Of a stretch of DNA of 38,685 nucleotides, positions 1 to 38,685 are shown in pieces. Every line of letters starts with the position of its first letter. Within the stretch, counting starts at the first letter, position 1. This stretch comes from an uncultured Pelagibacteraceae bacterium. Lineage in GTDB: Bacteria; Pseudomonadota; Alphaproteobacteria; Pelagibacterales; Pelagibacteraceae. Both the position numbers and the translations under genes were made by a program. The notes beneath the pieces are model-generated. The model did not search any database and was not told the origin of the DNA. It saw only the letters and a program-made list of their open reading frames with translations. Where the stretch lies: NCBI GenBank assembly GCA_902583685.1, contig CACHWO010000004.1:1-38685 (forward strand), written 5' to 3'.

Positions 1-157
1 AAAAGAAGAAAAAAATCTTCAAGATAGATTAAAAATTATTGAACATAAAAACTATCTTTTATCTGAAAATATCAACGCAGACTATATGGACACATTATTA
101 AGAGAAAAACTTAAATTTGGAAAATCAGGTGAGAAAGTGATAAGGTTAAATGACTAA
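1..157 (+). CDS. FtsB/DivIC-like septum formation initiator, C-terminal fragment
   Basis: An open frame enters from the left edge (first full codon at base 2) and stops at TAA 155-157, giving about 51 residues. The visible part is a polar, coiled-coil-like stretch followed by the ending [20 protein letters not shown]. That resembles the FtsB/DivIC family ending, in which an alpha-helical region is followed by a conserved R-E-x-L-x-x-x-x-x-G-E-x-V pattern. FtsB is a small single-pass inner-membrane protein of the divisome. The stop overlaps the lipA start by 8 bases, so the two are probably co-transcribed. The N-terminal membrane segment lies outside the window. Assignment rests only on this short C-terminal pattern. 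Confidence 0.6.
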
Positions 158-1091
158 AGTTAGACATCCAGAAAAAATTAAAAAACCCATAAATCCAATC
201 AAAAAAAAACCAGAATGGATAAGATCTAAAATAATTGATACGCAAGTTTTCTTTAAAACAAAAGAGATAGTAAATAAAAATGATTTGCATACTGTTTGCC
301 AAGAAGCAAATTGTCCAAATATAACTGAATGTTGGAGTAAGAAGCACGCTACATTCATGATAATGGGTGACACGTGTACTCGTGGATGTGCATTTTGTGA
401 TGTTAAAACCGGAAAACCAGATAAGCTTGATCCATTTGAACCATTTAAAATCTCTAAGGCCGTAAAAGAATTAAATCTAAATCACGTTGTTATCACCTCA
501 GTAGATAGAGACGATCTCATTGATGGTGGGGCAAATCATTTCAAAGATGTAATTTTACAAACTAAAAAAAATAATCCTAATACAACAATAGAGGTTTTAA
601 CACCAGATTTCTTAAGAAAAGGTGACTCGTATAAAAAAGTTTTAGAAGCATCACCAGATGTTTTTAATCATAATATCGAAACAGTCCCCAGCCTTTATCT
701 AACAGTTAGACCAGGATCACGATATTTTTCATCTATACAACTATTAGAATCAGCAAAAAAAATTAAACCAAGTACTTTTACAAAGTCAGGTTTAATGGTT
801 GGTCTAGGGGAAAGTAAAAATGAGATTTTACAAGTTATGGATGATTTAAGATCTGCAAATGTAGATTTTTTAACAATTGGACAGTATCTTCAACCCTCAC
901 CAAAACATCATCCACTTCAAAGATATTATAAACCCCACGAATTTGTCGAATTAAAAAATATTGCTTTATCCAAAGGTTTTTTATTAGTTGCGTCATCTCC
1001 TTTAACAAGATCTTCTTATCATGCAGACGAAGATTTTAAAAAATTAAAAAGTGCGAGAGACGAACAAATAAAATGCCAAGTGCTTCAATAA
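150..1091 (+). CDS. lipA: Lipoyl synthase LipA (radical SAM)
   Basis: LipA inserts two sulfurs into the octanoyl group on lipoyl domains of 2-oxoacid dehydrogenases and the glycine cleavage H protein, in the cytoplasm. The 313-residue length is normal for the family. The auxiliary [4Fe-4S] cluster motif is seen as Cys50, Cys55 and Cys61 ([12 protein letters not shown]). The radical SAM cluster motif is CTRGCAFC, Cys76, Cys80 and Cys83. The C-terminal RSSY near residues 288-291 carries the serine that ligates the auxiliary cluster in this family. The start overlaps the upstream ftsB-like gene by 8 bases and the end overlaps ratA by 19 bases, so translational coupling is likely. Nothing is missing from the active site. 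Confidence 0.97.
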
Positions 1092-1522
1092 AAAAAATTA
1101 TACCTTGTAAAAAAAAAGATCTCATTGGAATGATTTTAGATATTGAAAAATATCCCGAATTTGTTCCATGGTGTTTAGAAGGAAAAATACACCAAAAAAA
1201 AGATATGTCTGATATGTTGGAAATTGAAGCAGATTTAACTGTGGGAAAAAAATTTTTAAATCAAACTTATAAAAGCCATGTTACATACTATAAAGCAAAG
1301 GACAAAATAATTGTAAGCAATATTGGAGGTCCTTTAAGTTATTTACAGAATGAATGGGAAATTCGCGAAGTAAATAATCAAAGCGAGGTAAGTTTTAAAA
1401 TCGACTTTGAATTAAAAAATATTTTTTATAATATGATAATGAAAAAATCATTCGATCAGGGATTAAGAAATATCGCAGATGCTTTTGAAAAAAGAGCTAT
1501 TAGTTTATTTAAGAACACCTAA
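1073..1522 (+). CDS. RatA/Coq10-type START-domain protein
   Basis: A 149-residue protein of the SRPBCC/START superfamily. The N-terminal pattern ([16 protein letters not shown], about residues 24-39) is characteristic of the Coq10/RatA branch, and the length matches. Family members bind hydrophobic ligands; Coq10 supports ubiquinone function, while E. coli RatA was described as a ribosome-associating toxin. In alphaproteobacteria this gene commonly follows lipA, as here, and a quinone-related role is the more likely one (inference). The start lies inside the lipA end (19-base overlap), and the stop overlaps the convergent cinA stop by 18 bases. No antitoxin-like partner is adjacent, which argues against a toxin-antitoxin reading. 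Confidence 0.85.
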
Positions 1523-1978
1523 AATTAATTGCAAAGATTTATTTACAGCTGATCTTTGTATTTTTGCTCGTCCTTTATTTTTAAAAAAATACTCTTTAAT
1601 ATAAGTTTTTTTACCTCTTTTGACACCAATATAAACTAAACCAACTGGTTTTATCCTTGTACCACCTTTTGGCCCAGCTATACCTGTAATTGATACTGTA
1701 ATATTAGAATTGCTTAACTTGTTTAATCCACTTAACATTGAAAGACAGCACTTTGCACTAACAGCGCCAAAATCACTAATTATATTTTTTGGAACTTTTA
1801 AAATCTTAAATTTAGATCGGTTTGAATAAGTAATTAAACCCATAGAAAATACTTTTGAAGATCCACTAATCGAAGTAATCGTATTTGAAAGCAATCCACC
1901 AGTACAAGACTCTGCAACTGACAATTTAAGTTTTTTTCTAATTAAAAGAGTTATTATTTTTTTACTTAATTTTTTCAT
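1505..1978 (-). CDS. CinA C-terminal-type protein (nicotinamide-nucleotide amidase, PncC-like)
   Basis: About 157 residues matching the stand-alone CinA C-terminal domain: KLSVAESCTGGLLSNTITSISGSS near the N terminus, GAVSAKCCLSMLSG in the middle and SITGIAGPKGG after it. Family members deamidate nicotinamide mononucleotide to nicotinate mononucleotide in NAD salvage. The N-terminal COG1058 domain of full-length CinA is absent. An in-frame start at 2020 would add 14 residues lying inside pgpA. I prefer ATG at 1978 because it shares a base with the pgpA stop (TAATG), typical of coupled genes. It is convergent with ratA and overlaps it by 18 bases. Confidence 0.88.
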   Translation of the reverse strand: MKKLSKKIITLLIRKKLKLSVAESCTGGLLSNTITSISGSSKVFSMGLITYSNRSKFKILKVPKNIISDFGAVSAKCCLSMLSGLNKLSNSNITVSITGIAGPKGGTRIKPVGLVYIGVKRGKKTYIKEYFFKNKGRAKIQRSAVNKSLQLILGVLK

Positions 1979-2487
1979 TAAAAATAATATGATTTTCCAA
2001 CCATAAATAATACTAAGCATAATACCACATAAATACCTGCCAAAATATCGTCAAACATTATACCAAATTCATTTTTAAATTTTTTATCTATGTAATCGAT
2101 TGGAAAAGGTTTTAAACCATCAAACAATCTAAAGAGCAAGAAAAACCAAAAGTAATTTTGTAAGTTTTCAGTTAATGTATTAGATCTATCAGTGTGAAAA
2201 ATTTCATATAAAATAATAGGTATGGATTGACCAATAAATTCATCTATAACAATCTCTTGTGGGTCATCATTTTCAAATTTTACTAAACAAGATTTAATTG
2301 CAAAAAAAGAGTAAACAAAAATAATTAATAAAGTTATTGTTATAATTAAAATAGGTACATTAAAAAAATAAATTAAGGAAAACAGAAAAAATGTCGTTAA
2401 AAGAGAAGCCCATGTTCCTTTATGCTTTTCAGTTAAATTCCCAAATGTGAAAAGAGTAATTAAATAATAATTAAATTTTTCAACCAT
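1978..2487 (-). CDS. pgpA: Phosphatidylglycerophosphatase A
   Basis: PgpA dephosphorylates phosphatidylglycerophosphate to phosphatidylglycerol at the inner membrane. The 169-residue length fits. Family signatures are visible: GNLTEKHKGTWASLL near residues 16-30 (the usual G-x-P-G-T-W-x-S region) and DPQEIVIDEFIGQ at about 75-87, where the acidic residues form the catalytic centre. Several hydrophobic helices (about 28-66, 110-125 and 145-165) fit a membrane protein. It overlaps ispDF by 8 bases at its start and cinA by one base at its end, forming a - strand operon ispDF-pgpA-cinA. Confidence 0.93.
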   Translation of the reverse strand: MVEKFNYYLITLFTFGNLTEKHKGTWASLLTTFFLFSLIYFFNVPILIITITLLIIFVYSFFAIKSCLVKFENDDPQEIVIDEFIGQSIPIILYEIFHTDRSNTLTENLQNYFWFFLLFRLFDGLKPFPIDYIDKKFKNEFGIMFDDILAGIYVVLCLVLFMVGKSYYF

Positions 2488-3617
2488 ATTTTATCATTGA
2501 TACTATAACTTCTGATGCAATAGCTTTTTCTTTACCTATTACCCCAAGTTTTTCAGTTGTTTTACCTTTAATATTTATTTTATCTTTTGAAATTTTACAT
2601 AATTTAGAAATATTGAGAATCATTTTACTTTTGAATTTTTTAATTTTTGGGTATTGGGCTATTACATTAATGTCTAAATTATTAATAAAATATCCAATTG
2701 ATCTCGACTGTTTTACAACGTCTTTTAATAAAATAGTTGATCTTATATTTTTAAATTTAATATTTTTGTCAGAAAATTTTTGTCCAATATCTCCAAGTCC
2801 ACATGCACCTAAAATTGCATCTGTTATTGCATGAAGGATTGGATCTCCATCTGAATGTCCTAAAGTGCCAAGTTTAGATTTAATTTTTAATCCACCTAAA
2901 TAAAGTTTTCTGTTTGGGACAAGTCTATGAACATCAAAACCAATACCCATTCTTATTTTTTTATTAATATAATTCTTTAGCATTTCAAGATCATGCTTAT
3001 ATGTTATTTTAAAATTATTTTTTTCACCATTTATATATTTTACTTTTTTAAAAGTTCTTAAAAGTGAAAGATCATCATCCTTGTAAAAAATTTTATTTTT
3101 TGAATGAAGCAAGAATATTTCCTTAAAAGGAAAAGACTGAGGTGTTTGTGTTAAAAAAAAACTTTCTCTGGGGAGGTTTATAATTTGATTTTTATCTATA
3201 TTTTTTTTTAATGCGTCATCAATAGGTATTCTTGGTATAACAATATTTTTTTTTGATTTTTTAATAATTTTTCTTATTAGACTTATAGAAAAATTTGGTC
3301 TTGCAGAGTCATGTATAAGAACATTTCTGCATAAAATATTATTGACCTTAATATAATTTAAAGCCCTAAGCGTAGACTCTTGCCTTGTATTTCCTCCATT
3401 TATTTTAATTAGATTTTTAAACTTAATTTTCTTCGAAAACCTTTTGTGTTTTTTATTTAAAACAAGTATTATTTTTTTTTATTTCCTTAATCTGTGACAA
3501 CTTAATCAAAGAGTGATCTAAAAGTGTTTTTTCACCTATTTTAACAAAAGGTTTTGGGATTTGTGATTTAAACCTCTCGCTATTACCTGCTGCAAGTAAA
3601 ACTAAGCAAAAACTCAT
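2480..3617 (-). pseudogene. ispDF: Bifunctional IspDF with a +1 frameshift in an A9 run (broken or slippage-corrected)
   Basis: Reading from ATG 3617, the first frame encodes the IspD nucleotide-binding start (LVLLAAGNSERF) but ends after about 54 residues, just beyond a run of nine A (+ strand T9 at 3472-3480). If one A is dropped, the frame runs on as EIKKIILVLNKKHKR, then GGNTRQESTLRAL, HDSARP and LTQTPQSFP (all IspD), and into IspF at about 2950: MGIGFDVHRLV, LGHSDGDPILHAITDAILGA and the terminal KTTEKLG-like region. IspDF makes CDP-methylerythritol (IspD) and the cyclodiphosphate (IspF) in the MEP isoprenoid pathway. That pathway is normally essential, so a sequencing or assembly indel, or transcriptional slippage, is likelier than true loss. 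Other nine-base runs in the gene (near 3201 and 3246) are in frame. An intact downstream frame covers about 2480-3112, which contains all of IspF. Confidence 0.88.
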
Positions 3618-3663
3618 TATATTAATTTACCTCATATTTATGTAAGTTAGTAAAATATTTAAA

Positions 3664-5442
3664 ATGATAAAAACTATCAAAAACTTCAAGTGGTTTTTTA
3701 CCGTATCTTTTATATGCCTTTTATTAGGTGTTTTTACTTTTATAACTTTTATAAATCGAAATTTTATTTTTTTAAATGAAAATAATCTTCAATATTTATT
3801 AATTTTAGATACTTTACTATTAATTATTTTTTTAATCCTTTTAATTAAAGAAACATCAAAGCTATTTACCCAATATCTAAACAAAAGATCGGGTTCAAAA
3901 ACAAGTCTCAATTATGTCATGCAGTTCTCCTTATTTGCTTTTATACCCTCTTTAATTGTAGCCATATTTTCATTAATTTTATTTAATGTAGCTTTACAAA
4001 AATACTTTGATAAAAAAATAACAACTGCTGTAAATAATTCTTATGAGGTAGCAAAAAACTATATAGAAGAATCAAAAAGATCCGTTGAAGCAGATATTTT
4101 CTTAATTAGCTTAGATTTAAATAAATATTACAATGTATATTTTTCTAATCCATCACAATTTAAACAATTTGTAAGAACACAAAGATTATTAAGAAAAATT
4201 GACGAAATCTATCTTGTAGATAGCTCAGGATCAGTTTTATTAAAAGAGGTTAACAGTCCAGATAGTGAATTTAAAATTCCGTCTGATGAATATTTTAATG
4301 AAGCCCTTGAGGGAAAACCAGTATCAATAGATCGATCCGAGGAAAAAAAAACTGCCTTTATGATTAAATTGAATAATTATATTGATACATACTTATACAT
4401 TGCTAAAAAAGTTCAACCTCAATTATTGAACTATTTAGATGCTACCGAACAAGCTGTTAATTTTTATTATACTGTTGAAAATAATAGAACAGGTATAAAA
4501 ATAACATTTGCTATAATTTATGTAATTGTAATTTCAATGTTACTTTTTTTAACAATCGTATTAGCAATAACTTTTGCGGGAAGATTAACCAAACCAATAA
4601 TAAATTTAATATCAGCTTCGGAAAATATAAGTTCAGGTAAATTAGATAGCAAGGTCCCTGAATTATTGGAGTCAGACGAGGAAATAATGACATTAAATAA
4701 AAATTTTAATAATATGATTGATAGATTAAAAACACAACAAGAAAAATTACTAGTAGCTGAAAGATTTTCGGCATGGGAAACTGTAGCTAGAAAATTAGCT
4801 CATGAAATAAAAAATCCTTTAACACCTATCCAACTTTCGATTGATAGATTAAGAGAAAAATATGCGGAAAAATTGAAAGATGAAAAAAGTGAGTTTACAA
4901 AATATCTAGAAACTATAAATAGACAGATTATTGATATAAAAAAATTGGTAGATGAATTTTCTAGTTTTGCAAGAATGCCTTCACCTATATTTAAAAAAAC
5001 CAATCTTATTGAAGTCATAAATCGGTCAATTGAATTTTATAAAATGTCACAAAAGAACCTAGATTTAAAATTGAAATTTAATTCCAATAAAAAATTTATA
5101 ATAAAAGGTGATAGTGAACAATTATATAGGGCTTTTATAAATTTAATAAAAAATTCTATTGAGGCAATTGATGAAAAGAAAAGAAAAAATACCAATTTAC
5201 TTGGAAAAATTTCTCTGGAAATATTCACAAATAATGAATATATAGTGATCAAAATGCTAGATAATGGATCTGGTTTTGAAAATACAAGTGATATATTAAA
5301 ACCTTATTTTACTACTAAACAAGATGGAACAGGATTAGGATTACCGATTGTTTCGAAAATTATTAATGAACACAAAGGCACTGTCCAATTTATTAAAAAT
5401 CCAAATGGGGCTGAAATAGATATTTATTTACCAAAAAATTAA
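3664..5442 (+). CDS. ntrY: Sensor histidine kinase NtrY
   Basis: Membrane histidine kinase partner of NtrX, linked in alphaproteobacteria to nitrogen, redox and envelope control. Hydrophobic segments lie at about residues 9-31, 43-62, 88-110 and 278-303, the last pair bracketing a periplasmic sensor region. A HAMP domain follows (about 303-357). The DHp helix carries LAHEIKNPLTPIQLS with the phospho-acceptor His380. The ATPase domain shows the N box NLIKNSIEAI, DNGSGF and GTGLGLPIV. At 592 residues it is shorter than many NtrY proteins, because HAMP leads directly into DHp with no room for the usual cytoplasmic PAS domain. It ends in TAATG shared with ntrX. The divergent gap to ispDF is only 46 bases. 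Confidence 0.94.
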   Translation: MIKTIKNFKWFFTVSFICLLLGVFTFITFINRNFIFLNENNLQYLLILDTLLLIIFLILLIKETSKLFTQYLNKRSGSKTSLNYVMQFSLFAFIPSLIVAIFSLILFNVALQKYFDKKITTAVNNSYEVAKNYIEESKRSVEADIFLISLDLNKYYNVYFSNPSQFKQFVRTQRLLRKIDEIYLVDSSGSVLLKEVNSPDSEFKIPSDEYFNEALEGKPVSIDRSEEKKTAFMIKLNNYIDTYLYIAKKVQPQLLNYLDATEQAVNFYYTVENNRTGIKITFAIIYVIVISMLLFLTIVLAITFAGRLTKPIINLISASENISSGKLDSKVPELLESDEEIMTLNKNFNNMIDRLKTQQEKLLVAERFSAWETVARKLAHEIKNPLTPIQLSIDRLREKYAEKLKDEKSEFTKYLETINRQIIDIKKLVDEFSSFARMPSPIFKKTNLIEVINRSIEFYKMSQKNLDLKLKFNSNKKFIIKGDSEQLYRAFINLIKNSIEAIDEKKRKNTNLLGKISLEIFTNNEYIVIKMLDNGSGFENTSDILKPYFTTKQDGTGLGLPIVSKIINEHKGTVQFIKNPNGAEIDIYLPKN

Positions 5443-6803
5443 TGAAACAAGAAGTACTTATAATAGATGATAATTTTGATATTAGGAATTTAGTCTCAAA
5501 TATTCTTAAAGATAAAAATTACGATATTCGCGAAGCTGCGAATTTTGAACAGGCAGTTTTAGAAATAGATAAAAAATTACCTGATTTAGCAATTATTGAT
5601 GTAAAACTAGATAAGGGCGATAAAGATGGAATCGATCTGCTAAAAAAAATAAAGTCAATGAGTGATCAGGTTCCGGTTATTGTAATTTCAGGACACGCCA
5701 ATGTAGAAATGGCTGTGGAAGCACTTAAACTTGGGGCGTACACATTTATCACCAAACCTTTTTCAGCAGAACAACTTTTAAATTTTGTAAATAGAGCTCT
5801 TGAGAACATAAATTTAAAAAAAGAAAATACTCAGTTAGAAAATAAGCTTTTTCATTCTTTTGATTTAATTGGTCAAAGTAACCAAATTTCCAAAATTAAA
5901 AAAATGATATATAAATTATCGACTACTGATAGTAGAATTATGATTTATGGTCCAACCGGATCAGGAAAAGAATTGATCGCTAGGAAAATTCACAAAAATT
6001 CACCACGTTCCAAAGATCCTTTTGTTGTTTTAAATGGTGCATTATTACAATCAGATAACTATGAACATGAACTTTTTGGAACAGAGAGTAAAGACGGTTC
6101 AGTTAGTTACGGTTTTTTAGAAAAAGCAAAAAATGGAACTCTACTAATAGATGAAGTATCAGAAATCCCTCTGGATACCCAAGCAAAAATTTTAAGAGTT
6201 TTAATTGATCAAAAATTTAGAAGAGCGAATGGTAATAAAGATATTCACGTAAACATCAGAATAATATCCTCAACATCAAAAGATTTAAAAAGTGAAATTC
6301 TTATGGGAAATTTTCGTGAAGATCTTTATCATAGACTTAATGTTGTGCCAATCGAAATACCAAAGTTAAGTTCAAGACTTGAAGATATACCTTTATTAAT
6401 AAAATATTTTCAAAAAAAAATATCAGAAATTAATGGAATTCCTGAAATTGAAATTAATACAGATGATGATCTACTTTATTCATACAAATGGCCTGGTAAT
6501 GTCAGAGAGTTAAGAAATTTAGTTGAAAGAATCTCAATACTTTCACAAAATGAGAACAAATCAAATATTGGCAGATTTTTGCATGAAATACTGAGTAAAA
6601 ATTCTGATGATAATTTTCAAGAAACCGCTGTTTCTTTATCCTATCCGTTAAAACAAGCTAGAGAAAATTTTGAAAAAAATTACTTACTTAACCAACTTAA
6701 AAAGAATAAAGGTAATGTTTCAAAAACAGCAGAATTCATTGGTATGGAGCGATCAGCCCTTCATAGAAAATTAAAATCTTTAGGTATAAAAGGTATTAAC
6801 TAA
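5442..6803 (+). CDS. ntrX: Response regulator NtrX (AAA+ family, no GAFTGA)
   Basis: 453 residues in the NtrC-family layout. The receiver domain is about 1-120, with phospho-acceptor Asp53 and Lys105. The AAA+ domain starts about 140, with Walker A GPTGSGKE at 170-177 and LLIDEVSEIP at about 234-243. A Fis-type helix-turn-helix lies at about 415-450 (GNVSKTAEFIGMERSALHRKL). The sigma54-contacting GAFTGA loop is absent: after ELFGTE the sequence is SKDGSVSYGFLEKA (residues 216-229). A regulator without this loop is expected to act at sigma70 promoters or as a repressor. It shares one base with ntrY and is 2 bases from trkA, so the operon continues into potassium uptake. Confidence 0.94.
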   Translation: MKQEVLIIDDNFDIRNLVSNILKDKNYDIREAANFEQAVLEIDKKLPDLAIIDVKLDKGDKDGIDLLKKIKSMSDQVPVIVISGHANVEMAVEALKLGAYTFITKPFSAEQLLNFVNRALENINLKKENTQLENKLFHSFDLIGQSNQISKIKKMIYKLSTTDSRIMIYGPTGSGKELIARKIHKNSPRSKDPFVVLNGALLQSDNYEHELFGTESKDGSVSYGFLEKAKNGTLLIDEVSEIPLDTQAKILRVLIDQKFRRANGNKDIHVNIRIISSTSKDLKSEILMGNFREDLYHRLNVVPIEIPKLSSRLEDIPLLIKYFQKKISEINGIPEIEINTDDDLLYSYKWPGNVRELRNLVERISILSQNENKSNIGRFLHEILSKNSDDNFQETAVSLSYPLKQARENFEKNYLLNQLKKNKGNVSKTAEFIGMERSALHRKLKSLGIKGIN

Positions 6804-6805
6804 TC

Positions 6806-8173
6806 ATGAATATTATAATATGTGGTGCCGGCATGGTCGGTTTTTCAATAAGTAAACAATTACAAGCCCAAGGTCATTCTGTAACTGTCATTGACCAATC
6901 TTCTGAAGATATAAAAAAAATTAATGAAACGCAGGATGTAAAAGGGATAGTAGGTAGAGCGACTTTACCTTCGGTTTTAGAAAATGCTGGAGCTAAAGAT
7001 ACGGATATGATTATCGCAGTAACAAAAAATGATGAGATCAATATGATTGTATGTCAAATAGCAAGCTCACTCTTCAATATTTCGAAAAAGATAGCTAGAA
7101 TAAGATCTCAAGAATTTTTGGAGGGTAAATGGAGCAAATTATACAGCAAGTCAAACATTCCAATTGATGTAATTATCTCTCCTGAGCGTGAAGTTGCAAA
7201 GTCTTTATACAGAAAGCTCGAAGCACCTGGTGCTTTAGATAATGTCCCTTTTGTCAAAGATAAAGTAAAGCTTTTAGAAATTTTAATTGAAAAAAAATGC
7301 CCTATTGCGAATATTCCTTTAAAAGATTTAACAAAGAAATTTCCTGAATTTAAAGCATACGTATTTGGAGCTGAAAGAAAAGAGTCTTTTGTTTTTTTTA
7401 AAAAAAATGATCAGATGAAAGTCGGTGATAAGGTGTATGTAGTTGTAAGTACAGATCAAATTAACAAACTTTTATCAGTTTTTGGTCATGACGAAAAAGT
7501 TGCTCAAAAAATTTTAATTATAGGTGGTGGTAATATAGGTTTACATCTTGCAAAACTTTTAGAGTCAACAGAGGGCTTAAGAGTTAAAATAATAGAAAAA
7601 GATAAAATAAGAGCAGAACAATTAGCTAGCGAACTTTCATCCTCAATTGTAATTTGCGGTGACCCCTTAGATGAAAAGATTCTTAAAGAGTCAAATATTG
7701 AAGAAATAGAAACTGTTTTCGCATTAACAGATGATGATGAAGATAATATTATGTCATGCGTTTTAGCTGAAAAATACAAACCATCTAAAAGGACAATCGC
7801 AATTATAAACAAACAAAATTATAATCTATTACAAGAATCTTTAAAAATTGATGATCTGGTTGATCCAAGAATGGCAACTGTTTCAACAATCATGAAACAT
7901 GTCCATATGGGCACTATAGACACAGTTTATTCACTTTTAGATGGTCAGTATGAATTTTTAGAGGCAAAGATTTTAGAAACCTCAGACTTAGTAAACAAAG
8001 CAATAAAAGATTCAAACTTACCGGAAGAGGTTAGGGTAGGAGCAATTGTTAGAAAAAATAAAGTAATGATGCCTAAATCAAATTTTATTTTTGAAAAAGA
8101 GGATATTGTAGTTATTCTATCAAAAAGGGAGCAACTAAAAGAAGTTGAGGATATTTTTAGAATAACTTCCTAA
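6806..8173 (+). CDS. trkA: Trk potassium uptake regulatory subunit TrkA
   Basis: Peripheral cytoplasmic NAD(H)-binding subunit that gates TrkH. The 455 residues hold two RCK units. The first Rossmann motif is IIICGAGMVGFSISKQL at the N terminus, followed by a TrkA-C domain at about 140-215. A second Rossmann motif, ILIIGGGNIGLHLAKLL, starts near residue 234, followed by a second TrkA-C at about 370-453. This duplicated layout is the standard full-length TrkA. It lies 2 bases after ntrX and 2 bases before trkH. The ntrYX-trkA order is common in alphaproteobacteria. Confidence 0.96.
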   Translation: MNIIICGAGMVGFSISKQLQAQGHSVTVIDQSSEDIKKINETQDVKGIVGRATLPSVLENAGAKDTDMIIAVTKNDEINMIVCQIASSLFNISKKIARIRSQEFLEGKWSKLYSKSNIPIDVIISPEREVAKSLYRKLEAPGALDNVPFVKDKVKLLEILIEKKCPIANIPLKDLTKKFPEFKAYVFGAERKESFVFFKKNDQMKVGDKVYVVVSTDQINKLLSVFGHDEKVAQKILIIGGGNIGLHLAKLLESTEGLRVKIIEKDKIRAEQLASELSSSIVICGDPLDEKILKESNIEEIETVFALTDDDEDNIMSCVLAEKYKPSKRTIAIINKQNYNLLQESLKIDDLVDPRMATVSTIMKHVHMGTIDTVYSLLDGQYEFLEAKILETSDLVNKAIKDSNLPEEVRVGAIVRKNKVMMPKSNFIFEKEDIVVILSKREQLKEVEDIFRITS

Positions 8174-8175
8174 AA

Positions 8176-9591
8176 ATGAAAATAAAACCCAGTTTATATT
8201 ATTTAGGTTTGTCATTTTTTCCAATCAGTTTATTATCACTAATAAACATTTTTTATTCATTTTACTTTAATTATTTAAACAATATAAATTCTTATTCGTT
8301 TACATTATTTCTATCTTTGTTTTTAGGTTTATCTTTCTTTTATTTTGGAAAAAAAGAAAAAGAAAATATAAATATTTATGATCAACTTTTTCTTATTTTT
8401 TTAATTTATTTTTTAACATCTTTTTTTATACTGATACCATTCTATTTTGGTGGTTACCAAATATCTTTTATAAATGCTTATTTTGAGTCAATTTCAGGAT
8501 TAACAGGAACAGGTTTTACAACTTTTGAAAATATTACAAATATAGATTCCCCATTGATTTTATGGAGATCATCTTCACAATGGCTTGGAGGTTTTTATTT
8601 TTTAATATTTCTTGTCCTAATTTTTTCAAATAAACAAATTAATTTCAAAATGGTTGATCTATCTTTTAATTTAGAAAAAAAAATTAATTTTTCATCTAAT
8701 TTATTAAATGTAACGAATAGAATTTTTCTGATTTATTTATCGTTGACATCATTAATTTTTTCAATTTTTTTAATATCTGGTATACGACTTTTCGATAGTT
8801 TAAATTTAGCAATGACAGTAATTTCATCTGGAGGTTTTTTGCCTACCGAATCTTTAAATGATATTATCAGAAATAATTTTCAATCATTATTTTTATGCAT
8901 TGCTTTTCTAATATCAATGTTAAATTTTTACTTCTTATACAATCTTTTATTTGAAAGATATAATTTAAATAAACATATTGAAGATTTATTTTTATTAATT
9001 TTAATATTTTCTTTCTCAATAATATTCTATTTCTTGAGTGATTTTAATCTTACATCAGTTTTTTTGAATGTTTTAAGTAGTATAGGTAATTCTGGAATAA
9101 GTACGGAAGCTGTCCCACAAAATTTTGCTTTGTATTTTTTAATATTAACATTATTCGGTGGATCAGTGTTGTCAGTAACATCTGGACTTAAATTTTTAAG
9201 AATTTATATTCTAATAAAATCTTTTTTTATAGAGATTTATAGGCTTGTTAAACCAAATTTAGTAATAAATAATAAAATTTTATTCTCAGATTACAAAATA
9301 AATTCAGAAAATGTCAAAATATCTTTTCTAATATTTATTTTATTTTTTCTAAGTCTTTTTATCTTAAGTAGTATTATGCTTGTCGATTTTCTTAATTTTG
9401 AAAATTCATTTAAATTATCAATTTTAACACTCACAAATACTGTAACATCTGATATATATGGAATGCAGGATATCAGATTTGGAGAATTGTTCACTTTTTC
9501 GAAAATTTCACTTATTATATTTATGGTTGTTGCAAAAGTTGAATTACTTGCGATTTTAATACTAATTCGTAAAGTTTTTTTTAAAGATTAA
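8176..9591 (+). CDS. trkH: Trk potassium transporter membrane subunit TrkH
   Basis: The 471-residue, very hydrophobic protein fits the K+-translocating TrkH/KtrB superfamily, with about ten membrane segments arranged as repeated M1-P-M2 units. Pore-loop glycine patterns are visible: SGLTGTGFTTF near 108-118, ISSGGFLPTE near 217-226 and SSIGNSGISTEA near 302-313, followed by SGLKFLRIYIL near 340. With TrkA it should form a complete potassium uptake system. It follows trkA by 2 bases and precedes gpsA by 3 bases. Codons are strongly A/T-biased like the neighbours, and I see no sign of transfer. Confidence 0.93.
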   Translation: MKIKPSLYYLGLSFFPISLLSLINIFYSFYFNYLNNINSYSFTLFLSLFLGLSFFYFGKKEKENINIYDQLFLIFLIYFLTSFFILIPFYFGGYQISFINAYFESISGLTGTGFTTFENITNIDSPLILWRSSSQWLGGFYFLIFLVLIFSNKQINFKMVDLSFNLEKKINFSSNLLNVTNRIFLIYLSLTSLIFSIFLISGIRLFDSLNLAMTVISSGGFLPTESLNDIIRNNFQSLFLCIAFLISMLNFYFLYNLLFERYNLNKHIEDLFLLILIFSFSIIFYFLSDFNLTSVFLNVLSSIGNSGISTEAVPQNFALYFLILTLFGGSVLSVTSGLKFLRIYILIKSFFIEIYRLVKPNLVINNKILFSDYKINSENVKISFLIFILFFLSLFILSSIMLVDFLNFENSFKLSILTLTNTVTSDIYGMQDIRFGELFTFSKISLIIFMVVAKVELLAILILIRKVFFKD

Positions 9592-9594
9592 ATT

Positions 9595-10626
9595 ATGGCA
9601 AAAATAATTATTATAGGTGCAGGATCTATGGGTACAGCTTTCGCTTATCCATGTGTTGATAATAAACACGACGTAAATATAATTGGTACGCACCTAGAAA
9701 ATAAAGCCATAGATGAAATTAATAAAACAAGTTTTCATCCCGGTCTAAATTTAAATATAATTAATTCAATTAAATTTTATAAATATGAAGATTTAGAAAA
9801 AGTTTTTAAAATTAAACCAGACTTAGTTGTAATTGGTGTAAGTTCAAAAGGTGTTGAATGGGTTGCTAATGAGCTTAAAAAAATCTCTGTTAATGGTAAA
9901 TTGCCCTACCTACTTATGCTTACAAAAGGTTTAAGTATTAATAAACAAAAATATGAATTATTGGTTGATAAGTTAGAACGTTTTTTAAAAACAAAAGGAA
10001 TTAAAAATATAAACATCTCAGCTGTCGGAGGTCCTTGTTTAGCAACAGGTTTGGCCAATAGAGTTCATAGTGGAGTTGTAATCGCGAACAAAAAATTAAA
10101 AACAGCAGAATATTTAAGTAAGTTACTTTCGACTGATTATTATCATATTTCAAAATCTTCGGATATAAATGGTGTTGAAGTTTGTGCTGCAATTAAAAAT
10201 ATATTCTCTATGATAATAGGGGCTGCTCCTGGAATTAATTCATCAGAATTAAACGGTAATCTATATTTAAATACATCTGCAGCCTTAGTAAAACAGTCAA
10301 TTTATGAAATGGAGGTCTTCGTAAAATATTTAAAAGGAAAAAAAGAGACAGTAAAAGGTTTAGCTGGACTTGGTGATTTATATGTTAGCGCAGCCGGCGG
10401 AAGAAATAGTAAAATGGGGGAACTAATTGGTAGTGGTATTAATTATTCAGAAGCAAAAAGAACAAAAATGTCCAAGACAACTGTTGAAGGTGCTGAATTA
10501 ATTTTTGAAATTGGTAATAAAGTAAAAAAAGATTTTGATGAAAAAAAACTTCCTTTAATGATAGCTATGATTAATGCTATTTTATATAACAAAAAACTAA
10601 TTATTAAATGGGAACACTTTAATTAA
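9595..10626 (+). CDS. gpsA: NAD(P)-dependent glycerol-3-phosphate dehydrogenase, divergent GpsA
   Basis: A soluble dehydrogenase interconverting glycerol-3-phosphate and DHAP. The N-terminal Rossmann motif is IIGAGSMGTAFAYPC (about residues 5-19), followed by LMLTKGL near 105-111. The catalytic-domain pattern EVCAAIKNIFSMIIGA carries the conserved Lys-Asn, and GLAGLGDLYVSAAGGRNSKMG matches the family's late signature. It is divergent: the usual SGPSFA-like segment reads GGPCLATGLANRVHSGV. Length (343) is normal. It shares one base with glpK (TAATG) and heads a complete glycerol uptake cluster. No flavin-type GlpD is present here, so I infer the oxidative direction (G3P to DHAP) rather than phospholipid synthesis. 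Direction cannot be read from sequence alone. Confidence 0.88.
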   Translation: MAKIIIIGAGSMGTAFAYPCVDNKHDVNIIGTHLENKAIDEINKTSFHPGLNLNIINSIKFYKYEDLEKVFKIKPDLVVIGVSSKGVEWVANELKKISVNGKLPYLLMLTKGLSINKQKYELLVDKLERFLKTKGIKNINISAVGGPCLATGLANRVHSGVVIANKKLKTAEYLSKLLSTDYYHISKSSDINGVEVCAAIKNIFSMIIGAAPGINSSELNGNLYLNTSAALVKQSIYEMEVFVKYLKGKKETVKGLAGLGDLYVSAAGGRNSKMGELIGSGINYSEAKRTKMSKTTVEGAELIFEIGNKVKKDFDEKKLPLMIAMINAILYNKKLIIKWEHFN

Positions 10627-12107
10627 TGCCAAAATTCATTGTATCAATCGATCAGGGGACAACGTCAAGCCGTTCTATACTTTTTAATCTAAAGGGTAAA
10701 CCAATCTACTCTTCACAAAAAGAATTTAAACAATATTTCCCTAAAAGTGGTTGGGTTGAACATGACCCAGAAGAAATCTGGTCAACAACAAAAAAAACTC
10801 TAAAAGATGTAATTAATAAATCGAAAAAAATTAAAGGTAATATTTTAGCAATAGGAATAACAAACCAAAGGGAGACCACAGTCCTATGGAACAGAAAAAC
10901 TGGCAAAGCAATTTACAAAGCTATTGTTTGGCAAGATAGAAGACAAGAAGAGTTTTGTAAAAAATTAAGAAAACAAAATAAGGAAACTCTCATTTTTAAT
11001 AGAACAGGATTATTAATAGACTCTTATTTCTCAGGGACAAAGATCAAATGGATACTAGACAACGTACCTTTGGCTAGAAAATTAATGTCTAAAAAGCAGC
11101 TTCTTTTTGGGACTATAGATAGCTTTCTAATTTGGAGACTTACTAAAGGAAAAGTTCATGCAACAGATGCTACTAATGCAAGTAGGACAATGATTTATAA
11201 TATTTCTTCAAACAAATGGGACGATACCATATTAAAAATTTTGAAGATAAAAAAACATATTTTACCGGAGGTAAAAGATTGTGCAGATAATTATGGCGAG
11301 ACAGATCCATCTATAACTGGAAAATCAATACCAATACGAGGTGTGGTTGGTGATCAACAATCTGCAACAATAGGCCAATGTTGTTTCGAACCAGGATCTT
11401 TAAAAAGTACCTATGGTACAGGCGCATTTATATTATTAAACACTGGAACAAGAAAAATTTATTCAAAAAACAGATTATTAACCACAATTGGTTATAGAAT
11501 AAACGGAAAAACAACGTATGCTCTTGAGGGATCAATTTTTATTGCCGGTGCCGGAGTTCAGTGGATTAGAGACAGAATGAAATTTGTAAAAAAAGCTTCA
11601 GATACGGAAAAAATAGTCAAATCTTTAAAAAATAATGCTGGTATATACTTGGTCCCAGCGTTTACTGGAATTGGAGCGCCATATTGGAACGCAAATGCTA
11701 GAGGAGTATTAAGTGGCATTACAAGAGATACAGGACCTAAAGAAATTGTAAGAGCAATTATTGAGTCAGTAGCTTATCAAACTTATGATTTATTTGAAGC
11801 AATGAGGCATGACGGTTTAAGACCAAAACTCGTTAAAGTTGATGGTGGAATGGTGATGAATAATTGGTTTTCACAATACCTATCTGATATAATTGACGTA
11901 AAGGTTTTAAGACCAAAAGTTCATGAAACTACTGCCTTAGGTGCAGCTTTTATGGCTGGACTAAAAATTGGTGTCTATAAATCTACCAAGGAAATTTCAA
12001 AACAATGGAGATTAGATAAAAAATTTACTCCAAAAGTCAATATCAAGTTTCGAAAAAAGGTTATAAAAGGCTGGAATACTGCAATTAAAAGAACTTTAAT
12101 AACATAA
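10626..12107 (+). CDS. glpK: Glycerol kinase
   Basis: FGGY-family kinase converting glycerol and ATP to glycerol-3-phosphate, trapping imported glycerol in the cytoplasm. The 493-residue length is standard. Visible motifs: the N-terminal phosphate loop SIDQGTTSSRSILF, ITNQRETT and VWQDRR near residues 76-103, HATDATNASRTMIYN near 179-193, GVVGDQQSATIGQ near 239-251, STYGTGAFIL near 262-271 and DGGMVMNNWFSQY near 404-416. All fit a functional enzyme. It starts on the gpsA stop and lies 104 bases upstream of the binding-protein gene glpV, which has its own promoter. Confidence 0.97.
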   Translation: MPKFIVSIDQGTTSSRSILFNLKGKPIYSSQKEFKQYFPKSGWVEHDPEEIWSTTKKTLKDVINKSKKIKGNILAIGITNQRETTVLWNRKTGKAIYKAIVWQDRRQEEFCKKLRKQNKETLIFNRTGLLIDSYFSGTKIKWILDNVPLARKLMSKKQLLFGTIDSFLIWRLTKGKVHATDATNASRTMIYNISSNKWDDTILKILKIKKHILPEVKDCADNYGETDPSITGKSIPIRGVVGDQQSATIGQCCFEPGSLKSTYGTGAFILLNTGTRKIYSKNRLLTTIGYRINGKTTYALEGSIFIAGAGVQWIRDRMKFVKKASDTEKIVKSLKNNAGIYLVPAFTGIGAPYWNANARGVLSGITRDTGPKEIVRAIIESVAYQTYDLFEAMRHDGLRPKLVKVDGGMVMNNWFSQYLSDIIDVKVLRPKVHETTALGAAFMAGLKIGVYKSTKEISKQWRLDKKFTPKVNIKFRKKVIKGWNTAIKRTLIT

Positions 12108-12145
12108 TTCAATTATTGATTGAAAAAAATTTTATAAATTAGTTT

Positions 12146-12174
12146 TTGACAGAAAAGCTGCAATTCGATTTAAT
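12146..12174 (+). promoter_or_regulatory. Sigma70-type promoter of glpV
   Basis: A consensus -35 TTGACA (12146-12151) is followed after 17 bases by TTTAAT (12169-12174). A transcript would begin near 12180 and carry a short leader with a CAA-repeat (12189-12201) before the strong ribosome site GGGGGA at 12202-12207, 4 bases from ATG 12212. This is the best-formed promoter I found in the window, and it fits high, separate expression of the binding protein. Confidence 0.7.
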
Positions 12175-12211
12175 CTATAACGTTTAAACAACAACAACAA
12201 CGGGGGAATAA

Positions 12212-13930
12212 ATGTTAAAAACATTAAGATCGATCTTAACTGTTGCTGTTACTTTCTCTTTACTCTTTTCGTCAGCTTTTGCCGATGCAATTAGTAAGTA
12301 CGCGAAAGGTGAGTTTAGTCTTTCAACACTTTCTGAAAAAGAAAGAGTTAAAGAACTACAATGGTTTCAAAAGGCTGCAGCGCCTTTTAAAGGAATGGAA
12401 ATAAATGTTCTATCTGAAACTATTCCAACTCATACTTACGAGTCAAAAACTCTTACAAAAGCATTTGAGGAAATTACTGGTATTAAAGTAAATCACCAAT
12501 TGCTTGGAGAAGGAGAGGTAGTACAGGCAGTTCAAACACAAATGCAAACTGGAAGAAACTTGTATGATGCTTACATCAACGATTCTGATTTGATTGGAAC
12601 ACATTCAAGACTTCAGCTTGCGGTTAATTTAACAGACTGGATGGCTGGAGAAGGTAAGGATGTTACTTTACCAACTCTCGATATAAATGATTTTATTGGT
12701 AAATCATTTACAACAGGTCCGGATGGTAAATTGTATCAGCTACCAGACCAACAATTCGCAAATCTTTATTGGTTTAGAAAAGATTGGTTTGATAGACCTG
12801 ATTTAAAGAAAAAGTTTAAAGCTAAATATGGTTATAACTTAGGTGTGCCAGTTAACTGGTCTGCTTATGAAGATATTGCCAATTTCTTTACAAATGATGT
12901 TAAAAATATCGACGGTGTGAGAGTATATGGTCACATGGACTACGGCAAAAGAGCTCCAGACTTAGGTTGGAGAATGACTGATGCGTGGTTATCAATGGCT
13001 GGAGCAGGTTCAGTTGGTAAACCAAATGGTGTACCAGTTGACGAATGGGGAATAAGAATGGAAAAAGGTTCTTGTAACCCAGTAGGTGCATCAGTTAAAA
13101 GAGGTGGTGCAGCTAACGGTCCAGCTGCAGTTTACGCTATTAGAAAATGGGATGAGTGGTTAAGACAATATGCTCCTCCAGGCGCAGCTGCCATGGACTT
13201 TTACCAGTCATTACCAGCGCTATCATCAGGAAACGTTGCACAGCAAATTTTCTGGTATACAGCATTTACAGCATCAATGGTTGCACCAAAAAGTGCAGGT
13301 AACAAAACTGTTGATGATAACGGTACTCCATTATGGAGAATGGGTCCTTCACCAAAAGGTCCTTACTGGGATGAAGGTATGAAGCTTGGATATCAAGATG
13401 CTGGATCATGGACTTTATTTAAGTCTACACCAGTTGACAGAAGAAAAGCAGCATGGTTATACGCTCAGTTTACAGTGTCAAAAACTGTATCTCTTAAAAA
13501 AAGTCACGTTGGTTTAACTATCATTAGAGATAGTGATATCAACCATAAATCTTTTACAGAGAGAGCTCCAAAACTTGGTGGACTTGTAGAATTCTACAGA
13601 TCAAAAAACCGAGTATTATGGTCACCAACTGGAATCAATGTTCCAGATTATCCAAAACTTGCACAAATATGGTGGCAACAAATTGGAGATGTAAACTCTG
13701 GTGCGTTCTCGCCTCAACAAGCTATGGATAGACTTGCAGAAGAAATGGATCTTGTAATGTCACGTATGGAAGCAGCTGATAAAGCTAATAATACATATGG
13801 TGGATGTGGTCCAAGATTAAACAAATTGTCTGACGCAAGTAAGTGGTTAAACAAAAAAGGATCGCCGAAAGCGAAACGTGATGAAAAACCACAAGGTAAG
13901 ACTGTTGCATACAAAGATGCGTGGAAGTAA
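12212..13930 (+). CDS. glpV: Glycerol ABC transporter substrate-binding protein GlpV-like
   Basis: A 572-residue periplasmic binding protein with a Sec signal peptide (MLKTLRSILTVAVTFSLLFSSAFA, probable cut after residue 24). It is larger than typical sugar-binding proteins (about 400), as expected for the GlpV type. Tryptophan- and tyrosine-rich segments such as YWFRKDWFDRPDL (about 190-202) and WRMTDAWLSMAGAG resemble this family. The neighbours identify the substrate: glpK and gpsA upstream, then two ATPases, two permeases and a GlpU-type small protein downstream, the gene set known for rhizobial glycerol uptake. It has its own promoter and is followed by a strong hairpin terminator. Codon usage is less A/T-extreme than in the neighbours, as expected for a highly expressed gene. 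Confidence 0.9.
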   Translation: MLKTLRSILTVAVTFSLLFSSAFADAISKYAKGEFSLSTLSEKERVKELQWFQKAAAPFKGMEINVLSETIPTHTYESKTLTKAFEEITGIKVNHQLLGEGEVVQAVQTQMQTGRNLYDAYINDSDLIGTHSRLQLAVNLTDWMAGEGKDVTLPTLDINDFIGKSFTTGPDGKLYQLPDQQFANLYWFRKDWFDRPDLKKKFKAKYGYNLGVPVNWSAYEDIANFFTNDVKNIDGVRVYGHMDYGKRAPDLGWRMTDAWLSMAGAGSVGKPNGVPVDEWGIRMEKGSCNPVGASVKRGGAANGPAAVYAIRKWDEWLRQYAPPGAAAMDFYQSLPALSSGNVAQQIFWYTAFTASMVAPKSAGNKTVDDNGTPLWRMGPSPKGPYWDEGMKLGYQDAGSWTLFKSTPVDRRKAAWLYAQFTVSKTVSLKKSHVGLTIIRDSDINHKSFTERAPKLGGLVEFYRSKNRVLWSPTGINVPDYPKLAQIWWQQIGDVNSGAFSPQQAMDRLAEEMDLVMSRMEAADKANNTYGGCGPRLNKLSDASKWLNKKGSPKAKRDEKPQGKTVAYKDAWK

Positions 13931-13953
13931 AGAACCATTAATCTAAATTATTT

Positions 13954-13979
13954 AAGGGGGCGTTTATCGCCCCCTTTTT
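13954..13979 (+). terminator. Intrinsic terminator/attenuator between glpV and glpS
   Basis: A perfect 9-base-pair stem (AAGGGGGCG at 13954-13962 with CGCCCCCTT at 13968-13976, loop TTTAT) is followed by T residues. It is the most GC-rich element of its size in the window. Since glpS follows in the same orientation after 37 bases, it probably acts as a partial terminator or 3' stabiliser. Confidence 0.9.
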
Positions 13980-14016
13980 AAATAAGTTAAATTTTTTAAA
14001 TTAAGATAAATTTTTT

Positions 14017-15084
14017 ATGAGTTTAGAACTTAAAAGAGTTGAAAAAAAAATTGGACAAGACACTCATATTTATAGGACAGATTTAGTTTTTAAAAAAAAT
14101 ACAATTAATATTTTACTAGGATCCACATTAGCTGGAAAAACTACTTTAATGCAAATAATGGCTGGATTAGACAAACCAACTAGTGGAGAAATATGGTTCA
14201 ATGGTAAAGATGTTACTGGTCAGGCGGTTCAAAAAAGAAACGTTTCTATGGTATATCAACAATTCATTAATTATCCAAACTTTACGGTATTTGAGAACAT
14301 AGCTTCACCTCTAAAAATCACAGGTATTAATAATAAAGAGATTACAAAAAGAGTTGGGGAAATAGCAGAACTCTTAAAGTTATCAGGAATGCTTGATAAA
14401 AAACCCAACGAATTATCAGGCGGTCAACAACAAAGAACAGCTTTGGCAAGAGCTCTGGTTAAAGACTCAGGTTTAATACTATTGGATGAACCTCTCGCAA
14501 ATCTAGATTTCAAATTAAGAGAAGAACTCAGAGAAGAATTACCCAAACTTTTTGAAAATAGGGACTGTATTGTTGTTTATGCTACAACAGAACCATCGGA
14601 TGCGCTGCTAATAGGGGGAAATACAGCGACACTTATGGAAGGCAAAGTTATACAGTATGGGAAAACCATTGAAGTTTATAATAAGCCAAAAAATTTAATC
14701 TCAGCAAAGGTTTTTAGTGACCCTCCAATAAATATTTCCGAAGTTAATAAAGTTGGAGATAGTTTTACGCTATTAAAAGATTCAGTGAGATGGAATGCAA
14801 AAAACATAAACTTAAAAGATGGCAAATATAAAGTTGGTATAAGACCACACAACATCACAACTTATAAAGAGGGAAATAACTCAGTAGAAATTAAAGGTAA
14901 AATTTTAATATCAGAACTTAGCGGTTCAGAGAGTTTAATTCATTTTAGAAATGCAAATTTAGATTGGGTTTCCTTATCAAATGGGACTCATCAAATGAAT
15001 GTGGGACAGGATGCAAAATTATATATGAATATAGACGAATTTTTATATTTTGATGAAAGTAATAATTTGGTGAAACATGTCTAA
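14017..15084 (+). CDS. glpS: Glycerol ABC transporter ATPase GlpS-like (switch His replaced)
   Basis: A 355-residue ATPase of the sugar/MalK type with a C-terminal regulatory (TOBE-like) domain after about residue 235. Walker A is GSTLAGKTT (35-43), the Q loop is VYQQF (about 79-83), the signature is a perfect LSGGQ (133-137) and Walker B is LILLDE (153-158). The H-switch, normally Y-V-T-H-D-Q, reads YATTEP, so the histidine is Thr191. In a heterodimer with GlpT this protein supplies the good LSGGQ but a compromised nucleotide site. It overlaps glpT by 8 bases. The gene symbol follows the rhizobial glp cluster by gene order and family. Which of the two ATPases corresponds to GlpS is less certain than the transporter assignment. 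Confidence 0.88.
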   Translation: MSLELKRVEKKIGQDTHIYRTDLVFKKNTINILLGSTLAGKTTLMQIMAGLDKPTSGEIWFNGKDVTGQAVQKRNVSMVYQQFINYPNFTVFENIASPLKITGINNKEITKRVGEIAELLKLSGMLDKKPNELSGGQQQRTALARALVKDSGLILLDEPLANLDFKLREELREELPKLFENRDCIVVYATTEPSDALLIGGNTATLMEGKVIQYGKTIEVYNKPKNLISAKVFSDPPINISEVNKVGDSFTLLKDSVRWNAKNINLKDGKYKVGIRPHNITTYKEGNNSVEIKGKILISELSGSESLIHFRNANLDWVSLSNGTHQMNVGQDAKLYMNIDEFLYFDESNNLVKHV

Positions 15085-16141
15085 AATAACTTTAGAAAAC
15101 CTAAGTCATAGTTACCTTAATAAACAAAATTCTGACTCGGACTGGGCCCTTAGAAATATAGATCTTGATTGGAAAGATGGCGGTGCTTACGCATTGCTCG
15201 GTCCATCAGGCTGTGGAAAGACTACATTATTAAATATAATTTCTGGTCTTCTAAACCCAACCAAAGGTAAAATTTTATTTGATGGTAAAGATATAACTTC
15301 TTTATCTCCTGTTGAAAGAAATATCGCACAAATATTTCAATTTCCAGTAATTTACGACACTATGACTGTTTATGACAACCTAGCTTTTCCATTAAAAAAT
15401 AGGGGAATGTCAGATGGAGAAATTGACTCAAGAGTAAAAGAAATAGCTGAAATGTTGGAGCTCACTAGCACTCTTAACAATAGAGCTTCAGGCTTAACCG
15501 CGGATGGAAAACAAAAAATTTCGTTAGGAAGAGGCTTAGTAAGAGCAAATGTACATGTAATTATGTTTGATGAACCGTTAACAGTTATTGATCCGCATTT
15601 AAAATGGATACTTCGTTCAAAACTCAAGGAACTTCATCAAAAAATTAATAGAACAATGATTTATGTAACTCACGATCAAACCGAAGCTCTTACGTTTGCT
15701 GATCAAGTTGTCGTAATGCACGAAGGTCAGATTGTTCAAACAGGAACTCCTGTCGAATTGTTTGAAAAGCCAAAGCATACTTTTGTTGGACATTTTATAG
15801 GTTCACCAGGCATGAATATTATTCCGTGTAAATTAAATAATGGTATCGCAGTAATTGATGGAATTAAAATTGAAACTGGATCGCTAATTAAAAAAAATGG
15901 TTTCACAAAAACAGAAATAGGTATTAGACCAGAATTTGTATCTTTTAGTAAAGACGGAATACCTGTAAAGATTTTAAAAGTAAATAATACTGGAAGACAT
16001 AAGATTATTGATACTGAATGTAAAAGTGGAAAAATCAAAGTTCTTACCCATTCATCACATGATATTCCAAGTGGAAGTGCCCACTTAACTTTTGATAAAA
16101 AATTTACTTATGCTTATGGAGATAGCTGGATAATAGAATGA
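15077..16141 (+). CDS. glpT: Glycerol ABC transporter ATPase GlpT-like (degenerate signature)
   Basis: A 354-residue second ATPase of the same transporter. Walker A is GPSGCGKTT (42-50), the Q loop is IFQFP (86-90), Walker B is VIMFDE (161-166) and the H-switch is intact (YVTHDQ, His199). The ABC signature is degenerate: where LSGGQQQR should be, it reads LTADGKQK (140-147). The defects of GlpS and GlpT are therefore complementary, and only one composite ATP site of the pair is consensus. The C-terminal TOBE-like region follows residue 240. It overlaps glpS by 8 bases and glpP by 4 (ATGA), pointing to a tightly coupled operon. The name should not be confused with the GlpT antiporter of E. coli. 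Confidence 0.9.
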   Translation: MSKITLENLSHSYLNKQNSDSDWALRNIDLDWKDGGAYALLGPSGCGKTTLLNIISGLLNPTKGKILFDGKDITSLSPVERNIAQIFQFPVIYDTMTVYDNLAFPLKNRGMSDGEIDSRVKEIAEMLELTSTLNNRASGLTADGKQKISLGRGLVRANVHVIMFDEPLTVIDPHLKWILRSKLKELHQKINRTMIYVTHDQTEALTFADQVVVMHEGQIVQTGTPVELFEKPKHTFVGHFIGSPGMNIIPCKLNNGIAVIDGIKIETGSLIKKNGFTKTEIGIRPEFVSFSKDGIPVKILKVNNTGRHKIIDTECKSGKIKVLTHSSHDIPSGSAHLTFDKKFTYAYGDSWIIE

Positions 16142-17004
16142 ACAAAACATTAAATCAAAAAGCCTGGTTGTTTGTAATACCAGTTTTTATACTGGTAGCT
16201 TTTAATGCTGTAGTCCCTCTAATGACAGTGGTTAATTATGCGTTTCAAGAAACTTTTGGTAACAATGTTTTTACTTGGGAAGGAACTAGATGGTTTAAAC
16301 AAATTCTTAGATCTGAAAGATTTCACGCAGCTCTGGGAAGACAATTTTTATTTACTGGCATTATACTTTTTATACAAATCCCTCTTGGTGTTGCTATTGC
16401 TCTTACGATGCCAAAAAAAGGTATTGGTGTATCAATCTGTTTAGTTTTAATGTCAATGCCTCTATTAATTCCATGGAACGTAGTCGGTGCAATGTGGAAT
16501 ATATTTGCTTTACCTCAAATTGGTTTTTTGGGTCATACATTAAATGCAATGGGATTTGATTATAATTTCACTCAACAAATAGGCGATGCGTGGTTCACAA
16601 CTGTTTTAATGGATGTCTGGCATTGGACTTCTTTGGTAGTTTTACTTTCATATGCAGGCTTAAGATCAATTCAACCACCATATTATCAAGCTGCTGAAAT
16701 AGATGGAGCTAGTAGATGGGCTGTCTTTAGACATATCGAGCTTCCAAAAATGAAAAAAGTTTTAACGATAGCAATCTTATTAAGATTTATGGACAGTTTT
16801 ATGATCTATACAGAGCCTTTTGTTTTAACAGGTGGCGGACCTGGGAATGCTACAGCATTTTTATCAATTGATTTAGTTAAGATGGCACTAGGTCAATTTG
16901 ATTTGGGCCCCGCAGCAGCTATGTCTTTAATCTATTTCTTCATAGTTCTTTTAGTATGTTGGGTTTTTTATAATTTAATGATGAGAAACGAGGGACAATC
17001 GTGA
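16138..17004 (+). CDS. glpP: Glycerol ABC transporter permease GlpP-like
   Basis: A 288-residue inner-membrane permease of the MalF/UgpA class, with about six hydrophobic helices starting at residues 10-32. The cytoplasmic EAA loop that docks to the ATPase reads AAEIDGASRWAVFRHIELP (about 182-200), close to the family consensus. Its start overlaps glpT by 4 bases and its end overlaps the GTG start of glpQ by 4 bases. With GlpQ it forms the heterodimeric channel. Substrate specificity for glycerol is inferred from the surrounding genes. Confidence 0.92.
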   Translation: MNKTLNQKAWLFVIPVFILVAFNAVVPLMTVVNYAFQETFGNNVFTWEGTRWFKQILRSERFHAALGRQFLFTGIILFIQIPLGVAIALTMPKKGIGVSICLVLMSMPLLIPWNVVGAMWNIFALPQIGFLGHTLNAMGFDYNFTQQIGDAWFTTVLMDVWHWTSLVVLLSYAGLRSIQPPYYQAAEIDGASRWAVFRHIELPKMKKVLTIAILLRFMDSFMIYTEPFVLTGGGPGNATAFLSIDLVKMALGQFDLGPAAAMSLIYFFIVLLVCWVFYNLMMRNEGQS

Positions 17005-17801
17005 AAAAATTTAAATGGTTAGTTCCTACAATCTATATTATTTTTTTAATGTTGCCTATTTATTGGTTGTTAAATATGTCATTTAAAACAACTACAGAAA
17101 TTATAAATACATATTCTTTATGGCCTCAAAAATTTACTTTTGAAAATTATATTACAATTTTCACTGATAAGACATGGTATACTGGTTATCTAAACTCAAT
17201 TTATTATGTTTTGATGAACACAGTTTTATCGGTAGCAGCTGCTTTACCAGCCGCATATGCTTTCTCAAGATATAAATTCTTAGGAGATAAGCATTTGTTT
17301 TTCTGGCTTTTAACTAACCGAATGGCACCACCAGCAGTTTTTGCCTTACCTTTCTTTCAATTTTATTCTTCAATAAATTTATTTGACACTCATATAGCTG
17401 TTGCCTTATCGCACTGTTTATTTAATATTCCTTTGGCTGTATGGATCTTAGAAGGGTTTATCTCCGCTGTTCCAAAAGAATTAGATGAGACAGCTTATGT
17501 TGATGGTTACTCTTTCTGGAGATTCTTCATTAAAATTTTCATTCCAACAATTGTTGCTGGTATTGGTATTACAATGTTCTTCTGCTTTATGTTTTCATGG
17601 GTTGAATTATTGTTAGCCAAGACTTTAACAGCAGTTGCAGCAAAACCTATTGCAGCTACAATGACAAGAACAGTAAGTACATCGGGATATGAATTAGGTT
17701 TATTGGCTGCAGCAGGTAGTCTAACTATTATACCTGGTGCGATTGTGATATATTTTGTTAGAAACTATATAGCGAAAGGATTTGCTTTAGGTAGAGTATG
17801 A
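17001..17801 (+). CDS. glpQ: Glycerol ABC transporter permease GlpQ-like
   Basis: A 266-residue permease of the MalG/UgpE class. The first helix is at about residues 5-25, and the EAA loop is ELDETAYVDGYSFWRFFIKIFIP near 160-182. The start is GTG at 17001, overlapping the glpP TGA (GTGA); no ATG alternative gives a full first helix. The end overlaps the next gene by 4 bases (ATGA). It partners GlpP in the membrane. The name follows the rhizobial glycerol cluster and does not mean the periplasmic phosphodiesterase GlpQ. Confidence 0.92.
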   Translation: MKKFKWLVPTIYIIFLMLPIYWLLNMSFKTTTEIINTYSLWPQKFTFENYITIFTDKTWYTGYLNSIYYVLMNTVLSVAAALPAAYAFSRYKFLGDKHLFFWLLTNRMAPPAVFALPFFQFYSSINLFDTHIAVALSHCLFNIPLAVWILEGFISAVPKELDETAYVDGYSFWRFFIKIFIPTIVAGIGITMFFCFMFSWVELLLAKTLTAVAAKPIAATMTRTVSTSGYELGLLAAAGSLTIIPGAIVIYFVRNYIAKGFALGRV

Positions 17802-18166
17802 TTATCACACCTTCAGATAAAGTTTTACTACTAGCAACTTGGGACTCCGTGTCAAAGTCTAGGGAAAAAGGTTTTCTTGATTTTGAATTTATTACATGGA
17901 TGGCTTGGACTTGGCAAACAGCAGCTTTTTTTCTTTTTATAGCCCTTTGTTTAACAGGTATGGTTATGTGGGAAAAAAGAGTTCCTGGGGGCAGTCCGAG
18001 AAGAGGTGCGTTAGGATTAGACACAACAAGAGGGGACAGGTTGTTTATATCTTTACTTAGCAGTGCATTTATTCACTTAGGCTGGCTAGGTTTGATCGGA
18101 CCTTATTTGTGGATAGCAACAATTATTTCTGTTGCTTTTGCCGTGGTAGTCTTTAGATATTTTTAA
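17798..18166 (+). CDS. glpU: GlpU-like small membrane protein (DUF2160 family)
   Basis: A 122-residue protein with two or three hydrophobic segments (about 34-58 and 83-120) separated by a basic loop (WEKRVPGGSPRRGALGLDTTRGDR). The pattern WMAWTWQTAAFF and the loop match the DUF2160 family, which sits with GlpPQ-type permeases. In the rhizobial glycerol cluster the equivalent is glpU, of unknown function. It overlaps glpQ by 4 bases and is 3 bases from gap. I infer an accessory subunit of the transporter complex; nothing catalytic is visible. Confidence 0.82.
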   Translation: MIITPSDKVLLLATWDSVSKSREKGFLDFEFITWMAWTWQTAAFFLFIALCLTGMVMWEKRVPGGSPRRGALGLDTTRGDRLFISLLSSAFIHLGWLGLIGPYLWIATIISVAFAVVVFRYF

Positions 18167-18169
18167 TTA

Positions 18170-19174
18170 ATGGTTAAAATCGGAATAAATGGCTTTGGTA
18201 GAATTGGCAGACTTATACTAAGAGCCCTATTAGAAAATTATAAGGATAAAATTCAAGTTGTTGCTATAAATGATCTTGGTTCAATTGAAACAAACGCACA
18301 CTTAATAAAATACGATAGTACCCATGGCACTTTAAATCATGATGTCAAAACATCAAAAGATGGTTTTGAAATTTCAAATCAAAAAATAAAAGTTTTTGCT
18401 GAAAAAGACCCAGCTAAGATTCCCTGGGGCAAAGTAGGCGCTGATGTAGTTTTAGAATGTACGGGTAGATTTTTAGATAAAACAACTGCACAAAATCATA
18501 TCAAAGGTGGGGCTAAGAAAGTGATTATTTCTGCTCCAGCAAAAGAAGTTGACTTTACTATTGTTCAAGGTGTTAACAGCAAAGATTTAAAAAAAGATTA
18601 CAATATAATTTCAAACGGATCGTGTACTACTAATTGCTTAGCACCAGTTGCCATGGTGCTAGAAAATAATTTTGGGATAGAGTATGGGTATATGACTACA
18701 ATACACAGTTATACGGGAGATCAAAAATTATTAGATACACTTCATAAAGATTTAAGAAGAGCAAGATCAACAGAGGGAGCGATGATACCAACTTCGACTG
18801 GTGCTGCAAAAGCACTAAGCTTGGTTTTGCCAAGCCTCAAAGGAAAATTAGATGGAACCGCTATTAGAGTTCCAACACCCAATGTTTCTCTAATTGATTT
18901 CACAGTTGTTACTAAAAAAGAAGTTTCCACAGATACAATTAATGATGCGATGTCAAAAGCATCTCAAAACAGTTTAAAAGGCATTCTTGGTATTAATAAA
19001 AAACCTTTAGTCTCGAAGGATTTTAATCACGATCCACACAGTTCTATTTTTGACGTTACGCAAACCCAGGTTATAAAAGGCAAGTTTAGTAGAGTTTTAT
19101 CTTGGTACGATAACGAATGGGGTTTTTCAAATAGAATGTGTGATACCGCCATACAAATATCAAAACTTATCTAA
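18170..19174 (+). CDS. gap: Glyceraldehyde-3-phosphate dehydrogenase
   Basis: A 334-residue phosphorylating GAPDH. The N terminus is VKIGINGFGRIGRL, and the catalytic motif SNGSCTTNCLAPV carries Cys152. HSYTGDQ and the C-terminal WYDNEWGFSNRM are also present. Asp35 after strand beta2 (VAINDL) suggests NAD rather than NADP preference. It converts G3P-aldehyde to 1,3-bisphosphoglycerate in the cytoplasm. Located 3 bases after glpU and 3 bases before the symporter gene, it sits within the glycerol operon, where it would process triose phosphate derived from glycerol. It may also be the cell's main GAPDH; the window cannot tell. Confidence 0.96.
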   Translation: MVKIGINGFGRIGRLILRALLENYKDKIQVVAINDLGSIETNAHLIKYDSTHGTLNHDVKTSKDGFEISNQKIKVFAEKDPAKIPWGKVGADVVLECTGRFLDKTTAQNHIKGGAKKVIISAPAKEVDFTIVQGVNSKDLKKDYNIISNGSCTTNCLAPVAMVLENNFGIEYGYMTTIHSYTGDQKLLDTLHKDLRRARSTEGAMIPTSTGAAKALSLVLPSLKGKLDGTAIRVPTPNVSLIDFTVVTKKEVSTDTINDAMSKASQNSLKGILGINKKPLVSKDFNHDPHSSIFDVTQTQVIKGKFSRVLSWYDNEWGFSNRMCDTAIQISKLI

Positions 19175-19177
19175 AGA

Positions 19178-20026
19178 ATGGAAGTTGTTACTAAAATTGC
19201 ACCGATAGCTCTTGCGCTTATCATGCTGGCTCTTGGTCTTGGATTAACTGGCCAGGATTTTTTAAGAGTTATAAAGCAGCCAAAGGATTTTATTGTTGGT
19301 TTAATTTGTCAACTTATCTTACTCCCGATCATTGCATTTATTTTAATAAAAATTTTTAATACTCCTTTGGAGCTTGCTTTGGGAGTTATGATTATTGCTG
19401 TTGCTCCCGGTGGAGTAACATCAAACGTTTTAACAAAATTTGCAAACGGTGACGTTGCCTTATCAGTATCTTTAACAGCAATTATAAGTTTAATAAGTAT
19501 TATTTCTGTTCCGTTTATTGTTTTTTTGTCTGCTGATTTATTAGAAATTAGCAATATCTCTAAGGAGATATCCATGATTGGGATATCAATGAAAATGTTT
19601 TTGGTTGTCACTTTGCCGGTTCTTTTAGGGATGGTAATAAGAAAGCTTGCTACAAATTTTATAACCTCTAAAACACTAATGATTCAAAGAATTTCAATTA
19701 TTTTATTTATTATTGTTTTTGCAGCTATATGGGTCGAAGAATGGGAAAATATAATGAGTTATATAGCTCAAGCAGGAGCAATAACTTTAGTACTAAATAT
19801 TGTTATGATGATAGTTGGTTATTATGTTGCCAAATATTTAGTAAGTGGTGTTGCTCAAAGAAAATGTATTTCTTTAGAGTGTGGACTTCAAAATGGGACT
19901 TTAGCTGTATTTGTAGCTAGTCAATTATTTAGTGATATAACCTTTTTAATACCGACAGCAACATACGCATTAATTATGTTCGTAACTTCTATTATATTTG
20001 TCTTGTTAGTAAGAAAAATTTCTTAA
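19178..20026 (+). CDS. Bile acid:sodium symporter (BASS/SBF) family transporter
   Basis: A 282-residue membrane protein with about nine to ten hydrophobic helices. The family patterns GLGLTGQDF (residues 20-28), APGGVTSNVLTKFANGDVALSVSLT (about 75-99) and ECGLQNGTLAVFVA (about 232-245) match bacterial bile-acid:sodium symporter homologues, which carry organic anions with Na+. The true substrate is unknown. Its place 3 bases after gap, at the end of the glycerol module, suggests a small carboxylate or a glycolytic product, but that is only a guess. It ends 7 bases from the convergent znuA stop, with no obvious terminator between them. Confidence 0.85.
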   Translation: MEVVTKIAPIALALIMLALGLGLTGQDFLRVIKQPKDFIVGLICQLILLPIIAFILIKIFNTPLELALGVMIIAVAPGGVTSNVLTKFANGDVALSVSLTAIISLISIISVPFIVFLSADLLEISNISKEISMIGISMKMFLVVTLPVLLGMVIRKLATNFITSKTLMIQRISIILFIIVFAAIWVEEWENIMSYIAQAGAITLVLNIVMMIVGYYVAKYLVSGVAQRKCISLECGLQNGTLAVFVASQLFSDITFLIPTATYALIMFVTSIIFVLLVRKIS

Positions 20027-20033
20027 GTTTAAT

Positions 20034-20996
20034 CTAACATCCTTTAAAAGATGAAGACATATTTTTCAGTAATTCTGAATACATGCCTTTACCTTTGTCT
20101 AGGGTTGCTCCTAGAGGATCTAACACACCAGTTTTAATATTTGTATCCTTTGCAATTGTTTTTATAATTGATGGATTAAATTGTGGTTCTGAAAAAATAC
20201 AATTAACTTTCTCATGTTCAATAACTTCTCTAATCTCAGCTAATTGTTCAGCACCAGGTAATACATCTGTATTTACAGTTAATGCACCTAAAACTTTAAT
20301 TCCAAATCTATTTTCAAAGTATTGATAAGCATCATGAAATACTACAACTCTTGAATTTTTATTTAAGTCTTTTTTGATAGATTTTGTTAATGCATCTATA
20401 TCAGCAATAGCATCTTTAGAATTTGCTTTGTATTTTGCAGCGTTTGTTGAGTCAAGCTTAACCAATTGATTTGTAATTTCTTTTATAATCACTCTTGCAT
20501 TCATTGGGTCTAACCAAATATGCGGATCATGTTCTCCATGAGCATGACCTTCGTGTCCGTGATCATCGTGTTTATCTTTTTTATGTCCGTGATCATCGTG
20601 CTTATCTTTTTTATGTCCGTGATCATCGTGACCTTCGAATATATTCTTTTCTCTAAATTTTAATTTTTTAATTCCTTTTAAATCCATTAATTCAACTTTT
20701 GTTGCTTTTTTTGCAATTGAATCTAACGGTTTTTCTAGAAACGCTTCTAAATCCTCACCGACCCAAATAATTAGATCAGCGTTTTCTATCATTTTTGCAT
20801 GCGAAGGTTTTAAGCTAAAACCGTGTGGTGAATTATAACCATCTACTATTACATTAGGTTTTCCAACACCATCCATAACGTATGCAGCCAAAGAATGTAT
20901 TGGCTTAATCGAAGTAACTACTTTAACGTCTGCAGACACTGTGCTGTTAAAAGAAAATATAGATAAAAATAATGTAATAAATAGGGTTCGTTTCAT
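20034..20996 (-). CDS. znuA: Zinc ABC transporter substrate-binding protein ZnuA
   Basis: A 320-residue periplasmic zinc-binding protein of the cluster A-I family. It has a signal peptide (MKRTLFITLFLSIFSFNSTVSA) and candidate ligands in the usual places: SPHGF (His58), EHDPHIWLDP (His159) and VVFHDAYQYFE. A charged loop rich in His, Asp and Lys (residues 122-156) carries three copies of a ten-residue HDDHGHKKDK-type unit (last copy diverging), encoded by a 30-base tandem repeat. Such loops mark Zn-specific rather than Mn-specific members. The ribosome site AAGGAG precedes ATG 20996. It is divergent from znuCB-zur, and the shared 69-base gap holds two Zur-like sites. Confidence 0.96.
   Translation of the reverse strand: MKRTLFITLFLSIFSFNSTVSADVKVVTSIKPIHSLAAYVMDGVGKPNVIVDGYNSPHGFSLKPSHAKMIENADLIIWVGEDLEAFLEKPLDSIAKKATKVELMDLKGIKKLKFREKNIFEGHDDHGHKKDKHDDHGHKKDKHDDHGHEGHAHGEHDPHIWLDPMNARVIIKEITNQLVKLDSTNAAKYKANSKDAIADIDALTKSIKKDLNKNSRVVVFHDAYQYFENRFGIKVLGALTVNTDVLPGAEQLAEIREVIEHEKVNCIFSEPQFNPSIIKTIAKDTNIKTGVLDPLGATLDKGKGMYSELLKNMSSSFKGC
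20555..20630 (-). repeat. 30-base in-frame tandem repeat (His-rich loop of ZnuA)
   Basis: GTCCGTGATCATCGTG recurs at 20555, 20585 and 20615 on the + strand with exact 30-base period. The spacers between copies differ by one base (TTTATC versus CTTATC). It encodes the HDDHGHKKDK units in znuA. The period is a multiple of three, so copy-number change would lengthen or shorten the loop without breaking the gene. Confidence 0.95.
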
Positions 20997-21011
20997 GTTG
21001 CTCCTTAATTT

Positions 21012-21041
21012 GTTATAATATAACGTTTGTTATAATATTAC
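21012..21041. promoter_or_regulatory. Two Zur-type operators in the znuA/znuCB divergent promoter
   Basis: GTTATAATATAAC at 21012-21024 is a perfect 13-base palindrome. GTTATAATATTAC at 21029-21041 differs by one base. Both match the core of the proteobacterial Zur site (TGTTATA-x-TATAACA type). They are 17 bases centre to centre, between znuA and znuC, with zur itself at the end of the operon. The arrangement predicts zinc-dependent repression of both directions. Confidence 0.85.
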
Positions 21042-21065
21042 ATTTTGTTAATCAAGGGTTTTATT

Positions 21066-21818
21066 ATGGAAAATAAAAATGAAAAAATTCTCTTAAAAGT
21101 AGAAAATGCGAGTTATTACTTAAATGATAAAGCATTAATAAAAGAAGTTTCATTAGAAATAAAACAAGGTGAAATAGTAACTTTAATTGGGCCAAATGGG
21201 TCAGGCAAGTCGACTACAGCAAAAATTGCCCTTGGTATTTATAAAAAAATTGAAGGTAGAGTAAGAAGATTTACTGAAAGAATAGGCTATGTGCCACAAA
21301 AAGTTTCAGTTGATTGGACACTTCCTATTAGAGTAATTGATTTTATGTCTTTAACTGAAAATTTAAAAAATGATCAAATTAACGTTGCTTTAAACTTAAC
21401 AGGGGTTGATCATTTAAAAAATAAAAGCTTAAGTAATTTATCTGGTGGAGAATTTCAAAGAGTTTTAATAGCAAGAGCTATTGCAAAAAAACCTGAACTT
21501 TTAGTATTAGATGAACCTGTACAAGGTGTTGATTTTAAAGGTGAAATTGCCTTGTATGAATTAATTAAAAAAATATCAGACAAATTAAATTGTGGAATTC
21601 TTTTAATTTCGCATGATCTTCACGTTGTAATGTCAGCAACAGACTTTGTTATATGTTTAAATGGACATGTTTGTTGCTCAGGAAAACCTCATACAGTTGT
21701 CAAAGATGAAAAATATAAAGAATTATTCGGGGACAGAGCTTCAAATATATTATCTTTATATGAACACGAACATGACCATTCACACTCAGCGGATGGATCA
21801 ATTGATCCAAAAAAATAA
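21066..21818 (+). CDS. znuC: Zinc ABC transporter ATPase ZnuC
   Basis: The ATPase of the zinc importer, about 250 residues from ATG 21066. Walker A is GPNGSGKST (42-50). The signature LSGGEFQRVLIARA, Walker B LLVLDEPVQGVD and the H-switch LLISHDLHVV are all intact. A TTG at 21045 is in frame but would put the start right after the second Zur site; the ATG has an AAGGG ribosome site at 21054-21058 and is preferred. The C terminus ends in a small His-rich tail (EHEHDHSHSA), common in ZnuC. It is 2 bases from znuB. Confidence 0.95.
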   Translation: MENKNEKILLKVENASYYLNDKALIKEVSLEIKQGEIVTLIGPNGSGKSTTAKIALGIYKKIEGRVRRFTERIGYVPQKVSVDWTLPIRVIDFMSLTENLKNDQINVALNLTGVDHLKNKSLSNLSGGEFQRVLIARAIAKKPELLVLDEPVQGVDFKGEIALYELIKKISDKLNCGILLISHDLHVVMSATDFVICLNGHVCCSGKPHTVVKDEKYKELFGDRASNILSLYEHEHDHSHSADGSIDPKK

Positions 21819-21820
21819 TT

Positions 21821-22624
21821 ATGTTTGATGATTTTTTTATTAGAGCACTGATAGCGGGTATAGGTATTTCACTTGTAACTGGACCACTCGGATGTTTTGT
21901 AGTTTGGAGAAGATTATCTTTTTTTGCAGGTACATTGGCTCATTCAGCATTATTAGGTGTTACCATGGCTTTATTTTTTGAAATAAATATCGCGTTTTCA
22001 GTTTTTATAATCTCTGCAGTCTTAGCAATCTTATTATTACAATTACAAAAGAAAACAAAATTACCAAATGATGCTTTATTAGGTCTATTAGCTCACGCTT
22101 CATTAGCTGTTGGACTTGTAGTTATAGGTTTTTTAACTTCAATTAGATTTGACGTAATGGGTTTGCTATTTGGGGATATTTTAGCTGTAAATCAAAATGA
22201 TCTATTAGTTATTTGGCTAGGTGGAGGTTTAATACTAATTATTCTAAAATTAATCTGGAAGCCATTATTTGCATCAACTGTAAATTATGAATTATCAGAA
22301 GCTGAGGGTATGAAGCCTGATAAATTCAATGCAATTTTTACAATTTTAACTGCAGCTCTTATTGCCATTTCAATTAAAATTGTAGGACTGCTTTTGATAA
22401 CCGGTATGCTTATAATTCCTGCCGCAACTGCAAGGAATGTTTCTAATAATCCTAAACAGATGGTTATTTTTTCAGTAACATTTGGATTGATATCTGTTTT
22501 AGTCGGTTTATTCACATCATTGAAAGTTAACTCGGCTTCAGGACCCTCAATTATAACAGCAGCACTATTTTTATTTATATTGTCATTAATAAAATTTAAA
22601 AAGAAATCTGAATTGAAACAATAA
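21821..22624 (+). CDS. znuB: Zinc ABC transporter permease ZnuB
   Basis: A 267-residue inner-membrane permease of the ABC-3 family. About eight hydrophobic helices are visible. Family patterns include GPLGCFVVWRRLSFFAGTLAHSALLG (residues 21-46) and LLITGMLIIPAATARNVSNN (about 189-208), the segment that docks to the ATPase. It is 2 bases after znuC and 22 bases before zur, so it is part of the same transcription unit. Confidence 0.95.
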   Translation: MFDDFFIRALIAGIGISLVTGPLGCFVVWRRLSFFAGTLAHSALLGVTMALFFEINIAFSVFIISAVLAILLLQLQKKTKLPNDALLGLLAHASLAVGLVVIGFLTSIRFDVMGLLFGDILAVNQNDLLVIWLGGGLILIILKLIWKPLFASTVNYELSEAEGMKPDKFNAIFTILTAALIAISIKIVGLLLITGMLIIPAATARNVSNNPKQMVIFSVTFGLISVLVGLFTSLKVNSASGPSIITAALFLFILSLIKFKKKSELKQ

Positions 22625-22646
22625 GATGATAGTGGTAAAATAACAA

Positions 22647-23051
22647 ATGGCACAAAAACAAGAATATCTCTCGAAAAATCAACAAATAGTTCTTAATTTA
22701 ATTGAGAAAGCAAAAGGTCCTTTAAAGGCTTACTCAATACTCTACGATGTTCAAAAAAAAGGAATAAAGGCTCCTTTACAGGTTTATAGAGCTTTAGAAA
22801 AGTTAATTAAAATAGGAAAAATACATAAAATAGAGAGCAAAAATGCCTTTATAGCCTGTAATAATTCTGAATGTGAAATTTCAAAAGCAACAGCTTTTTC
22901 TATTTGTAATAATTGCGAACATGTTAAAGAAATAAAAAATACTAAACTTTCAAAATATTTGAGTAATTTCCAAGATAATTCTGGGATGAAATATAAGAAA
23001 TATAATTTAGAATTTTTTGGTTTATGCAAAAATTGTAAATTAAAACAATAA
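22647..23051 (+). CDS. zur: Zinc uptake regulator Zur (Fur family)
   Basis: A 134-residue Fur-family repressor. The winged-helix region includes APLQVYRALEKLIKIGKIHKIES (about 42-64). The structural zinc site is complete: Cys87/Cys90 (CNNC) and Cys127/Cys130 (CKNC). For the regulatory site, His60, Cys71 and Glu95 align with three E. coli Zur ligands. The fourth, a histidine in E. coli, is missing; Cys76 or His92 are nearby candidates. The assignment as Zur rather than Fur rests on the operon with znuCB and the Zur-like operators upstream. A weak hairpin follows the stop. Confidence 0.92.
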   Translation: MAQKQEYLSKNQQIVLNLIEKAKGPLKAYSILYDVQKKGIKAPLQVYRALEKLIKIGKIHKIESKNAFIACNNSECEISKATAFSICNNCEHVKEIKNTKLSKYLSNFQDNSGMKYKKYNLEFFGLCKNCKLKQ

Positions 23052-23063
23052 AATTTGAAAAAA

Positions 23064-23095
23064 AGCCCCATTTACAGGGCTAATTTACTTCACTT
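23064..23095 (+). terminator. Weak hairpin after zur
   Basis: AGCCC (23064-23068) pairs with GGGCT (23077-23081) over an 8-base loop. The following T tract is interrupted (AATTTACTTCACTTTTT). It is plausibly the end of the znuCB-zur transcript, but a weak example. Confidence 0.45.
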
Positions 23096-23100
23096 TTTAG

Positions 23101-23129
23101 TTGTATAGCGGTTACATTAAAGTTTTATA
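23101..23129 (+). promoter_or_regulatory. Possible proX promoter
   Basis: TTGTAT (23101-23106), a 17-base gap and TTTATA (23124-23129) resemble a sigma70 promoter. A ribosome site AAGGGGGA lies near 23172-23179, just before ATG 23183. In such AT-rich DNA the -10 match carries little weight. Confidence 0.35.
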
Positions 23130-23145
23130 CATGTTAGCTTTTCAC

Positions 23146-23163
23146 AATTATTAATTAATAATT
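23146..23163. promoter_or_regulatory. 18-base AT palindrome upstream of proX
   Basis: AATTATTAATTAATAATT (23146-23163) is a perfect inverted repeat, 19 bases before the proX start, just downstream of the candidate -10. It could be an operator, but all-A/T palindromes arise easily at this base composition. Confidence 0.3.
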
Positions 23164-23182
23164 AAACAAATAAGGGGGAAAA

Positions 23183-24124
23183 ATGAGACTATTTAAGTTA
23201 ATAGTTGCTCTGTTTACTTCGATCACTATCACTAGCGCTGCTAATACTGCTGAGGTTAAAATGGCAAAAGCAAACTGGGATACTGGTTATTTCCAAGCTG
23301 AAATATACAAACAAGCATTGGAAGCAATGGGACACACAGTAACTGAACCTAAAGCTATCAAACCTTCAGTATTTTACGTAGCCGCAGCAGCGGGAGATCT
23401 AGACCTATGGGTTAATGGTTGGTTTGGAACTCACGATGGTTATCTCAAAGAATCAAAGGGTAAAGTTAAAGCCGTTGGTTATGTGATGAAAAAAGGCGGA
23501 TTACAAGGCTATCTAGTTGATAAAAAATCAGCTGATAAGTATGGAATCAAAAGCGTAATGGACATTAAAGCTAACGCTAAAGCATGGGACTCTAATGGCG
23601 ATGGTAAAGCAGACATGGTTGCTTGCCCTCCAGGTTGGGGTTGTGAAAAGCAAATTACAAAACATTTTGCTGAACTTGGTTTAGGCGACTTTATTAATCC
23701 AGTAAAAGCTGACTACTCTGCTTCAATGGCTGATGTAGTTGCTAAATACAAAAACGGAAAACCTGTATTATTTTATACATGGACTCCGAATTGGACTGTT
23801 GGTGCTTTAAAACTTGGAGAGGACGTTGTTTGGATTGAAGTTCCTTACAGCGCAACTAAAAAAGTTAGCGTTCCTAATGCAACAAAATCAAAAATAAATA
23901 TGGGTTTTGGTGCAGACGACATTCGACCAGCTGCTAATGCTGATTTCCTTAAAGCAAATAAAGATATTGCGAAAATGCTTAAAAAAGCATCTATTCCTTT
24001 AGCTGATATTGCTGCTCAAAACATGAAAATGAATGCGGGCGAGAAAAGTGAAAGAGCAATTAAAAAGCATGCTGCCGCTTGGATTAAAGCGAACCAAAAA
24101 ACTTTCGATAGTTGGATTAAATAA
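23183..24124 (+). CDS. proX: Glycine betaine/proline-type ABC substrate-binding protein (ProX)
   Basis: A 313-residue OpuAC-family periplasmic protein with a signal peptide (about residues 1-22, ending TSAANTA). The pattern AKANWDTGYFQAEIYKQALEAMGH is the family start. Trp-rich segments that form the aromatic cage for quaternary amines are present: LDLWVNGWFGTHDGYL (about 73-88), ACPPGWGCEKQ (about 147-157) and FYTWTPNW (about 197-204). The CPPGWGC pattern marks the E. coli ProX branch. The likely ligand is glycine betaine, proline betaine or a related osmolyte; DMSP is possible in a marine cell. It is followed 18 bases later by proW. Confidence 0.92.
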   Translation: MRLFKLIVALFTSITITSAANTAEVKMAKANWDTGYFQAEIYKQALEAMGHTVTEPKAIKPSVFYVAAAAGDLDLWVNGWFGTHDGYLKESKGKVKAVGYVMKKGGLQGYLVDKKSADKYGIKSVMDIKANAKAWDSNGDGKADMVACPPGWGCEKQITKHFAELGLGDFINPVKADYSASMADVVAKYKNGKPVLFYTWTPNWTVGALKLGEDVVWIEVPYSATKKVSVPNATKSKINMGFGADDIRPAANADFLKANKDIAKMLKKASIPLADIAAQNMKMNAGEKSERAIKKHAAAWIKANQKTFDSWIK

Positions 24125-24142
24125 GTTGCAATTATAAGTTCA

Positions 24143-25009
24143 GTGAACTTAAAACTTGCACCTTCTGACTACGAAATCTACATTCCAATAGCAGAATGGA
24201 TTGAAAGAAATATTAAAGAGTGGCTGTTTACACAACGGCCGCTCTTTAAGAAGTTAGCCGCACCCATTGATGCTACTCTCGAAGGATTAGATACTCTATT
24301 TAATTGGATACCATTTCCGATCGTCATTTTAATATTTATTTTTTTTGCATGGAAAACAAACGGAGTTAAATTTGCATTTTTTGCAGCTATAAGCTTAATC
24401 GCTATAGACTTAGTTGATCTATGGAAAGAAACCATGACAACACTTGCTATGATTTTTACAGCTGTCATCTTTTGTATGATTATTGGAATACCATTAGGTA
24501 TTGCAGCGTCCAGAAGTAAAGTTTTCGAAGTAATTTTAAGACCTATTTTAGATATAATGCAAACTATTCCAAGTTTTGTTTACCTTATACCTGTTGTAAT
24601 GCTATTTGGTGTAGGATTAACACCCGGAGTGGTAGCAACTATTATATTTGCTTTGCCACCAGTCATCAGGCTAACAAATTTAGGAATAAGACAGGTTGGA
24701 AAAGGATTTAAAGAAGCAGGCGCCAGTTTAGGATTATCCAAATTTAAAATTTTGCACAGAATTGAATTACCACTTGCGCTTAAAACTATTATGGCAGGAG
24801 TAAACCAAACATTAATGCTAGCTTTATCAATGGTAGTTATAGCAGCGTTAATTGGGGCCGGTGGTCTAGGTTTGACCGTATATGTTGCACTTGGTAGATT
24901 AGATATTGGTGCTGCTGTGATTGGTGGTACAGGTATAGTTATATTAGCAATAGTTTTAGACAGAATAACTCAAAAAATTGTTCCTCAGGATAATATTAAA
25001 TCTAGGTAA
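24143..25009 (+). CDS. proW: Glycine betaine/proline-type ABC permease (ProW)
   Basis: A 288-residue permease of the OpuAB/ProW family. An N-terminal cytoplasmic stretch holds an amphipathic region (WIERNIKEWLFTQRPLF). About six to seven helices follow, with an EAA loop RQVGKGFKEAGASLGLSKFKILHRIELP (about 188-215). The start is GTG 24143; there is no ATG nearby and only a weak ribosome site, so coupling to proX is likely. The ATPase subunit (ProV/OpuAA) expected next to it is not in the window. The stop region overlaps the convergent small ORF by 8 bases. Confidence 0.92.
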   Translation: MNLKLAPSDYEIYIPIAEWIERNIKEWLFTQRPLFKKLAAPIDATLEGLDTLFNWIPFPIVILIFIFFAWKTNGVKFAFFAAISLIAIDLVDLWKETMTTLAMIFTAVIFCMIIGIPLGIAASRSKVFEVILRPILDIMQTIPSFVYLIPVVMLFGVGLTPGVVATIIFALPPVIRLTNLGIRQVGKGFKEAGASLGLSKFKILHRIELPLALKTIMAGVNQTLMLALSMVVIAALIGAGGLGLTVYVALGRLDIGAAVIGGTGIVILAIVLDRITQKIVPQDNIKSR

Positions 25010-25190
25010 ATGTTATTGATCCAATAGCAAAAATTACAATGACTGATAGTGCAAAAAACATTAACCACCAGTACGTCATAACCTTAATTGAAGGTTTAGT
25101 AAATTTACCTTTTCTATATTCCCAGGGCATAAAAGTGTACGTGAGCAAAGTAACAAGAATAAAAAACAGCAATATATTCGTTAAAAGCAT
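25002..25190 (-). CDS. Small two-helix membrane protein, unknown
   Basis: A 62-residue open frame with two clear hydrophobic segments (about 2-19 and 40-60) joined by a basic loop (MPWEYRKGKFTKPSIKV). The residue mix (Trp, Tyr and charged loop) looks protein-like. I do not recognise a family. It overlaps the proW end by 8 bases on the opposite strand. No clear ribosome site precedes ATG 25190, which lowers confidence. It fills most of the gap between proW and the EgtD-like gene. Confidence 0.45.
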   Translation of the reverse strand: MLLTNILLFFILVTLLTYTFMPWEYRKGKFTKPSIKVMTYWWLMFFALSVIVIFAIGSITFT

Positions 25191-25269
25191 ACGAAATGAT
25201 TAATACTAAAAAATTAAATGTCAACTGTACTTTTCGATTATTTTCTATATACAAAATAGCAATTAAACA

Positions 25270-26173
25270 ATGACATTTAAAAAAGACCTCATTATTGGTT
25301 TTTCTAAAAAAAAACAAAAGAATCCCATCAAAGTATCATTATGACCTACAGGGAAGTAAATATTTTGAGAAAATAACGAAACAAAAAGAATATTATCCTA
25401 CAAGAAAAGAAAAAGAGATACTAAAAAAAATCTCTAAAGAAATACCCAAACTATTTAATGGTAAGTTATCGTATGTAGAACTTGGAAGCGGAGCTATAGA
25501 TAAGATAAAGTTATTAATTAATAAGGATGTAAAATATTATGTCCCACTTGATATATCATTAGATTATGTAAGGAAGTCAGTAAAAAAACTTAAAAAACAA
25601 TACCCAAAGATTAAAATAAAACCTAAAAAAATCGATTATTCTAAACAATTTAAAATACCAAATCTTAAAGAAACAACTAAAGTGTATTTTTTTCTAGGTT
25701 CCTCTATTGGTAATTTTTACAACAAAGAGGAAATTAAATTTTTAAAAAAGTTAAGAAAAAGTATAAGTAAAAACAACTATTTATTTATTGGTGTTGATCT
25801 TATTAAAAACAAAAAAACCCTTGATAAGGCTTATAATGATAAAAAGGGGTATACGGCTAAATTTAGCTTAAATTTAATTAATATAATAAATAGAACACAA
25901 AAAACTAATTTAAAGATTAATGATTTTTACTATCATGGTTATTACAATACTAAAAAAAAATGTATCCACGGCTTTTTAGTAAGCAAAATTAATCAAAATT
26001 TTAAAATCGGTAATAAGAAATTTTTTTTAAAAAAGGGTGAGAGAATCTTAGTCGAAATTTCAAATAAATTTACTATTCAATCTTTTATAAGACTGGCTTC
26101 AAATACTGGGTGGACCACCGAGCGAGTTTGGCTAGATAGTCAAAAATATTATTCTCTATTCCTACTAAAATAG
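25270..26173 (+). CDS. EgtD-like histidine N-alpha-methyltransferase, frameshifted near the start
   Basis: The body (from about 25315) matches the EgtD/Methyltransf_33 family: IPSKYHYDLQGSKYFEKIT, KEYYPTRKEKEIL, the SAM-binding YVELGSGAIDKIKLLI, YVPLDISLDYVRKS, FFLGSSIGNF and, near the end, FTIQSFIRLASNTGWTTERVW. EgtD trimethylates histidine to hercynine, the first step to ergothioneine. The open frame itself can only start at TTG 25295. A better start, ATG 25270, encodes MTFKKDLIIGFSKK in another frame, and the two join exactly if one A is dropped from the A9 run at 25306-25314, giving FSKKNKRIPSKYHYD. No EgtB, EgtA or EgtC gene is near, so the methyl acceptor is uncertain. Confidence 0.82.
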
Positions 26174-26190
26174 TCAGATATGCGACGTTT

Positions 26191-26220
26191 TTGCCATTGA
26201 TAATCATTATCAAATATATG
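26191..26220 (+). promoter_or_regulatory. Fur box within the fbpA promoter
   Basis: TTGATAATCATTATCAA (26197-26213) is a perfect 17-base palindrome matching the classical Fur site core (GATAATNATTATC). It sits between a candidate -35 TTGCCA (26191-26196) and a candidate -10 TATATG (26215-26220), the position expected for iron-dependent repression of the Fe(III) transporter that follows. No fur gene is in the window. In alphaproteobacteria other iron regulators (Irr, RirA) use different sites, so the match to the classical box is informative. Confidence 0.8.
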
Positions 26221-26246
26221 ATAATAGTTCTCAAATGGAGAAAACA

Positions 26247-27290
26247 ATGAATAAACTAATAAAAACAATAGGATTTGGAATTGTTGGATTATTTTCAACA
26301 ATACTGGTTGCAAGTTCAGTTTTAGCAGACGGACACTCTAAAGAGGTAAATATTTTTAGTGCTAGACATTATGATTCCGATGTTCAGCTATATGAAAAAT
26401 TTACAGCAAAAACTGGAATAAAGGTCAATGTAGTTTCTGGAAAATCAGGAGCTCTTGAAAAAAGAATCATCGCAGAAGCAGGAACAGCCGACTTATATAT
26501 TACAGCTGACGCCGGAAGATTGGGAGCATTTCAGGCCAACCTACAAGGTGGTTTGACAAGCTCAACAATTAAATCTGCTGTTCCGAGTAATTTTAGAACA
26601 TCTAAATGGGTTGGAATAGCTAAAAGAGCAAGAATTGTTTATTTTGCCCCTGAAAGAGTTAGCGGAGCAGAGTTAGCAGGTTTAACTTATGAAAGTTTAG
26701 CCGATTCTAAATGGCGAGGTAGACTTGTGATAAGAGCATCTAACAACATTTACAATCAATCACTTGTAGCATCATTAATTAAAAATAATGGAAAAGGTAA
26801 AGTAGCAGAATGGTCAAAAGGAATGGTTAAAAATATGGCAAGAGCCCCAAAAGGTAACGACAGGGCTCAAATTTTAGCAGTAGCAGCAGGAGAAGCAGAT
26901 ATTGCAGTTGCTAATACATATTATTTGGCTCTAATGCTATCAGGAAAAAAAGGAGCTGAACAACAAGCTGCTGCTAAAAAAGTGAAACCTTTCTTTCCAA
27001 ACCAAGATGGCAGGGGAACTCACATGAATATTAGTGGTGCAGGTTTAGTTAAAGGAGCACCTAATAAAGCTAATGCAATTAAATTAGTAGAATTTTTACT
27101 AAGTGAAGAAGCACAAAACCACATAGTAAACAATACTTTTGAGTATCCTATGATCGCAGGTGTTTCACCTCATCCACTAGTAGTGAATATGGGTTTAGAT
27201 TTTAAACAAGATCTAAAAACAAAAGTTGTAAACTACGGTAAAAGACAGGCTGATGCATTAGAAGTAATGACAGCTGCTGGTTGGAAATAG
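26247..27290 (+). CDS. fbpA: Fe(III) ABC transporter substrate-binding protein FbpA-like
   Basis: About 347 residues with a signal peptide (MNKLIKTIGFGIVGLFSTILVASSVLA) followed by VNIFSARHYDSDVQLYEKF, the standard start of class F iron-binding proteins. NTYYLALML (near 229-237) supplies the paired tyrosines that bind ferric iron. An in-frame ATG at 26235 would add four residues. I prefer 26247 because GGAG at 26237-26240 then serves as its ribosome site. A Fur box lies upstream. It is followed by a hairpin and T9 before the permease gene, and the operon continues with fbpB and fbpC. Confidence 0.92.
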   Translation: MNKLIKTIGFGIVGLFSTILVASSVLADGHSKEVNIFSARHYDSDVQLYEKFTAKTGIKVNVVSGKSGALEKRIIAEAGTADLYITADAGRLGAFQANLQGGLTSSTIKSAVPSNFRTSKWVGIAKRARIVYFAPERVSGAELAGLTYESLADSKWRGRLVIRASNNIYNQSLVASLIKNNGKGKVAEWSKGMVKNMARAPKGNDRAQILAVAAGEADIAVANTYYLALMLSGKKGAEQQAAAKKVKPFFPNQDGRGTHMNISGAGLVKGAPNKANAIKLVEFLLSEEAQNHIVNNTFEYPMIAGVSPHPLVVNMGLDFKQDLKTKVVNYGKRQADALEVMTAAGWK

Positions 27291-27303
27291 TTATATAATT
27301 AAA

Positions 27304-27344
27304 ATTGTGTTGCACTGTTGTGAAACACAATAAAGTTTTTTTTT
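27304..27344 (+). terminator. Hairpin plus T9 between fbpA and fbpB
   Basis: ATTGTGTT (27304-27311) pairs perfectly with AACACAAT (27324-27331). Four bases later a T9 tract (27336-27344) runs directly into the fbpB ATG at 27345. It looks like a partial intrinsic terminator or 3' stabiliser of fbpA mRNA, although the stem is A/T-rich and the T tract slightly displaced. Confidence 0.5.
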
Positions 27345-28961
27345 ATGACAAGATATAATATTTGGTTTTACATTTCACTTTTCATAGCTGGCATTGTAGC
27401 ATTACCTATAATAACAGTTTTTTTTAGTTTTTTTTCTGAAACAAGTAATTATTTCACTTTATTAAAAAATACTTTTCTCTTTGATTATATTAATAATTCA
27501 TTAATAATATTAGTATCTGTTTTGGTAATAACGTTTTTTATAGGTGTAATATCTGCTTATTTTGTATCTTTTTACGACTTTCCTTTTTCCAATTTTTTTA
27601 GCTGGTCTTTAATTTTAGCTTTTGCAATACCAGGATATATTTTTGGATTCTCTATAATAGCTTTTTTTGAAAATTACGGAACTGCTTATACTATATTAAC
27701 TAATTTATTTGGTGAACATAATTATAACCCTTTAATACCAAAATTTGACAGCTTAGTTGGATCTATTATAGCAATAAGTTTTTCACTTTTCCCATACGTT
27801 TTTGTTTTAACAAGATCATCTTTTTTGTTCCAATCTAATAACTATATTGAGGTCGGTAAAAATTTAGGTTTAACCGAAAAAGAGACCTTCCTTAAAATTA
27901 TATTGCCGTCAGCTAGGCCGGCTATTATTGCTGGATTGGCTTTGGTATCTATGGAATGTCTATCCGATTTCGGCACAGTGTCATTTTTCAGCGTAAATAC
28001 TTTAACAACTGGAATTTATAACTCGTGGTTGTCATATGACGATCTAAATACTGCCAATCAAATTTCTTTTATACTACTCATATTTATTTTATTGCTATTT
28101 TCGGTTGAATTATATTCAAGAAGAGAAGCTAAATATCACCAACCAAGTCGTGGCTTTAAACCAATTAATAAAATTAGATTAACTGGTAAGAAATCTATAA
28201 TTCCTTTCTTATTCTGTTTAACAATTTTTTTTATAAGTTTTGTTTTTCCGGTTACACAAATGATTTTTTGGACAGTAAAATTTCCAAAATATTTTCAAGA
28301 TATTGATATTTTAAAAATTAATCTAAATACGTTATATTTAGTTGGCTTAGCAAGTATATTTTTAGTTTTTATTTCTTTACTAATTAATTTTGGTAGCAGA
28401 ATATCAAAAAGCAAAATATTAAATTATTTAACTAATTTTTCAATCTCAGGCTATGCAATTCCAGGAGTAATCTTAGCAGTAGCATTTATAACTTTCTTTT
28501 CCAATCTTAGCGATTTAATCACAAATAATTTTAACATTGGAAATACAAAAAATTTATTTATTGGTTCAATATCAGGTTTAATACTTGCATACTTTGTTAG
28601 ATTTTTTTCACTTTCATTTAATGGAATTAAATCGAGCTATGAAAAAATTAATAATTCGATTGATGAAAGTGCTTATTTACTTGGATATTCAAAAGTTAAA
28701 ACTTTTTCAAAAATTCATGTTCCATATTTAAAAAATAACATTATTTTAATAGTAGTATTAATTTCACTTGAAGTAATAAAAGAGCTGCCCATAACTATGA
28801 TTCTAAGACCTTTTAATTTTGAAACATTTGCTACACAAGCTTTTGTTTATGCCTCACAAGATTTATTAGAAGCCGCAGCTTTACCTTCTTTATTTTTAAT
28901 AGGCTGGTCAACAATTCTAATATTATTCTCCACAAAATATATACTTTCACCTAAAAATTAA
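27345..28961 (+). CDS. fbpB: Fe(III) ABC transporter permease FbpB-like (fused two-domain)
   Basis: A 538-residue permease with about twelve hydrophobic helices in two homologous halves. Each half has an EAA-type loop: EVGKNLGLTEKETFLKIILPSARP near residues 169-192 and DESAYLLGYSKVKTFSKIHVP near 441-461. The fused form is normal for FbpB/AfuB iron permeases. ATG 27345 is preceded by T9 and lacks any purine-rich ribosome site, so initiation must be unusual or depend on coupling. It lies 12 bases upstream of fbpC. Confidence 0.92.
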   Translation: MTRYNIWFYISLFIAGIVALPIITVFFSFFSETSNYFTLLKNTFLFDYINNSLIILVSVLVITFFIGVISAYFVSFYDFPFSNFFSWSLILAFAIPGYIFGFSIIAFFENYGTAYTILTNLFGEHNYNPLIPKFDSLVGSIIAISFSLFPYVFVLTRSSFLFQSNNYIEVGKNLGLTEKETFLKIILPSARPAIIAGLALVSMECLSDFGTVSFFSVNTLTTGIYNSWLSYDDLNTANQISFILLIFILLLFSVELYSRREAKYHQPSRGFKPINKIRLTGKKSIIPFLFCLTIFFISFVFPVTQMIFWTVKFPKYFQDIDILKINLNTLYLVGLASIFLVFISLLINFGSRISKSKILNYLTNFSISGYAIPGVILAVAFITFFSNLSDLITNNFNIGNTKNLFIGSISGLILAYFVRFFSLSFNGIKSSYEKINNSIDESAYLLGYSKVKTFSKIHVPYLKNNIILIVVLISLEVIKELPITMILRPFNFETFATQAFVYASQDLLEAAALPSLFLIGWSTILILFSTKYILSPKN

Positions 28962-28973
28962 TATAATCAATAA

Positions 28974-30044
28974 ATGTCAAAAAATTTTTTTGAAATTATA
29001 AACGGCCACTTTGTGGCCAGTGAAAAAAATAAGGTTAACAAAGTAAATTTAAAAATAGAAAAACAAGGCGATATAGTTTCATTGTTAGGTCCGTCAGGTG
29101 TTGGAAAAACCACTATTTTGAGAACAATAGCTGGTTTACAAAAAATCAGTTCAGGTGAAATTTATTTAAAAAATAAAATAATTTCTTCTGATAGTTTTCA
29201 TTTGGAGCCGGAAAAAAGAAATATAGCTTTATCCTTTCAGGATAATTCTCTTTTTCCAAATTACAAAGTCATTGACAATATTAATTTTGGAAAAAAAAGA
29301 TTTAATGGAAATAGAACTATTTTAAATGCAAATGATATTATTAAGTTACTACATATTGATCCAATACTAGAGAAATTTCCCCATCAAATTAGTGCTGGAG
29401 AAGCTCAAAGGGTCTCTCTAGCTAGATCGATAATGTCGAAACCAGATTTGTTACTACTTGATGAACCTTTTTCTAATATTGACCAAAGTTTAAAAGACGA
29501 AATACAATATTCGGTAAAAAATTTATTAAAAGAAATTGGTCTTACTACAATTTTAGTAACGCATGACTCTTTCGAAGCTTTTTCAATAGCTGACAAATGT
29601 GGAATAATATTAAATCAAGAGTTAAAACAATATGATGTACCATATAATGTTCATCACGAACCCAATTCTATCGATGTAGCTAATTTCTTAAACAAAGGTA
29701 TTTTTATAGATGTTAGAGTTATTGATAGTGAGTGCGCAGTTCATAGATTAAAACATGACGAATTAGGAGAAATTAGAGGAAAATTATCCAACAATTTTAC
29801 TTCTGGTTCGAAAGTTAAACTTCTTTTACAACCTGAAGATTTGATACACGACGATCAAAGTAATCTAAAATTAGACGTTGTTGATAGAAAATTTAGAGGA
29901 ACAAATTTTATTTATACCTTAAAAACAAAAAAGGGGGAGCATTTGCCAGTTTTTGTTCATTCTCATCATATTCATCAACACGAAAAAAATGAAAAATTTG
30001 GAATTAAAACTCCAATTTTTATTGACCATCTGGTATGTTTTTAA
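28974..30044 (+). CDS. fbpC: Fe(III) ABC transporter ATPase FbpC-like
   Basis: A 356-residue ATPase. Walker A is GPSGVGKTT (39-47), the Q loop SFQDNSLFP, the signature ISAGEAQR (139-146), Walker B LLLLDEPFSNID (159-170) and the H-switch LVTHDSFEAF with His197. The signature is slightly off consensus (ISAGE for LSGGQ), but the glycine at the key position is kept. A C-terminal regulatory region follows after about 235, ending in a His-containing stretch (VHSHHIHQHEKNEKFG). It ends 22 bases before the tRNA-Arg gene. Confidence 0.92.
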   Translation: MSKNFFEIINGHFVASEKNKVNKVNLKIEKQGDIVSLLGPSGVGKTTILRTIAGLQKISSGEIYLKNKIISSDSFHLEPEKRNIALSFQDNSLFPNYKVIDNINFGKKRFNGNRTILNANDIIKLLHIDPILEKFPHQISAGEAQRVSLARSIMSKPDLLLLDEPFSNIDQSLKDEIQYSVKNLLKEIGLTTILVTHDSFEAFSIADKCGIILNQELKQYDVPYNVHHEPNSIDVANFLNKGIFIDVRVIDSECAVHRLKHDELGEIRGKLSNNFTSGSKVKLLLQPEDLIHDDQSNLKLDVVDRKFRGTNFIYTLKTKKGEHLPVFVHSHHIHQHEKNEKFGIKTPIFIDHLVCF

Positions 30045-30066
30045 GTAAATATATAAGTTTATTTGT

Positions 30067-30143
30067 GCGCCCTTAGCTCAGTTGGATAGAGCATCGGTTT
30101 TCTAAACCGAGGGTCGTAGGTTCGAATCCTTCAGGGCGCGCCA
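30067..30143 (+). tRNA. tRNA-Arg (anticodon TCT)
   Basis: A 77-base cloverleaf with CCA encoded. The acceptor stem is GCGCCCT/AGGGCGC, the D-arm AGCTCAGTTGGATAGAGC, the anticodon stem CGGTT with loop TTTCTAA type and anticodon TCT, and the T-arm contains GGTTCGAATCC. It would read AGA, the arginine codon favoured in this AT-rich sequence. Confidence 0.97.
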
Positions 30144-30349
30144 TTCTATTTAAAGTGGTAATTAACTAAATATTGTTCTTTTTAAATTTTTTAATATAGA
30201 TGATGTAGTATTTTAATTCCATGATGCCAAAAGGTCATTTTGGGTCGCCCTCAAATTACTTGATCCTACAAATGTAATAATCGATACTAACTATAAATTA
30301 CATTGGTTTGTAATTTATTGTTAACAATAAATAAATATAAGGAGCATAA
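30144..30349 (+). promoter_or_regulatory. aapJ leader region with promoter and overlapping hairpins
   Basis: This 206-base gene-free stretch holds a hairpin CCAAAA-GGTCA-TTTTGG (30227-30243), then a candidate promoter TTGATC (30260-30265), 17 bases, GATACT (30283-30288). Two overlapping inverted repeats follow: a 10-base-pair stem (30293-30302 with 30309-30318, loop TTGGTT) and a perfect 20-base palindrome (30313-30332). They share 30313-30318, so both cannot form at once. A ribosome site AAGGAG lies just before ATG 30350. I recognise no known riboswitch class here. Confidence 0.55.
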
Positions 30350-31390
30350 ATGCTAAAAATAATAAGAAACTTTGTATTGTTTTTATCCGCTGTTCTTTTG
30401 TTAGCTGCATGTCAGCAACAAGGTGGAAGTGGAAAAAAGTCTAAGACTTTAGATAATACAAAAAAAGCTGGCTTCGTAAAGTGTGGAGTTTCTCAAGGTC
30501 TACCAGGATTTTCTAATGCTGATGCATCAGGAAATTGGACAGGTATAGATGTAGATGTTTGCAGAGCAGTTGCTGCTGCAGTTCTGGGTGACTCTGAAAA
30601 AGTTAAATACTTTCCTTTAAGCGCTAAAGAAAGATTTACAGCACTTACATCTGGTGAAATTGATGTTCTATCAAGAAATACTACTTGGACATTATCAAGG
30701 GATGCTGACATAGGTTTAACCTTTGTTGGTGTTAACTTCTATGATGGTCAGGGTTTTATGGTAAGAAAAAATTCTGGAATCAACTCAGTAAAAGATTTTA
30801 GAGATGGAATATCAGCTTGTACAAACATTGGAACAACTACAGAGCTTAATATGAGAGATTTCTTTAATTCTAGAAATATCAAATACGAACCTGTTGCTTT
30901 TGAAAAAGCAGACGAAGTTGTTGCAGCTTATGATGCTGGTAGATGTGATACGTACACAACAGATAAATCTGGTTTGGCCGCTCAAAGAACTAAATTGAGT
31001 GCACCAAATGATCACATTGTATTACCTGAAACAATATCAAAAGAACCTTTGGGCCCTGTTGTAAGACAAGGGGATTCTGTATGGGAAGATATTGTAAGAT
31101 GGTCATTAAATACTATGATCGAAGCTGAGGAATATGGCATTAATTCATCAAATGCAGACAGCATGACATCATCAGATAACCCGCAAATCAAAAGACTTGT
31201 AGGGGCTGAAGGTGAGCTTGGTGCGGCGTTTGGTTTAGATAATGAATGGAGCTTAAGAATTATCAAGCAAGTAGGTAATTATGGTGAAAGCTATAAGAAA
31301 CACATAGCAGACACAGGTATTTTGCCTAAGAGAGGTCCAAATGAATTATGGACTAAAGGTGGTATTCTTTATGTTCCACCAGCAAGATAA
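30350..31390 (+). CDS. aapJ: General L-amino acid ABC substrate-binding protein AapJ
   Basis: A 346-residue binding protein of the AapJ/BztA family, which binds a broad set of polar L-amino acids. The segments GIDVDVCRAVAAAVLGD, LSRNTTWTLSRDADIGLTFVGVNFYDGQGFMV and LGPVVRQGDSVWEDIVRWSLNTM are characteristic. The N terminus ends in a lipobox, LLLAAC (Cys21), followed by a Gly/Ser/Lys linker, so the mature protein is probably lipid-anchored; most AapJ proteins are soluble periplasmic. A strong hairpin with a T tract separates it from aapQ. Confidence 0.95.
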   Translation: MLKIIRNFVLFLSAVLLLAACQQQGGSGKKSKTLDNTKKAGFVKCGVSQGLPGFSNADASGNWTGIDVDVCRAVAAAVLGDSEKVKYFPLSAKERFTALTSGEIDVLSRNTTWTLSRDADIGLTFVGVNFYDGQGFMVRKNSGINSVKDFRDGISACTNIGTTTELNMRDFFNSRNIKYEPVAFEKADEVVAAYDAGRCDTYTTDKSGLAAQRTKLSAPNDHIVLPETISKEPLGPVVRQGDSVWEDIVRWSLNTMIEAEEYGINSSNADSMTSSDNPQIKRLVGAEGELGAAFGLDNEWSLRIIKQVGNYGESYKKHIADTGILPKRGPNELWTKGGILYVPPAR

Positions 31391-31410
31391 TTGCTAATAA
31401 ACATTATTAA

Positions 31411-31445
31411 AAAAAAAGGGCTGGATTTATCTGGCCCTTTTTTTT
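31411..31445 (+). terminator. Intrinsic terminator/attenuator between aapJ and aapQ
   Basis: An A-rich arm ending GGGC (31418-31421) pairs with GCCC (31434-31437) and an eight-base T tract (31438-31445), over a 12-base loop. This is a good intrinsic terminator, placed 15 bases before aapQ ATG 31460, so it most likely attenuates rather than ends the operon. Confidence 0.85.
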
Positions 31446-31459
31446 ATTAATGATCTTAG

Positions 31460-32611
31460 ATGACTAATAAACAAAAAAAAATTTTACCTCAAATATTTAC
31501 ACTCTTACTTATTATATTAATTTTTGGGTTTTTTACTATCAATGCCCAAATGAATATGTCTAACAGGGGTATTGATTTTGGTTATGGCTTCTTAAGCCAA
31601 GAATCATCCTTTGATGTACAATTCTCTTTAATCGAATACGACGGATCACACTCTTATGCTCGTGCTTATCTTGTAGGTCTTTTAAATACTATTTTAGTAT
31701 CTGTTTTAGGAATTATTTTTTGTACTATTCTCGGTGTTGTGGTTGGTATAGCAAGACTTTCACCAAATTATTTAATTAGGACTACAGCAAGTTGGTATGT
31801 TGAATTTTTTAGAAACGTTCCCTTGTTGTTGCAAATATTTTTTTGGTATTATGCAGCTTTAAGAGCTCTTCCGCTTCCAGAAAATACCGAGCCTCTATTT
31901 GGTGTAACATATTTAACTGTTAAGGGATATTACATGCCAGGCTTTATTTGGGAAAATTTTAATATTTTAATGTATTCAATTTTAGCAGCTATAATTTCTA
32001 TTGTTGTTATAAGATCACATGCAAAAAAAATACAAGAAGAACGAGGAAAACAACTTCCAGTTTTTTTTATCTCAATAGGATTACTAATTGTTTTACCTGC
32101 TTTAACTATAATCACAGGAATAGTTCAAGTAGAAGTTGAACTACCAATTTTAAAACAATTATCAAAAACTTCTTTTATTTATGAGGGAGGAGTTAGTGTT
32201 CCTCCGGAATTGATAGCTTTAGTATTAGCATTATCTCTTTACACAGCTACTTTTGTTGCCGAGTGTGTAAGAGCTGGAATTCAAGGAATTAGCAAAGGTC
32301 AAAAAGAGGCTGCAGCTTCTGTTGGTTTGACACCAAATCAAATATTGAAATTAGTTATAATGCCACAAGCTTTAAGAATAATAATTCCACCAACTACAAA
32401 TCAATATTTGAATTTAACAAAAAACTCATCTTTAGCAGCAGCAATTGCATATCCTGATTTAGTATTAGTTTTTGCTGGTACAGCTTTAATGCAAACAGGT
32501 AGGGCAATCGAGATAGTATCCATTACAATGTTAACCTATCTAACTCTAAGTTTGTCAATATCAGTATTAATGAATTGGTATAACAAAAAAATAGCAATTA
32601 AAGAAAAATAA
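31460..32611 (+). CDS. aapQ: General L-amino acid ABC permease AapQ
   Basis: A 383-residue permease of the His/Glu/Gln/Arg class. The family start, INAQMNMSNRGIDFGYGFLSQESSFDVQFSLIEY in position, is followed by AYLVGLLNTILVSVLGII and FFRNVPLLLQIFFWYYA, and the EAA loop GISKGQKEAAASVGLTPNQILKLVIMPQALR sits near 275-305. About eight helices are present. It is one base from aapM; the two form the heterodimeric channel of the broad-range amino acid importer. Confidence 0.95.
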   Translation: MTNKQKKILPQIFTLLLIILIFGFFTINAQMNMSNRGIDFGYGFLSQESSFDVQFSLIEYDGSHSYARAYLVGLLNTILVSVLGIIFCTILGVVVGIARLSPNYLIRTTASWYVEFFRNVPLLLQIFFWYYAALRALPLPENTEPLFGVTYLTVKGYYMPGFIWENFNILMYSILAAIISIVVIRSHAKKIQEERGKQLPVFFISIGLLIVLPALTIITGIVQVEVELPILKQLSKTSFIYEGGVSVPPELIALVLALSLYTATFVAECVRAGIQGISKGQKEAAASVGLTPNQILKLVIMPQALRIIIPPTTNQYLNLTKNSSLAAAIAYPDLVLVFAGTALMQTGRAIEIVSITMLTYLTLSLSISVLMNWYNKKIAIKEK

Positions 32612-32612
32612 T

Positions 32613-33887
32613 ATGAAAAATATTAATATTTTAAAACCTAATAAAGATAACTTTAGAACATACTTATTTATTGGAATAACACTTGTATTTTTAGGTGTTT
32701 TTGATGTTTTTTTAAGAAGTTTTTTTATGGTAAATTTTCTATCTTTCTTACCTAATTTATTAAATTTTTTACTGCCCTTTATTTTAGGTTTAGTAGGATT
32801 ACAAATGATTAGATTAGAATATTCAGGTGTTAAGTTGGTAGACACAGTTAATAAAAATATAAATAACAATATATTTAATGCAGGATTAACATTGTTTATA
32901 ATATTCATAACAATATTGGCACTCCCACCTTCACTTAATTGGATGATATTTGATGCCAATATTTCAGGCGACACAAAAGAGGCTTGCGTGGCGGTTGAAG
33001 GGGCCTGTTGGACATATATTAAGGTATGGTTAAGAAGATTTATGTATGGAATGTATCCAAACGAGTTTCATTGGAGAATTAATACAGCTTTTATTATTTT
33101 AATTTCATTTGCTTTTGTGGGCTTTTTTGCAAAGGGAAAATTTAAAAATTATTTAACATTTTATTATGCAATAATTTACCCAATCATAGCTTTTTTAATA
33201 ATATATTTTCTGATTTCAGGAGGATCCTTTGGTTTGGAATGGGTTGAAACCAATGCTTGGGGAGGTTTATCATTAACATTTATAGTTTCTTTTTTTGGTC
33301 TAATTTTTTGTTTTCCGCTCGGTATGATATTTGCTTTAGGTCGTAGGTCTGAATTACCCGTCATAAGATATATCTCAATTGGTTATATTGAGTTTTGGAG
33401 AGGCGTTCCATTAATAACGGTTTTATTTATGTCTTCCGTGATGTTTCCAATGTTTTTACCTGCTGATACATTTGTTGATAAATTAGTTAGAGTGGTTGCA
33501 GCGATAGTTTTATTTGAGGCAGCATATGTAGCTGAAGTAATTCGTGGTGGTTTACAAGCACTTCCAAGAGGTCAATATGATGCTGCTAAATCTTTAGGGA
33601 TGGGATACTGGAAAATGCAAACTTTTGTAATTTTACCTCAGGCTTTAAAATTAGTAATTCCTGGTATAGCTAATACATTTTTAGCATTAGTTAAAGATAC
33701 ACCTTTAATCTTTGTTGTAGGTTTATCAGAAGTTGTAGGAATGCTACAAATGGCAAAAACAAACCCTAAATGGCTAGGATATGCAATGGAAGGCTATATT
33801 TTTGCCGCTGTATTATTTTGGGCAATTTGTTATGCTATGAGTAGATATAGTCAATATTTAGAGTTAAAATATAAAACAGATAGGTAA
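32613..33887 (+). CDS. aapM: General L-amino acid ABC permease AapM
   Basis: A 424-residue permease, longer than AapQ as is typical. N-terminal helices (about 14-70 and 88-110) precede the family segment [27 protein letters not shown]. The core permease domain has [12 protein letters not shown] and the EAA loop [31 protein letters not shown] near 314-345. Spacing is 1 base from aapQ and 8 bases from aapP. Confidence 0.95.
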
Positions 33888-33895
33888 AATATTTT

Positions 33896-34627
33896 ATGTC
33901 AGCAATTATACAGATGAAAGACGTAAACAAATGGTTCGGGGATTTTCAGGTTTTAAAAGATATCAATCTTGAAGTTGGTGAGAAGCAAAAAATTGTTGTT
34001 TGCGGACCTTCAGGCTCAGGTAAATCAACATTAATCAGATGTATTAATAGACTTGAGGAACATCAAAAAGGGAAAATCATAGTAGATGGAAACGAATTAT
34101 CAGAGAGAACAAAGGATATTGAAAAAATTAGAGCTGAAGTTGGAATGGTTTTTCAACAATTCAATTTATTCCCACATTTATCGATTTTAGACAACTGTAC
34201 ACTAGCTCCAATATGGGTAAAAAAAACGCCAAAAAAAAAAGCTGAAGATTTTGCGATGAAACAATTAGAACAAGTTCAAATTTCTGATCAAGCTTCAAAG
34301 TTTCCCGGGCAATTATCAGGTGGTCAACAACAAAGAGCAGCTTTGGCAAGAGCGTTATGTATGGAGCCAAAAATTATGCTTTTTGATGAACCCACATCAG
34401 CACTTGATCCTGAAATGATTAAAGAAGTTTTAGATGCTATGGTTAATCTCGCAAAAGCAGGAATGACGATGATAGTAGTAACTCACGAAATGGGTTTTGC
34501 AAAAGAAGTTGCAGATGAGGTAGTTTTTATGGATGAAGGCATGATTGTAGAAAAAGCAAAAACAAATGAATTCTTTGCAAACCCAAAAAATGAAAGAACG
34601 AAGTTATTTTTAAGTCAAATTCTTTAA
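33896..34627 (+). CDS. aapP: General L-amino acid ABC ATPase AapP
   Basis: A 243-residue ATPase of the polar-amino-acid class. Walker A is GPSGSGKST (37-45), the Q loop [12 protein letters not shown], the signature [15 protein letters not shown] (140-154), Walker [14 protein letters not shown] and the H-switch VVTHEMGFA. All sites are consensus. It completes the aapJQMP operon, and a secreted DUF6134-like gene follows 16 bases later. Confidence 0.96.
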
Positions 34628-34643
34628 ATTTTTATAAAATTTA

Positions 34644-35327
34644 ATGGAAAGATTTTCAATCTTTATATTTTTTTGGTTAATTTTATTACCAAACAAACTA
34701 TATTCACACGTAAATCATTACAATAAAATCAAATTGTTAAAATATGATTTATTTTTGAATAATAAACTAATTGGCTTTCATAATTTTGAGTTCAATAGAA
34801 TTAACGGCAAACTTCATGTAGTTGGTTCGGGTTATTTTAAAGTTAATAAACTCGGCATAGATTTAATTAAATATAGAACAAAAAGTAAGGGAATTTATAA
34901 AGATAATATGTTAGTGGAATTTAATTCAGAAACACTGCAAAATGAAAAAAAAAAATATGTAAGAATAAAATCAGATAAAAAAAAATTATTGATTGATGGA
35001 TCATCATTTAATGGCAAAACAACATACGACTCTATAGTAAGTGATTTGTGGAATCACGAAATTGTATTAAAACAGCATCAAATTAGCTCAGTATCAGGAA
35101 GAGTTATAAACCAAGAAGTAAAATATTTGGGAAAAGATAAAATATTCATTAAAAATAAAGAATTTAATACAGTTAATTTTCATCTTTTTTCAAAAAACGA
35201 AAAACCCATGAATGAAAAAAAGATTAATTTAAAAATTTGGTACGATGAAGCATCACTAATTTGGATTAAAGCTTCTTATGAAAAATTTGGAACATGGGAG
35301 TATCGATTAAATGAAGTAAAATATTAA
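34644..35327 (+). CDS. DUF6134-like exported protein
   Basis: A 227-residue protein with a signal peptide (MERFSIFIFFWLILLPNKLYS). The mature part starts YDLFLNNKLIGFHNFEF and is predicted to be largely beta: repeated short strands, then KLGIDLIKYRTKSKGIYKDNMLVEFNSET, SDLWNHEIV, a G-containing turn and LKIWYDEASLIWIKASYE. This layout resembles DUF6134/DUF3108-type periplasmic proteins of unknown function. Placed 16 bases after aapP it may be co-transcribed, but I see no reason to tie it to transport. The family call is by pattern memory only. Confidence 0.65.
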   Translation: MERFSIFIFFWLILLPNKLYSHVNHYNKIKLLKYDLFLNNKLIGFHNFEFNRINGKLHVVGSGYFKVNKLGIDLIKYRTKSKGIYKDNMLVEFNSETLQNEKKKYVRIKSDKKKLLIDGSSFNGKTTYDSIVSDLWNHEIVLKQHQISSVSGRVINQEVKYLGKDKIFIKNKEFNTVNFHLFSKNEKPMNEKKINLKIWYDEASLIWIKASYEKFGTWEYRLNEVKY

Positions 35328-35495
35328 TTTTTTAAATAAAAAAACTCATTAAAATTGCGGATATGTCAAGAAAGTTATGTTTTTTTTTATATAAAATAAG
35401 GGTTTTTTAGACCCAAATTAAAATTACAAATATCTACATTAACTATTGCTAAAATATTTTTTTTAATGTTCAATCTTAAATTCTGAGGGAATAAA

Positions 35496-35870
35496 ATGGA
35501 AAAAAACTTTAACACGCATTTAGGTAAGAAATTAAGAATGCGTAGGTTGTCACTGGGTCTAACCCAAACAAAAGTTGCAAATGCGATTAATGTTACCTTC
35601 CAACAAATTCAAAAATACGAAAAAGGAACTAATGGTGTTAGCTCAAGTCGTTTATTACAACTCTCTGAATTTTTAAAAGTACCAGTAAATTATTTTTATG
35701 ATGATTTTAGTGAAAACAAACAAGAGGATCATCCACAAACGCAACAAAATGATCATTTAGATCTAAACTACTCTTTTTTAATAAAAATATTTGCAAAGTT
35801 ATCTTCAAATCAAAAAAGTAAGATTCTTCAAATATTAAAAAATAACGCAGATTTAAGAGAAACAGGTTAG
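35496..35870 (+). CDS. XRE-family helix-turn-helix regulator
   Basis: A 124-residue protein with an N-terminal Cro/CI-type HTH: HLGKKLRMRRLSLGLTQTKVANAINVTFQQIQKYEKGTNGVSSSRLLQLSEFLKVPVNYFYDD (about 7-68). This closely follows a well-conserved alphaproteobacterial regulator family. The C-terminal part is polar with a short helix (FAKLSSNQKSKILQILKNN). It has a good ribosome site (GAGGGA) before ATG 35496 and a 168-base upstream gap, where I see only A/T-rich sequence and a short GGGT/ACCC hairpin near 35400. Targets are unknown. It ends one base before the antisense tRNA-Asn. Confidence 0.88.
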   Translation: MEKNFNTHLGKKLRMRRLSLGLTQTKVANAINVTFQQIQKYEKGTNGVSSSRLLQLSEFLKVPVNYFYDDFSENKQEDHPQTQQNDHLDLNYSFLIKIFAKLSSNQKSKILQILKNNADLRETG

Positions 35871-35871
35871 T

Positions 35872-35947
35872 TGGCTCCTCGGGCAGGACTCGAACCTGCG
35901 ACCAATTGATTAACAGTCAACTGCTCTACCAACTGAGCTACCGAGGA
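35872..35947 (-). tRNA. tRNA-Asn (anticodon GTT)
   Basis: A 76-base cloverleaf with CCA encoded. Read on the - strand, the acceptor is TCCTCGG/CCGAGGA, the D-arm TAGCTCAGTTGGTAGAGC, the anticodon loop CTGTTAA (GTT) and the T-arm GGTTCGAGTCC. It lies 47 bases downstream of tRNA-Cys and is probably co-transcribed with it. Confidence 0.97.
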
Positions 35948-35994
35948 ATGATTAACATCTTTACAATATATAAAATTTATAACAAGTTAAAATT

Positions 35995-36068
35995 TGGAGG
36001 CCACGCCCAGAATCGAACTGGGATAAAAGGATTTGCAATCCTCTGCGTAACCATTCCGCCACGTGGCC
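35995..36068 (-). tRNA. tRNA-Cys (anticodon GCA)
   Basis: A 74-base cloverleaf with CCA encoded. On the - strand it starts GGCCACGTGGCGGAATGG. The anticodon loop is TTGCAAA (GCA), the T-arm contains AGTTCGATTCT, and the acceptor closes with CGTGGCC. Confidence 0.97.
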
Positions 36069-36091
36069 ACTAATAGATTAATAAAGGTTTA

Positions 36092-36120
36092 TATATAAAA
36101 ATAAAGCTAGAAGTTTTCAA
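36092..36120 (-). promoter_or_regulatory. Promoter of the tRNA-Cys/tRNA-Asn unit
   Basis: On the - strand, TTGAAA (36120-36115), a 17-base gap and TATATA (36097-36092) form a sigma70-type promoter whose start would fall some 15-20 bases before the tRNA-Cys 5' end. It shares the 73-base divergent gap with valS. Confidence 0.5.
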
Positions 36121-36141
36121 TTATTATTAATATTTATAACT

Positions 36142-38685
36142 ATGGCCACAGACAAATACAATCATAATAAAGTCGAAAGTAAAATATACTCTTATTGGGA
36201 AAAGAATAGGCTATTCCAGCCCAAAAAAAACAAGAAAACATTTTCTATAGTTATACCTCCACCTAATGTAACTGGTAGTCTGCACATGGGTCATGCATTA
36301 AATAATTCACTTCAAGACTTATTGGCACGTTACTATAGAATGAATAATTTCGAGACTTTGTGGCAACCTGGAACTGATCATGCAGGGATTGCTACCCAAG
36401 CATTAGTTGAAAAAAGTTTAAAATTAAAAAACATTGATAAAAATAAGATAGGTAGAGAAAAATTTATTAGAGAAGTTTGGAAATGGAAAGAAAAATATGG
36501 TGAGAAGATTATTAATCAATTAAAAAAATTAGGATGTTCATGCGATTGGTCACGAAACGCTTTTACTATGGATAAAAATTTATCAAAATCTGTGATCAAA
36601 GTATTTGTAGATCTTCATAATAAAAAACTTATTTATAAATCTATGAAACTTGTAAATTGGGATACAGTTTTAAGAACTGCAATTTCAGATTTAGAGGTTG
36701 ACCAACGGGAAGTGAATTCAAAACTATATCATATTAAATATAAAGTTGAAAACTCTTCAGAATTTATTACAATTGCTACGACTAGACCAGAAACTTTACT
36801 TGGAGATACTGCGATAGCAGTTAATCCTAATGATGAAAGATATTTTAAATTTAAAAATAAATCTGCTATTTTACCTATTGTTGGAAGAAAATTAAAAATA
36901 ATTCAGGATGAATACGCAGATCCTGACCAAGGAACAGGTGCAGTTAAAATTACACCTGCTCATGATTTTAATGATTTTGAAGTTGGTAAAAGACAAAAAT
37001 TAAAATCAATAAATATTTTAACAGAAGATGGAAAAATTAATGAAAATGCACCTAAAGAATTTATAGGTTTAGATAGGTTTGATGCCAGAAAAAAAATATT
37101 AGAAAAACTAAACCAATTACAAATTTTAGTAAAAGAGGAAAAAATTAAAAATACAGTTCCTTATGGTGATAGATCAAATTCTATAATAGAACCTTTATTG
37201 ACAGAACAATGGTTTTGTGACGCAAAAAAATTGTCAAAAGAAGCAAAAAAAATTGTAAAAAATAAAAAAATTAATTTTTTTCCCAATAATTGGTCTAAAA
37301 CATATTTTCAGTGGATGAACAATATAGAACCTTGGTGTATTTCAAGACAACTTTGGTGGGGCCATCAAATACCAGCCTGGTATGGCCCAGATAAAAAAAT
37401 ATTCGTTGCTGAAAATGAAAAAAAAGCAGAGGTTAAAGCTAAAAAATTTTATAAAAAAAAAGTAATTTTAAAAAGAGATCCTGATGTTTTGGACACATGG
37501 TTTTCATCGGGTCTCTGGCCATTTGCAACTTTAGGATGGCCAAATAAAAATTATTATTTAAAAAAATTTTATCCAACTTCAGTTTTGGTTACTGGTTTTG
37601 ATATAATTTTTTTCTGGGTAGCAAGAATGATTATGTTTGGTATGGAATTTTTAAACAAAGAGCCTTTCAGTGAAATCTATGTGCATGCTCTTGTCAGGGA
37701 TGAAAAAGGGCAAAAAATGTCAAAATCAAAAGGTAATGTGATAGATCCATTAAACCTTATTGATAAATATAGTGCCGATGCTTTAAGATTTACTCTATTA
37801 TCTATGGCATCTCCAGGACGAGATGTAAAATTATCTGAACACAGGGTTAAAGGCTACAGAAATTTTATTACAAAAATATGGAATGTTAATAATTTTTTAA
37901 ATATTAACGATTGTAATTTAAATGGGGAAATTAAACCTGGTAAGTTAAAAATAAATATAAATAAATGGATTTATTCTGAATTAATTTTTTCAAAAAACCT
38001 TATAGAAAAATATATTAAAAGCTATCGTTTTGATGAGGCATCGAGAACAATTTATAAATTTGTTTGGAATAGTTATTGTGATTGGTATTTAGAACTATGC
38101 AAAACAATACTAAATTCAAATAACAAAGATCAAATAAAAGAAATTAAAAACATATCAGGCCAAATTTTTAAGGAAATTTTGATTTTACTTCATCCATTTG
38201 TTCCCTTCATAACAGAAGAATTATGGCTTAAAAATAAATTAAAAACTAATAAAACAAAATATTTAATGCATGCTAATTGGATAAAGGACAAAAAACCTAT
38301 TTCAGATTTTGAGGTTAAAAATGTTAATGAAGTTATTGAAATAATATCAAATATAAGGTCATTTAAAAATGAATTAAATGTTAGTCCTGGATCATATATA
38401 GATGTTTCAATAGAAAGCTTAAGCAAAAATAAAAAAAAATTGTTTAAAAAAAATGAGATAATGTTAAAAAAATTAGGAAGAATAAATTCTATATTAAATG
38501 AGGATTTATCAAAACAATCAGCCAATATGCTCATTTCTGGTGAAATTCTCAAAATTTATTTTGATGGCAGCATAGATTTAGGCCTTATTAAAGAAAATTT
38601 GACAAAAAAACAAAGTAAAATAAAGCTCGATTTAGAAGTGATAAGTAAAAAATTAAACAATCCAAGCTTTATTGATCGTGCACCA
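36142..38685 (+). CDS. valS: Valyl-tRNA synthetase, 3' end beyond the window
   Basis: 848 codons are visible from ATG 36142 and the frame is still open at the right edge. ValS charges tRNA-Val and edits mischarged threonine. The class I signatures are clear: HMGH at residues 48-51 (VTGSLHMGHALN) and KMSKS at 525-529 (GQKMSKSKGNVIDP). The CP1 editing domain includes ATTRPETLLGDTAIAVNP (about 213-230), and WCISRQLWWGHQIPAWY lies near 393-409. The anticodon-binding domain starts about 610, and the last visible part enters the C-terminal coiled-coil arm (LGLIKENLTKKQSKIKLDLE). It is divergent from the tRNA pair. Confidence 0.97.
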   Translation, partial: MATDKYNHNKVESKIYSYWEKNRLFQPKKNKKTFSIVIPPPNVTGSLHMGHALNNSLQDLLARYYRMNNFETLWQPGTDHAGIATQALVEKSLKLKNIDKNKIGREKFIREVWKWKEKYGEKIINQLKKLGCSCDWSRNAFTMDKNLSKSVIKVFVDLHNKKLIYKSMKLVNWDTVLRTAISDLEVDQREVNSKLYHIKYKVENSSEFITIATTRPETLLGDTAIAVNPNDERYFKFKNKSAILPIVGRKLKIIQDEYADPDQGTGAVKITPAHDFNDFEVGKRQKLKSINILTEDGKINENAPKEFIGLDRFDARKKILEKLNQLQILVKEEKIKNTVPYGDRSNSIIEPLLTEQWFCDAKKLSKEAKKIVKNKKINFFPNNWSKTYFQWMNNIEPWCISRQLWWGHQIPAWYGPDKKIFVAENEKKAEVKAKKFYKKKVILKRDPDVLDTWFSSGLWPFATLGWPNKNYYLKKFYPTSVLVTGFDIIFFWVARMIMFGMEFLNKEPFSEIYVHALVRDEKGQKMSKSKGNVIDPLNLIDKYSADALRFTLLSMASPGRDVKLSEHRVKGYRNFITKIWNVNNFLNINDCNLNGEIKPGKLKININKWIYSELIFSKNLIEKYIKSYRFDEASRTIYKFVWNSYCDWYLELCKTILNSNNKDQIKEIKNISGQIFKEILILLHPFVPFITEELWLKNKLKTNKTKYLMHANWIKDKKPISDFEVKNVNEVIEIISNIRSFKNELNVSPGSYIDVSIESLSKNKKKLFKKNEIMLKKLGRINSILNEDLSKQSANMLISGEILKIYFDGSIDLGLIKENLTKKQSKIKLDLEVISKKLNNPSFIDRAP

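Follow-up and report, generated by a model that had tools for sequence, protein, structure and literature searches.

Stem-loops, operators and structured leaders

As cited in PMC7509114 (Emory, Bouvet and Belasco 1992), the mRNA of ompA, encoding an abundant envelope protein, is stabilized by a stem-loop at or near its extreme 5' end; the Shine-Dalgarno (SD) region downstream is unpaired, and the structure of the stem-loop matters rather than its sequence. Promoter-proximal palindromic operators of dimeric bacterial repressors are perfect dyads with an invariant core at a fixed spacing from the -10 hexamer. In alphaproteobacterial promoters, the sites of the XRE-type regulator PraR/CdxA and of NtrX are also short palindromes. 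Small conserved leader elements have been described among the candidate structured RNAs of Pelagibacter, one of them as 'two stems in series' (Meyer et al. 2009; PMC2704228).

The aapJ (yhdW) leader of SAR11 bacteria combines a hairpin, H1, with a palindrome, H2. H1 shares with the ompA element, as cited there, its (predicted) place at the mRNA 5' end of an abundant envelope protein, the unpaired SD region downstream and a dependence on structure. Unlike the ompA stem, it is short, AU-rich and followed by an invariant palindrome, and its stabilizing role is a putative one. H2 has the perfect dyad, the invariant core and the fixed spacing from the -10 hexamer of a repressor operator; it differs in lying downstream of the predicted start, with the centre of its core at about +27 to +29, and in being a site of nearly one gene. 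A PraR-like gene is found nearby, but the core of H2, TTGTTAACAA, matches neither the PraR/CdxA nor the NtrX consensus. The two-stem motif of Meyer et al. precedes pntA instead, and aapJ/yhdW does not appear in the main text of that paper.

The aapJ locus and its leader

AapJ/YhdW is a major amino-acid-binding protein of the most abundant heterotrophs of the ocean, in which nutrient control is poorly understood because regulators are few. The sequence analysed here (the window) is a stretch of 38,685 nucleotides from an AT-rich Pelagibacteraceae (SAR11; Pelagibacterales) assembly of 749 kb that is about 65% complete. Its aap operon comprises genes for a binding protein (SBP_bac_3), two permeases and an ATPase (Table 1). 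A gene for a DUF6134 protein (34644-35327) lies between aapP and the XRE regulator gene discussed below. Upstream of the tRNA-Arg gene, positions 26235-30044 are occupied by an operon for an iron-type binding protein, a permease and an ATPase; a candidate structured RNA is said to precede the related sfu operon of Ca. P. ubique (PMC2864753).

Table 1 Features of the aapJ leader and its surroundings in the window
Feature	Position	Strand	Remarks
tRNA-Arg (UCU), upstream of the leader	30067..30143	+	Often, not always, conserved as neighbour
-35 hexamer TTGATC	30260..30265	+	CTTGA kept in same-genus leaders; 17-nt spacing to -10
-10 hexamer GATACT	30283..30288	+	ATA.T kept in same-genus leaders; predicted +1 at about 30294-30296
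H1, 10-bp stem-loop, loop TTGGTT	30293..30318 (30293-30302 with 30309-30318)	+	-7.1 kcal/mol; covariation
H2, perfect 20-nt palindrome ATTTATTGTTAACAATAAAT	30313..30332	.	Dyad of 14-22 nt in all core-bearing relatives
H2 invariant core TTGTTAACAA	30318..30327	.	Identical in 98 unique leaders (see text)
Shine-Dalgarno AAGGAG	30339..30344	+	Outside both H1 and H2; from sequence
aapJ (yhdW), periplasmic amino-acid-binding protein	30350..31390	+	SBP_bac_3
aapQ, aapM, aapP	31460-32611, 32613-33887, 33896-34627 (span 31460..34627)	+	Downstream of aapJ

In the window, H1 reads ATAAATTACA-TTGGTT-TGTAATTTAT, with all 10 bp perfect. Both elements had been noticed in an earlier reading of the sequence (the original prediction), the coordinates of which proved exact to the base; a repeat search retrieved both. 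Their six-base overlap (30313-30318), the gap of 17 nt between the end of H2 and the ATG of aapJ, and the promoter upstream of the hairpins were equally borne out. This promoter matches the consensus at 8 of 12 positions, was missed by a consensus scan and is conserved in relatives. With the start expected some 6-8 nt past the -10 hexamer, the mRNA is predicted to begin at the foot of H1, giving a leader of about 55 nt. In strain HTCC7211, yhdW is reported to have an active transcription start of its own, which would fit this picture (PMC5069720). A short way upstream of the -35 hexamer, most leaders of the window's genus, g1, have a weakly conserved patch (GTCATTA...GACGC-like; GGTCATTTTGGGTCGCC in the window, 30233-30258), which is possibly an activator site.

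Leaders of relatives were collected by AapJ homology and not by motif. Among 101 related genomes, 78 were found to carry the gene, and 80 further aapJ loci came from named genomes, some of which may be the same as genomes of the first set. The core was carried by 112 leaders, 101 of them unique across the compared stretch. It occurs in aapJ leaders of genera g1, g2, g3, g4, g6, g8 and g13 and is missing from those of g5, g7, g9, g12 and family f2. Most of these core-less groups, g5 and g12 excepted, have other AT palindromes ahead of the SD sequence. The f2 and g9 leaders (L037-L039, L044-L067) have no H1, and most show a perfect TTTAATTAATTAAA or TTTAATTTAAATTAAA palindrome between the -10 hexamer and the SD sequence. 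By a simple promoter search, the -10 hexamer lies 3-8 nt from the start of H1 in 94 of 106 unique leaders (5-7 nt in 86) and 28-31 nt from the H2 core in 90 of the 106.

The element of hairpin and palindrome is genuine and conserved across SAR11 aapJ leaders, and its two modules, a stem-loop in the RNA and a palindromic site, are independent of each other. We put a probability of about one half on the joint reading that H1 is an ompA-like mRNA stabilizer and H2 a separate palindromic protein site, likely a DNA operator. What we infer from the sequences is the following course of events. A sigma70-type promoter would drive aap transcription from the predicted start, so that the mRNA would open with H1, a stem-loop apparently selected for pairing. 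H1 would most likely shield the 5' end from decay of the RppH/RNase E type, as the ompA stem-loop does, and a long-lived transcript of a highly expressed binding protein would result. H2, apparently selected for sequence, would be a separate palindromic site recognized at a constant spacing from the promoter, most probably as the DNA operator of a dimeric regulator, the two elements acting side by side and not as alternative folds. One of the best-expressed genes of SAR11 would thus offer two testable things, an element for mRNA stability and a site targeted by a regulator.

A palindrome conserved in sequence

The ten bases of the H2 core show 100% identity across 98 unique leaders whose H1 varies in every column, an invariance that is partly a selection effect, as the leaders were compared because they carry the core. 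A true lack of the core is seen at only one (L117) of the 110 loci that encode a full-length AapJ. In the last 50 nt of the L117 leader the core is lost and two dyads are kept (TATTTTGATCGATCAAAATA, then TTATTAATAA), a G-C pair having been replaced symmetrically by A-T. As an RNA fold H2 is weak: the copy in the window reaches -3.3 kcal/mol, compared with -7.1 for H1 there, and the copies of g3 and g4 reach -2.3 and -0.4. The weak fold together with the invariant core indicates that the sequence of H2 is conserved, not its stability as RNA. Its self-complementary centre, its invariance and its constant distance from the -10 hexamer favour a dimeric DNA-binding protein over an RNA hairpin; an invariant palindrome at a fixed promoter spacing is the pattern of a dimeric regulator's operator. 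The original prediction had offered a DNA operator as an option for the palindrome, and the sequence invariance agrees with this, the binding of a protein being the putative part of the proposal.

A point against an operator is that the core recurs at only one other leader, that of livK in two g3 genomes, which is unusual for a regulon; ahead of an SD sequence it is otherwise essentially confined to aapJ. The other core matches inspected lie inside genes, save one on a g2 contig (L087). In the two g3 genomes (L071 and L073, around position 1500), the core ATTGTTAACAAT precedes a LivK-like binding protein without an H1, and in the third g3 genome TTTTAATTAATTAAAA is present near the corresponding livK place (L238).

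The conservation of H2 could instead come from a sequence-specific RNA-binding protein. A possible, if tentative, alternative goes further along this line and takes both elements as RNA: two hairpins stacked in tandem would form a cis-regulatory leader, either for an RNA-binding protein such as a cold-shock protein or as a stabilizer or translation aid in the 5' UTR. Given a correct promoter assignment, H2 would be part of the transcript, the minimum-energy folds predicted for g3, g4 and g6 contain both helices, and symmetric changes occur in H2 (ATTG/CAAT to TTTG/CAAA, and TTATTAATAA of L117). Moreover, CspE/CspL have been suggested to exert post-transcriptional control in Ca. P. ubique (PMC2864753). 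This alternative is weakened by the very low stability of H2 as RNA, down to the -0.4 kcal/mol of g4, and by the invariance of the core including its self-complementary centre, which an RNA hairpin does not need, while H1 drifts freely.

Several known regulators were considered as binders of H2, with H2 taken as an operator. Sites of GntR-type regulators can look like H2. GntR is nevertheless disfavoured, being absent from 19 of 21 genomes. A PraR/CdxA-like XRE regulator gene (HTH_3) is located just downstream of aap in the window (35496-35870). It is linked to aap in several genera, is missing along with aapJ in several g1 genomes and was not found in any of the family f2 genomes searched. 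This regulator is disfavoured as well: its gene also occurs in genera that lack the core, and the PraR consensus, CAAC-N5-GTTG (PMC5527310), differs from the H2 sequence. NtrX was rejected on the grounds that its site, CAAN2-5TTG, is unlike TTGTTAACAA. When the literature was searched for TTGTTAACAA, no relevant regulator emerged from titles or abstracts.

A stem-loop conserved in pairing

A stem of 7-12 bp abuts the core in 100 of the 101 unique leaders and has at least 8 bp in 97 of them, a length reached by 6% of dinucleotide shuffles. The sole exception (L034) forms 9 bp around a loop of 15 nt; H1 loops otherwise span 3-6 nt, and 8 leaders contain G-U pairs. Unique core-bearing leaders contain 45 distinct H1 stems. 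As the H1 arms could not be aligned across stem classes with MAFFT, covariation was assessed with shuffles and chimeras. In the chimeras, which guard against circularity, the 5' half of one leader was combined with the 3' half of another before the search for the best stem was repeated. At least 8 bp were reached by 96-100% of native leaders, by 84% when arms were swapped within a class and by 13% when they were swapped between classes. The covariation that the original prediction had proposed to look for in aapJ leaders of relatives is thus present in H1, as judged from shuffles, chimeras and more than 110 leaders.

The two largest stem classes have their arms exchanged, ATTCAAAA...TTTTGAAT in g3 versus TTTTGAATT...AATTCAAAA in g4. 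Further classes are AATTACA...TGTAATT (g1, including the window), AAAAGTC...GACTTTT (g6) and AATGTT...AACATT (L032). About six changes of stem class are needed on the AapJ tree, so wholesale replacements are modest in number; smaller compensatory changes inside the classes add to them. H1 is, on this comparative evidence, under selection for its pairing rather than its sequence, which is the behaviour of an RNA hairpin, unlike that of a DNA operator. That H1 is instead a second operator, an inverted repeat in DNA, is improbable: its arms are fairly constant within g1 (AATTACA/TGTAATT), but they are exchanged between genera, loop length varies, G-U pairs occur, and sequence is replaced with pairing retained.

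For the preferred role of H1 as a 5'-terminal stabilizer, a stem-loop conserved by pairing and the enzymes of 5'-end-dependent decay are both found in the clade. RppH is encoded in 11 of the 12 genomes examined, the exception being the incomplete genome of the window, and RNase E/G in all 12. A caveat to this role is the AU-rich composition of H1, with no more than moderate stability. In one complete genome, H1-like 5'-terminal hairpins were found in 3 of 102 promoter-bearing leaders versus 3.3 expected, without enrichment, and the best of them was that of aapJ. With such stems at chance level genome-wide and aapJ the clear case, the feature is gene-specific. Protein and transcript of YhdW are reported to be uncoupled in HTCC1062, which would fit a leader with such a role (PMC13198564).

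Adjacent helices rather than alternative folds

The original prediction had interpreted the shared bases of H1 and H2 as a sign of mutually exclusive folding, as in riboswitches and attenuators. Of this interpretation, the structure itself holds and H1 covaries, but the switch does not. In the window, the two helices, both perfect, have six bases in common at full length, but only two when H2 is reduced to its inner four base pairs. The overlap is limited to g1. In g3, g4 and g6, H1 finishes before H2 starts, and the predicted folds hold both helices next to each other. No intrinsic terminator and no leader peptide were found in the aapJ leader, and over its predicted length of about 55 nt, H2 and the SD sequence excepted, it has no unpaired bases with aptamer-like conservation. 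The SD sequence is covered by neither H1 nor H2, so a helix sequestering it was not found in these two elements. A scan with Rfam 15 returned only tRNAs above the gathering threshold and no leader family. Because the overlap is not conserved and terminator, Rfam match and conserved unpaired stretch are lacking, alternative-fold switching is not the conserved function here, and a riboswitch or attenuator working by mutually exclusive folding is very improbable. Chance pairing, a worry raised at the outset for AT-rich DNA and in keeping with the low G+C content, is refuted by dinucleotide-shuffled copies of the 90-nt leader (a stem of at least 10 bp in 0.6%, a palindrome of at least 20 nt in 0.08%, both in 0.025%) and made moot by conservation in more than 110 leaders.

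Palindromes ahead of other SD sequences in SAR11

The sequence TTAATTAATTAA, followed by an SD sequence and ATG, precedes the genes of two LivJ-like proteins, PstS and OpuAC in several SAR11 genomes (L257-L271); the reversed control pattern gave no such matches. In one complete g3 genome (G032, L272-L331), perfect palindromes of at least 12 nt stand just before the SD sequence in 11 of 224 leaders versus 4.7 expected. Eight of these 11 belong to the genes of AapJ, PotD, OpuAC, LivK, DctP, a sugar-binding protein, proteorhodopsin and a porin-like protein, the last of which was named from its N-terminus only and has no Pfam match.

It is conceivable, albeit doubtful, that H2 of aapJ is one of a SAR11-specific class of perfect palindromes before the SD sequences of the most abundant exported proteins (AapJ, LivJ/LivK, PotD, OpuAC, DctP, PstS, the sugar-binding protein and the porin), each gene with a palindrome of its own. 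Together, these would form an undescribed expression device, working through 5'-end dyads at the level of DNA or of RNA, in a lineage whose transcription factors are very few. SD-proximal palindromes were counted at 6 of 13 binding-protein genes versus 20 of 563 other genes (Fisher p ~6e-6), a lead and not a result, as the set was chosen by our own reading of signal peptides after the pattern had been seen in other genomes. The SD-proximal perfect palindromes are AT-rich, and their sequence differs gene by gene.
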